Shown in pieces: positions 1 to 64,000 of a stretch of DNA of 64,000 bases. A program made the translations under genes and the position numbers. The stretch lies in the NCBI RefSeq assembly GCF_051622035.1, contig NC_135361.1, forward strand, positions 3,353,001 to 3,417,000, read 5' to 3'. Source of the DNA: Arctopsyche grandis. Lineage: Eukaryota > Arthropoda > Insecta > Trichoptera > Hydropsychidae. The first letter of the stretch is position 1. Every line of letters begins with the position of its first letter. A model generated the notes under the pieces. It saw only the letters and a list, made by a program, of their open reading frames with translations, did not search any database and was not told the origin of the DNA.

Positions 1-70
1 AGTTTTAAACATAGATGGCGGTAGTAAAATAAAATTATTGGTATTTTTATTCAAAATAATAATTGAAAAT
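1..70 (+). repeat. Dispersed repeat fragment, copy 1
   Basis: About 65 bases starting at the window edge match 11893..11960 in reverse complement, sharing ATAGATGGCGGTAGTAAAAT-type sequence followed by an AT-rich stretch. The left end is cut by the window, so family and full length are unknown. Confidence 0.6.
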
Positions 71-1854
71 ACAAATTATAGAAGAGTTATGTTTTTAAAA
101 AACTTTTTTTTATAATATAATTCAGTATTTTTTTTGTTTAATTCCATTTTATCTAAAAAATCATTTCCTGTCTCACAATTTCTATATTTTTTCTTCTGGA
201 TAGTTTCCTTTCCCAAATTGACTTTAATAGCAAAGTGAAGCCTTTCTTTTACTGAGAACTACGGCAATATCGTCATCAGAATCTGAAACTGTTAGATTTA
301 CTACATCTTCTTTGTAAATAATTGTAAATTTTTAATTTTTAATTTGTAAATAATTGTGTGTAATTTCTAATATTATTTTCATTATGTATATTTTTTCTCC
401 TGGATGAAGCACTGGGTCAGTCAGACGATAAAATAAAGAAGAGTAATGTGATAAATCGCAGCGAATATGTTTTGTTGATTTACCGGTAAAAGTAATAAAT
501 TACCGATCTATTTTTGGGCCATAGTATGTACCTTCAGATACATCGTCACACATGATGACTGCATCGCAATTAGAAATTAATAACATATCGGCCAATCGAT
601 GCGAATTAATTGAGAACCATTCAACCGGTTCGTAAACTGATGATGAACAATTGAACTGATTTCAATTCAATTCGCAATGATCAATAAAAACATGCCAATT
701 ACGCATCGAAAGTTTCAGATACAATAGATTTTTTACAGATAAATATACTTTCGATTTCATTACAGTTTGCTTCAGTTATTGGAGCAGAATTCACTACGGA
801 AAAATTCCAAATTGATGAACCAGTTAATTTTCAATCTATCTAATTGCACCAGTTTCAGAACTATGCGTTCAATCATTAGTCAGCTTTGATTTTTATAGTA
901 TGTAATGTATTTTTTTCTTAAAATCACTTGTTTTGAATGAAACATTCGATTTGTGTCAAACGTTACGCCATTGTATCGTTTAATTGTAATTTTAACCTTC
1001 GTATGTATGTATGTATATACCTTTTTGTGCAATTTTCTATATTTATTTAGTCGTTACTGAGCTCAAGTAAATGATTTATCGTTGATGAAATTTTCCAAGC
1101 GTTCATTAACCCTTTGACGTTGTTTATTATTTTCGATGTATTGAGGAACTGATTCGAGTTTGTTTCCGCGACGCGGCGCCACTGTCGTGCCATCGCCATT
1201 TTAATTCATTCTTGTCGTTCTCATTTATTTATAAGTACAATATAAATGTACATTACTAAGTTGGGAAGTTCAATTCAACAATTCAAGGCGATCGGCATCC
1301 ATTCAGAGTATGTATGTGCGTTTAAAATAAAAAGAAGGAAAACCGCTAAATGTCCCCGTTATTTCATTAGTATTAGTACTCACGAAGCAGGTAAAATTTT
1401 TGGCATTTTCAAGGGGGATTTCCCAAGTTGCACTATGTTAAAAAAATATAAACAGTATGTTTTTTAACCTTATTTTTCTTAACACACACAACCATTGTTT
1501 CAAACAATTTAAGCAAGATTTATGTTCTTGCTTTTTCACCAATTGCTCGAGTCTTACATACGTTCCTTAAATTTGGTCAGAAATCACATCGATATTTTCA
1601 ATATTTCACCAGATAATATATAAGTATTTTTATTGTTTTTCACTTTTATTTCAATTTAAACTATTATTTTTTTATTATTTTCATTTTATTATTTTTCAAT
1701 TTTTTTATTTTTAATTTTTAATTCTCAATTTACAATTTTTTAATTTTTAACTTATGTGTATATTTATACAAATATCTTATATGTATTTTCTGGCCACAAT
1801 GTCATATTGGAGTGACCTGTGAAGACACTATGGTATACTTGTGTATTAAACAAA
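71..1854. other. AT-rich stretch without recognised gene
   Basis: No open frame here resembles a known protein and no RNA gene is visible. It is AT-rich with short TATG runs near 1003. The 73-codon frame at 1246..1467 has no recognisable domain and I treat it as chance. Confidence 0.5.
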
Positions 1855-2296
1855 TCTAATATATAATTTCGAAAGAGACTTTGTATGTAACATTGGTTGG
1901 TTGGTTCGTTCGTTGACGACACGTTCGATTTTTTTTTTTCGATTCATAGGCGCCGATTCGATTTTTTCGATTCAAAGGATTTAAAGTCCCCGGGGGAAAA
2001 GGCGCCAAGAATGCAGGCCGCCGGAGTCGAAGCTCTAGGGGGCGAATCCTCCGGGGGCAAATCCCTAGGGGGCGCAGGTGCCAGATTCTGGTATACATAT
2101 AATTTTGAAAGAGACTTACTATATATGTTTGTTTGTTCGTGACAGTCAATTTAATAAAAAAAACAAATGAGTATTCAAATAAATTTATATAAAATAAAAC
2201 TATTCAAATAAATTTAATAAAATGTTAACTATTAGATTAGTCATGTTTAAGCGGTTTATATAACAAATACCGAGCGAAGCCGGGTAATACAGCTAG
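1855..2296 (+). mobile_element. Helitron-like non-autonomous element, family A
   Basis: It starts with TC (TCTAATATATAATTTCG) and ends ACCGAGCGAAGCCGGG...CTAG followed by T. The TC start, the CTAG end, the short hairpin close to the 3' end and the lack of terminal inverted repeats fit the Helitron pattern. The middle (about 1985-2085) is GC-rich and made of degenerate GGGGGCGAA-type units, a short form of the array seen at 7160..9575. It has no Rep/helicase gene, so it would depend on an autonomous partner. Confidence 0.6.
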
Positions 2297-2314
2297 TAAA
2301 CAAATAAATAAATA

Positions 2315-2440
2315 AGTCTACAGTATGGTTCGGTGGTTGCATACTTAGCACCGATAGGTCATTGGGTTTGATCCCGTGAGCTGACCGCAATTGAAAAGAA
2401 TTTCTTCTGAGACTTTAATGTCAAAAAAGAATCATGTTGT
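2315..2440 (+). mobile_element. SINE head fragment (tRNA-like, type C)
   Basis: A tRNA-like promoter is visible: an A-box-like GGTTCGGTGGTTGC and a B-box-like GGGTTTGATCCC, followed by GTGAGCTGACC. The same head occurs in reverse at about 35030..35150. Only the head is kept here. Confidence 0.5.
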
Positions 2441-3837
2441 ACAGTAAAATTTCTTTTATGAACAGTATATTTCGAATGGTGTCTCGACAAAGCCGCGCAC
2501 GAGAATGCTGAACTAGCGCCAACTTTGTTCGTTAATATTTAAAATAGTTGAAATATCTTAATGAGTTAATATTTTCAGTTTTAGAGCAATTAATTTTTTT
2601 AATGGTTCAATTAACTCTCAATTTTTTCTTCAAACGCTATTTTAATTCATCTAATTATTTTATAATTTTTTAAAAGGTGTGAAGCCCAATTGGGCTTCAC
2701 ACTTTATCTTGCAAAATCCTTTTTTTGTTAATGTTGCACCCACGTGACTCCCAATGTCTAACTATGAGTAAGTTTTAATTTCTTTTGGATTAGAATATAT
2801 AGGAATTAACTTTTTTACTGCGCGGCTATGTCGGCACGGTTCGGTAACAATTTCACACATGGAAATCTTGCACAAGTCATAAAAATCTTGAACACGGATA
2901 ATCTGGCACTGGAAAGTCCCACCCATCGAGAGTCGAAATGGAAAATTATCTGTTGACCGTCAGCACAACACTGTCATACGCGATTTTGTCAGCGCGGCAT
3001 TGTCGTGCGTGCCATATCATACGTCTTGCCAGTGTCGTGCCATATCATACCTACGTCTTGTTTCAAATCTACAAAATGGTATTTGGGTTGTCGATATTTT
3101 TATAAAAAATTCCATACAGCGAATGCTTCAATTATCTGAACTACATATGAACACACAAATGTGATAAGTAGACAAAATACTTATCTACTTAACCCAAGCT
3201 TTTTTCCTTGTACAAACAAATATATTTGACTTGTTTGTATTAGATCTTATGAGACAAGACTTCTTAAGCTGTACATTACGAAATTTTACTATATGTACAT
3301 AGTTGTTAATCTACTTTCTACATTTAAAGAGGTAATGAAAGGTTTCGTAGTCTTTGATTATAAACATAAACAACGTTCAGTGAAGTAACTACATGTAATA
3401 GTATGTATAAAAATTTATGATAACAATAATTAGCACAAACATACCGGCGATAGAAAAAAGTATCTTCACTATTTTTATTTCAGCCTCAAAGATAATCGCT
3501 CAAAGCAATAAGTATGATAATAACAATGGTCGCGCTGCACAATAGCAATCATGTGTCAATTTTATGACGGAATTTGTCATTAGACTTGTAAGCAAAGCAA
3601 TACATCGAGTATTAAGAATATCTATAATGCAATTTGGTGTATATTTACAATCGTTTTTATCAACATCGGACTAGGACAAATTGTTTTACGATATATTATT
3701 CAATTGCTGGTAATAATCAAAACTTTGTATCATAAAAAATTCTTTGAAAAATGTTGAGAGCGTCTGAATTCTTATCGCACACTAAAAAACCGAACACGAA
3801 AAATCCGCACGAAAAAATTAAAAACTTATCATTAGAG
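2441..3837. other. Unassigned AT-rich stretch with a 26-bp perfect palindrome
   Basis: No gene is recognised. At 2677..2702 there is a perfect 26-bp palindrome whose half-site is GTGTGAAGCCCAA. The rest is AT-rich with no repeat family I can name. Confidence 0.5.
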
Positions 3838-3965
3838 GTAGGACCGGAAGCGCGCCATCTATTGTTCCATTATTGTAAATGCTTTTTAAAAAAGGTTCGG
3901 CAAACCTTTAACAATGCATTTACAACTCTGTGAACAATGAACAGCGCGCTCTGGGTCCGCTCTTT
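3838..3965 (+). mobile_element. Small hairpin MITE, copy 1
   Basis: A compact hairpin repeat: outer arms carry AGCGCGC / GCGCGCT, and an inner stem pairs TTGTAAATGC with GCATTTACAA and AAAGGTT with AACCTTT. The same unit occurs reversed at 11170..11290, so it is a mobile or dispersed family and not a chance fold. Confidence 0.6.
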
Positions 3966-4089
3966 ACTTATTATAGTACATATGTATATATAAAAATATG
4001 ATACTTTCATGTTTTTAGCTTTAAAAACAGCAATGGAATAGTAGAATCTTATCAATTAAATAAAATTAAAATGCAATTTCAAGAGGAGA

Positions 4090-4490
4090 ATGTTTATATG
4101 TACATGTGCATGTGCGGACTTTTCATGTGCGCAATTGTCAGTATGTGTTTCTTGGTTCTCAGAAGAATTCACCGAATTGTATTGAATAATAGTGCAGTTT
4201 CGAGAAATCCATAAGAAAGGGTTAACTTGCGCAATATAATTCCATAAGAAAAGGTTAACGGATAACATACAAATACCCCATTGACTATTTATATGTACAT
4301 ATGTATGTGCAGATTTTTCATGTGCGCAACTGTCAGCATGCGTTACTTGGTTCCCGGAAGAATGCACCAAATTGCATTGAATAATGGCGCAGTTTCGAGA
4401 AATCCTAATTTGAAAAGGCCCTTAAGAAGAACTTACGCAATAGAATTCCATAAAAAAGGGTTAAAAGATAACATACGAATACCCCTTGAC
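4090..4490 (+). repeat. Direct tandem duplication, two units of about 200 bp
   Basis: Two diverged copies in the same orientation (about 4090..4282 and 4283..4490) share TCATGTGCGCAA, TGCATTGAATAAT-type sequence, GCAGTTTCGAGAAATCC and GATAACATAC...ATACCCC. The reading frames inside are not conserved between copies, so this looks like a non-coding duplication. Confidence 0.7.
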
Positions 4491-4514
4491 TCTTTTTTTT
4501 TTGTTAGTTGTTTT

Positions 4515-4580
4515 TGAGCATCTCTGAAAGTTTGGATGTCTCGAGAGTGCGGCTCTCTTGAGTGCATTTATCCGATCGCC
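4515..4580 (+). repeat. Dispersed repeat, pair with 28617..28680
   Basis: GTTTGGATGTCTCGAGAGTG and the following GCGGCTCT and GCATTTATC are found reversed at 28617..28680. Family unknown. Confidence 0.6.
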
Positions 4581-4641
4581 TTGTTTCTTGTGCGATTTTA
4601 TCATTTTCAAAAAAATGAGTTTACTGAAATTATCCATCTAA

Positions 4642-4862
4642 TCTAATATATATAATTTCGAAAGAGACTTTGTATGTATGTTTATTTGTTTAGTTCGTAG
4701 AATCCGTGACGTTGAATTTAATAAGAAAACAAATGAATATTCAAATAAATTTAAATAAAATGAAACTGTTCAAATATATGTAATCAAATGTTTACTATTA
4801 ATTTAGCAATGTCAAAGCGTTTTATATTACAAATACCGAGCGAAGCCGGGTAAAACCACTAG
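4642..4862 (+). mobile_element. Helitron-like non-autonomous element, family A
   Basis: A short copy with the TCTAATATATATAATTTCG start and the ACCGAGCGAAGCCGGG...CCACTAG end followed by T. It has no GC-rich core, showing that the core is optional in this family. Confidence 0.6.
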
Positions 4863-5683
4863 TATTTCACATAATGAACTTGATTTAATATTATTATGTA
4901 TTTACACATTGATTAGAACTGAAGCCGATACAAATTTTAGCGGAACTAGAATATGCAGTGTGGAATAATGTATGTATTACATTTTTTTCTTCAGAATAGA
5001 ACAAGTACACGACTTTCATGCTCGACATACGATATGAAGTTTAAATACAATACGTTTAGGTATGCCAAGTGAAAGTGACACTATATTTAATGTAAATGCA
5101 TAAACAGATATGCGAGTATAAATTATAAATATAACACAGACATAAAAACAAAATACGGAAAGTTCTTTGTCGTTTCAGTTAATATATGTTAATTTTGTAT
5201 GTATGTATGTAGGTGCAAAAAAGAAAGAAAAATATTGCAGTAATTACACTTACTTTTTTGTCTATTTAGGAAGTTTCTGCCAAGTTCGATATTCACGGTT
5301 TGAGAAACTGTACAGGTGTTTGTGAGACACGAGCGTCGCCAGGTGAGGCTCGTCTAGTACTGACTCGATCAGGTGTTTGCGAGAAGAACGTGACCGTTTT
5401 GGAATAAGGAATAATTAAATGCAATTCACACCTTTTGACATGTCTTCAATATAAAGCGAAATCCGTCAAAATAGCCCCGATGAAATCACCAAAGACAAAA
5501 CAGCCCCGAAAAATAGCCACAATGAAATCACCCCGGACAAAAAAAATAGTCCAGAAAAAATTCCAAGTCAGATTTTTTTATACATTTTTAAACATACATA
5601 CATACATAGATGCATGTATGAACACGGTATCAAAATATTTTTTAAAATAACCGTATGCAAGATTTATAATTTCTATATACATA
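4863..5683. other. Unassigned AT-rich stretch
   Basis: No gene recognised. A less AT-rich patch at 5275..5400 and a short ATAGCCCCGATGAAATCACC-type direct repeat at 5470..5545 are the only structure seen. Confidence 0.4.
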
Positions 5684-6195
5684 TATGTTACACCGAATCC
5701 ATGAAATTGTCTATTACAAGCATTCGGCAAGAGAATTACCGAATGCGCGAAAAATGCAAGCACGTTGCCCAGTTCACGGATTCCGTAAATTCTTTGCCGA
5801 ATGCGTGAACTGGACAGCGTGTTATATTATAACCAAGTGTCAAAGTGACAGCTGAATAAGGATGTTTAATTTACATATTATTATGTATAATATGACTACA
5901 TACATATGTTTCACTGTTAAAATATTAATCAAAATGTATAAAAATGGCATTAATTTATGTATAAGTCATATGAGATGATCGAAACATATGTATGTAGTCG
6001 TATTATACATAATAATATGTAAATTAAACATCCTCATTCAGCTGTCACTTTGACACTTGTCCACGATGTCCAGTTCTAAAAAACAACACCGGAGATCCGT
6101 GAACTGGGCAACATGCTTGCATTTTTCACGCATTCGGCAATTCTCTTGCCGAATGCGTGTAATAGACAATTTCACGGATTCGGTGTAACATATAC
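5684..6195. mobile_element. Foldback MITE with arms of more than 200 bp
   Basis: The left arm begins GTTACACCGAATCC and the right arm ends GGATTCGGTGTAAC. The arms pair almost throughout, including internal CGCATTCGGCAAGAG-type mini-palindromes, and meet around 5925-5945. A single-arm relative is at 25205..25556. Confidence 0.8.
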
Positions 6196-6204
6196 ATATA
6201 TTAG

Positions 6205-6509
6205 TCTATATATAAAAAAAATTAATGTATGTGTGTGTGTGTCTCGAATAGGCTCCTAAACCACTGAACCGATTACGATGGAACTTTCAGGATTTGTTGT
6301 ATGCATGTCTGGGAAGATTACTGTGACAAAAAATCTTCCCAGAAACGGGAACGGAAACGGGAAAAACGGGAAAGAGTGTGACTGCAACGCAATAATTTCA
6401 AATGTGTTCGCTGCCTGCGTTTGTCTGACAGATGGGAACGGAAACGAGAACAGGAACGGGAACGGGAATGCGATATTGTGGCATTGCAACGCATGCCGGG
6501 TTCAGCTAG
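6205..6509 (+). mobile_element. Helitron-like non-autonomous element, family B (copy 1)
   Basis: It begins TCTATATATAAA, ends GCCGGGTTCAGCTAG and is followed by T. The middle holds hexamer-like GGGAACGGAAAC repeats. The 5' part contains the recurrent phrase AGGCTCCTAAACCACTGAAC. No protein-coding capacity. Confidence 0.55.
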
Positions 6510-6880
6510 TATATATGTATATAAAATTGAATGTCTGTTTGTTTGTCTGTCTGTCTCGTATAGGCTCCTAAGCCACTGAAACGATTACGATGGAACTTTC
6601 AGGATTTGTTGTATGTACGTCCGGGAAGCTTACTGTGAAAAAAAAACCGGAAAAAACCTCTTAATAATAATATTCGTAATTACGATTTTACCGACGCGAA
6701 AGTTTGAAGCGCCGTTGTGTAGTTAAGGAAATGTGTTCGTTGGTAACTATGTTACCAGTTGGTTTATGACGACACGGCTTGAAGAGACGTTGTTGAGTTC
6801 CAACCATTACTTGAAACGGGAACGGGAACGGGAATTGCATGCCTTATTCTGGCATTGCAACGCGTGCCGGGTACAGCTAG
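6510..6880 (+). mobile_element. Helitron-like non-autonomous element, family B (copy 2)
   Basis: Directly adjoins copy 1 in the same orientation and ends GCCGGGTACAGCTAG before T. It shares the GGCTCCTAAGCCACTGAAAC phrase and a shorter GGGAACGGGAAC run. Two copies in tandem suggest insertion into the T left by the first copy. Confidence 0.5.
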
Positions 6881-6989
6881 TAATATATATTTACAGGGCT
6901 TTATTTGTCATATATTTAGTACTAGCTGTATTACCCGGCTTCGCTCAGTGTTTATAATATAAACCGCTTAAACATGACTAAGCTAATTT

Positions 6990-7155
6990 AATTAAAAAAA
7001 AAAAAAAATTAAAAAAAAATTTAAAAATTAAAAAAAAAAATAAAAAAAAAATAAAAAAAAAATCAAAAAAAAAAAATTAAAAAAAAATAAAAAAAAATAA
7101 AAAAAAAATTAAAAAAAAATTTTTTAAAAAATCAAAAAAAAAAATCAAAATTTTT
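6990..7155. repeat. A-rich low-complexity tract
   Basis: Runs of A broken by single T or C bases sit between the 3' hairpin and the minisatellite of the large Helitron-like element. Confidence 0.85.
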
Positions 7156-7159
7156 TTTT

Positions 7160-8000
7160 GCCTTCTAGGGCTTCGCCCTCGGCGCCCCCCTGAGCCTTTG
7201 CCTTCTAGGGCTTCGCCCCTCCACGCCCCATGAGCAATTGCCGTTTAGGGCTTCGCCCCCCTTAGTTAATGCCTTTTAGGGCTTCGCCCCTCCGCACCCC
7301 CATGATTAAATGCCGTCTAGGGCTTCGCCCCCCTTAGTTAATGCCTTTTAGGGCTTCGCCCCCCGCGCCCCCAAGATTAATTGCCGTTTAGGGCTTCGCC
7401 CCCCTTAGTTAATGCCTTTTAGGGCTTCGCCCCTCCGCGCCCCCATGATTAAATGCCGTCTAAGGCTTCGCTCCCATGATCAGTTGCCTTTTAGGGCTTC
7501 GCCCCCCACGCCCCCAAGATTAATTGCCGTTTAGGGCTTCGCCCCCCTTAGTTAATGCCTTTTAGGGCTTCGCCCCTCCGCGCCCCCATGATTAAATGCC
7601 GTCTAAGGCTTCGCCCCCATGATCAGTTGCCTTTTAGGGCTTCGCCCCCCGCGCCCCCAAGATTAATTGCCGTTTAGGGCTTCGCCCCCCTTAGTTAATG
7701 CCTTTTAGGGCTTCGCCCCTCCGCGCCCCCATGATTAAATGCCGTCTAAGGCTTCGCCCCCATGATCAGTTGCCTTTTAGGGCTTCGCCCCCCGCGCCCC
7801 CAAGATTAATTGCCGTTTAGGGCTTCGCCCCCCTTAGTTAATGCCTTTTAGGGCTTCGCCCCTCCGCGCCCCCATAATTAAATGCCGTCTAAGGCTTCGC
7901 CCCCATGATCAGTTGCCTTTTAGGGCTTCGCCCCTCCGCGCCCCCATGATTAATTGCCGTCTAGGGCTTCGCCCCCCTTAGTTAATGCCTATTAGGGCTT
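7160..8000. repeat. GC-rich minisatellite with 143-bp higher-order unit
   Basis: About two dozen subunits of 30-45 bp, nearly all carrying GGGCTTCGCCC, which folds as GGGC-TTC-GCCC (minus strand GGGC-GAA-GCCC). The subunits are ordered in a 143-bp higher-order unit repeated near 7414, 7557, 7700 and 7843 (exact 143 spacing). Confidence 0.9.
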
Positions 8001-9575
8001 GCGCCCCATGAGGCTGGGCCCCCCGGGCCCCCTACGGGGCCCCACGGGGCTGCGCCCCTTGTGGCGCCCCCTTTTGAGCCCCATGGGGCTGCGCCCCATG
8101 AGGCTGGGCCCCCCGGGCCCCCTTCGGGGCCCCACGGGGCTGCGCCCCTTGTGGCGCCCCCTTTTGAGCCCCATGGGGCTACGCCCCATGAGGCTGGGCC
8201 CCCCGCGCCTCCTTCGGGGCTTCACGGGGCTGCGCCCCTTGTGGCACCCCCTTTTGAGCCCCATGGGGCTGCGCCCCATGAGGCTAGGCCCCCCGGGCCC
8301 CCACGGGGCTGCGCCCCTTGTGGCGCCCCCTTTTGAGCCCCATGGGGCTGCGCCCCATGAGGCTGGGCCCCCCGGGCCCCCTTCGGGGCCCCACGGGGCT
8401 GCGCCCCTTGTGGCGCCCCCTTTTGAGCCCCATGGGGCTGCGCCCCATGAGGCTGGGCCCCCCCGGGGCCCCACGGGGCTGCGCCCCTCGTGGCGCCCCC
8501 TTTTGAGCCCCATGGGGCTGCGCCCCATGAGGCTGGGCCCCCCGGGCCCCCTTCGGGGCCCCACGGGGCTGCGCCCCTTGTGGCGCCCCCTTTTGAGCCC
8601 CATGGGGCTGCGCCCCATGAGGCTGGGCCCCCCGGGCCCCCTACGGGGCCCCACGGGGCTGCGCCCCTTGTGGCGCCCCCTTTTGAGCCCCATGGGGCTG
8701 CGCCCCATGAGGCTGGGCCCCCCGGGCCCCCTTCGGGGCCCCACGGGGCTGCGCCCCTTGTGGCGCCCCCTTTTGAGCCCCATGGGGCTACGCCCCATGA
8801 GGCTGGGCCCCCCGCGCCTCCTTCGGGGCTTCACGGGGCTGCGCCCCTTGTGGCACCCCCTTTTGAGCCCCATGGGGCTGCGCCCCATGAGGCTAGGCCC
8901 CCCGGGCCCCCACGGGGCTGCGCCCCTTGTGGCGCCCCCTTTTGAGCCCCATGGGGCTGCGCCCCATGAGGCTGGGCCCCCCGGGCCCCCTTCGGGGCCC
9001 CACGGGGCTGCGCCCCTTGTGGCGCCCCCTTTTGAGCCCCATGGGGCTGCGCCCCATGAGGCTGGGCCCCCCCGGGGCCCCACGGGGCTGCGCCCCTCGT
9101 GGCGCCCCCTTTTGAGCCCCATGGGGCTGCGCCCCATGAGGCTGGGCCCCCCGGGCCCCCTTCGGGGCCCCACGGGGCTGCGCCCCTTGTGGCGCCCCCT
9201 TTTGAGCCCCATGGGGCTGCGCCCCATGAGGCTGGGCCCCCCGGGCCCCCTTCGGGGCCCCACGGGGCTGCGCCCCTTGTGGCGCCCCCTTTTGAGCCTC
9301 ATGGGGCTGCGCCCCATGAGGCTGGGCCCCCCGGGCCCCCTTCGGGGCCCCACGGGGCTGCGCCCCTTGTGGCGCCCCCTTTTGAGCCCCATGGGGCTGC
9401 GCCCCATGAGGCTGGGCCCCACGGGGCTGCGCCCCTTGTGGCGCCCCCTTTTGAGCCCCATGGGGCTGCGCCCCATGAGGCTGGGGCCCCACTGGGCTGC
9501 GCCCCTTGTGGCGCCCCCTTTTGAGCCCCACGGGGCTGCGCCCCTTGTGGCGCCCCTGGCGGGGCCCCATGAAAC
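8001..9575. repeat. GC-rich 90-bp minisatellite with 609-bp higher-order repeat
   Basis: Units of 90 bp, with 79-80 bp variants, contain GGGGCTGCGCCCC (a GGGGC-TGC-GCCCC fold) and GGCGCCCCCTTTTGAGCCCC. Seven units of 90, 90, 90, 79, 90, 80 and 90 bp make a 609-bp block at 8001..8609 that is repeated at 8610..9218. All reading frames stay open because the sequence has few A/T-rich codons; the ORFs are judged incidental. Confidence 0.9.
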
Positions 9576-9687
9576 TACTCGCTTTGCGCCCCCGCGGGGG
9601 TGAATCCATTGAAACGAAAAAAACAAATCGGCGCCCATGGATCGAAAAAAAAAAAATCGAATCACGTGTTCGATGACGTCACCGATC

Positions 9688-9742
9688 TACGGACGACGAC
9701 GACGACGACGACGAAGACGACGAAGACGACGACGACGACGAC
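9688..9742 (+). repeat. (ACG)n trinucleotide run
   Basis: About 17 near-perfect ACG units, with a few AAG units, lie inside the large Helitron-like element close to its 5' end. The run yields a poly-threonine/lysine-like frame that is not a gene. Confidence 0.9.
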
Positions 9743-9787
9743 CAAGGATATTTACATACAAAGTCTCTTTCCAAATTATAGATTAGA

Positions 9788-9852
9788 TTAGATTCGCCAT
9801 GCTTAAGCTGTTTATATTACAAATACTGAGCGAAGCAGGGAAAAACAACTAG
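9788..9852 (+). mobile_element. Helitron-like family A, 3' end only
   Basis: Only the last 65 bases of a plus-strand copy are present: GATTCGCCATGCTTAAGCTG, GAGCGAAGCAGGG and a final CTAG before T. It abuts the 5' end of the large minus-strand copy, so the compound has a 3' terminus at each side. Confidence 0.6.
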
Positions 9853-10228
9853 TATTCTATATAATATAATTTGAATATAATCTTTTCTAATAAAAAACTT
9901 GACAAGAAGTGTGGTACCGGCACCTTTTCTATACCAAAAAAAAACCCTGTACATTTATAATAATCGAGTTGTATCAACTTGGGCAATTGTACATACATAC
10001 TATTGACATATAAATATTATACATTCATATATGTATGAGGGCTATTTGATATTGTTAAGTATATATGTATGTATGTATGTACATATAACGCGTCCTTAGA
10101 ACGCAATAGTGATAAGCCCTCAATTATTCAGAGCGGCGTTTAAAAATGACTATAATATTTTCTACTCGTGTTTTAGAAAATAATTCAAATATGATATGAA
10201 ATTAAAGATTTATATGTATGTATAATAT

Positions 10229-10562
10229 TGTTGCGTAGGAGATCCAAATGTAAGGCCAAAGTCGCTTCATAGCTTTTATTAAATTATTCAGGAGGTCCCC
10301 ACGCAGCCAGAGCTCGTTCCAGAATAATTGAGATGGCCCAAGTACCTCCTTATAACGGACAAGTTGCTCACCACATTTTCCCCGATCCGTTTATGTATCT
10401 ATTGTCTGGACACGTATAGTTTTAGGTGGGTCTCACGCTCTCGGGTTCTGAGAACTCTAGCATTCACTTACCGAGTCCCATAAGGGCAATTCGGAGGTCT
10501 CCATTGTTTGCCCCCGAATGCACTATGACAGCGGATATTCTCTCTCGTGTTCCTACGTTACA
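10229..10562 (-). mobile_element. Solo LTR, probably Ty3/gypsy-type (family L1)
   Basis: On the plus strand it runs TGTTGCGTAGG...CGTTACA, with TG...CA ends, flanked by a 4-bp ATAT duplication at 10225..10228 and 10563..10566. It is related to the LTRs at 11516 and 34648. No internal region is attached, so it is a solo LTR fossil. Orientation is uncertain. Confidence 0.65.
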
Positions 10563-10614
10563 ATATTATATGTATGAGCATATACATACATACATATTTT
10601 ATTTTATTTCAATC

Positions 10615-11012
10615 TAACATATACACCCTCCTTTACAGATCACTCCAAAGCGATGAGTGTACTAATACAGATACAATAATACAATCAATACATGCATTTT
10701 ATAAAAATCCGAATTCATACAAAAATCGTCCACAGTGACATCTATGAAAATATTTTTGCAGCATTTTATTATAGAAATTGGCGAACTTTGGAAAATGACG
10801 CTGAATAACTTGAGATTTGTAAGAGAGATTGGAAAGGAGATGCCAATTTACAGGAACCGCAATAAAAATCAGAAAAATTAGCAAACTCCGATAGTAAACG
10901 ATCGACCTGGAGTTACAAAACAAGGTCTGGCCAACAGTCACTAGTGGTAATCGAACCGTGACCACTCTGCTCGAAAGCATAATATGCTAACCACTAGTCC
11001 ACGCTGCTGGTT
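10615..11012 (-). mobile_element. tRNA-headed SINE, type A head, tail ii
   Basis: Minus-strand head AACCAGCAGCGTGGACTAGT continues GGTTAGCATATTATGC (A box) and GGTTCGATTACC (B box). The body contains GACCTTG, GATCGTTTAC and the TTTCATTG-like region. The tail contains the hairpin TACACTC...GAGTGTA. Full length or nearly so. Confidence 0.8.
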
Positions 11013-11169
11013 GGACTTTTTAGAGAAAATTTAACTAGAAAAATCGTAAAATTCTAACAGGAGACGGTCGATCTGTTTTTCAACAACCACAAAACTTCGC
11101 CAGCAGCGTATCAAGCTGGGACTTTAACCCACGACCTATCTACTGGTATGTAATAGCTAGTCACCGGAC

Positions 11170-11290
11170 CCAGAAGGTGCCGCGTATTGTTCAAAGGTTG
11201 TAAATGCATTGTTAAAGGTTTGCCGAACCTTTTTTACAAAGGATTTACAACAATGGAACAATGGATAGCACTGTGACTATCCTACCTCTA
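11170..11290 (-). mobile_element. Small hairpin MITE, copy 2
   Basis: Reverse-complement relative of 3838..3965, sharing GTTAAAGGTTTGCCGAACCT and the TTTACAAC arms. The inner stem is preserved although the sequence has diverged. Confidence 0.6.
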
Positions 11291-11515
11291 GTAATATCTC
11301 TACCAATGCAATACGCCAGGCCTGGATAAACTTTTCCTATGAAAGGATATATATAAGGGCCGCATTAAGTATTAAAAATGAACGGCGGGCTGCGAGTAAA
11401 ATACTATTTATGTAATAATGTTCATATGTACATTATTTATGTTCATGAAAAGGTATTTCAATATAATAATTAATGTATTAAAAACAAACCTCTTTTTTAG
11501 TTTTGTATATAATAT

Positions 11516-11878
11516 TGTTGCGTAGGGGTGGGTGGAGGATCCAAGTAAAAGGCCAACAGTCGTTTCACAACATTTATTGATGATTAAGGAGATACACGCA
11601 CTGGCAGTGCTCAGTCCAGAATGACATGATATCGCCTACGTACCGCCTTATAAAGGGTAGATCTCTCAGGACGTCTAATCTGTTAACCTGTTGTATAGTC
11701 ACGTATTCGGATATGTATTTCCACGACATTGGGTCTCCCCGTACCGATTATGAGAAATAACTAATAACGGTCATTGTTTAGCCTAAATGCACTTAGAGTC
11801 CAGATATAATCCTTGGAAGTAAGTGCAAGCACTTAGTTAATCTAAGTGCAATTCGCTCAATCCGCGGCGTACGTAACA
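11516..11878 (-). mobile_element. Solo LTR, probably Ty3/gypsy-type (family L1, variant)
   Basis: Plus-strand ends are TGTTGCGTAGGGG and ACGTAACA, flanked by ATAT at 11512..11515 and 11879..11882. It shares ATCCAA, AAGGCCA and CAGTCCAGAAT-type sequence with the LTR at 10229. The 950 bases between the two carry a SINE and a MITE and no retroelement internal region, so they are separate solo LTRs. Orientation uncertain. Confidence 0.65.
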
Positions 11879-11892
11879 ATATTAAGATATAT

Positions 11893-11960
11893 AAATTATT
11901 ATTTTGAATAAAAATACCAATAATTTTATTTTACTACCGCCGTCTATGTATAAAACTGAA
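11893..11960 (-). repeat. Dispersed repeat fragment, copy 2
   Basis: Reverse complement of 1..70; see that entry. Confidence 0.6.
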
Positions 11961-12007
11961 GACTACATAGACGTCACCCAGATTTAAAATTTGCAAACTT
12001 GAAACGC

Positions 12008-12100
12008 GTCTTAAACGACATTTTATCTCAATCGTAATGGCGGAAAATCCATTTACTTATATTGATGACCAAAATGAGCAATATGGCAAAGTATGAAAAC
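12008..12100 (+). repeat. Dispersed repeat F, copy 1
   Basis: Shares ATTTTATCTC, CGTAATGG and AAAATGAGCAATATGGCAAA with 23720..23865. The other half of the same family appears reversed at 13290..13357. Unclassified. Confidence 0.5.
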
Positions 12101-12627
12101 GTTCGAATCAGACCAACCGCGCGGAGCACAGGTCCAACTGTGAATAACCGTTATATCTCTTATATTTATAGTTATATTCATATTTTGTTTTATTTTATTT
12201 TACTTTTTCTTTCTCCTTTGTACATTTTTATATACTATTTTAATTTTGTTCAGTGTAAACAAAGAATGGGATTTATGGATTTTATTTTTAACTTTTACAC
12301 TTTTGCTATTTTTTTTTCTCTCTGAATGATGTATTATTTTCCTTTTGTTACTTTTTTTTTTTAATTATTTTATTTTATCATGTTTTCTGCTTTTGCTTTT
12401 TTCCTTTATTTACAGTTTACTTGTTTTTATATCATGTTTTTATATATTTTTCAAATGTAGGCCATTGTGGCGCATTAGGTTCTTCCTGTAATGCCACAAT
12501 GGTCCAAAATTATTAAATAAATAAATAAATCTCTGCCCCTTTTCATCCCCTTCTCACAATCAATCGTAACATACTCTTTCTCAGGCATAGCCCATACATC
12601 AGCCTTTCGTTCAATTCCAACCCTTCA
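12101..12627 (-). mobile_element. Repeat E, split by a LINE-tail insertion
   Basis: The two flanks (about 12101..12165 and 12528..12627) are, on the minus strand, the two halves of a repeat that is uninterrupted at 15995..16140: GAACGAAAGGCTGATGTATG ... GAAGGGGATGAAAAG ... TGTGCTCCGCGCGGTTGGTC. The repeat has no recognisable coding content. Its class is unknown. Confidence 0.6.
12160..12527 (+). mobile_element. 5'-truncated LINE 3' end (Jockey/I-like tail)
   Basis: A T-rich 3' UTR ends with the stem GCCATTGTGGCGC ... GCCACAATGGTC and an (AAAT)n tail. The same tail follows a LINE ORF fragment at 48170..48755. It lies inside repeat E and is flanked by ATCTCT on both sides, which is a short target duplication. 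Confidence 0.7.
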
Positions 12628-12679
12628 TACATATGTACGTAACAGCTAAAGCACAGCCAACAAAATGTGCGAATATAAT

Positions 12680-12897
12680 AACGGGTCACGTAGTACTACG
12701 TTTCATATGAGCATGACGAGAAATGCGGGATACGTAGTATTATGTTTGATATTGGTTCATCGCGGAAGGCGGGAAACGTAGTACTACGTTTAATCTAATA
12801 GTATATGGAGATTTTTTTTGTATGAGTTTGAATGTTGAGCGATTTTTATAATCATGCCATCAACCATGCGATGATATTTCATCGGGTACAACACTAG
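12680..12897 (+). mobile_element. Helitron-like 3' part, family C, with three 44-bp palindromic units
   Basis: It ends CATCGGGTACAACACTAG before T, as does 61060..61228. Inside are three units spaced exactly 44 bp (palindromes at 12688, 12732 and 12776) centred on ACGTAGTACTACGT, the middle one with changes. The 5' boundary is unclear. Confidence 0.45.
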
Positions 12898-13289
12898 TAT
12901 ATTCCAACTTTCTCACCGTTGGTCTACATATAATCTATTAGAATAAATCGTCATATTTGCATTTCTCCATTGCAGCGGTTCAACCCTGGCCTTTGCGATT
13001 GACGGTCGCTGCACTAAAGATATTTACAAAATTTAGGACAATCTCTTTATATGCAATTTTATGATCGGATGGAGGACCTTAACACCAATTCGCATCATGT
13101 GGGCGTATTCGATCTCTCATTTTCAAATTTAGCAGCTATGGGGAATTTTACAAAACGTGCGACACATTCAAATGAGCTGCAATTATCTCTTTGTAAAAAC
13201 CGACAATTAATGAAATAATGGTCATCATGTTATTTAATATAATAATATAAAGACATTGTTAGCTATTTTTTTAACACTATGGTGGCTGC

Positions 13290-13357
13290 TGACTATTTTT
13301 ACATACCTCCTTTACGTTTCACATGGCTTTCTTGTCAGTGCTCATTTTTATCTCTAA
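13290..13357 (-). repeat. Dispersed repeat F, partial reversed copy
   Basis: Reverse complement of the end of 23720..23865 (ACATACCTCCTTTACGTTTC, then ACATGGCTTTC). It is interrupted at 13358 by the MITE that follows. Confidence 0.5.
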
Positions 13358-14476
13358 TGCTGCGTACGGACCAAACCAACGACGATTTTGGTCCAACGTT
13401 TTAACCAGCAGGATAAAATCAGTAGCGTACAAAATATCGAAATAAAAATTAAATTTAAAAATTGAAATTATGGAGGATGAACGAATGAGACGACTGGCAT
13501 GTTAATGCACGTGTTTATTATATGACAGCTGAAGACAGAGTGAGTAGTGGCTCTCCGAACCCAGCCGGGTTGGTCCCCACTCGCAGGAAGGCAACTAAAC
13601 TCGACCATGTCGTATAAGCGAGCCGCCACAAAATCAAATATCAAAATTAAAAATATTATTATTATATTAAAATTAAATTCAAATATCAAAATAAAATTAT
13701 AATCAATATATTAAATTTAAAATAAAATAATGAAAGTTAAAACAGAACATGCCCAATTTAAATAAATTTTCGAGATTGACCTAAAATTAGATCATCAACA
13801 ATCACATACAGGTAATCCTCGACTTTTGTTTGTCGAAGATGTTTTGACTTACGAAGATACGCACTAAGATCGAAAAATAAATCAAAGAATTATTATTTTT
13901 ACTTCCCCGTAATGCGCAGTTACTGAGAATATATCATGTGTTAGTATGGGTGACCGAGCGATGGTCCCAACCCGGTACGTAGTCGGTTTATCAAACGAAA
14001 TTTTTTTAGTCTTCAATTGTTTCTCTCGTCGAAATAAATCAATTAATTAAATCATTTCAGAGGTAAATTTTATCGGATAATGTGTGATTATTAATTTTAT
14101 TTCGACGAAAGAAAAAAACCCTTTGACAAATCACCAACATCCGACACCGCGTTTTTTTATGAATTGTTTTTTTTTATCGATCGTCGACGGTAGAAATACA
14201 GTAACATCTCGTGACGACTTTAACAATATTTTTTTTCGCTCGTAAGCAGAGAAATTATAATATTTCTCTGGTTTTAAATGCGTATCGTCATAATTCAAAA
14301 CATTGTTGTAATTCAAAACATCAACGATGATCTAATTTTAGCTCAATCTCGCTCTTTAGCTAGATTTTGATATTTAATTTCAATTTTAAAATTTAATTTT
14401 TATTTCGATATTTTGTACGCTACTGCTGGTTAAAAAGTTGGCCCAAAATCGTCGTTGGTTTAGTCCGTAAGCACCA
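13358..14476. mobile_element. Long-TIR MITE, Harbinger-like (copy 1)
   Basis: About 100-bp inverted ends: TGCTGCGTACGGACCAAACC on the left pairs with GGTTTAGTCCGTAAGCACCA on the right, and GTAGCGTACAAAATATCG with CGATATTTTGTACGCTAC. The flanks are TAA/TTA-like, which fits a 3-bp TWA target. It carries no transposase. A second copy in opposite internal orientation lies at 24470..25949. A solo LTR has landed inside. Confidence 0.65.
13469..13630 (-). mobile_element. Solo LTR of the small LTR element (family L2)
   Basis: 162 bp, the same length as the two LTRs of the element at 18718..19804 and closely matching them, on the minus strand. Flanked by a 4-bp AAAT duplication (13465..13468 and 13631..13634). 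It sits inside the MITE 13358..14476. A young solo LTR fossil. Confidence 0.85.
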
Positions 14477-14584
14477 TTAAACACGCGGAAAGTAAATCTC
14501 CCTGACGTTTAATAAGCGTTCGTCCCGTATCTTCAACCTGTTCGCCTTGATATGGCGATATAAGATTTTATTAGCACGTTGAAT

Positions 14585-14738
14585 GCACAACGCTTACTGG
14601 CCGTTGATACATATATGATTCACGACTGCGGTAATATATTTCGTTTGACAAAAACATGATACAAAATTGTATCAGCGGACTGAAACAGTTGGCGCAGTCG
14701 TGAATCATATATGTATCAGCGAACAGTAAGCGTTGTGC
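14585..14738. repeat. Hairpin with 46-bp arms downstream of NDUFA6
   Basis: Left arm 14585..14630 (GCACAACGCTTACTG...CACGACTGCG) pairs with right arm 14693..14738 (CGCAGTCGTG...CAGTAAGCGTTGTGC), with a loop of about 60 bases. It lies about 320 bases past the NDUFA6 stop codon, beyond the predicted poly(A) signal. Confidence 0.8.
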
Positions 14739-14867
14739 ACCCAACATGATACAAATATGAGTCAGCGGCCACCATACATGTAAATTGGATACAATTTGAA
14801 ATGCTAGTACAATAGAAGGGAAGATATAATATTGAGGAAAGCAAAAGTCTAACACATAAATAATATT

Positions 14868-14873
14868 TTTATT
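14868..14873 (-). terminator. Candidate poly(A) signal of NDUFA6
   Basis: AATAAA on the minus strand, about 190 bases past the stop codon. It is the only exact AATAAA I find between the stop and this point. Confidence 0.5.
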
Positions 14874-15059
14874 ATGAAACTACAGTGACTTGGACAATCT
14901 TAGTCGTAACAGATTTTAAATTATCACATATACAATTGAACGAATAAACAAATCGGACAATGTGCATATGTTGCGCAAGTCCAGTTGACATTTAACGGTT
15001 TTACATTATCAATAATTATTATTTCTATGTACAAATCAAAAAGCTATCGGTGGTAGCGA

Positions 15060-18030
15060 TCAATCAGAACCGTTGAAGAATTTCGAAAGGAAATCTTTGG
15101 GCTTTGGCTCTCGGCTTTCATGCCAGTAAGTCATTAGATGGCCTTTTTGTTTCCACACGTTGACGGTTTCTTTCAGCTCCATTTGACCCTGAAATTAACC
15201 TTAGTATAAAAATCATATTTGGAGAGTTTAATAATAATTTATCGAAGAATATACAATAGTCTATACTTTAATGACTAGCATGTCGATAACTCTCAAATCT
15301 TTCACATCTTGATGCGTTGCAAACATTTCACGTAGTTTGTCCTTGCATTGTGACTCACTTTTGGGGATGTCGAAATGTTTAACTGAAATCAATAAAATAT
15401 GGTTGAAAATTAATTTTAATACAAAATAATTGAAATTATTTCAGTACAATAGACATAAACAAAGATTAACAAATCGTTAAGATAAATTTAACATATAATT
15501 TTTTTTAAACAGTCCTTTTTGGCCGATACCACAGTCTAATATTAAAATCAAATTTTCATCAACGGTCACAAAATATTCCATTGACAACAAAGGATGTATT
15601 CACTATGCATGGAAATGAAATTTTAACAAGTAGATAACTCTAAAAAAATTCCCAAATTGATAAACTCCAACATTAATTCCAACCAACAGAATAGACTAGT
15701 GGTTAGCATATAATGCTTTGAACAGAGTGGTCACGGGTTCAAATCACACTGGCTTCTGCTGGCCAGACCTTGGATTTGTGACTCCAGGTTGATCGTTTCC
15801 TATCAGAGTTTGCCAATTAATGTGACTTCCATTGAAACGGTTCCAACAAATTGGCAACCTTACCCATTTTCTCGCAAAATATCGAGTTTTCAGCAATCTC
15901 GAATTTCGCTGAATTGTATAAAATGCTGCAAATTTACAAATTTGACCATAGATGTCTCTGCAGATATTAATTGATATGTATTTATGTAGGGTTGGAATTG
16001 AACGAAAGGCTGATGTATGGGCTATGGCTGAGAAAAGGTATGTTACGACTGATTGTGAGAAGGGGATGAAAAGAGGCAGGGATGTAACGGTTAGTCGCAG
16101 TTGGATTTGTGCTCCGCGCGGTTGGTCGCTAAACCTACGTATCGTCTTAATAAACAACATGACTGAAAACGCACGTGTTTGGTCTTCACCTAAACTGCCA
16201 AATCCCAACTGTGGTCCTGAATAGCGTCATCTGTCAGGATTCTCTACCACATTTATGTACTTTGTATAATACTAATAATAATTGTATCAAATGTACAATG
16301 TTTCTGTCAGGAAAGCGCATTGGGGTTACCTGTTAGGCCTTCCTGGTATAAATTAAAAATATAAAAGATAAAGATTTGCTCAATCTTTAGCTTTCGATTT
16401 GTTCCTATGAGGATATCTTAAAGAGCAGGTATATGCATGTTTTCATTGAGCAACTTGAAGAGAACTTTTGTACGTAAATTCCATCTTCAATATATATCAT
16501 ATGCCAAGAATTACATTTCGTTTAACCCTTTGAATGCTGACCAACGCCGATCGGCGTTTTGCCAACAAGTCCATGAGCCTGAAATACGCCTATCGGCGTT
16601 GTTTTTTTGATTATGTAAAAAATAAACAAGAATACTAACCGCTAAGCTTTTCCAGGTAGCATTGAAAAAAAAATGCATTGAACATGGGTCGTGTAATCCG
16701 TGTCAATGTTTATAAAGACTGGTTTACATCGGAATTTCTGAATTTATAACCATAGCAGAATTTCTCGATGGAAATCCCTAACTGCTGAGTATTTTAGATT
16801 GTGGCTTGGCATTTAGATTGTGAGCATTACATTTTAACAACAATGAAGAAGACGGAACTAGTTTTGAAAAAATACTTTAATTAATAGACTTTTGTTTATT
16901 TTATATTGTTGCAATACATATTAGAGAGTTTAAACACACCTTTACAAAACTCGAAATCCTCGGCGGTAGTTATCTAGGGTTTGTTTGAATAAGCTACAAT
17001 TTTTATACCTGCTTTCTATTGCAATTCTAAATAATTCTAGTTGGTAATGTTGGCGAAATTTTCAGCGTTAATGCAATCAAAGGGTTAAATGACGATTTTT
17101 TTCTTTCATATTTCAGGCATTCTCTAAAAATCTGGTTTTTATCACCCCAATATATGTATGTACTTGTAGACAAGATGAGACACGTTTAAAGAGACGACAT
17201 TAAAGCAATCTTTATAATACTCGTTATCACATCTATATCAACTTAGTATTCTTAACTGACACACATTACCTACGTATGTATGTACGATATAAAAATGCCA
17301 TACAAAATTAAACACCGCAAATCATTGAACGCAAATAGAACTCGAACACGTAACTAGATATTATAGATTTTCAATGTTCTATCAACTGTAGGGTTTCTTC
17401 GCAATTTGCATAGGTTCTGACGAATTCGAAAGTTGTCCGTTCAATTGGAAATCCTACGTACATACGCAGTTTTGGCACATGTATAATATATATGATCAGA
17501 ACTGGTATCGAAATCGTGCGATTAGCATTTCATATAAGACAATACTCAAAGAGTTAATAAAAAAAAGTCAAGACTCTTTAAAATCTACTTCAACATTTGA
17601 TTTCATATATAAATTTTTGTATGTATCGATTTATTTTTATTTTTATAATTTTCTAGTTCTGTCGATGGTACTTCATATATACATAGCCCATACAGATTAT
17701 TTGACATATGAGTGAAACATAACCTCAATACATCAATGCGATATAAAAGCAAGATGTTGGTGTAAAAATCAGTGCAGCCTTTCTCTATATATAAAAGACG
17801 GGGGAAACCATCATCGAGTGAACATTAGAGGAAGGCTAGTTGTAGGAAATGTTAGTTCAGTGATGACATAAGCTGTTGGGTTCGGTTTCGGGTTCGTGTT
17901 TACGCTCACCGATGACGGGGATCTGCCTGTACCAGGCTTTGTAAAGGCTGATGACGCGTCGTCTGGCTTCAGCCGGCTCCGTTGACAGCACTGGCTTCAC
18001 CAGTCGCTGAGCTGTCACAAAACCGCTCAT
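15060..18030 (-). CDS. NDUFA6: NADH dehydrogenase (ubiquinone) 1 alpha subcomplex subunit 6 (complex I B14, LYR protein)
   Basis: Coding exons are 17910..18030, 15267..15382 and 15060..15188 (121, 116 and 129 nt), giving 121 residues. Donors are GTGAGC and GTATAG, both acceptors end in CAG, and the phases join without a break. The protein starts [16 protein letters not shown]. It has the LYR-family core at residues 25-38 ([14 protein letters not shown]), LREMF and VIDMLVIKG in the middle, and a C-terminus with [21 protein letters not shown] and NGSD. This fits animal NDUFA6, which is about 120-130 residues. By family knowledge the subunit sits on the matrix arm of mitochondrial complex I, where its LYR fold binds the mitochondrial acyl carrier protein. 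Note LYK in place of LYR. Intron 1 (2527 bp) holds a SINE and a piggyBac MITE; intron 2 is 78 bp. The start was chosen by similarity in length to the family. Confidence 0.95.
15681..16365 (+). mobile_element. SINE type A carrying repeat E, tail i
   Basis: Head AACCAACAGAATAGACTAGT with GGTTAGCAT and B box GGGTTCAAATC; body GACCTTGG, GACTCCAGG, GATCGTTTCC. From about 15995 it switches to repeat E, then ends with the AGGAAAGCGCATTGGGG ... GCCTTCCTGGTATA hairpin tail. It lies in NDUFA6 intron 1, antisense to the gene. Confidence 0.7.
16526..17084. mobile_element. piggyBac-type MITE (copy 1) in NDUFA6 intron 1
   Basis: TTAA flanks both ends (16522..16525 and 17085..17088). The termini are CCCTTTGAATGC on the left and CAAAGGG on the right. 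Subterminal sequence GCCGATCGGCGTTTTGCC is shared with the copies at 33067 and 40700. No transposase. The 118 bases upstream (16408..16525) are also duplicated at 40590..40702. Confidence 0.75.
17089..17909. other. NDUFA6 intron 1, unique part
   Basis: AT-rich intron sequence with no recognised repeat or RNA; ends at the donor of exon 1. Confidence 0.5.
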
Positions 18031-18460
18031 CTTCAACGTTTGGATCTCACAAATCCGGCGAGTGACAGCACTCGTCTGAGATGTATCAGCTGGTTCGGGT
18101 TCACGAACGCCTCAATACGCATAGCGTTCGCGAAACCATTCCCCTTTTCTTATATTGTTTATTGAGTTAAATGAGCTAAATTAGTAAAAACAACTGCGAG
18201 ACATCAAATATGCTATTTTGAAAATAATAATAATTTTTAATTGATTATAAAAAAATCAATAAAAGAAATGTGCCCCTGACATATTTTGAAAAAGCAATTT
18301 CGCTATTTTAATCAGAGAAATGTTACAATAATAGAAGTGGCTTTAAGGTCTGACTGCACTGTGTGAATTGAACCACAAACGAATGCGTGTATATTCCATT
18401 CGCAATATGTGGAATATTTCCGGTCGCTACCCAACCGTCCGAAGTTATATGCGAACTAGG
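18031..18460 (-). promoter_or_regulatory. NDUFA6 upstream region
   Basis: The first 100 bases upstream of the ATG are richer in GC than the surroundings and free of repeats, as expected for a 5' UTR and housekeeping promoter. No TATA box or initiator is clear enough to name. The hAT-type element inserted at 18461 marks the edge of unique sequence. Confidence 0.4.
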
Positions 18461-18717
18461 CAGTGGCGGCTCGTGAGAATTCATAGAGGAGGGCTGCAGA
18501 AATTAATCGAGCTTTAGTAGCTCGTTGACAATACCGGTGATCATGGGCGCCCGCAGAAAATTTTCTAAGGGGGGGGAAAATATTTTTAGTAATGTTTTAA
18601 TTTAGTTTTAATTTACTGTAGCGTACGTATTTGTATGGTGAACGAACGAACAGGAGACTATAGTAATTAATGGCATACTGTAGCAAAAAATACCTGATTA
18701 ATAGTAGACATTATATC

Positions 18718-19804
18718 TGTGGCGGCTCGCTTATACGACATGGTCGAGTTTGGTTGCCTTCCTGCGAGTGGGGACCAGCCCGGCTGGGTTCGGAGAGCCA
18801 CTACTCACTCTGTCTTCAGCTGTCATATAAAAAACACGTGCATTAACATGCCAGTCGTCTCATTCGTTCATCCCCCATACTGGTGACCCCCGACATCGAG
18901 CCACGCAGCCTCGATCAATTTCAACATGCCGCTCATCCCTGCCTCGCCGAGCCAGGCGGGAAAGCTACCCGCCGCGCCCCCATCGCCATCAACACAGCAC
19001 GCCGCGGCCCGCGGGTGACAATAAACGAGCAGACACGGCTACCTACCTACCTACCTATCGACATGAGTCCAGCCACAACGTCAATAACAGGTGCAAAAAA
19101 ATGGGGGAGCGAATGAGACGACGATCTTGACAGCTGGATGTGGAGTCATGCGCGATCCACTACACATAGAACGGTCATCCAGCACCACAAGACATACACC
19201 ACCTCAGCACCATCATCATCATAAAGGCCCCGTCCGTCCCCACGAGCGTCGTCACGCCGAGACGGGCGGTAGCGCTACAACACCTCCACGAGCCACAACG
19301 ACTCACAGTCCAGCTCGGAGTATCATCAACCACATCGATGCCCCTGCCGCTGCCGCCCCCGCCACCCCACCAACCGACATCAGCCTCGGAAGAGCGGCAC
19401 CGCCGCAGCATCGCATCGGCGCGACCATCGGACCAGCCACCGTCCTGCTCGCGACGTCACCGCCCTCGAATCTACCGACCATTCAGGGCGGTACACCTAC
19501 ACAGCGGATGACCCACGTCAACAATTTTTTTCTCCCCACTCAATAATTTTTTTTCTCTTTCTTTGTGTAACAATATTTTTTTTTCTATTGTAAAATTTGT
19601 TTCTTTGTAATTTTGGTATCGCTGATGCTGGGGGGGGAGTGATGTGGCGGCTCGCTTATACGACATGGTCGAGTTTGGTTGCCTTCCTGCGAGTGGGGAC
19701 CAACCCGGCTGGGTTCGGAGAGCCACTACTCACTCTGTCTTCAGCTGTCATATAATAAACACGTGCATTAACATGCCAGTCGTCTCATTCGTCCATCCCC
19801 CATA
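18718..19804 (+). mobile_element. Small non-autonomous LTR element (family L2), whole-looking
   Basis: LTRs at 18718..18879 and 19643..19804, both 162 bp, TG...TA, with about three differences between them, so a young insertion. A 4-bp TATC duplication flanks it. The primer site TGGTGACCCC follows the 5' LTR directly; this resembles tRNA-Trp-primed insect Ty3/gypsy elements of the CsRn1/Kabuki group. A G-rich polypurine tract precedes the 3' LTR. The 763-bp internal part has no recognisable pol or gag, so it is TRIM-like and would need another element's proteins. Confidence 0.85.
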
Positions 19805-19966
19805 TATCCTTAAACTGTTGACGATTCAGTTTGCACAATTTCGAAGGATGTAGCAACGCTAGGTTAAATTGTGCACTGTTGGCTTCACAAAATCGACTCT
19901 CCATTGAGTTAATTAGATAATCTAAGTATGGAATGTAAACTGTTTGTGTGGGATATGGTGCATCCG

Positions 19967-20530
19967 CTCTAAAATCGCCAGACAGAATGAACGACAGATA
20001 AACTGGATGGCAGCTTTAAACGCAATTCTCGTCTTCTCGAATGATAGATTGCACATCAGATGACGAGTAACCTTTCGTTGTGCACAGATGCAATTATTAA
20101 AATGGTAATTATTAAAATTGAGTTGGATCTTTCAGGCTAGTTTAATAAGGCAAGATTCGATAAGTTCCGAATCTTGCCTTATTAAACTCGCCAGAAAGAT
20201 CCAACTCAATATTAATAATTACCATTTTAATAATTGCATCTGTGCACATCGAAAGGTTACTCGTCATCTGATGTGCAATATATCATTCGAGAAGACGAGA
20301 ATTGCGTTTAAAGCTGCTGTGGCGGCTCGCTATACGACATGGTCGAGTTTGGTCACCTTCCTGCGAGTGGGGACCAACTCGATTGTGTTTGGAGTTAGCT
20401 ACCTCTCTCTGCCTTCAGCTGTCATAAATAAAACACGTGCATTAACATGCCAGTCGTCTCATTCGTCCATCCCCTATACTGCCATCCAGTTTATCTGTCG
20501 TTCAGTCAGTCTGGTGATTGTCAAGCGCTT
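19967..20530. mobile_element. Foldback element with a solo LTR in its right arm
   Basis: Arms of about 190 bp meet at 20155..20170 (GCAAGATTCG and CGAATCTTGC). Left-arm phrases such as GAATTGCG-type sequence and CATCAGATGACGAGTAACC recur reversed in the right arm. The right arm is interrupted by the LTR at 20318..20478 and resumes at CTGCCATCCAG. Outer boundaries are approximate. Confidence 0.8.
20318..20478 (+). mobile_element. Solo LTR (family L2) within the foldback
   Basis: 161 bp, matches the LTRs at 18718 and 19643 with more differences than those have from each other. Flanked by a CTGC duplication (20314..20317 and 20479..20482). A solo LTR fossil older than the whole element nearby. 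Confidence 0.85.
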
Positions 20531-20709
20531 GCACTATAACCTTCGTTGACCGGTGATCAAATTCAGACAAAAATAGCACGCATATGTACTATACTGGGAG
20601 GTCTGCAGCCCTGCAGCCCATATGGACGGCAAAAATAGCATGAATTTTTATTATTCTAGGAGGGCTGTAGCCCCGCAGCCCATATAGACGAGCCGCCACT
20701 GGAACTAGG

Positions 20710-21966
20710 CAGTATATGAGGGAGTTGTACAGACTCCAGGGATGTTCAACTCGAGAGTACCCCGGAAGTCGGTTTCTTAGAAGCTCGTGGTAAGCGTGGG
20801 CGGGACTGGTCTCCTCCAAGGGATCTACAGGTCGTCGGTGGTCTGGTCTCTGCTGATGTCGGCTGCTCTGCTATGTCCCTTTCTCCTTCGTAATGTGCGT
20901 GGGATGCGTGATGTGGAAAAAGGGAGGAAATTGTATAATAATAAAAACAGGTTGTAATTCTGTTTGTATGGTGACTGTATTTTATATATGTATAAATACA
21001 GAGAATAAGCAGGGGGGGGGGGGGAGTCCGTCGTGAAATTAGCGCGCACGTGTTCGAGAGGTTATGATAACTTCACTCCTCACGTGACTACGTGATCTGA
21101 CTTCGACGAAGAAAGACCAGGATTTCCTCACTTCTCACCGGACGTATACTGAAGCTGTACTTCCAGTATCGTCTGCCGATCCAGGCTGAGCTGATCGGGA
21201 CTCGGTGGTGGGAACAAACTCGGTAGCGAACAGAGATGTTCACTCGACCGAAGCGGAAAACGAATAGGAGGCGGGGACGCGCGCTCGGCGCCGATCTCCC
21301 TCCAAAACGGCTCCTTTGGTCGTAACGCCACGAAAGCTGACCATGAAGACTTGGTCGGAACAGGAGTATTTCATCAGGTAACAGTCGAGTTAATTCAGGG
21401 CATGGCAATACTAAAGTATTCGCAAAGAGCAACCAATGGCTACGTCCACACTACCGATATCTACATACACCCGATATTTACGAAATTTTCCATAACCAGT
21501 TCCTAAATAGCAACCACAGGTTGCAATATGGGAAAAGTTGCAATATAAAAAAAAAATTTGATACAAAGAATATCAAACAAATTTATTCGCATTTATGAAA
21601 TTATCATGTAGATATGACCGACAATTTCAATACAGTAATTATTTTTGAAAACACATTTGAAACTTATTGAAAAAATTGCTTTTGCACTGAATAGTCCATG
21701 CGCTGAATTGTCTGCGCCGAAAGGTCGGCGCTAAGTTGGTTTGCGCTGATTTGTCGTGCCACCCTGTGACACATACCGTAATAAAGAAAATAATAAAAAT
21801 TAATCAGAGTTAGTTGATTTATTTATGACCTGACTCCGTTTGAAATGCTCCGACTACACGACTCAAGCTTTTATTACTATTGTTGTAAATAAAGTAAAAA
21901 GTTTATTTTTAAAGTTAAATTAGTTCAAAGTATTTCATGAAAAGCAAATTTAAAAGCTCAGCGTTC
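20710..21966. other. Unassigned stretch with GC-richer block and G-run
   Basis: 20710..21430 is clearly richer in GC than its surroundings and has a 15-base G run near 21011. The minus-strand frames here (for example 21088..21432) show no domain I recognise and are arginine/serine-rich. It may be an old repeat or regulatory DNA. 21431..21940 is AT-rich without features. Confidence 0.4.
21941..21966 (+). promoter_or_regulatory. 5S upstream promoter block, copy 1
   Basis: The 26 bases just before the gene are essentially the same as those before the second 5S gene: AAAGCAAATTTAAAAG then CTCAGCGTTC. TTTAAAAG is a TATA-like site near -18. Conservation within otherwise diverged flanks suggests function in Pol III transcription. 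Confidence 0.6.
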
Positions 21967-22085
21967 GCCAACGACCATACCACGTTGAATACACCGGTTC
22001 TCGTCCGATCACCGAAGTTAAGCAACATTGGGCGCGGTCAGTACTTGGATGGGTGACCGCTTGGGAACACCGCGTGCCGTTGGCC
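21967..22085 (+). rRNA. 5S ribosomal RNA, copy 1
   Basis: 119 nt from GCCAACGACCATACCACG to GCGTGCCGTTGGC; the two ends pair to form helix I. CGGTTCTCGTCCGATCACCG, GAAGTTAAGC and GGATGGGTGACCGCTTGGG are standard 5S sequence and include the internal control region. A T8 run follows at 22088..22095. The gene is identical to the copy at 26399 as far as I can read. It looks functional. Confidence 0.96.
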
Positions 22086-22087
22086 CC

Positions 22088-22095
22088 TTTTTTTT
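22088..22095 (+). terminator. Pol III terminator of 5S copy 1
   Basis: A run of eight T just after the 3' end of 5S copy 1. Confidence 0.8.
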
Positions 22096-22299
22096 CGTTT
22101 TGTTTTCTTTTTAATAAAAATCGATTATTCCATTTATAAATATAAATAATAATTACCTGTAATTTACAATCTAATATTAATACCTTTTTTCTGTGGGACT
22201 TAATATTATTTATGAGTTTTCAAAATTTAATAAAATAAACAAATAAATATGGGTACCATTTATGGGCCCGGCAAAATAGCCCTATTTCCAGACAAAGTA

Positions 22300-22830
22300 G
22301 GTATTTATCATGACATTAAATGCAAATGACCATCTCTAAAACATTTCGCCCTGCAAATAAAAAGAGTGCCCCTCTCTAAAATAGCTTGCACGACTCAATC
22401 GGTGCCCGCTCGGCAAATCAAACGTCAAATGGGTTGCCAGTAACAAAAATGAAATTGGACAAAAATAAATGCCGACCTTGACACTCTGATCTTAAAAAAT
22501 GAATAAAACCAATCCTAATTTAACCTAACCTAACCTAGCCCTTAAATAAATAAGTGTAGGCTGCTAAGATATTACGATGTGTGGACTATGAGGAGATTGG
22601 GAATGGGAATGAATGGATTCAACTGTCAAAAATTATAATTTCACTGATAGGGGCCAGTGAGCATGTAATTGGATATGATTTCACTGAACTATACCCAGTG
22701 AAAATGTATCTGGTTATGATTTTACTGAAATGTCAAATTTTATTTTTGTTGCTGGCAGCCCATTTGACGTTTAATTTGCCGGGCGAACTCCGATTGGGTC
22801 AATTTGATGTTAATTTGACATTAAATGTCG
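22300..22830. mobile_element. Foldback MITE next to 5S copy 1
   Basis: Left arm 22396..22470 (CAATCGGTGCCCGCTCGGCA ... CGTCAAATGGGTTGCCAG) pairs with right arm 22733..22803 (GGCAGCCCATTTGACG ... CGAACTCCGATTG). Outer CATGACATTAAATG may extend it. The centre has TAACCTAACCTAACC and copies of CACTGAA / CAGTGAAAAT also seen at 62200-62930. Confidence 0.65.
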
Positions 22831-22859
22831 TTCTGCTGTATGTCGTGTAATTTATTTTA

Positions 22860-23719
22860 AAGCCGTGCCAAAAATATTATCCCGTTAATTAAATATTACG
22901 CACTCAAATCCGAAATCGAGGCAGGTGTTTTCAACTAAAAAATCGAAGTGCTAACATTTTTTTGCCAACATGAAAAATTGTAATGCTAGAATAAATGCTC
23001 AGCAACAGTATCGAATATTCAGGCAGATGTTGTCAATTGACTTTAAAATATTTAAATTATTTTGCTATACTAAAAAGATTACAAATGATGTTCAATCAAA
23101 CACCTCGCATCTGAATCAAAGAAGTACACAATTTTATATGCAAAAATTAACAAATTTTAATACGAATTCAATGAACATAAAGAGCTTATTCCTTCAAATG
23201 TTTGGTTTTCGGGATTAAGGATTTCGTATAGTTAGAATTATTTTTTTAATTTATGCTAATTGTAAATCCTTTTAAATGTAATTTTATATTCCCCATGGGT
23301 TTTCCACAAAGCATTTAAAAAATGGAATACACCAAAATGTCTAATGGGTGATCTTAATATGATGCTATCAGTTTATTTTTAATTATCTCGCAGATAAAAC
23401 CGACTGAGGAGATATACAGTGAAATGTCAGATTTGACATATTTGGCCAAAAATCAATATATATCGTGTATTACATTACATGAAGCTAGACGCCAAATTTG
23501 AAATTTATATACACATATGAGAGTTAAAACTATAAATATTTAAATATTAGAGATAACGAGAACCTATAGAGCAAATTTTATAAAATATAGAGTGAATTAT
23601 AGGCGTTTAAACAATTAAAATCTGAAATAGCATATCAAGGCGAAAAGGTTGAAGATAGATTATGGTAGCCTCATGTACCGTCATAAACGTCACCGTATCC
23701 GAGATTCTGGATATTTGTT
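22860..23719. other. Unassigned AT-rich stretch
   Basis: No gene is recognised. The 82-codon frame at 22970 (MKNCNARINAQQQYRIFR...) has no domain I know and is Asn/Lys/Phe-rich like translated AT-rich DNA. Confidence 0.4.
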
Positions 23720-23865
23720 ACGCATTGTATACGATATTTTATCTCCAACGTAATGGCAAAATGAGCAATATGGCAAAGTATGAAAACGATCGGATAAGAG
23801 ATAAAAATGTCCACTGACACGAAAGCCATGTGAAACGTAAAGGAGGTATGTAATAAAAAGGCCAA
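23720..23865 (+). repeat. Dispersed repeat F, longest copy
   Basis: Contains AAAATGAGCAATATGGCAAA (as at 12065) and GAAAGCCATGTGAAACGTAA (reversed at 13300-13340), joining the two partial copies into one family. Confidence 0.55.
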
Positions 23866-25204
23866 CGTTTGTCTCGATTTACCTGCTTACACGATAAGGG
23901 TGAATCGATTTTTATACGCAGTGAACAATTAACAATTAAATATAATTATTATTTAATTTTCATGTCAAAAGAAAAATTAAAATATGGTGAAATCAAGTTT
24001 TATGTAAAAGTTTTCATGATTATTTGCACCGAAGTCTAGAACATTATACACAAAATTTATCAAACGTTTGAATAAAGCTGACAAAACTTAAATATTTTAA
24101 TAAGTATTCATCACTTTAAGGTAAGTTATTTAATTTCAATATTAACAGGTCACAAAGTAAAACAAAGTTCAATTAATTGAAAATACCCCGGGTTAAATAA
24201 TAATGTAGCAATAGGGTATTTTAAATTTAAAAATCGAAAGCATATTGATAATTTTAATTATGAAAACGTTATGAAATGTTAAACATAATACAGTGATAAA
24301 GATAAACATAAAACGTAATAGTTATATATAATAGATTATATTAAAAACAAATACAATTGATGATGACACCCATGTCAAAATAACAATTTTAGTCAGTTTA
24401 ATATATGTAAATGCACCGGAAGACACGACAAGAATTAGTATAAACCTTTTTAGAAATAGTGGTCATTTATGGTGCGTACGCACCAAGCCAACGAACGGCC
24501 CACAGGCCAACTTTTAAAACCAGTAGCGTACAAAATATCGAAATAAAAATTGAAATCAAATATCAAAATTAAGCTAAAGAGCAAGATTGAGCTAAAATTA
24601 GATCACCGTTGATGTTTTGAATTACAACAATGTTTTGAATTAAGACGATACGTATTTACAACTAGAGAAATATTATAATTTCTCTGCTTACGAGGGAAAA
24701 AAAAATTTTGTTATTATTTCTTAAAAGTCGTCACGATATCCACTGTCCTCTGAGAAAACAATTATACGGCATCACACTTTAGCCTATATATGAAGTTGTA
24801 TGAGTTGATTTGAGATTGTATTTGTATATTCATGAATTCGCTCCCATTCGATCAAAATCCAACTTCTTGTCGGTCATCATGAAGGGAAATAATATTAATG
24901 AATAAATCAGCTCAGAGGTAAAATCTATTGGATGATGTGTGATTTTTATTTTGTTTTTGTTTGTGATTGCCGGCCGGCTTAAAATATAGAATTTTCTATT
25001 AATTTTATTTCGACGAAAGAAAAAAAAAACCTTTCGACAAAACACTGACAACTTGTCGTCGTTGTCGGTTTTTTGTCAAATGTTTTTTTTACCGATCATC
25101 GACGGCCGAAATTGTTTGTGAACACAGTAGCGGTATTTTTTGATGAAATTTGTTATGAGATTGTATTATATAATATATAAATCTTTGAGATTGTATTATA
25201 TATC

Positions 25205-25556
25205 TTACACCGAATCCGTGAAATTGTCTATTACACGCATTCGGCAAGAGAATTGCCGAATGCGTGAAAAATGCAAGCACGTTGCGCAGTTCACGGATTC
25301 GGCAAATTCTTTGGCGAATGGGTGTATTCGGCATGAATCTGTCAAAGCGTGGAGTCGGCAAATAGACAGCAGCGCTCCGGTGTTGTTTTTTTAGAACTGG
25401 ACTACGTGGACAAGTGTCAAAGTGACAGCTGAATGAGGATGTTTAATTTACATATTATTATGTATAATATGACTACATACATATGTTTCGATCATCTCAT
25501 ATAACTTATACATAAATTAATGCTATTTTTATACATTTTGATCAATATTTTAACAG
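25205..25556 (+). mobile_element. Single-arm relative of the foldback at 5684
   Basis: Contains CACCGAATCCGTGAAATTG, CGCATTCGGCAAGAGAATTG and GACAAGTGTCAAAGTGACAG, then GATGTTTAATTTACATATT, following the foldback arm and centre but without the opposite arm. It also has about 90 bases (25310..25400) that the other copy has lost. Confidence 0.7.
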
Positions 25557-25739
25557 TCGGAATTTTATATCTTGTGAAGAATCAGTATTATATTATAAAT
25601 ATTTCATTTCATTACACATGTCCCAGAACATAGCTCTAGGCTACACCGACCAGACCAATTGTATGAAAATGTGAGCGACTAAGAAATCACCCGGTGTGAA
25701 ACGCCGTATCTAACTGCATAAGTTTCAACCAATTTTTAA

Positions 25740-25870
25740 TTTTTGGGTGTGATCAGTTTTTTCGTGACCAATTTTCGGGTGTGACCAGTTTTCTCGTGAC
25801 CAGTTTTAGTGTGACGAGTGATCACGTGTGACCGAACTAGAGCGACCAGTTGTCCTGTGACCGGTTCACA
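25740..25870 (+). repeat. Short degenerate tandem repeat, GTGTGACCAGTTTT units
   Basis: Units of about 13-27 bases such as GTGTGATCAGTTTT, CGTGACCAATTTTC and GTGTGACCAGTTTTC follow each other about eight times with drift. It lies inside the right part of the MITE at 24470..25949. Confidence 0.65.
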
Positions 25871-26372
25871 TTTGACTAGTAATCACCGAACCCGGTTTCA
25901 AAAGTTGGCCTGTGGTGTTGCCATTCGTTGGCCTGGTGCGTACGCACCATTACTCTACCTTTTCAAAATATGGGAAACACCACAAGTTCCTTTTCTACGG
26001 GGTATGATAGGTAAAGCACATGCAGTCTTACTTCAACTTTCGTTTGAGACATTCATCCGTTATCTGCATCTATTTCATTCGGTCTGTTTTTTTTATTAAT
26101 TCGCGACTCCCAACTATTGAACCAACTGCTACATATAATAATAACTACGACCTGGACTGTCCTTGGATTTATCACTTCACGACTTATGTACTCGATTCAT
26201 TCATCTTCAGATTCATCCTCGGATTCATCTTCAGGCGAGCGTGTTGGACACGGTCGAAGGTCTTTTCAAAGTTTGTAAAGCAGATGTATACGGGTTTATG
26301 GACTTCTCTGCATCTTTTTTTTATTATTATTGTATTGTAAATATAGTAAAATTTATTTTCATTATTTCTATT

Positions 26373-26398
26373 AAAGCAAATTTAAAAGCTCAGCGTTC
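26373..26398 (+). promoter_or_regulatory. 5S upstream promoter block, copy 2
   Basis: Matches 21941..21966, with the TATA-like TTTAAAAG at 26381..26388. Confidence 0.6.
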
Positions 26399-26517
26399 GC
26401 CAACGACCATACCACGTTGAATACACCGGTTCTCGTCCGATCACCGAAGTTAAGCAACATTGGGCGCGGTCAGTACTTGGATGGGTGACCGCTTGGGAAC
26501 ACCGCGTGCCGTTGGCC
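26399..26517 (+). rRNA. 5S ribosomal RNA, copy 2
   Basis: 119 nt, same sequence as the copy at 21967, same strand, with intact terminal helix and internal promoter and followed by a T6 run. About 150 bases downstream also resemble the downstream flank of copy 1 (AAATTATAATCTAATAT-type, TTTTCAAA, TTTAATAAAATAAACAAA), so the duplicated unit was larger than the gene. The genes have stayed alike while the flanks diverged. Confidence 0.96.
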
Positions 26518-26521
26518 CCCC

Positions 26522-26527
26522 TTTTTT
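26522..26527 (+). terminator. Pol III terminator of 5S copy 2
   Basis: A run of six T just downstream of 5S copy 2. Confidence 0.75.
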
Positions 26528-26887
26528 AGTTTTTTCTTTTAAATTTAATAAAAAATATCAATTATTTAATTTATAAATTACAATAATGACTAATAATTTA
26601 TATTTATAATCTAATATAATTTATTTTACAGACAAAAATGTTAAATACACTGCAATAATATTATTTGTGAATTTTCAAATTTTAATAAAATAAACAAATG
26701 AATATATATAGTAATAATAAAAATTAACAACAGGATGGTAATTTTTTTGATTGCTATGAAAAATCACATACAATATACATTTTTATAGTTAGTAGCAACG
26801 TTATATAGATGGCGTTAAGTAACAATTGTCGATACTTTCGGTAATGTATGGTATTGCTATATAGGGAGGCAAAAACGAAATTTTAGC

Positions 26888-27050
26888 ATACTTACCTGGC
26901 GTAGGGGACACCGTGATCATGAAGGCGGTTCCCCCAGGGCGAGGCTCTTCCATTGCACTTCGGTTGAGCTGACCCTTGCGATTGCCCCTAATGCGGGCAA
27001 CTCGGACGCGTAATTTTTGATAGCCGGGACTGCGTACGCGCTGTCCCGAC
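26888..27050 (+). ncRNA. U1: U1 spliceosomal snRNA
   Basis: About 163 nt, beginning ATACTTACCTGGCGTAG. ACTTACCTG is the sequence that pairs with 5' splice sites. Stem-loop I has GATCATGAAGG (the usual form is GATCACGAAGG, the U1-70K site). Stem-loop II has CCATTGCACTTCGG, the U1A-binding loop. TAATTTTTGATAG holds the Sm site, and the last hairpin GGGACTGCGTACGCG ends CTGTCCC. All domains are in order and full length, so it looks functional, though the loop I change leaves room for a variant or recent pseudogene. It starts 371 bases after the second 5S gene on the same strand. No upstream PSE could be fixed by eye. Confidence 0.93.
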
Positions 27051-27133
27051 CCTTTATAAATCATATCAAACTCTGATCCGCTGACAAACCCTCGGCCCCC
27101 GTCGGGGGTTTGTCTAAATATAATTCTCTATTA

Positions 27134-27829
27134 CAGCGTTGCCTAACCTGTGGTACGCGGTTGATGGTTGGTGGTACGCGAAAAAAAACCAGTAATGGCA
27201 GACATGCAGGAATGAATGATTTATAATCATACAAATAGAAATATTTTTTATATCTAATATATAATTTGAGAACTTCGAAAACAAAATAAAATTTCAATGA
27301 CGACAATTCAATTGGTTAAATATTATATTTTTTCCGATTAAAATGAATTTAATAAAAAAACAAATGAATATTTACTATTAGATTCGCCATGTTTAAGCTG
27401 TTTATATTACAAATATTGAGCGAAGCCGGGTAAAATAACTAGTAATTAATAAACATTATCTTAATTAATCATCGTTGACGTCAATATGTACAGTCGATGA
27501 TCGAAAATCTGGCAATCGATACATTTCCTCAGATCCGGCATGGATTTTGCAGTGCATTTTTAAATTTACCGTGTTCTCGCTCCAATAAACAACTTCAATT
27601 TGACACTTGAGAACAGTTCGATAATAATCTTTAATGCTCCAGATAAAATTGACAGTACATATGATTAGAAAATTAGATTTTTGGAATTTATGTATCGAAA
27701 ATGATCAAACTGAAGTATTTGAAACTTTACATAATTTCTTATCTGAAAACAAGAGTCGTATGTCTCGGGATATTTGTATTTCTTTTAAAAATAATTGAAT
27801 ATTTAATAGGGCTGAAATCGTCTTTTACG
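27134..27829 (+). mobile_element. Decayed hAT element fragment
   Basis: Starts CAGCGTTGCCTAACCTGTGG, a hAT-like terminus. A plus-strand piece at 27664..27798 reads IRKLDFWNLCIENDQTEVF and then ETLHNFLSEN, which resembles the middle of ZBED/GTF2IRD2-type hAT transposases. A Helitron-like element is inserted. Another hAT-like start, CAGTGTTTCCCAAAACC, is at 27830. Confidence 0.5.
27253..27442 (+). mobile_element. Helitron-like non-autonomous element, family A
   Basis: 190-bp copy: TCTAATATATAATTTGAG start, TTGAGCGAAGCCGGG...AACTAG end before T. Inserted in the hAT remnant. Confidence 0.6.
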
Positions 27830-28009
27830 CAGTGTTTCCCAAAACCTTTTTGAAGCAAACAATTTGATAATGAAGATTTTCGGACAGCTACCAATGAAAA
27901 AGAGAACTTGATTGAACTTTCAAATATGAACAGTTTATGACATAGCGCTCAAATTTCTGTCGCCGTTTATTAGCACTGAACTGGTTGAGAGACCTTTCTC
28001 TTCATATAT

Positions 28010-28530
28010 TTTAATAAGACAAATATAGAAATTGATTGAATCCAGCTCCAGAGTTGAGGGTAAATCTCACATCATTTGAACCAAATTTAAAAAAGCTAAG
28101 TACAAGGATCTCAATTATATGTACTTTGTAATTTTGTGTTTTTATTAATGCTCTCAGGAAGGGCATTGTAGATTTGAATACCTCTGTGAAAAACACCTCC
28201 TGCAGTTCTTGCTTTCTTAACTCTGCCTATAATTAATTTATTCCTATTTCTAGTTTTATGATTATGTAAATCTCTATTCCTAATTATCTAATTATTAAAA
28301 TATTTGGGTAATAGATTCTTATCTAGCTTATATACAAATTTTAAAGTGTTTAATTTAAGACTATTTCTAATATCCAACCATTTCAATTCATCTAACATTC
28401 TTACGTTTCCTCACATTAAAAATTGCACGCATTGCTCCATTCTGCACTTTCTGCAGTTTATCAATACACAATCTACTAAATAGATTGAGCACTATAGCGC
28501 AATATATAGGATTGGTGTATGATGACGACT
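28010..28530 (-). mobile_element. LINE ORF2 C-terminal fragment (Jockey/CR1-like)
   Basis: Minus-strand translation shows IDKLQKVQNGAMRAIFNV near the 28440-28480 end and AGGVFHRGIQIYNALPESI near 28135-28200, with HNHKTRNRNKL between them. These are the post-reverse-transcriptase motifs of Jockey/CR1-type LINEs. Several stops and a frame change interrupt it, so it is an old 5'-truncated copy. Confidence 0.7.
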
Positions 28531-28616
28531 CGGTCAAAGTCAGTCATTGTTTAGGAAGCGGAACGGTCAGAAAGATACACGGTATTCGCAAAGTTTTAAT
28601 AAATAAGTCTTTTATC

Positions 28617-28680
28617 TGGTGATCAGATAAATGCGCTCAAAAGAGCCGCACTCTCGAGACATCCAAAGTTTCAAAGTCGC
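28617..28680 (-). repeat. Dispersed repeat, pair with 4515..4580
   Basis: Reverse complement of the repeat at 4515..4580 (GCCGCACTCTCGAGACATCC). Confidence 0.6.
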
Positions 28681-28697
28681 GCAAAGAAGAACTAAAG

Positions 28698-31040
28698 CAG
28701 GGCTTCCCAATCTTTTTGTACCCTAGAGGACATTCTAAAATATCGGTAGGACGGCAGGACGAGCACATTCTAAAAATATATTGTTTATATTCTTATGTAA
28801 AATTAATACACGTCATGGTTGCATCGTAAAAAATTTCTATCGTTGACCAAACCGCCCAAAATGGTAAAGTTTCAAACCGATCGGAAGAATATAGGAATAT
28901 TGCTTGAATCATATAAAAGCCTTTTAATAAAAAGTAAACGTTATATAAAAATTATAATATCAATTTCAAAGTCAGTGTGATCTTTGACATTGCATTTCAT
29001 TGGCCAGTGCCTCATAATTAGTAGAGTATGATGATATTCCTGTCAATAAAAAATCATAAAGATGCTCATCGGTGAATCGATACCTACATATGTATATTTT
29101 GATTTTATTAAATTCACGTTTGAAAGCGATTCGCAAAGGTATGTGGAACCGAAAAATGATTATATCTTGTATACATACATATACTGCTTTTTTCTGTCCA
29201 CTGTATTCCAAAAGCCCTCATCTGATATAAAGGATTTTAGCATAATATCATTCTGAAGGTACAAAATCTCTAGCTCCAGTCTTGAACAAGCTCTGCAATG
29301 TATGTATACAGCTATGTACTTCCATTGTATAATATTTATTTGGCAAGTCTAAGGATTGATAAAAAAAGGTGAACATTGGCTCGATTATCAAATTTACCCA
29401 CTTCTACTCCAACTTGAACGATTTTATCAACATCGACTTTTCTTGCCAATGTTCAAAACAAAAAAAAAATAAAAATAAAAATTGACATGTAACCCAATTT
29501 ATTGAATTAATGGTCATGAAATAGGTATATATAAAAAGTCCATTCATTATTGTATGTGTATGAATTTCATACTTCAAAAAAATCAATTTAATAAATAAAA
29601 TAAGAATAAAAAAAGCCCTTAGGACGGAGGAAACAATCGGTTTTGGCCACAATACCTCAAAGTACGTGCAATTCAATTATAATATTTAAATTTATTAATG
29701 AATTTACTTAAATAAAGTTGGAGACTTGACGCACACCGTAATTCTATTAATTAAAGAAAGTAACAAGTATGAATCGAAGTCGGTTAATTTCTTACGACTC
29801 CGACTCCACTTGTAATACTCCGACTCCGACACCACAGCCCTGATTCTAACAATACATTTTTTTTGTGTTTTTTCTTGACTTTGTTTGCATGTGTTTAACA
29901 AGAAAAATTTAAATAAAAATAATAAGAAGAAATGACAAAAATGATGTGTCAAATGAAATGTTTCTTGACAATATGGTTTGAGACATCTGTGTAAAATTTA
30001 TAATAGCATTATGGTGAAATAAAGTGCAGATAGATTTACAAATTTTTATTCAACAATTATTATTCATTACAAACGATGATTTGAGTTAAAATAATATTAC
30101 AACTTAAAAATAACATAAATTTAATATAATATATATGTATATATAAGTCACAATTTTATTGATCTTAAAAATTAATATTTAATTTCATTCACAATAGAAT
30201 AAATTTAAAAACACTTTCGAGTAATCTCTTTTTTTGACTAGTAAAGAATCGATTTTTATAATAACTTTCAATGCAATCTGTCGCTGATATTTTCATTATT
30301 CATCTGCTTCATAATGAATATACTGCATTCTTGCCTTTTTTATAGTACACATGTAATTATTTCAAATATTCATACTTACGAGTACAAACAATTACTATTA
30401 TATAATATAATTTAGTGAATATATTTAAAATTTATTATATACGTGATGCATTTTTTAAAATTTATTATTATTATTACATATATAACTATAATTTCAAAAT
30501 TAATAGCGTCAAATAATAATCGATGATGAAACCAGTCAACACCTCGAAAAATTGAATTTAACTTTTTTTCAAATCCAAAATATCACATCTGAACTAAGAC
30601 CAATTAATTGGGAGTCATTTAAATAATTGAAAGTTGCGTTATTTTTCTGTGATATATATTTTTCAATATAAAAGACTAACGACCAGGTATTGATCGGTTA
30701 AAAATATGATACATACATATGTAAAAAAAGTAATATACAAAATTTTCACTTATTTAAGGAACTAAAATTCTATACTTTTAACCTTTTTTTTCAATTAAAA
30801 AATCAAGCAATGTCGTTGAATCGAAAATTTTACTTTTCTTTTCGACAAATTTATTCAAATAAATTCCAATATTTCATATAAAAATATAATGATTTCAATA
30901 TAGCATTTTTTTTTCAAAATATACGCAATAAAAATGAATATGCGTCATTTTAACAATATTCATTGAAATATTATATATATATTATTTAATTTTTTTCTGT
31001 AACATATTTATAGCAGCAGACGTATTGAATGATTAAAATT
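28698..31040. other. AT-rich stretch between the RNA cluster and the EF-hand gene
   Basis: No gene is recognised. At 28698 CAGGGCTTCCCAATCTTTTT could be a lone hAT terminus. The remainder is strongly AT-rich with short frames only. Confidence 0.45.
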
Positions 31041-31044
31041 GCTT

Positions 31045-31055
31045 TTTATTTTATT
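31045..31055 (-). terminator. Candidate poly(A) signals of the EF-hand gene
   Basis: Two overlapping minus-strand AATAAA hexamers (31045..31050 and 31050..31055), about 60 bases past the stop codon. Confidence 0.6.
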
Positions 31056-31112
31056 CTTGGGGTAAATTTTAAAATTTTTATTTTCGTCTGCTCATATCTT
31101 GCGTGTTGAAAT

Positions 31113-34100
31113 TTACAGCAGTAACCTAACAAACTCTGAAAAGTGAAAATTAATAGTTATTAAAATACATTTTAATTAAAAATTAATTAAAACGTAGCAA
31201 TCAATGGCTTACAGACAAATGTATCATCCTATTAAATATAGTTTGAACACTAATTAAATGTCATTTTGATTAAAAGTCAAAAATATGCAGGTATAATTAT
31301 TTGAATAAGTAAAACGAATATTACATTCATAGATGTGAATAATTTTTCGATAAATGTGAATAAATTCTATACTGATTATGTAGTTATTGTGAATATAAAA
31401 AAAATATATATATACATATATACCTTCGTAGTTGATTTTTCCGTCTTTATCAACATCGCCTAGTGCCAAAACTTGGGTTAATTGGGCATCAGTAACTGGT
31501 TCACCTATCATTTCTAAAGCACTACGAAGTTCATCTTTTGTAATATATCCGTTACAATCTCGATCAAATACTCTGAAAACAAAAATAACAACATATTAAA
31601 ATCCTCCCTTGATACATTATCTCATGATAATCTAACTTAGATAGTAGACTGTTGTTGGAATGGGTCGGAGACCCATTCAAAATTTTCAGAAAAGTTTACT
31701 TTTCTTTTCTTAACCTTTGAAGGACGGAGTGTCGAGATCGAACGAGTGTCCCGAACCGGGGTCGAGTAAAACCCCAGTATTTTTTAATCAAAATACAGCT
31801 TTTCTCAATACAAATGGGTTCAATATATATCTTATTAATCATTTTATACATCAAAATTTAAAATTTTTAGCCCAATAGCATGTTTTTGACTATTTTTGTA
31901 TTGAAAAATAACAACAAGCATCAACACGCAAACGTAAGGCCAACAGGCGACTGCTTGACTCAATAGCCACGCGCCAAAAGCGACGAAAACAATCACTTAC
32001 GAAAATATTGCTGTCTCTTTCTCTCACATTGATTCATCGATCATCAAGAATATGCAAGCGAACAGTCAAAAACATGACTAATTGCTACCACCTTTAAATC
32101 ATACTTTGGAACATACATAGAAATGCATAAATGTATTTTTTTACAATGTACACCTTTTCTAAATCATACAAAATCTATTAAAATAAATTTCTTGTAGTTC
32201 TTTCTAGGAATACAAGAAATATAGGGTGTATAGCTTTGAAAACCACATAGTTATTACAAAGACGTAAAAATTGGGGGCACTTGCATACCCTACTTCGGTG
32301 AGGGAGGGTTAAAAACTTACCTAAAGGCAGCGAGAAGGTCCCTTGTGATTTCGTCTTCAGAATCTGCGGACTCACCGGTTAGGACTCCTTGTAGTGCCTG
32401 TATTTTACTGACCCACTGTAAAAATTCAGCCTCATCGATCAGGCCGTTTCCTGAAACAACATTCGAAAAATTTGCATTCAGTCAGACATTTAAAAACAAG
32501 TTCAATATATGTAATTGTTGCTGTTCGAATCGAGCCTTTCAAACGACGAATGGGGTGGGTTTTGTGGGGTTGTGCAGTATTATGAGCGTAAAGAATAGAG
32601 GGGTGGTGTGTTGGGTGGATGAATGGGTCGGGGGGTGCAGTTGTCCCAAAATGCGGATGGAACTTTGCCAAGTCGGTCTGATTTATACCAGAGATGACCT
32701 TTTCTGCACACGCCTTCTGGTCTTATCCTGTACGAATATCGACCGCATTTCCCACTATTGCACAATCGCTTCTGTACATGTGTACATATGTATATATAAT
32801 ATATGTATGTTTGTTTACGAAAGTACAAAAGGTTTTAAACAATTTTATTCAATATAATATTTTCGCAGAAGTACAATTTTCAACATAGGATCACCAAATT
32901 TGATATGATTTTCAGTGGTATTTTAACTTACATAATATGTAGAATGTACTTGGAGCTAAGATCGAAGGATTCTCATACAAAAACGTCTGAGAAATCATGT
33001 GTTTATGCTATTTAGGGTGAAAACACACTGAGTGGTACGTGGTTTTTTTTTTTTAGATACTATTAACCCTTTGAGCGCTGACGTCTTTTCTGTTGAAAGC
33101 CCGCCACGCTGAAAATTTCGCCAACATTTCCAACTAGAATTATTTACAAATCCAATAGAAAGCAGGTATAAAAATTGTGGCTAATCCAAAAAAACCCTAG
33201 ATAACTACCGCCGAGGATTTCGAGTTTTGTAAAGATGTGTTTAGACTCTCTAATATATCTTGCAATAATATAAAACAAACAAAAGAAGTCTATTAATGAA
33301 TGTATTTTTCCAAAATTAGTTCCATCTTCTTTATTGTTGTTAAAATGTAATGCTCACAATCTAAATGCCAAGCCACAATCTAAAATATTCAGCAGTTAGT
33401 GATTTCCATCGAGAAATTCTGCTATGGTTATTAATTCAGAAATTCCGGTGTCAGTCAGTCTTTATAAACATTGACACGGATTACACGACCCATGTTCAAT
33501 GCATTTTTTTCAATGCTACCTGGAAAGAATTAGTGGGTAGTATTCTTGTTTATTTTATTTTATTTTATTTTATTTTAAAAAATCAATACCACAGAGACTT
33601 GACAGGTTGCCCCAAAGCGTCAATGTGATTTTAATACAAATAATAAAAATCATAAAAATTACAAAAAAAACATCATAAAAAAAATAATAAAAATCATAAA
33701 TAAAAAAAAACATAAGAAAATAATAAAAATCATAAATAAAAAAAAAACATCATAAAAAATAATAAAAATCAAGTAAAAAATATGTACACAAAATAAAAAC
33801 AAAGAAATAAGATTGAAAAATTTATATCGTGCTATTTAGGATGTGTTCCACCAACTCAACATAACTGGCATCGAATAGGTCCAAGTTTTATGTTTTACAT
33901 ACTTAAAAAAACAGCACCAATAGGCGTATTTCAGGCTGATGGGCTTGTTGGCAAAACGCTGATCGGCGTTGGTCAGCATTCAAAGGGTTAAGTACATATA
34001 CATGGTGTACAGTCCCAAAAAATCACCCGTTGGAGTGTTTTCGGTGACATTTTATACTTGTATACTTACTTCACAGTGATCGATAATGGTGAATCCCATA

Positions 34101-37100
34101 TTTGAAGATATGCTGGATATGCATATGGATATGCACACACGTACTACCCCCCAAGCATATGCATTCTGCACGTGCAACTACACCCGAATTCGGTTTGGGG
34201 AACACCTACTGTTTATGCTCACAGCGGGAAGCCAAGGACGTGACGTCCCATACTGTTCAGTGTATACATACAAGCAAGGCCGAGGAGAGGGGGTAATAAC
34301 TGGGGACTGGGTTGTTTTGAAATTGTAAGGGCAGTAATCCGAAATAGTAAGTTAAGTGAGCGATGCCTGCAAAATCCCGTTTGCCCAGCGGTTACGGATT
34401 CGTCGACAAAATTCGCAAGTCAGGTACTTATATACACACACTTATTAAACGCACAATTATTTTTGGTAAAGTATGAGTATCGTGATACAAATCTGGACTG
34501 TCTCAGTATTGATGCATCAGTATTAGATAGTATCGGTACATGTATCACTGTATTGAAGCGAGCGAGAAATACATTCTTAATGGCGCTTTTGAATACAATC
34601 ACCTAATTTGGTATATCTCGAGGTAGCCTAGCTTATATTGTAAATATTGTAGCGTAGACGAGTAGAGGAGTTTGCAAGATGGGAGCAAAATACGCACAGT
34701 AGTGGTAGAAGAACTTTATTTATTTATCACATTTTTATACCAGGAAGGTCTTACAGGTAAGCCCCAGTGAGCCTTCCTGGCCAATTACAAACAATGCAGC
34801 ATTTTTATTACACAAGTCGCTGAATTACGAAACACTGAAAACTCGCAAATTAACGAGACATTTATGAATTGTACATTAATCATACTCAAATAGTGGTGAC
34901 ATAGCAGGTAGGAAGGATTTTTGCCAATTTAATCGGGAAGCGTTTCAACAATGAAATCAGAAAAATTGGAAAGCTCTGATAGGAATCGATCGACCTGGAG
35001 TCACAAATATCCAAATCTGACCAGTAGCACTACAGATATACTCAGAAAAATTCTTTTCAATCGAGGTCAGCTCATGGGATCGAGCCCGGCGCCTCTCGGT
35101 GTTAGGCAGAAGCTTAACCTTTCCACCGCGTACGACTACTATACATGTCCTAGCGAACATGCCCTCAGCGCGCGAGACACGCATAGATGTCTTGGAAGTT
35201 CCAACCTGTATAAGAGCCGTCTATTGTGTTAAAATTATATAACTTGGTTGAAAATATTACTAAATGTATACTTTACCAAATTCAATAGATGGCAGTAGTA
35301 AAAAAAAAATAAATATAGGTTAAAAAATTCAAAAAAATATTACAACCTATATTTATTGTCGAAAACGCGATAGCAAAATCTGCAAAAAAGCAGCCGCGTA
35401 CAGGGCATGTTCGCTAAATTTGGTGACGCGGGCAAAGGACTAACGACCGAGCTATGCTGCTGGCTGGTTGATCCATCAACGATCCAGCTCCAAATGAAGC
35501 ACGGACCAAAACTGCCTAGTATTTATACGCAACGTGTACTCAGCACAAAGAGATCATTGGTCGATGGGTCGCGAGACCTTATTGGTTGTTGTATACGGAT
35601 ATCAGGGAATATCAGGTAATCAGCGCTAGTAAATCAGTGATCGACAAGTGCCAATCACCCAATCTCTACGTTACAATATGTATGGAAATGTTCCGAATTC
35701 AGAGAAGGAAACAGCCATGTAAAGCTGACAACAATATTGTGTTCAATATACGCCGAATATAATATGTCGTACAACATATTACATTTTATATTATATATAA
35801 TACAAAGACAAAGCCGCAAAATTTCAATATTAAAAACGCTTGAATGCCTGAATAAAGACAGATAAAGGGGATAAGATGGGATTATACCACGTTTCATTTT
35901 TGCAATATAAATCACTGTAACGTAACATGTTATATAATATGTACACTCGGATTGATATGCGCGTTATAAATCGCCCATAATATTTCACTATCGAAGCCTT
36001 TGAAACTTCGCGCACACAAGTGAAAAACATAAGTACTTTGTATATATGTATGTACATATATGCTCGTGCAAAAAAGGGTGTCTGGAGTAATGGGCTCCAC
36101 CCTAGGGCTCAAAGTCGGGACAGTGGGTGGAATTCGAAATGAGGATGTACAAAAGAAATGAGATTCCGATGGCCGCGGAATATGGTGGGTCATTATGTCG
36201 GTTCACGGAAGGCCAAGTTCAAAGATATGGAAAATTGCTCTGACAGGGTGGTCATTAGAGTGAGGGTTAAATGGAGACACGGGGGAGGTGTGATATATAT
36301 ATAGGTTGTGTGGGGTTGCGACTGGGTGGTGCGAAATGGCCGGCAAAAGTCAATTTGTCGTTTAATAGCAAAAAAATGTGATTGTGTTGCGGCTCAACAG
36401 AAGTTGACTTTTGTGGGTGGGTGGGTGTTTGTAATGGGAGTTGGGGTGTGGTTTTATAAGAAACGGTATAGATGTGTTTTAAAATTGATGTATAGTTTGT
36501 GGTTAAAAACTATTATGCGCCGAATTTTGACTACTATTTCACGCTTAGAAGGAGTGCTTTCTAATTTTGCTGCATATCTTAGAAGGTTAATTTACTAAAC
36601 CACTTTTTGAAATGTAAAGAAGGCTTTTTAATAATATATTGAAATTTTGATACACTGAGAAAATAGCCCTGATATCATTATCCCCAGACAAGTTTTTAAT
36701 ACTTTGGTTTCGCCCATCAAACAAAACGGCTTGTGTATAGTAAAAAAAATCCTGGTCCGATTTAAGGTATATTCAACCAGTAGCGTGGTCTAGTGGTGAA
36801 TGTTGAATTATCTCGTACTTGATGTTACGAGTTCTATTCCCGCTAAGTCTCGCTATTGGTCAGACCTTGGTTTGTCAAGGTCGATCGTTTCTTATTAGAA
36901 TTTGCCAATTTTTCTGATTTTCATTGAAACGATTCCTGTAAAATTGGCGTTTCCTTCCCAATTTTCTGTTGCGAACCTTTAGTTATTGTTATATCTTAGG
37001 TTTCGCCATATTGCTCACCATAGATGTGTCTGTGGTTGTTTATCGAATATAAAATTCGTATTGTTACATGAAAGTTATTCATCGTTATTTATCGTATTAA

Positions 37101-40100
37101 TACGATGTTTGTAATATCTGACCATAGATGTCAGATATTGTTTAGATTTACATGTATCTATGTAATAATTATGTGGACCAGGAAGGCTCATTTGGGGTTT
37201 ACCTGTTAAGCCTTCCTGGTATATTTGTATATATGTATGTAAAAATAAAATAAAATATTAGCACAACACAGACCGGCAAGTACGGAAAGTATTCTTAGAT
37301 ACCCCTACATATGTACGTATGTACATACATATGTATATGGACCAGTGGCCACTCGCCTATATAAGCTGCGGGGCTGCAGCCCTTCTAGTATACATATAGT
37401 AAATATGCATGATATTTTTGCCTTCCATATGAGTTGGGGAGCTGCAGCCCTTCTAGTGTATTACATGTTATTTTTGTTTGCATTAACCAACGGCGTGGAC
37501 AGTGGTTAGAATATTATGCTTGCGAGCAGAGTGGTCATGGGTTCAAGTCTCACTAGAATCCCATTGCTAGCCAGATCTTGGCTTGTGACTCCAGGTCGAT
37601 CGTTCCTTATCAGAGTTTTTTCAATTTTTCTGATTTTTATTGAAACGGTTCCTGTGAAATTGTTATCTCCTTTCCTATGTCTCTTGCTAATTTCTAGCTA
37701 TTCAGGTTTGCAAATTTGATTATAAAATCGTGCAAAAAATTTTCCATAGATGTCACTGTGGATGTTTGTATGAATTCGCATTGTATAAAATATATTGATT
37801 GAATCTGTATAAGTGCACTCCATTAGGTTTGAAAAAAAAAGAGCAAAAAAGCGTGGTTTTTCTAAGAAATTAACAATAGTAAACCATTTTTTGTGTGAAA
37901 AGAATCCTTTCACGCCGAAGTCTATGTATGATTTTTTCCAAAATTAGACCCTTCAACTAGCACGACAATTCATCATCTATGTCTATGTTTAAAATAAAAT
38001 ATTTAATTTCAGCAATATTCAAATGAATAATAAAATATTTTAATTATTTAATTTTACTAAAAAAATTGATATCTTACATACAATTTAAACTCAAAATATA
38101 AATGATCGTAGAAATAGTCAATAAAAATTCAAATCAAAACACCAAATACAATACTAGATATAACGTACGTATACAAATAAATTTTGTAAAGCGGTACAAT
38201 TCGAACTCTGAAAATTGTGTATGTTTTTTTTTTGGTTTGTAATGGCGTTCGTTTTAATTTATTATTTAAACCGAGAAACGTCACTCATCGGCTTGGTAAT
38301 TTCCGGTTAATTTTGCGTTCCCCCTTTTTATGGGTCGCACTGGCGAAAAGCGAGTGGCGACTGTTCAATCGCCGTTCAAGATGGCGGCTAAATGTCAACA
38401 ATGATTAAATTTCAAGATTCAAACCAGCGATTTTTATATCGGACGATGGTATAATAGAATCGTTGCGGTCACCATCGTTTCAATTAAAATTTGATTAATA
38501 TCCCCGGAGCGACGTTTCGGCTCTCGCCAGAGTAAAAGAAAGACGAATTTCAACGCTAATTAAGACGTTCGTGGCGCCCTCTATACCGGGGGAGGATTTT
38601 TAATACCCCCTCTCGTTGTAAACCTTTTACGAAGGCTCTCGGTTTCATCTACCCCGTAAAATTTATGGAGCAAACAATCTTTCCTGGGTAACACGAATCC
38701 AATTTTCATGTAGATTTTTCGCAACTTGAACGCGTCGCCCATACATCACAAAGAAAATTGAGTTTTTTTTAAAGAATATTTATTACGGTACTTTCACGGT
38801 TGATGATACCAAACAACGGTGAAATATTCTTGTACATCTGAAGACAAATTCTACCCAACATTACTCAAACTCTAATTTTAACACACTTAGTAAACGTTAC
38901 AGTTGTTGGCCAATATAATTTCAATTTTAAAATAAAAATAATACACTAGTTGATGGCAAATATATTTGTATTACTTAGTAGTGAGCGGAAGCACCATCGA
39001 GGGCACAGTAGTTTTCGGTAATGTCATAAGTGGTCAATAATTGTAAAATGATAAATAGCCCACATATAAAATAATCTCAGTGATATAGTGCCAACACTAT
39101 CTAATATATAATTTGGAAAGAGACTTTGTATATATGTATGTATGTATGTAACCTTCGTTCTTTGGGTCGTAGAAATCCGTGACGTCATCGAACAAATAAT
39201 TCGATTTTTTTCGATCTAAAAGATTCGAAGTCCCTGGGGGAAAATGCACCGAGGGCGAAGCCCTAAGGCGCGGAGCCTGGGGGGGGGGGGGAAATACTTC
39301 AGGGGCGAAGCCCTAGGGGGCGCAGGTGCCAAATTCTGGTATACATATAATTTCGTATACATATAATTTTTTATAAAGACTTACTATATATGTTTGTTTG
39401 TTCGTGACAGTCAATTTAATAAATAAAAAAACGAGTATTCAAATAAATTTATATAAAATAAAACTATTCAAATAAATTTAATAATTTTTTTTTCTTTTTA
39501 AAGTAAATTCAGTTGCAAAATGTTTGGCTATAGTTGATCTGATGTAGACGAGAACCGAGCATGCTGTCGCATTCGTGCAATGTATTGTAACATTGTAAAG
39601 ACGTAAAATAATTTCTTTATCTTTATTAAATTATTTCTTATTAAACTATATAATATTATTACAATATAATTCAATGCAAGGTCTTTAATAATATTATTGT
39701 AAGTTTTGCTGTACATAACATGACGTTGACAATTACTTTTATCGTCCAAAATATATAAATTTCCATTAATTAAAAATATATACGTATTCCATAAATAAAT
39801 TAATAATATCAACAACTTACATACGTATTTTATATTAAAATTTTATTTATGTAAATATTTTAAAATACGAAACACGAACTCAATACTAATAAAAAAATAA
39901 AAGTCAAACTCTACCGACCGCTTCGCATGAACAATGTTGTATTTCTTTACCAAAATGCAATGCGAAACTGAAACGAAATGTAATCGGCCATTACAGGTCG
40001 AGTGGGGGGTGAATGCAATAGCATGTACATTTAACGTAAGTCTCATGCTAGATCGGTTCCAAATGTAAAAAAAAAATGATAATTTAGATGTTGGTTTTAA

Positions 40101-43100
40101 AAGTGGTTTAACTCACATTTGATTGCATCTTAGATTTGATCGTGTTGTGTTAGAAAAGAAAGGGGAGGGATAAATCGACGCTGCTTAGCCTCCGACACTA
40201 TCATTATCATCAACAGCAATCTATACACTATTTTTTAGTGTGACATGGGAGAAAGAGGCAAGGGGTGATACCGAAAGTCCGGCTCTCGTAAATAAGTCTT
40301 GCGAATTGTGGGGCAACACGCGACCGACTAATGGAACTGAAAACCGAACCGATTGTGATCGACACGCAACTCATTATATATTTATATTTTTTTCATCTCA
40401 TTAAATCGTGAATTTATGGTCAATGCACCGAGAAAATTATCACAGACTTCACATGTTCAAAAAAACAAAAAAATATATACAATAAAAATAGATTTAACCC
40501 TTTGAATGCTACTCAACGCCAATCGGCGTTTTGCCAACAAGTCCACGGAACTGAAAAACGCTGATTGGCGTTGTATTTTGAGTATGTATGAGGATATCTT
40601 AAAGAGCAGGTATATGCATGTTTTCATTGAGCAACTTGAAGATAACTTTTGTACATAAATTCCATCTTCAATATATCACATATGCTAAGAATTATATTTC
40701 GTTTAACCCTTTGAATGCTGAACAACGCCGATCGGCGTTTTGCCAACAATACCATAAGCCTGAAATACGACTATCGGCATTGTTTCTTTGATTATGCAAA
40801 AAATAAACAAGAATACTACCCGCTAAGCCTTTCCAAGTAGCATTGAAAGAAATGCATTGAACATGGGTCACATAATCCGTGTCAATGTTTATAAAGACTG
40901 GTTTACACCGGAATTTCTGAATTTATAACCATAGCAGAATTTCTAGATGGAAATCACTAACTGCTGAGTATTTTAGATTGTGACTTGGCATTTAGATTGT
41001 GAGCATTACATTATAACAACAACAAAGAAGATGGAACTAGTTTTGGAAAAATACATTAATTAATAGACTTCTTTTATTTATTTTATATTGTTGAAAGATA
41101 TATTAGAGAGTCTAAACACACCTTTACAAAACTCGAAATCCTAGGCGGTAGTTATCTAGGGTTTGTTTGGATTAGCTACAATTTTTATGCCTGCTTTCTA
41201 TTGGATTTTTAAATAATTCTAGTTGGAAATGTTGGCGAAATTTTCAGCGTGGTGGGCTTTCAACAGAAAAGACGTCAGCACTCAAAGGGTAAACCGGATA
41301 TTTTATATATAAAACCGAAACGGCGTCTGTAATTCGTTTCTGATTGGATGTCGTCAAAGTCCTTTCTAATTGGCTGGATTAGTCAAAGATTGTGATTGGT
41401 CGGTCGTTAAATAATATTATTTTTTTTCGATTCAAATAAATATAATAAAATATTTTTTTAACTACTAGATTTTTTTCACTACTATGTAGATTGCATTGCT
41501 ATTTCAAGTTACTTTTATTATATTCGTGCGAAAACGGTAGAGATCGTCGACAAAGGAACCGAGCAAACCGGGTAGCAACACTAGTAAATCATAAAAAAAT
41601 TCACTATAGCACTAAAAGGATGCGACCATCCGATACTATCGAATATCAATTTTATTTCGAAATAGACTAACAATTTTACCCAAAATGTTCATCCTCTCCA
41701 TTTCTGATATAAAATGGGTCTCAGACTTGAGGTTACTCATTTAAATTACTCTTTGAACGAATCAAACGGTCCGAATTCATCACATACATAGTCAATGATA
41801 GTAAGTATAAGATGTAATCATTGGTTTTGCAATTAACTTGCAAATTTAATCACTTTACCGATGCCATGTTTGGCGTGTATGGGTACAATAAAAATGGCGC
41901 TCGGCGTAAAGATGGCCGCAGTTTGTTTTTCGTCGTAAAAATTCATGGAACTTTCTCCCTTCCCTCCCTTAGTCGATGACGGACTATATCTGCGCTATGG
42001 CCGAGAAAAAATACCGATAGCAACGCTCCATTTAACCCTCAAAGTGCCACATTTATGCGGCAGTTTTTTATTTAGGCCAGTGATTCCCAACCAAGATGTG
42101 AAAAAAAATAATGTCGGGAAAAAGACCCAAATACATGTATGTAAAATGTAGTTTTTCAAACCCTGGAGAGTGCATGTATAGATAATTAAGTAAATAAGGT
42201 TTAAAACACCAAACGAGTCTCATTGGCCTGTAACACGTGACCCTTACAAAATAAACCTTACCCTACCAGGGTTGAGGAAACGAATGGGGGAGACGGTATA
42301 AATTCCCAGGGTACAGTTTCTTTTAAGGGCCCGGTCTGAAATTGTAAGCGTTGAAAGCGAAACCTGAAAATTTCCGTCTGCCCAGCGGTGACGAATTCGT
42401 CGACAAAATTCGCCATAAACAGTACTTATATGATCATATATAAATGTATATTAACGTTAAAGTATACCAATCGAAATACCTTTGCAACCTTCTCGCATGC
42501 TGACCATTAATTAAATCTTTCGCCAAACGTTGCATAGGATGATCTCTTTTACCTACTCGTCACTCTACTATCGTAGTATCTAGTACTTTAGTATCCCATG
42601 TATATATATATAACGGTTTTTACGCTGTTTGAAACACCAACAGCCAAATAAATAGCGTTATTTTAATATGAAAGGTACAATTTATGGAAAAGGGATGTCA
42701 AGAAGTACATACATACATATCATCATCGTCATCTACAGTCGCTCACCATCCACTGCTGGATGAAAGCCTCTCCAACACGCTTCCACTCGTCTCAGTTTTG
42801 CGCAACTCTCATTCTCTCACCCCACACATTTTCCTAATTTCGTCTACCCATAATTTCTGCGGTTTTCCTTTTACCCTTTTGCATTCTCTCGGGTACCATT
42901 CTAGCACTTATTTTGTCCACCTTTCGTTCATACTTCTAGCCACGTGGCCCATTGCCATTTTAATCTCTTTACTCTATCCACTATATCCACTACCCTTGTC
43001 ATACTTCTCACCCACGTGTTCCGCTTCCTATACTTCTTCGTTATGCTGAGCATACAGTGTACCATACTTATTTTAGTGTATTGTACTTTGTGTAATATCT

Positions 43101-46100
43101 AAGCGTTCAATGTCCAAGTTTAAATAAAAAAAATACATTTTCTCTCTTCTCAATCGCTCAATACTGAGCATCTGATTCTCGTGGAACGTCCGAGAGCTGA
43201 TGGACGACTTGCTTCTACTCTGACCAGATCTGACTCCTGATCTGATCCATCTATCCAGTTACTATTAGCTTTTATAGAATCTCATCACTCCTCTTGACAA
43301 CATACCCTAATTCTCCTTCAGCATGCTGTAAAGTCTTTCTGGTATTTTCAGCTCCTGAATGATAAGAGACGTTCACCCGCTTCTCAGTCCAAGGAATCGG
43401 GAACATTTACCTCCAGCAATATATTTCAAAGACATTCATTGTGCATCTCTCCTTCTTCTTCAACGTCCAAGACTCTGATCTATATAGTGTGATCGATAAC
43501 ACTAAGGATTTGACCGGACGGGTCTTCTTCTCATACATTTCACCCACGTCTTCCGCTTCCTTTCTTTCCTTGTTATGCCGAGCATACAGCGTTCCACACT
43601 TCTTTGGTTGCAATGGATTTTGTATAACATATTGGCGTTCAATGCCCAAGTTCCACATCCATACGTCATCACTGGCAAAACGCATTGATCAAAGAGCAGA
43701 GTGGCATTTTTGATTAAAAAACAATAGTCATTCGTCCAAATGCACTCCATCCTAATTTCATACGTCTCTTTATCTCTTCGTCTTTACTACCGGACCTGCC
43801 TATTATTTGACCTGAATATAAATAATTATTTACTACTTCTACTATTTTATCATCTAATCGAAAAAAGGTTTAGAACTAGGGATTCAGATGTGTGATCGCG
43901 GTTTTTTCTCCGCCATTTGCCTACAGGTGGTCGATTTATTATTGTTTGCAAAGTCCGTGTGCGGAGTGTATGTATGTAATTGCCGTTAATTTACTTGCAC
44001 CGGAAGTGGGAATGTAACCTTGTATTGCTTTTTGCGTATGTTTATAGCGGTATAAAAATGTATGCGTTTGCGGTAGCCAATGCGGGTGTGTTATTTAAAA
44101 AAATAAAAATGTCATACCGGAAGTGGTCGTTTAGATTTTTACTTGTTTTTCGTGCTTTTGTATAATACTGGCGTAAAAAATCGCCGTACGATTTTAATTT
44201 ATTTATGATTTGTAATGACACGCTTTTGCATTTTGAAACTGTGTTGTAAAGATTTACATATACATAAACCGCAATTGACGATTTGGATGAAATTTATTTT
44301 ATTTAGGATTTTCTTTTCAGCCAAGCGTTTCGTATTTCAAACGTATACTTTTCTATGTTTAATGTTCATTAATTCTAATTCATATATGTATTAAATATCT
44401 TATATTAACATCTAATATATAATTTCGAAAGAGACTTTGTATGTAACTATTGCTGGTTCGTAGAAAAAAAATGAATATTCAAATAAATGAAATAAAATGT
44501 CTACTATTAGATTGGCCATGTTTAAGCGGTTTATATTACAAATACAAATACTGCTATATTCTACTTTTATTTTTAATTTATATAATACATATTTTGAACC
44601 GAAAGTGAATTTTCAAATACAAATTTAATTTTTCGCCTTATTGTTGTATATTTTGCATTCTAGTGTATTTGAAGTAACCATTTTGATCATTGTAATTACT
44701 TTAACATAATAATTATTTATTGGAAAACACTAGTCGAATTGCCCGGCGTTGCTAGGGCAGTCTAAGGATAAAAATAAAAGTGAAATACAGAATGTCTTCA
44801 AAAATTTATTTAGTCTATTGTCTTAGTAGAACTTCCATAAGATGGTGTACCAAATTCAGTGATTTTATATTGAAAACTGTAGATTTAAATAGCGGATATT
44901 CAAAAACAAACATTGTTAGCAATAGACCATAAGCTGTATTTTAATTCATATCAATATTACATTATAGCAGCGGTTTCCAAACTTTATGCTACCACGCCTC
45001 CCTAAAAAAAAATTTTTTTTCCGCGCCTCCCTACCTTTTATTTTTTAATAGATATAATAATATAGACACGTTTTAAATAATAAACCTTTATTTAAAAATA
45101 AAATACTGAACTCTACAATAGACAGAATACTAAAAAGGTTTTGCTATAACATAAATTTATACGAACACGTACATATATTTATTTTTATATTAAATTACTA
45201 ATTAAACTAAATCTAACACATCAAAATTGAATGCGAAGGATGTTGTTGTTTATTGGCAGAAAGTTTATCAAATCTTGGGGGCAATATGGAGAGTGCCACT
45301 CGTAACTCCTTTTCGACTATTAACTTGGCTCGATATTTGGTTTTCATTGCAGCTAGTGCCGAAAAGCCCGTTTCGCATAAATAAGACGTTACGAACGGTA
45401 GCAGCACTTGCATTTCTTTGCAATACAAAGATTCATACTCTCCACTAAGATTCATCCAAAATTTAATTATGGTTTCATTTTGAAACTTTTGTTTTAGTGA
45501 GCTATCGCATGATAATTCTATCAATTTTTATTTTTCGATGGTTGTCAGCTCGAATTCATCTTCTTCATTGTAGTTAAATGGATTATGTATCCACAAAAAC
45601 TTTGAAAAATCAAGGTCTTTGAAATAATTGGAAAAATGCAGCACTAAAACATCCAAGTGGTCGGTAAAAATATTTTTACTTGCTTCAATATTGGCTGTGG
45701 CCCAGAAATCTTTGGAAAGTAAAAACCTATCCAACCCATTCTTTTGTAAATTTGATTTCCATAACTTTAATTTTTTAATGAAAGCTTTTCTTTGTCTTTT
45801 TGAACAAGTGTGTGTATTTGTGATCCCTGCATTGATTTATTTAAACCGCTCAATTTTCCAAAAATTTCAACCAAATAGGCAAGTTTAACAATAAAATTAT
45901 CGTTCGTCCACAAATGTGCCTCTTCATGATGGTTTTCTTCGAGAAAGGTTGCTATTTCTTCTTTGAGTTCAAACACCCATTAGAATCATTTTTGCACGAG
46001 ATTGCCAGCGAACTTTACAATAATACAAAAGTGAGGTATAATTGGCTTCCATATCAGCACACAGCTTTGCAAACAGCTTTGCTCTCAAAGGACTATTCTT

Positions 46101-49100
46101 AATGTAGTTTAGCATGTGGTGCTTTCTTTTTGATCAATGCTTTAAGACCTGCTTTCTATGTGGTGCTTTCTTTTTGATCAATGCTTTAAGACCTGCTTTC
46201 TATGTGGTGCTTTCTTTTTGATCAATGCTTTAAGACCTGCTTTGTGTCCGGGTTGAGTGAGCTCCGTCGGTACACAGTCCAATTATTATTTTATGTCGTT
46301 CACAACGCAATTATTTCACTTTATGTCGTTTTCTTCAACAAAACTGTCTATTATATTAAAAATTTCAATGGATGTGGTCTTCCCAAGAATGTGTTTGCAA
46401 AATAATATATCTTCTTATATATTATTATCCGCGACATATCGAACATATGCAATTAAATGGGCATCTTTAGCTAAAACAGAGCGTTTGCAAAGGCGCAATT
46501 TTTAAAATCTTCTTCTCCGGATTATTTTTTAATTTCCGGATTAAGTTTTATTTATTTGTAGATATTATGGTATGAAAATTATTTTTTTATTAAAAAGTTT
46601 TGGCGCCTCCCCTGGCAATAGTCCGCGCCTCCCAGTTTGGAAACCGCTGCATTATAGTATAAAAAAAATAGTTTTAGATTGTCGAAATACAACTTATTGT
46701 ATAAATAATGATCAAACACGTACTCAAAACCAATATAATGTTGGGGGAATCAAATTTTCGGTACATTTTAATTTAATTTAATTTCAAACAGGATCGCTTT
46801 TTTCAAACGTATCGGAAAATATGTACCTTAACCAGAAGAAAATCAGTAATAAAAAAGATAAATAAATACGATGAGTGTGCAATCAGCTTTCGACGGAAAA
46901 AATGTGCCCTTTTACGACGCGCAAAGCGTAAGAGAAAATCCGGCCTCGTTCTGAGGGAAAATCTGCGGCTTTTCCCTTAGCGGTGAAATTCGACGTCATT
47001 CTGAAGATTCCACACGAGTTTTCTTATTTTTGTCAAACGTTTTTGGCCATCGATTTTTCTTTGTTTTACGGTGGACGTAGTCATAAGGTCACAAGGGTTA
47101 TGACCGTATTTTTACCCCCCTCAACTACCCCTCTGCCCTTCCCTTCCCCCTATACAATAAAGATGCGCAGTTTTGATAGTGTAACTACTCCAGTTTGACC
47201 ACTCCAAAGATATACATATATATGTATATACAACGAGCAATTTGTATACAGAGCTGACTGCGCGTATTTTTTGCTATTTCTATACATAAGCATTGAGGCA
47301 ATTTAATTTAATTGTCTTTCGATTAACTCTCAGATTGATAATTAGATAATACTAAACGAAGTGCTCGACTTTGTCGGGCTGAGGAAAGTTGGACAAACAA
47401 TGGAGCTTTGCAAACAAAGAAGATTTTAAAAACCGTCTTAGGCATACCATGATATATGTAGTATACAAAATTTGGTAATTATATATTTAAAAACACTGTG
47501 GATTTGCATTGCTAAAAATTAAATGTGAATTTTTGTAAACGTACACTAGTTGAATTGTCTGGCATTTCTTGAGTGAGTGAAAGTTAAAAAATAAATAAAC
47601 AATGATACTTTTTCGGAAAATTTTCTTATGTAAAGCCTTATTATTTATTTTTGCTACAAACATCAAATTAATGTATATAAAAGATTAAAAATTATTATAT
47701 ATTATTTGTATATAATATAATATGTATGTTTTTTTATAATATACATACACGTATGTACTTATATTAAATATTTTGTTTTAATATACTTTTTACGAGGTTT
47801 CACGTAGTTTAATTTTCACTCATTGTTGTTTTGTACAAATGAATGTATGTTTGTATGTATGTTTGTATGTATGTATGTATGTATGTATGTATGTATGTAT
47901 GTATGTATGTATGTATGTATGTATGTATGTTTGTATGTATGTATGTATGTATGTATGTATGTATGTATGTACTTTCTTTTTGATTTTCTATCTTGATCAA
48001 ATTATATTCTTGGCTATTTTCTATATCCTTGTTACTATGGAAGGCTGGAATAACCTGTTATATTATTTGTATTTAATATTATTTACTTATATATGTATTT
48101 TTATGATATATATTAAATATTTCAATAATAAATAAACTTAAAATTCTTTTTTATCATATAAATAATAATCTAATATATTTTTATGCTCCTGCCCGCACAG
48201 TCCTTTTTCGAATGGCTCCTATTCCAAGAGCTATTCGACTTCTTAATTAAATCGTTGCTGCCGAGACTGAATGTGATATTTTCCACGTTAGTGAGCGTAA
48301 ATTATCGGAAATTACTCTAACCCATTTATCTGGTAGTCTGCGCTCATCATTGTTTTCATGATTGATTGTGATTTATGAGTGAAATTTTGATCAACTCTCT
48401 TCCATTTGGGCCTTACAGGGATGTTTTGTATTTGTAGTTGTTTCTTACATATTTATTGAAACTGGCTGTAGGTGCAAGGCATTCCTCATGCTATATTTTA
48501 TTTGATATTTTTACTTTATCTGTTATTATTAAATGCAATTTTTTATGTTTATGTATGGATGTATTTATGTTTATGTTCAAATGTATTTTTTTTATGTATA
48601 ATTGATGAGTATATTATTTTCGTTATGTATTAATTTATGTTTAATTGTTATTTTGTTTTTTTCTGTGTTATATTTTTCGACCATTGTGGCGCTTTAGGAA
48701 TTCCTGTTATGCCACAATGGTCTGTTTAGAATAAAATAAATAAATAAATAAAAATATATATAAAAAACAAACGGTAGAACTTATATGAACTTCAAAAAGT
48801 CCAAAATATCCAATTGAAATTTGATAAATTGCATTATGGTAGATACGATGCTTTCATCGTTATATGTAACTATGCATAAATTAACCGACCGTCACGAGCG
48901 ACGGGCGGTTTAGCATTCCGGGAAAATCGGATTTTCGAAAACCGCCATCGCACTTCATGCTCTGAATTAATTTTCAGCTCGGAAAATTCAGCTCCGATTA
49001 CAATGCCGACTGTTGAATCGTATTTACCAGAATTGCCGTCGTCACAAGGTCAACTTTGATAAATCGTACGAAATTATTGTCGAGGATCCATCCCACCATA

Positions 49101-52100
49101 AAAGATAAAGCCTCGATTCCCTTCTCCATCTTCTCCTTTTATAGCCCCCCTCCACACACCCTCCACAACCCCCTTCTCCATGTTTCGCTTTTCAGTCGAG
49201 AAACTGGCTTTCATTGTTCCGATTTCTCCAGCGTGAAATCGCCTCGTAAAAACGTGACCCGATTGCCCTTTGCGAGTGTCGAAATGTGCAATTTTCAAAC
49301 AGCCCAAACACGCACTGGATATTCAGATTGGATCGGAAGGGTTTCCAAATAGATCAGACCAACAAAACACTATCAAAATAGCATTTTGAATCATATTGAA
49401 AGAGTGATAGTAAGTATTTTTTTTCTTCTGGAAACCCATTGTTATCTAAATCGGATGACACCTCATTATTTACTCGATATATTAATGTATCCAATGCTAT
49501 ATTCTATATGTACATATTATTTTTATTTATATTATACCAGGAAGGCCTGACAGGTAAGCCCCAATCCGATTACATACACATGTAAATTGAAACAATACCT
49601 GACATCTACATATGTATGGTCAGATATTACAAACATCGTATAAATACGTTCAATATCATTTTTCATGTAGCGATACGAATTTTCACATTCAATAAACAAC
49701 CACAGAGATATCAATGGTGAGAAATCAGGCGAAACCTGAGATATAAAAATAACTTTAATAATAAGGTTTGCAACGGAAAATTGAAAAAAAGGAAAAGCCA
49801 ATTTTACAGGAGCCGTTTCAATGAAAATCAGAAAAATTGGCAAATTCTGATAAGAAACGATTGATCCGGACAAATCAAGGTCTGGCCAACAACGACTCTA
49901 GTGGGAATCGAACCCGTGACATAATTGCACGAAATAATTCAACACTCACCACTAGACCACGCTGCTGGTTAAATATATAACCTTTATAATGGTTAGCATA
50001 ATATGCTTTCGAGCAGAGTTGATACGGTTCGATTTCCACTAGTAGCTGTTGGCCAGACCTTGGTTTGTGACTCCAGGTAGATCGTTTCCTGTCAGATTTT
50101 GGCAATTTTTTCTGATTTTCATTGAAACGGCTTTTTCCAATTCATGATTCGAAGTCCCCGGGGGCGAAGGCTCTGAGGGCGCAGGCGCCAGGGACGCAGC
50201 CGCCGGGGGCGAAGCTCTAGGGGGCAAAGGCGCCGGATTCTGGTATACATATAATTTCGAAAGAGACAGTATATGTATGTTTGTTTGTTCGTGACAGTCA
50301 ATTTAATAAAAAAAAAAGAGTATTCAAATAAATTTATATAAAATAAAAGTATTCAAATAAATTTTAATAAAATGTTTACTATTAGATTAGTCATGTTTAA
50401 GCGGTTTATATTACAAATAACGAGCGAAGCCGGGTAAAACCACTAGTAGTATATGTATAATTTAGAAAAAGGCTTTGTATGTATGTATATTTGTTTGTTT
50501 GTTTGGTTCGTAGAATCCGTGACGATCAATTTAATAAAATTTAATAAAATGTTTACTATTAGATTGGCCACGTTTAAGCGGTTTATATTACAAATATTGA
50601 GCGAAGCCGGGTAAAAACACTAGTATTATACATATAAACGCTTCATTATACATTAAAGTAAACGAGGTGATATTACGGTTTAAAATTCCTTGAAAATAAT
50701 TTCGAAACATCTTTACAATAAATATTTACACACATTTATGTTAAATATTTGACTATGTAGAACGCTTAATTTATTTACGAAAACACTTAAAAACAGCTGT
50801 CTGAAAATGTTAAATCTGAACAAAGGTTTTCCAGAAACTCTTGTTCAAAATATTGAACCTATATACATACATATGTATGTACATATAACATTTGAGCTAT
50901 TACGATCGGTGGAAACTGATCTCGCAAAAACATAATTCCAGAAATAACCTCGAATTGAAGAAAATCAATTTCAGACACCGATACCATCGATATGATTAAT
51001 ATCATTAATTATCGCCATTTTCCAATAATTTCCCGTACAAACGTACGTTAAATATTACGCATTATTTCATGGTACAGGCAATTTAGCACTGGCTGTGAAA
51101 TATAATTGGGTCAATGTCTTGACACATGAAATACGATAATCGGATTAGCGATATGGGTCAGATTACCCTCAATTATAAGCGGGTTCGGTTTATTATTATA
51201 ATATACAATAAATCAAATTATATCCACACACACCGTCTACATTAACAATATCCATTATTCATATAAACTAAACTACATTGCGGTACACACAACTACATAG
51301 GTACAGTCCCCTTACCTATAAAACGCTTCCTCACAACTAGTGTTCCTTCTCGAGAATTTCTCGAAAAAAATGCCAAATTGAGAATTCTCATTTCTTTAGA
51401 AATTTTATAATTAAAATATTATAAAACAGTTTTTATTATATAAAAATATTTTCAATTATTTTACTGCCCTTTATAAAGCTGCATTTGAAAGGGCGGGTTT
51501 ATACCCAATGTGCATACTTCTTAGAAGGTTTTAAATACATTCTGATGCTATATTCTTCTTTAAGCTCATAAATGGTTTCCTTGATTGTTCTGATTTACTG
51601 AATAAGGTTAATTTCAGAATCCCAGTTCGATACCCTAGACGCGTTACACTCTTTTCACTTGATCCTTTCAATACTAATTCCCAAAAATATTTTTATCTGC
51701 AGCGCGTTTATCGTATGTTTAACGGAGAGCTGAATGAGGTTGATCTGTTTGGTATTTCCCTACATCAATTCAGGTCTAACATCAAGAGAATCTTGACCGA
51801 TTGATTCATTTTTTCTTCTATTCTATTTTTCCAATATTTCCATTATTTTTATACTTTAGTTTAGTTATGTAATGTGCTATTTAATCATATTATAGCTTTC
51901 ATTCCTTTCCATTTCATTTGTTTATTTTGTATTTACCTTTTTCATTTGTTTTTTATATTTGTAAATTTCAATTTCTTCTTATATTCTATCTTATAACCTT
52001 TTCCAAATATTTTAATACTATAGTTTAATTATGCAATGTACTACATATTTTGTCATGCCTTTATTCTTTACTTTTTAATTTGTTTTCCTTATATTTATCT

Positions 52101-55100
52101 TTTTCATTTTTGTAAAAATCTATTATTGGACTCGGGTGTTACATATATTATTTATTTACTTTTTGTGTTTTTTATACCTATCTCTGTACATCCTGTCTGT
52201 TGATTTTTCAATTAATAAAATAAAAAATAAATAAATAAAATAAATAAAGGGTCTGGGAATGATGAAACAAATTTACAAATTTCTGACTTTCGAACGTATC
52301 TTATCTTGTATGTTCTTTTCTTATCTTATTTTGACTAATTTCTGAATTGATATTTATCTCATTTTGACCTGCACATTGCAAACGCGTCAATCTTTAGAAA
52401 CTCGCAAACAATATCTTCTGACTGCCCTCAATTATCCTCTGAATGCATTTACCGTGATTTTTGACCTGACTTTTTTTCTATTAATATTTATTTCTATTAC
52501 TCTACCCAGCTGGCGGTGTCATATTTGCTTTGGTGATTATAGAAACCTCTCCGATAAGAAGAAATAAGGCGTGGGAATCAGCAGAATGCAGTACAAAATT
52601 AATACAAAAATTAAATTCCAATAATGCGAAAACATATATTTGTATTCTTGAATCCAATAATGTCGAATAAACGATACTTTACTGTGTTATACATGTAGAT
52701 TTTTTCATTTATCAAAATTTCTTGACAATTCTCGAGAAATTTAAGAAGTTAAATTGAGAACTCTTATTTCTCGAGAAATAAAAATCATCGAGAAATCAGA
52801 ATCACTACTCACAACAAGCTCATATCTCACCGTTTTCCCACGATACGGTTAATGTGAGCTATAGAGAGGTTGACAAAATAATATTATATAATAAGATGAT
52901 TACCTGCACGACTCGCATCCTTCATCAGGTCCTGAAGAAGTTCGTCCTTGACTTCTATTCCGAGATTCCTGAGCATGAACTGAAGCTCAGTGAGGGTGAC
53001 GTGACCATCACTATCCCTATCCAATAGACCGAAAGCTGTCCTGAGATCTGAAATAAAAAAAAGCAAAAAATACAATGATTTATAGGATTCGAATGCTCAT
53101 TTACACACATATTATATTCAATGTGATTGCGCAATATGAATTTTCGCATTGAAGCACCGCTTGTTAGTGTCAATTAATTGGATAAAAGGATTAGCCGGTG
53201 AGTTCGTGTGTGAATAATGATTTTGTCGATCGGTACGCCACTGCATTGTGTGAAATAGGAGAAAATAAATACAATACCTCTGTGTGTATTTGTTTTTATG
53301 TATAACTGAAATACCCGGCTTTGTTTGGGATCAAACTCGTGCACAGTAGAATTCACAGAAGAATAGATTAAAATTTTAAATTGAATAATTCAATATTCAA
53401 TAATAGTAATTATTAAATATTCAATATTTTTGCAATTATATAATGAATAACATAGTCATACCGGTGCTTTATGAAATTTCAATGCCAAACTCGGTGCAGA
53501 TTCATCGGATCTAAACATGTAAATAAACTCACAAAATATATAATTCAAAATAAACGACTTATATAACAAGTTGTATAATTATAATTTTTTATCTTCACAA
53601 TTGACAGATTGGCTGTAATTGAATTGCAATTTACCATCGAATTTCATAAACCAGTACACGGTAACTAATTTTTCCTACTACCAGTGTATCGGTATTTACC
53701 GGTAAATGAAAAAATGGTTACTTTTCTTAAAAACGTTAATCCAGATTGAATCATAAATATTTAAAAATAAATCTCAACTGTATAATGTCATATAATTGCA
53801 TTAAAATAAATTCATAATAATAAATAAATTTTAAATTTTTATTTATTACTAGCTGAACCCGGCATACGTTGCAATGTCACAATAATGCATGCAATTCCCG
53901 TTCCCGTTCCTGTTCCCGTTCCCGTTCCTGTTCCCGTTCCCGTTCCCGTTCCCATTTGTCGGAAAAACACAGGCAGCGAACACATTTGAAATTATTGCCT
54001 TGCAATGACACTCATTCCCGTTTTTACCGTCTCTGTTCCCGTTTTTGGGCAATTTTTTTTCACAGTAATCTTCCCGGACATGCATACAACAAATTCTGAA
54101 ATTTCTATTGTAATCGGTTCAGTGGTTTAAGAGCCTATACGAGACAAACAGACAGACATTCAATTTTATATATAGAATACATACCTACATATATAGATTT
54201 TTCATATTTATTTATTTAAAGTTTGGACCATTCGAAAGTACAATAGATCATAATTGAAATAACCTTCTGATCACATTTATTACGATTTGGTTAGCTTGTA
54301 CTACTAGTGAATTTATAAATTTGATATTCTCACATTTAATATTGAAAATAAAATTCCAGACAACCTAATCTACAATACGCCATTCGCATCGATTTTAATG
54401 TATTATTATGCAATAATATGCCTATATATGTATTTAATTCGCGATAAAATAGATGATTTATAAATTTACCGGTATTTTCCGATGGCGAAATATTGTCGAT
54501 TTACCGATACACCAGTATTGCAATCCCTAATTGGCTGTAGCGAAATTTACATATACATATAATACTAATAACATATAATACATTTCTACTATACATATAT
54601 CTACGACCGTAAAGAGGATTGATTTTATCCCTTAAAATAAAATAAAAAAAAACATATGTAAAACAAATTATTTTCAATTCCACACACACGAATACAACAT
54701 GTTGTAAAATCAATTTAGCTTAACCCTATTATTATTATTATTGACTTCGAAAGCCTACAATTACTATATCCATTTATATCGTTTCCCGAATTAATTCCAC
54801 TGCGATTTATCCCGATCCAATTTGTTCTGCCGGGATATCCGTCCCGGGATACACATCCATAAATAAAATTAGCAAAACAAATCATCGTATAATCGAATAT
54901 GTAATTTGGCCAGTTGGCGACCTCTGCTTCGTATCGATCACTATGCATATTACATAATGTACATACATATGCAGGTAAGTTTCATACATATAAAGTAGGT
55001 ATATATACATAAATGTATAATATGATAGGTTTTCCTGGAAAATTTGCACGTCTGTAAAGTGCAACGAAATATTATACCAACATTTGCATTATGTAATACG

Positions 55101-58100
55101 AATTACGTACATACATATAAGCAAAATCGATGCACTTTCGTGCAAATTGCGCAACGGAAATGCATCGTTTTGTTATTTCTGAAATATCTCACCGACATGA
55201 AACTTTGTATACTAAAGTTATTTAGTAGTGTAGTTTATATTATTGATAAATTAATATTTTCGTAAACATTTCGACAACAGTCACATCTATGTATGATTCG
55301 AATTTTTTGTAGTAATCTGTATAATTGGCAGCAGCGTGGACTAAATGGTTAGCATATTATGCTTTCGAGCGGAGTGGTCACGGTTCAATTCCCAATAGCA
55401 GCTGTTGTCTAGACCTTGGTTTGTGACTTCAGGTCGATCATTTCCTTTCAAATTTTGCCAATTTTGCTGATTTTCATTGAAACGGTTCCTGTAAATTGGC
55501 ATCTCCTTTTCAATCGCTCTTGAAAATCTCAAACTATTCAACGTCTTAAGGTTCGCCAATTTGTATAATAAAATTCTGCAAAAAATTCTCCATAGATGTC
55601 ACTGTGGATGATGTTTTTATGCATTCGCATTATATAAAAATGCTTGTATTAATTGTATTATTGCATTGTATCTGTATATATTCGTACACTCGTCGCTTTA
55701 GAGCGATCTATAAGCGCGAGTGTACATGTTTGATTGAAATAAACTAAAAATAAGGATTTGTCTTAATTAAATGAAGATTGATATTAAATCTTAGAAGAAT
55801 CTTAAATCTTAATAAAATAATAACAACAACCAAAACATTAAATTTAATTTAAATATAATGTATTAGTTTCATCTTAATTTGAAAAAATCGACGCCATTTT
55901 GAATGCATGTATGTATGTTTCACTCAATCACAAAAGGCGCCACTATCTGCTTTTCACAGCTGATGAATTTCTGCATATTTCATGAAATCAGCAGATACTT
56001 TGATAAATTTATGAAAAAAGCAAAAAGCTTCCACCGTTTATAAACTGAGCAAATAGATATTATCATGAAATGAAAAATTTTACAAATTGGATGTAACATT
56101 AAGCAGAAATCTGAACACAAGATCAGAGACTACACGAATGAATGCACGACAGATGTGCATGTGACTTTTGAACACATAGACAACTAATGAACTATTAGAA
56201 TATTTGACACCTGGAAAGCTGTATAAATATAAGTTTAACTATCACTTCGTGCACTTATAGAAAAACTATATCTCATCTATGTACATATATCAGGCATTTG
56301 GCACATAAATATCATATCCAGCCAGCAGTATGGCTTAATGGTAGCGTGTATCTTTAGCACCAAGTGATCAGGGGATTTGATCCGCCATACTTCTGGTTAG
56401 ATTTGGGGATATTTGTGACTCCAAATCGATCGTTTCTTATCAGAGTTTGCCAATTTCATCTGATCATTGATGAAACGGTTCCTCAAATTTGGCAAAAAAT
56501 CATCTTTCCTGTTGTCACAAATCTTCTGTATTTATTGTGTGTATAATTTGTATAAATCCATAGATGTCTCAATGGATTAGTTCTGTAATTAATTAATTAA
56601 TTAATTATTATTTCGTGTTCTTCAGCTTCTGGAAATACAGTGATTTATGTAATAATAAAATGATGCATTGTTTGTAATTAATTGTCCAGGAAGGTGCATT
56701 GGGGTCTTCCTGTCAAGTCTTAGTTCCTGGTATATATCTATGTAAAATAAATATCATAAATTGGGGATTTTCTTAAAACCATACGTGCAATACGATACAA
56801 ATTCCATTCGACATCCAGTATGAGACATGCAAAAAAGAAAATATCAGCAAAGTTCAAAGTCGCCTAATCATATTTCCGTCTCCGGTAGACGGAGAGTTTT
56901 CCCGAGACATGACTGGAACTCCTTATCAGCTCAAAGTCTGAAACGACACAGTTTCAGCGCTGAATAGCTCGACAGATTCGTCTCAAAGCTACCGAGCTTA
57001 TATTGCGTGAAATGTCACTCGTGTAAGATCGCGAGTCGATAGCATAAATTCATGTACATATGGAAATTTCCAACCGAAATAATTACAATGTCGAAATTTA
57101 ATATGCATACGTACATAAGTGGCACACGATTATGATTAAGGTCCATTTATATTATAAGGCATCGACCAATCTTGACTCAAGTCTGTATATTAGAACACTG
57201 GTAAAATATTCTTTAATATAAATAGTGCACATATATAGTGGCGGTCAATAAAAAAGTGTCCACTTTCAAATTACGGTAAATGCAGATACATATATGTACT
57301 TTTTTTTGGGGGCTGGGGATTTGTTCTGGGAATATGATTCTTTGATTTTATTTAAGCCGTGATTTTCGGCTCATTCATATCGTCAACGTGCTGTTTATTA
57401 AAATTATACCAAATTATCCTAAGCTGACCTCGGCGCAAAATGTCAAAATTTCGGCTTTGGCTTCGAAACACGTCAGTTCCCGATCTATCGCTAGTCAAGT
57501 TGGATGCAGCAAGACATCATTGCTCAAATATATCAATATGAAGTCAAATCCTACACCTCCAAAACGAAACAAATGTCCACGAAGACCGAAAAAGACGACA
57601 ATTACTGAAGATTGACTTTGTAAGTGTTCCTACATATGTTCAGAACGATTCAAAATTGCCGTGGATATCAGATTGGAGTTTATAGAGGCTGGAGGTTTTG
57701 AAATAATGGGGTTTCTTTGCAAGAAGACCAGCAAAACACCTATTCCCTACCAAAAAAATGCGTCTGCAGCGTGGTAGGATGGACACTTTTTATTGACCGC
57801 TACGTGATAGGGTAAGGTGGACACTTTTTTATTGACCGCTACGGTATATATGTATGTACATATCCTTTTTCACAATTCGAAATATAAATATTCTAAATTT
57901 TGACCGCCTATTCTGCTACAGCAAATCATACAAACAGCACTAACCTAGTCAGTGGCGTAACTAAGAAAATTGGGCCTGCATGCAAATGTTAGAAAAAGGC
58001 CCCCCTTAGAATTTTTGTTATTAAAATTAAATTGGTAATTAACTATAATTTAAATGTTCTTTTTCCTCGCTTTCAAAGTCGCAAATTATGCAATTACATA

Positions 58101-61100
58101 TTTCAAAGACATTTTATTTTAACGTCGTTTTTATAGATTCAACAAGTTGTTTTGCCCGGCTTCGCTCAGTATTTGTAATATAAACAGCTTAAACATGGCG
58201 AATCTAATAGTAAATATTGATTTGATTTTTTATTGAATTTATTTGAATCGAAAACAAAATCGAATCGTCGTCATAGAAATTTTGACGTGTTTACGAAGTT
58301 CTCAACCATACTTACATATGTATATACTTGCATACATACATATTCTCTTTCTAAATTATATGTTAGATTGCAGACAATTATTATTACCGTACCATTACGG
58401 AAAACTATTGAATGTCGTGAGAAAGAGCACAGATGGGTTAAAATTCAACACGCAATGTGTTTCGTATCAAATTTGGAGCAAAAAAATTCAATAGTGTTTC
58501 CTATTAGTCATATGAATAATTTTAAGAAGACTTTTAATATGTTTATTTGAAAAATGAAACGCCGAAACTAGTCCAAATAACCCCAATATCAATCTGATGA
58601 CTTTGATATTCTATATATGTATGTACCTATTTGCATTTGTTATATGTAATGTAAATGGACCTTTATATGTAAATACGTGAATATTCAATATATTGTTTTG
58701 TTTTTTAATTCGACAAAAAATTCAACGCTAGAGTGTATTTTATGTATTGTAAGATTGATTGTTAAATAGCGTTCGATAATACTGGCGCCACATCCTAATT
58801 ACTTTAGTTTGACTAAGATTAATAGTGTTCTCTCCCTCGTGGATCGCTTTCATTGTTATCTGTATCCTTCGATTCATTTCATTTTTATTATATTCTTCGT
58901 TGTGTTTGTATATACATATATAGGGGTACGAATAATTTATACGGGCCGTCGAATTCGATTTTAGCCCTTTTTATTTGCCTAATGTCTAAGAATGTGAGAC
59001 AAAGCGAAAAAGGGATGTGGCATTTGATAGTAATAATCCCTATAAAAAGAATCCTATCTGATTTAAATTATTTTATGTTTCATTAAATGTATGCACTCAC
59101 TGGTTGATGTATGTATGTACATATAACATTGAACAGAAGTATTGTAAGCATTATAAAAAGCAAATACAAATATCAATTAACATCCAAAGAGACATCTATT
59201 GTCAAATTTGCAGCATTTTACACAATTCAGCAAAATTCCAGATTCTGAAAACTCGAAATTTGCGAGAAATGGGTAAGGGTTGCCAATTTGTTGGAAATTT
59301 GTTAAATGAAAATCAGAAAAATTGGCAAAATCTGATAGGAAACGATCGATCCGGAGTCACAAACCAAAGTCTGGCCAACAGCTACTAGTGGGAATCGAAC
59401 CGTGACTACTCCCCTCGAAAGCACAATATACTAAGCACTAGTCCACGCTGTTGGTATAATATTATATATAATATATGTTTAATTATTCACGATGAAACTT
59501 TGTTTATTTGCATAATGTAATATAAAGTTGTAAGCCTCATAAATCCAGTTTTGATAAAAAATATATTATATCTTTATATACATATATTTTTTATTGTTAC
59601 AAATCAATATACACTCGTCATTACAGATTTGCTCCAATGCGACGGGTGCACGTTAACGAAATACAGAATACATAAACAATCAGAAATCAGAAATACAGTA
59701 ATACATATACAATCAGAATATATAGCATATAACAATTAATCAGAAATAATAATCATAGAGACATCGATGGATTATTTTTAGATTTTTTTTGTGTACAATT
59801 TTTATACATATAATAAATACGAAATTATAGAGATGTCTATAGAGATATCTATAGATTTCAGATTATTGTGTATAATTATTACAAATTATACACAGGCAGA
59901 TTTTGTGACAACTGGAATAGATCTAATACCAAGTTTCAGCAATGATCAGATAAAATTGGCAAACTCTGATAGAGAAACGATCGATTTAGAGTCACAAAAC
60001 CCCCAAATCTAACCAGCAGATGGCGAGGACTCGAACCTTTGACCTCAGTGGTGCTAAATATATACGCTACCACTAAGCCAAACTGCTGGGTATATATGTA
60101 CATACATATATTCTAAATTCACTACTGTGTAACTTTTAAAACAAGAAATGTAAAAATAATATAAAAAGGGTGATAAAATACAATATGAAAGCCTGGAGAG
60201 AATGTACATAATTTTTACGAGCTTTACAAGTTGGTGTAACGATTTGTTGTAATATTATCTAGATATTTTTAGTATTTTTTTAATCAGTAAATCGCATTTA
60301 TTACAAAACAGTGGGTTTTGTAGTAAATGCGATACAGTACATCTATGGAGAAAACCTTTTTAGTAGCATTTTTTTGTACAATCGGCGAACCACGAGACAC
60401 TGAACAACTCAAGGTTTGCAATAGAAAATCGCAGAGGTAAAGTCAATTTTACAGGAACCGTTTCAATGAAAATCAGAAAAATTGGCAAATTCTGATACGA
60501 AACGATCGACGTGGAGTCACAAACTAAGGTCTAGCCAACAGCTGCTAGTGGGAATCGAACCGTGACCACTCCACTCGAAAGCATAATATGCTAACCACTT
60601 AGTCCACGCTGCTGCCGATTATACAGATTACTACAAAAAATTCGAATCTTAGATGTGACTGTTGTCTAAATGTTTACGAAAACATTAATTGAGCAATAAT
60701 ATAAACTACACTACTGCATTACTTTAATATACAAAGTTTCATGTCGGAAAGATATTTCAGAGATACCAAAACGATACATTTCCGTTGCACAATTTGCACG
60801 AAAGTGCATCGATTTTGTTTATATATGTATATATTATATATGTACGCAATTCGTATTATATAATGCAAATGTAGGTATAATATTTCGATACATTTCTTTT
60901 ATTTTGTTTTAAATTTTATTATATAAAAAAAGTAAATCAAGATTTTCAGATGAACTTTAACCGATGATGAGATCATCTCAGCGTTAAAATAAATACATAC
61001 AGATATACATACACACATATAGATATGTATACATACATATATGTATGGGAATTTGCTTTTGTGTGCGTGTATGTACACAAAGCGCAAGCTAATTTTATTC

Positions 61101-61497
61101 ACGTACATATGTATATACGCGTGAGCGGACGTTTACGCAAAGTTTTTATTCACGCATATACGCGTGAGCGGACAGTAAAGTGTTATGTCATAATCCATGC
61201 GTTGATATCACATCGGGCACAACACTAGTTTATAGATAAAGACAAATACTCCAATTTTGCAATAACAAAATGTAACAACAAGACCTTGAAGTAATACTTT
61301 TCACTTTATATAGAGCATTTCATTCAATTTACGTAAGACACAAAATGTCTAACAAAAACACATATAATAACAATGATAAATAATCGTCGAATGTCACCAT
61401 AAATTAAATTTATTACAACACACACACACACACATAAGATTATTTACTCACAGAAATTATGACTCTTCCTTCTACTGTTATTCCTCGGCGGATTCAT
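31113..61497 (-). CDS. Calmodulin-like EF-hand protein, five coding exons
   Basis: Exons 61452..61497, 52904..53047, 32321..32450, 31424..31572 and 31113..31135 (46, 144, 130, 149 and 23 nt) join in phase to 163 residues, MNPPRNNSRRKS to YEEFVRLLL. All introns are GT-AG. An in-frame stop at 61510..61512 precedes the ATG. EF-hand loops: residues 25-36 (DRDSDGHVTLTE), 61-72 (SRAGNGLIDEAE, lacking acidic residues at loop positions 1 and 3), 110-121 (DRDCNGYITKDE) and 146-157 (DVDKDGKINYEE). So loops 1, 3 and 4 look able to bind calcium and loop 2 does not. The central linker (residues 78-98) is acidic and longer than in calmodulin. The calmodulin/troponin C superfamily is certain; the orthologue and target are not. 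Introns 1 and 2 are 8.4 and 20.5 kb and full of repeats; introns 3 and 4 are 748 and 288 bp. Confidence 0.93.
31573..32320. other. EF-hand gene intron 3
   Basis: 748 bases, no repeat family recognised; donor GTAAGT and acceptor TTTTCAG on the minus strand. Confidence 0.7.
33067..33987. mobile_element. piggyBac-type MITE (copy 2), expanded
   Basis: TTAA flanks at 33063..33066 and 33988..33991. Ends CCCTTTGAGCGCTGACG and GGTCAGCATTCAAAGGG. It is inverted relative to the copy at 16526 and longer because of A-rich AATAATAAAAATCATAAA-type tandem units at 33640..33790 and a TTTTA run near 33551. Confidence 0.75.
34648..35675 (-). mobile_element. LTR of family L1, interrupted by a SINE
   Basis: Ends TGTAGCGTAGACG and CTACGTTACA, flanked by ATAT (34644..34647 and 35676..35679), like 10229 and 11516. 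The middle is taken up by a SINE and about 200 bases of further sequence. Solo LTR fossil; orientation uncertain. Confidence 0.6.
34735..35150 (-). mobile_element. SINE, type C head, tail i
   Basis: The minus strand has the head near GTACGCGGTGGAAAGGTTAAGC with B box GGGCTCGATCCCATGAGC, body GACTCCAGGTCGATCG, and tail stem CCAGGAAGGC...CTTCCTGG at 34740..34785. The head differs from type A, matching the fragment at 2315, while the body and tail are shared. Confidence 0.7.
35676..36775. other. Intron 2 stretch without recognised repeat
   Basis: Mixed composition, with a GT-rich patch at 36270..36440. No coding or RNA feature recognised. Confidence 0.4.
36776..37224 (+). mobile_element. SINE, type A head, tail i
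   Basis: ACCAGTAGCGTGGTCTAGTG head, B-box-like GAGTTCTATTCCC, body GACCTTGG / GATCGTTTCTTA / TCATTGAAACG, tail CCAGGAAGGCTC ... GCCTTCCTGG. Confidence 0.8.
37346..37483. mobile_element. hAT-type end fragment related to 18461..20701
   Basis: CAGTGGCCACTCGCC followed by GGGGCTGCAGCCCTTCTAGT resembles, in reverse, the right end of the hAT-type element near 20600..20701. The opposite end was not found. Confidence 0.5.
37484..37830 (+). mobile_element. SINE, type A head, degenerate tail ii
   Basis: AACCAACGGCGTGGACAGTGG head with GGTTAGAATATTATGC-like A box and GGGTTCAAGTCTC B box; body GACTCCAGGTCGATCG and CATTGAAACGG-like; ends GATGTCACTGTGGATG and a weak GTGCACTC tail. Confidence 0.75.
38200..38760. 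promoter_or_regulatory. GC-richer island in intron 2, possible regulatory DNA
   Basis: Less AT-rich than the surrounding intron and free of recognised repeats. It includes CAAGATGGCGGCTAAATG (a YY1/Pho-type core, near 38378) and GGCGCCCTCTA (a partial CTCF-type core, near 38574). This is an inference from motif likeness and composition only. Confidence 0.25.
39100..39490 (+). mobile_element. Helitron-like family A, 5' part
   Basis: TCTAATATATAATTTGGAAAG start, GC-rich core with GAGGGCGAAGCCCTAAGG and AGGGGCGAAGCCCTAGG, then the usual AT-rich section. The 3' hairpin and CTAG are missing. Confidence 0.6.
39491..40496. other. Intron 2 stretch without recognised repeat
   Basis: AT-rich to 40080, then a more mixed block to 40380. 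No coding or RNA feature recognised. Confidence 0.4.
40497..41290. mobile_element. piggyBac-type MITE (copy 3) with duplicated flank and second 5' end
   Basis: A partial left end CCCTTTGAATGCTACTCAACG at about 40500 is followed by a 113-bp segment (40590..40702) identical in content to 16408..16525, and then by a full copy from TTTAACCCTTTGAATGCTG to CTCAAAGGG at about 41289. The shared flank shows that copies 1 and 3 descend from one insertion. Confidence 0.65.
41297..41584 (+). mobile_element. Helitron-like element, family A relative
   Basis: Ends AACCGAGCAAACCGGGTAGC...CACTAG before T, a variant of the family A 3' hairpin, and has TTCAAATAAATATAATAAAAT as in family A. The 5' end near TATATATAAAACCG is uncertain. 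Confidence 0.45.
41585..42719. other. Intron 2 stretch without recognised repeat
   Basis: Mixed composition. AAAGATGGCCGCAG near 41907 is YY1/Pho-like. Parts of 42290..42420 resemble 34270..34420 (GTAAGC/GCAAAATTCGTCGAC, TGCCCAGCGG), an undefined repeat pair. Confidence 0.4.
42720..43075 (-). mobile_element. LINE 3' end, RTE/BovB-like C-terminus (copy 1)
   Basis: Minus-strand translation near the 5' side reads RKRNTWVRSM and VKRLKWQWA; further on it matches the copy at 63050..63370 (EAFIQQWM-like end). It is interrupted by frame changes. 5'-truncated. Confidence 0.65.
43150..43760 (-). mobile_element. Chimeric LINE fragments (two RT C-termini joined)
   Basis: At the 43750 side the minus strand reads LLFDQCVLPVMTYGCGTWAL and VERCMLGITRKERKRKTW, an RTE-type post-RT region. 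From about 43520 downward it switches to YRSESWTLKKKERCTMNVFE and IYCWR, a different LINE lineage, continuing as PIPWTEKR near 43390. Two 5'-truncated LINEs are therefore abutted. Confidence 0.65.
43761..44410. other. Intron 2 stretch without recognised repeat
   Basis: Mixed composition, no recognised feature. Confidence 0.4.
44411..44550 (+). mobile_element. Helitron-like family A, 3'-truncated
   Basis: TCTAATATATAATTTCGAAAG to TTTATATTACAAATAC; the final hairpin and CTAG are lost. Confidence 0.55.
44730..44967 (-). mobile_element. Helitron-like end, family D
   Basis: On the minus strand it ends TAGCAACGCCGGGCAATTCG and CTAG followed by T. A diverged relative starts at 47548 (CTAGTTGAATTGTCTGGCAT). 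The other boundary is not visible. Confidence 0.35.
45213..45976 (-). pseudogene. Decayed hAT transposase (ZBED/FAM200-like), C-terminal half
   Basis: Three successive minus-strand frames (45976..45767, 45734..45528, 45524..45213), separated by stops, give FELKEEIATFLEENH and LVEIFGKLSGLNKSMQGS, then KDLDFSKFLWIHNPF, then LLPFVTSYLCETGFSALAAM and TKYRAKLIVEKELRVALS. The last segment is the hAT dimerisation region (CE.GFS....K...R..L...LR). The N-terminal BED finger and most of the catalytic core are not seen, so the copy is dead. Confidence 0.8.
46114..46243. repeat. 44-bp tandem triplication inside the hAT element
   Basis: Three nearly identical 44-bp units start at 46114, 46158 and 46202 (ATGTGGTGCTTTCTTTTTGA, then TCAATGCTTTAAGACCTG). 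It lies within transposase remains, so it arose after or during decay. Confidence 0.9.
46658..47837. other. Intron 2 stretch, mostly unassigned
   Basis: AT-rich. A family D Helitron-like end begins near 47548. Nothing else recognised. Confidence 0.4.
47838..47972. repeat. (TATG)n microsatellite
   Basis: About 130 bases of near-perfect TATG units with a few TTTG units. Frames on both strands are open only because of the repeat. Confidence 0.95.
48170..48755 (+). mobile_element. LINE 3' end with hairpin tail (Jockey/I-like)
   Basis: Begins in ORF2 C-terminal sequence (FRMAPIPRAIRLLN, then ECDIFHVSERKLSEI with a frame change between), then a T-rich 3' UTR, the stem GACCATTGTGGCGC...GCCACAATGGTC and an (AAAT)n tail. 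Same tail as 12160..12527. 5'-truncated. Confidence 0.7.
48756..49537. other. Intron 2 stretch without recognised repeat
   Basis: More mixed in composition at 48880..49330, repeat-free and with CG-containing patches; could be regulatory. No coding feature recognised. Confidence 0.35.
49538..49970 (-). mobile_element. SINE, type A head, tail i
   Basis: Reverse orientation: tail ACCAGGAAGGCCTGACAGG at the left, body TTTCAATGAAAATCAGAAAA, B box GGGAATCGAACCC and head CCACTAGACCACGCTGCTGG at the right. Full length. Confidence 0.85.
49985..50140 (+). mobile_element. SINE, type A head, 3' part lost
   Basis: GGTTAGCATAATATGC A box, CGGTTCGATTTCC B box, GACTCCAGGTAGATCG, then stops at CATTGAAACGGC and continues as Helitron-like sequence. 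Confidence 0.75.
50143..50446 (+). mobile_element. Helitron-like family A, 5'-truncated, joined to a SINE
   Basis: From GATTCGAAGTCCCCGGGGGC (GC-rich core) to CGAGCGAAGCCGGG...CCACTAG before T. The 5' start is replaced by the SINE. Confidence 0.6.
50447..50623 (+). mobile_element. Helitron-like family A, tandem copy
   Basis: Directly follows the previous copy; ends TTGAGCGAAGCCGGG...ACACTAG before T. Same orientation, no GC-rich core. Confidence 0.55.
50624..51499. other. Intron 2 stretch without recognised repeat
   Basis: AT-rich; no recognised feature. Confidence 0.4.
51500..52245 (+). mobile_element. LINE 3' end (Jockey/CR1-like), second tail type
   Basis: Plus-strand sequence reads SLDPFNTNSQKYFYLQRVYR and MFNGELNEVDLFGISLHQFR, the C-terminal part of a LINE ORF2, followed by a T-rich 3' UTR and (AAATA)n. 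No hairpin tail is seen, unlike 48170..48755. Confidence 0.6.
53849..54176 (-). mobile_element. Helitron-like non-autonomous element, family B
   Basis: Minus strand begins TCTATATATAAAATTGAATG and ends ATGCCGGGTTCAGCTAG before T. The GGGAAC hexamer array is at 53896..53955. EF-hand gene intron 1. Confidence 0.6.
54177..55064. other. Intron 1 stretch without recognised repeat
   Basis: AT-rich; no recognised feature. Confidence 0.4.
55065..55620 (+). repeat. Inverted duplication, left copy (includes SINE 5' part)
   Basis: Matches 60340..60900 in reverse complement over about 560 bp. Shared landmarks: ATCGATGCACTTTCGTGCAA, GACATGAAACTTTGTATA, GTAGTGTAGTTTATATTATT, CGAATTTTTTGTAGTAATCT, then the SINE head. 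The match starts well before the SINE, so it is not two independent SINE insertions. Confidence 0.85.
55328..55740 (+). mobile_element. SINE, type A head, tail ii
   Basis: GGCAGCAGCGTGGACTAAATGG head, GGTTAGCATATTATGC, CGGTTCAATTCCC; body as in others; tail TACACTCGTCGCTTTAGAGC ... GCGAGTGTAC hairpin at 55684..55727. Confidence 0.85.
56322..56738 (+). mobile_element. SINE, type B head, tail i
   Basis: Head CCAGCAGTATGGCTTAATGG with GTAGCGTGTATC (A box) and GGATTTGATCC (B box), distinct from type A. Body GACTCCAAATCGATCG and GAAACGGTTCC are shared. Tail GTCCAGGAAGGTGCATTGGG ... CTTAGTTCCTGG. Confidence 0.75.
56739..57233. other. Intron 1 stretch without recognised repeat
   Basis: Mixed composition; no recognised feature. 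Confidence 0.4.
57236..57844 (+). mobile_element. Tc1/mariner-type element, internally deleted, with doubled right end
   Basis: Inverted ends GGCGGTCAATAAAAAAGTGT and ACACTTTTTTATTGACCGCT, with TA at both sides (57234..57235 and 57845..57846). A second right-end copy (GGACACTTTTTATTGACCGC) sits 34 bases inside at 57779..57804. It keeps only the start of the transposase. Confidence 0.85.
57388..57615 (+). pseudogene. Tc1-type transposase, N-terminal DNA-binding part
   Basis: 75 codons. KLTSAQNVKISALASKHVSS and RSIASQVGCSKTSLLKYIN form the first helix-turn-helix of Tc1-family transposases, followed by RPKKTTITED, the usual linker. The second HTH and the DDE catalytic domain are deleted, so it cannot transpose alone; a truncated DNA-binding product could in principle act as a competitor. 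Confidence 0.75.
57950..58147 (+). mobile_element. Possible hAT terminus
   Basis: CAGTGGCGTAACTAAG is a typical hAT start. No partner end or target duplication found before the Helitron-like element at 58148. Confidence 0.35.
58148..58375 (-). mobile_element. Helitron-like family A
   Basis: Left side GCCCGGCTTCGCTCAGTATTTG is the 3' hairpin; right side CTCTTTCTAAATTATATGTTAGA is the 5' start in reverse. The final CTAG is replaced. Confidence 0.5.
58376..59164. other. Intron 1 stretch without recognised repeat
   Basis: AT-rich; the overlapping frames at 58233..58550 have no recognised domain. Confidence 0.4.
59165..59457 (-). mobile_element. SINE, type A head
   Basis: Reverse orientation: head CTAGTCCACGCTGTTGGT at the right, B box GGGAATCGAACCG, body GGAGTCACAAACC, AAAATCAGAAAAATTGG. 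Tail not identified. Confidence 0.8.
59608..60089 (-). mobile_element. SINE, type B head, tail ii
   Basis: Reverse orientation: head CACTAAGCCAAACTGCTGGG at the right, B box GGACTCGAACCTTTGACC, body AGAGTCACAAAACCCCC, tail ACACTCGTCATTACAG...GGGTGCACG at the left. Same head type as 56322. Confidence 0.75.
60340..60900 (-). repeat. Inverted duplication, right copy (includes SINE)
   Basis: Reverse-complement partner of 55065..55620; the SINE part is about 60340..60617 (head AGTCCACGCTGCTGCCG). The two copies are 4.7 kb apart in intron 1 of the EF-hand gene. Differences are scattered single bases plus one AT-rich length change near 60815..60845. Confidence 0.85.
61060..61228 (+). mobile_element. 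Helitron-like 3' part, family C
   Basis: Ends CACATCGGGCACAACACTAG before T, like 12897. Contains two ATATACGCGTGAGCGGAC units at 61112 and 61147. 5' boundary unclear. Confidence 0.45.
61411..61432. repeat. (AC)n microsatellite beside exon 1
   Basis: About ten CA units 20 bases downstream of the EF-hand exon 1 donor site (within intron 1). Confidence 0.8.
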
Positions 61498-62140
61498 ATC
61501 GAACTTTTTTCAAACAAACAAATTATTAAATCACACACCGTATATTGATTATTAGTAAAAAATGGCTAAATCACACTTGTATTTATTATAGTAAATTCTC
61601 TGTAACGAGGACTTTCCATTCGGAAGTGTAATCATAAAATACACAGAACGTGCCGAATGCAAGTCAAAATATATAATGGCAAGTTGATAACATTAAGCGG
61701 CGTTCCGTCGTCGCTTTGTGTGATCAACCGGAACAATAACTCGAGTTAAATTTAAACGTGCGGAACGTTTCTTAACCGTGTAATATTTGCTGTCACCTTC
61801 TTTTGGACTAATAACGCTTTTTTGGCACGCGTTTTCCACTTAAAATATTGCACATGTCACGATTTAAAGTGTTTTGACAATTATTAATTCTAGTACATTT
61901 CTCATGATGAAATGCCGTGAATGCGAATTGATGCGAATTTTATTATTTTTTACCGAGTGTTCGAGACTGATTTTAATAAGCGCCGGTTTATTTTTAAATT
62001 TATATTTTGATTTTGAGTCATTTCTTAGAGACTTTCTATTGGAAATTTATTTATTTTACGAAAATATTTTAGAAATTCAGTAACTTATTCAAACAATTTT
62101 TTTCTCTTTTTTATTTATCTAATGAAATAATATATTTTTC
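61498..62140 (-). promoter_or_regulatory. Upstream region of the EF-hand gene
   Basis: Repeat-free. A block with higher GC at 61680..61830 (GCGGCGTTCCGTCGTCG, CGTGCGGAACG) lies 180-330 bases upstream of the ATG and is the most likely promoter. No TATA box is clear. Beyond 61870 it is AT-rich. Confidence 0.35.
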
Positions 62141-62149
62141 TTTTTTATA

Positions 62150-62932
62150 TGTACATATGTTACACTGTAACTTTACACTAACTGAAAATTTATTTTCACT
62201 AGTGAAAATGTATCAAACAATGAATTTACAACGTTTAACTCTCAACTTAAATACATCAACTTGTAAGTGTTTATGTATGTATATGTCACAGTGAAAGCAT
62301 ATTTCAAGTGAAAATATGTTTTAACCAATTCAAGCAGTAAAAATGTATCAAACAATGAATTCACAACGTTTAACTGTATAAATTTAACCCTAACAGTCCA
62401 ATCTTAAATGAATAGGGCCATCCCTTACTTAACTTAACCTATACTAACACTTAAATAATACCAACCCTAACAATCTAATCTTAAATGACGTTTATTATGG
62501 ATTTTGATTTTTTTTGCCCCATTTCAGATCATACATGATTCATAATTGTACATAAAACGGTGCCGTAACTTTTATTAAGTTCAAATTTTAGATCCCATTA
62601 AATATTATGTATATTATTAGTGTTACAGTGAAAGCATATTTCAAGTGAAAATATATTTTCACTAGTGAAAATATATTTTCACCAATTCAAGCAGTGAAAA
62701 TGTATCAAACAATGAATTTACAACGTTTCACTCTATAAATTTAATCCTAACAACCAAATCTTAAATTAATAGGGCCAATCCTTACTTAACCTAACCTATC
62801 TTAACCCTTAAATAAAACCAACCCTAACAATATAATCTTAAATGAATAAAACCAACCCTGAAAATGTAACTGGTTCTGACTTCACTGAAACGTCAGTGAA
62901 AATATACTTTCACTTGAAATATAATTTCACTG
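62150..62932. mobile_element. MITE cluster with CAGTGAAAGCATATTTC ends
   Basis: A copy at 62626..62932 has inverted ends CAGTGAAAGCATATTTCAAG and CTTGAAATATAATTTCACTG. A partial copy starts at 62289. Both contain ACAATGAATTTACAACGTTT, and the cluster has AACCTAACC and CCAACCCTAACAAT phrases. Related phrases occur inside 22300..22830. Confidence 0.65.
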
Positions 62933-63049
62933 TGACATACATTTGTGAAATACATATGTATGTATATGTACACACATACATTTTTTTCTATTTTTATATC
63001 CAGAGGCGACCTCTCCCAAGTATACATATACATATATGTATATACGAAG

Positions 63050-63370
63050 TATGGAATGTTCCATGCTTGGCATAATGAGGAAAGACAGGAAACGGAATAC
63101 GTGGATGAGAAGGGTATTGGATTAAGTGGATAGAGTGAAGAGATTGAAATGGCAATGGGCGGGCCACGTGGCTAGAAAAATGGAAGGTAGTTGGACAAAA
63201 GAAGTGCTAAAATGGTACCCGAGAGAATTCAAAAGGATATAAGGAAGACCGCAGGGAAGATGGGTAGATGAAATTAGGAAAGTGTGTGGGGTGAGATGGA
63301 TGAGAGTAGGGCAAAACTGATACGAGTATAAGCGTGTTGGAGAGGCCTTCATCCAGCAGTGGATGACGAT
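63050..63370 (+). mobile_element. LINE 3' end, RTE/BovB-like C-terminus (copy 2)
   Basis: Plus-strand reading in short frames: MLGIMRKDRKRNTWMR, then RLKWQWAGHVARKMEGSW and TKEVLKWYPREFKR, then GRPQGRWVDEIRKVCG and VGEAFIQQWMTIMMM. This is the end of an RTE/BovB-type ORF. Frame changes and stops make it inactive; 5'-truncated. Confidence 0.75.
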
Positions 63371-64000
63371 AATGATGATGATATCTTTATACATATATTT
63401 ATTTTTACTTCCTTTTTTGTTCACAATTTTGTTATTTTATCTTGTTATTATACCTACATATGTATATATGTACATACATATACATATATGGCATTAATAT
63501 TTTATTTTATTTTACGAATTACCAACCCTTTGGGTAACACTTATGCTGCATTTCCTATTTTATTTAATAAATAAATATAATATGATTGGAAACATTTGAT
63601 CAGTAGCTTCGTTTGATTTGGTCGGTAAATATATGATCGGATATTATTATTATATTTCACTGATTGTTTAAAATAAAAAAATCTTTAAAATAAAAAGCGC
63701 CTATTTGACAGTTCATATAAATAGCATGTACACTCTTTTCAGCTAGAAGTTACTGACCATATTTATATACAATATAATACAGTCAACCTTCTCTTAACGC
63801 ACTAGATTTGTTTTAAAAGAAAATGGAAAAGAACCAAAGATATAAAAAAGTCGACATAGAATATATTTATGTAACATTTTGCATGTTTATTTATTTTTTA
63901 CGAGGGTTGACTACTAGTATTAGAATGTATAATATTTTTGTATAGAAAACTATCTACCACTTTTTAAAAAATAATATTTTACTGAAATATTTAATTTTAT
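63371..64000. other. AT-rich end of window
   Basis: No gene or named repeat; short TATATG runs near 63460..63490. Confidence 0.4.

Follow-up and report, generated by a model that had tools for sequence, protein, structure and literature searches.

A layered GC-rich minisatellite forms the core of a canonical, non-autonomous Helitron in the trichopteran Arctopsyche grandis

We report that a GC-rich block of tandem repeats in the genome of Arctopsyche grandis (assembly GCF_051622035.1; 475.7 Mb in 189 contigs) is the core of a canonical Helitron, which is inserted at an A/T site and has a paralogous empty-site match. We are largely confident that this Helitron belongs to a young-looking subfamily that is non-autonomous and present in high copy, and we propose that its core was amplified stepwise. 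The block lies in a stretch of 64,000 nucleotides, hereafter the window, that spans positions 3353001-3417000 of contig 7 (NC_135361.1). An initial annotation of the window, made from the letters alone, had described the block as the core of a Helitron-like element of a family called A; the evidence below sharpens this to a canonical TC...CTAG element.

Results

The GC-rich block belongs to a complete Helitron inserted into an older copy

Both ends of the element are exact (Table 1): the 5' end lies at 9787 (TCTAATCTATAATTTGGAAAG) and the 3' end at 6922 (GAGCGAAGCCGGGTAATACAGCTAG). On the element strand the site reads A/TC...CTAG/T, with slashes marking the element boundaries. When the flanks of the 2866-bp Helitron were joined, they matched two other family copies (27368-27390 and 58195-58217) at all but 1 of 23 bases, and the mean number of matches in 100 shuffles was 0.00. 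Because the joined flanks match paralogous copies, we conclude that the Helitron inserted into an older copy of its own family. The 3' end of this older copy was left at 9788-9863, which gives the locus the look of an inverted repeat. The initial annotation had set the core between AT-rich family A ends; this is correct for the element's own ends at 9787 and 6922, but the right-hand end that resembles an inverted repeat belongs to the older copy.

Table 1. Positions of the Helitron, its parts and related family copies in the window.
Feature	Position in window	Strand	Description
Complete non-autonomous Helitron	6922..9787	minus	2866 bp; TC...CTAG; A and T flanks
5' head	9552..9787	minus	236 bp; TCTAATCTATAATTTGGAAAG..., GTC-type microsatellite, short GC-rich stretch
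Tier 2 array	7995..9551	minus	1557 bp; 90-bp units, mostly of 39+51 bp modules; 77.8% GC
Third tier	8000..9251	minus	Doubled 609-bp block of 90-bp units; 643 identical bases running at offset 609
Tier 1 array	7157..7994	minus	838 bp; 143-bp units of 31/40/41-bp modules; 57.9% GC
3' tail	6922..7156	minus	235 bp; 11.9% GC; T-rich tract, then unique 3' end
Older copy of the same family, 3' remnant	9788..9863 (end approximate)	plus	Taken as insertion host
Older family copy with short GC-rich core	1855..2296	plus	3' end matches the young subfamily's exactly
5' part of family copy with short GC-rich core	39099..39340	plus	
Family copy with short GC-rich core	50143..50446	plus	Start as given in the initial annotation

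Two other classes of element were considered and rejected. A TIR transposon or MITE was dismissed since the apparent right-hand inverted end is the remnant of the older copy and the joined flanks are without a target-site duplication. Membership in the Helentron/DINE class, which uses a TT or T-rich target, was dismissed on the A/T site and the CTAG end of the family; Helentrons and DINEs are not known to have a CTRR end. Just left of the element, at window positions 6460-6880, we also observed the ends of another Helitron-like family (...GCCGGGTTCAGCTAG and ...GCCGGGTACAGCTAG), together with GGGAACG-type repeats. Elsewhere in the window, a pair of equally scoring 5S rRNA genes and one U1 snRNA fall inside 5.1 kb (21967-22085, 26399-26517 and 26888-27049).

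The core consists of two arrays and a doubled block

The element runs from its head through the 90-bp array (tier 2) and the 143-bp array (tier 1) to its tail. TRF reported a period of 143 at 7183-8007 and a period of 90 at 7995-9425, in agreement with the units named in the initial annotation, and the 143-bp spacing at 7414, 7557, 7700 and 7843 is exact in the sequence. Most of the 31-, 40- and 41-bp modules of tier 1 start with GGGCGAAGCC. That the core is very GC-rich within an AT-rich window was likewise borne out, with a GC fraction of 0.579 in tier 1 and 0.778 in tier 2 versus 0.337 in the rest of the window. Although both layers are present, the two-layer description was incomplete: it had overlooked a third tier, a 609-bp duplication. 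This doubled block of modules is present in the window copy and in 0 of 27 other parsed elements. In the 3' tail, a GCGAAGC motif is located 12 bases ahead of CTAG.

Long open frames in tier 2 (557 aa at 7992-9665 on the minus strand and 534 aa at 7999-9603 on the plus strand) were rejected as genes. Their length on either strand follows from the GC-rich 90-base unit, which is 3 x 30 bases and stop-free in those frames. The long open frames of the 90-bp array are a trap for gene prediction.

The array is linked to the Helitron family across 20.4 Mb of contig 1

Genome-wide, the exact 30-base 5' end occurs 972 times (preceded by A in 676 of the 972), the 26-base 3' end 1545 times, with a shorter pattern that fits older copies too (e.g. 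1855-2296), and a marker where the two arrays meet 736 times. Counts of exact patterns miss diverged copies, and those of 5' ends, 3' ends and junctions use different patterns and are not summable. From the window and loci L001-L029 we parsed 28 complete elements, six short loci being without one; these loci were picked by best-scoring array hits, a choice that is biased to young, array-rich copies and under-samples old or array-less ones. Every one of the 28 ends in CTAG and has T as the next base, and the 5' motif is exact in 26 and carries 1-2 changes in 2; as the elements were detected through end motifs allowing 2 changes, the flanks are independent evidence and the motifs are not. The base before TC is A in 20 elements, G in 4, T in 3 and C in 1. 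Three of the eight elements not preceded by A (all G; two in L011 and one in L012) are head-to-tail junctions, and the other five are unexplained beyond apparent 5' extensions. In L010, L012 and L025, a short TCT-rich stretch precedes the TC at which the 5' end normally lies, as though the 5' cut had fallen a few bases outward. Tandemly repeated family 5' ends were also seen, at 46-bp spacing in C1:27060073-27060194 and at 31-bp spacing at positions 4163-4194 of L016.

We then compared array and ends within the first 20.4 Mb of contig 1, a contig with dense repeats of TTAGG, a common arthropod telomere repeat, close to its end. All 59 boundary markers in this region are accompanied, on their own strand and no more than 6 kb away, by at least one exact family end (a 5' end at 56, a 3' end at 58 and both at 55), and from density a same-strand 5' end is expected by chance near about 1% of markers. 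Furthermore, each of 20 loci of 9 kb around the best hits to the 90-bp unit contains at least one complete element. Since every marker in this region lies beside family ends, the array belongs to the Helitron family. The initial annotation had noted that its reading would suffer if the block occurred without family A ends or arose as a local assembly artefact; the first was not seen among these markers and loci, and the second is unlikely given that identical modules recur across dozens of loci, with the array lengths of single copies resting on one assembly. It would be possible to view the block as an independent satellite or minisatellite captured by Helitrons, or its tiers as products of assembly, given the tandem structure, the GC content and the general liability of long tandem arrays to misassembly. 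However, the 59 of 59 markers beside family ends and a module order that repeats in unlinked loci make such an origin extremely improbable.

The same region of contig 1 holds 99 exact 3' ends, of which 48 are accompanied by a 5' end and the marker, 4 by the marker only, 15 by a 5' end only and 32 by neither. The exact marker is missing at 47 of these 99 ends; therefore array-less or diverged relatives exist, as they do in the window near 4642, 27253 and 50447, where core-less copies had been proposed and are present. Short GC-rich cores are likewise present in the copies near 1855, 39100 and 50143, as proposed. An intact 5' end was not found for the 50143 copy, the stretch at 50244 being an end-like one behind the core, and this copy is directly followed by the core-less copy that reaches 50623. 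A 15-bp period persists in an old core at 2035-2073 (TRF).

Core length varies among elements with near-constant 3' ends

Among 35 fully read elements (the 28 above and 7 more) we found 34 distinct lengths, ranging from 1440 to 4796 bp with a median of 2150. On contig 1, the 48 elements in which the marker is accompanied by both exact ends have 48 distinct lengths (1214-4423 bp). These values uphold the earlier proposal that the core expands and shrinks within one family. When the last 60 bases of the 35 elements were compared with the consensus, 32 had 0 mismatches, two had one and one had eleven. Strings of modules show a common inherited order in many unlinked loci, together with local gains and losses of blocks. 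Variants of the 5' head and of the last module occur in all four combinations (15, 8, 7 and 4 of the 35 elements, with another head type in 1 of 35), a finding that calls for exchange across the array unless the two markers, both of them small changes, arose repeatedly, as they could. Length change may take place during transposition or after insertion.

Head-to-tail concatemers suggest repeated insertion at resident copies

Exact CTAG/TC junctions were found 164 times, compared with 0 for a reversed-pattern control (a shorter 5' piece was used here) and about 0.02 expected for random AT targets, a rough figure based on an AT dinucleotide frequency of 10%. Across five concatemers, 8 of 8 adjacent pairs have unlike heads, a pattern suggestive of repeated insertion at the 5' ends of copies already in place. 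Between 14 and 70% of 553 non-adjacent pairs are as close as, or closer than, adjacent pairs, and identical heads occur in only 21 of the 553; the comparison is a modest one, for heads hold a microsatellite and may change fast. In one locus (L015), an element of the young subfamily ends exactly at the start of a diverged family copy.

The concatemers, and much of the array diversity, could instead stem from single multi-round rolling-circle events on one template. Such events would account for 164 exact junctions against 0 reversed and about 0.02 expected, and in one four-member concatemer members 2 and 4 do have an identical head. Yet all eight adjacent pairs differ in their heads and non-adjacent pairs are often equal or closer, and, modest as this test is, we consider a single-template origin improbable. 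A circular intermediate recombining with a resident copy would be expected to yield exact junctions and mixed members as well. Repeated insertion at resident 5' ends is the reading that the unlike heads of adjacent members suggest.

Hairpins are abundant in the core and biased to one strand

The initial annotation had emphasized hairpin density. A 270-base stretch of tier 2, folded as single-stranded DNA, gave z values of -7.3 and -6.6 against shuffles for the two strands, whereas a 287-base stretch of tier 1 folded no better than shuffles (z +1.2 and +1.7). Triloops were in excess in both tiers, with 20 stem-4 triloops in tier 1 (shuffle mean 4.0, maximum 14) and 51 stem-5 triloops in tier 2 (shuffle mean 9.9, maximum 20); hairpins with stems of 4 or 5 and loops of 4 or 5 showed no excess in tier 1. 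The emphasis on hairpins is thus justified for tier 2 folding and for triloops in both tiers, but not for the folding of tier 1. The cores of 28 elements hold 1522 stem-4 triloops in all, and 1217 of these take the form C-GNA-G on the element strand. This orientation matches that of the 3' GCGAAGC motif, and three older short cores of the window together carry 13 instances of CGNAG on the element strand against a single one on the opposite strand. Hairpins of the GNA-loop or GCGAAGC type are very stable DNA mini-hairpins. Despite the GCGAAGC motif, two stretches of this 3' end and three older 3' ends folded no better than shuffles with the parameters used.

We considered whether the array may be functional, such that many C-GNA-G mini-hairpins on the transferred strand would let array-bearing copies transpose better. 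They could do so by pausing or holding the Rep-helicase, by protecting single-stranded DNA or by aiding second-strand synthesis. The predominance of C-GNA-G on the element's strand, the same orientation of the 3' motif and the strand bias in older cores are all consistent with such a role, and in the available part of the report on Helraiser a 3' hairpin is the transposition terminator (PMC4778049). However, the units derive from few ancestors and their counts are not independent, so that shared descent explains them equally well; moreover, core-less older copies have spread too, and the 3' ends fold at shuffle level. Frequent premature termination at internal hairpins likewise found no support, as exact 3' ends (1545) outnumber exact 5' ends (972), a comparison in which the 3' pattern is shorter and fits the 1855 copy too. 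A functional array therefore seems unlikely, if not negligibly so. Somewhat less likely still is a combined scheme in which a terminator-like C-GNA-G array would aid the copying or holding of single-stranded DNA and Rep would insert the element at the 5' nick of resident copies, with mixed concatemers reshuffling the arrays.

Rep loci of the genome

The genome contains 16 Rep-domain matches. The family 3' end was present in none of ten Rep loci (about 3.1-3.5 kb each) or three longer Rep stretches, and among the Rep loci read no autonomous partner with family ends was found. AT-rich 15-base matches to the family 5' end at Rep loci, with 2-3 mismatches, were taken as chance. In one locus (L042, C13:5358000-5367000) an 836-aa Rep frame stands next to a PIF1 match; a weak Ulp1-like match there falls short of the cut-off, and the locus is possibly an autonomous element of another Helitron group. 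At C3:20695959-20738225 (L043, L031-L034 and L036-L038), a Helitron Rep domain is repeated in tandem at an exact spacing of 9032 bp in four places. This 9032-bp unit holds a 355-aa frame that appears reverse-transcriptase-like by eye, and it is without family A ends.

Discussion

Helitron-type elements with internal tandem repeats have been described previously. According to the parts of the reports available to us, DINE-TR1 and other Drosophila DINEs carry central tandem repeats, of about 150 bp in DINE-TR1, and some of these have expanded into satellites (PMC9957191, PMC4067079). The present family resembles them in being a high-copy, non-autonomous rolling-circle element whose middle holds tandem repeats that can expand, but DINEs, as characterized in those parts, are Helentrons with a TT or T-rich target and sub-terminal inverted repeats, whereas this family has TC and CTAG ends at an A/T site (PMC9957191, PMC4067079). 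Its core also differs from that of DINEs in comprising two GC-rich arrays and a 609-bp block, and no end-free array was seen in the first 20.4 Mb of contig 1.

Lepidopteran Hel-2/BmHel-2, from the accessible portion of its description, is likewise an insect non-autonomous Helitron with 5'-TC, 3'-CTAG and an internal tandem repeat of variable length (PMC4344730). Hel-2/BmHel-2 also has a 3' stem-loop, to which the GCGAAGC motif of the present family, in a 3' end that folds at shuffle level, may correspond. The repeat of Hel-2/BmHel-2 is a (CTGT)n microsatellite in a consensus of 250 bp, in contrast to the GC-rich minisatellites and the 1.4-4.8 kb of the present family (PMC4344730). A perfect CTAG/TC head-to-tail junction between unlike members is known from adjacent maize Helitrons, where the available text reads it as consecutive insertions; that report gives one case and cites several in a bat, compared with 164 exact junctions in the present genome (PMC2267711). 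Bat Helraiser/Helibat1 shares TC...CTAG ends, exact head-to-tail junctions (circles there) and possibly a hairpin near the 3' end (the terminator there). It is, however, autonomous and has a 19-bp palindrome hairpin, where the present family has a short GCGAAGC motif, and the part of the report at hand makes no mention of a core of tandem repeats (PMC4778049).

In a literature search by title and start of abstract, the present element was undescribed among the matches listed. Window positions 6900-9880 gave no match to phage records, and two exact patterns were absent from viral contigs. The array had been called unusual at the outset, and this is fair as regards its size, layering and hairpin make-up, but not as regards its kind, since Helitron-type elements with central tandem repeats were already known, as the sources cited in part above indicate (PMC9957191, PMC4067079). 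The element is a new, young-looking, large-cored Helitron of a known kind.

How might such a core have arisen? We propose that growth began from a short ancestral core, rich in GC and made of units of roughly 15 bp, that older copies still display, and that it proceeded in steps, through about 40, 72 and 143 bp, and through 90 and 609 bp. Replication slippage, together with unequal exchange or template switching between copies, would drive this growth, and the likeliest setting may be the hairpin-rich single-stranded DNA that is copied in rolling-circle transposition. On this model the array would be filler that is tolerated and carried by the element, and cargo or a coding function would not be required.

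With several hundred near-identical copies in one genome, the length of each array and the order of its modules can serve as bar codes. The growth of Helitron internal repeats and the formation of head-to-tail tandems are thereby testable in a single genome.
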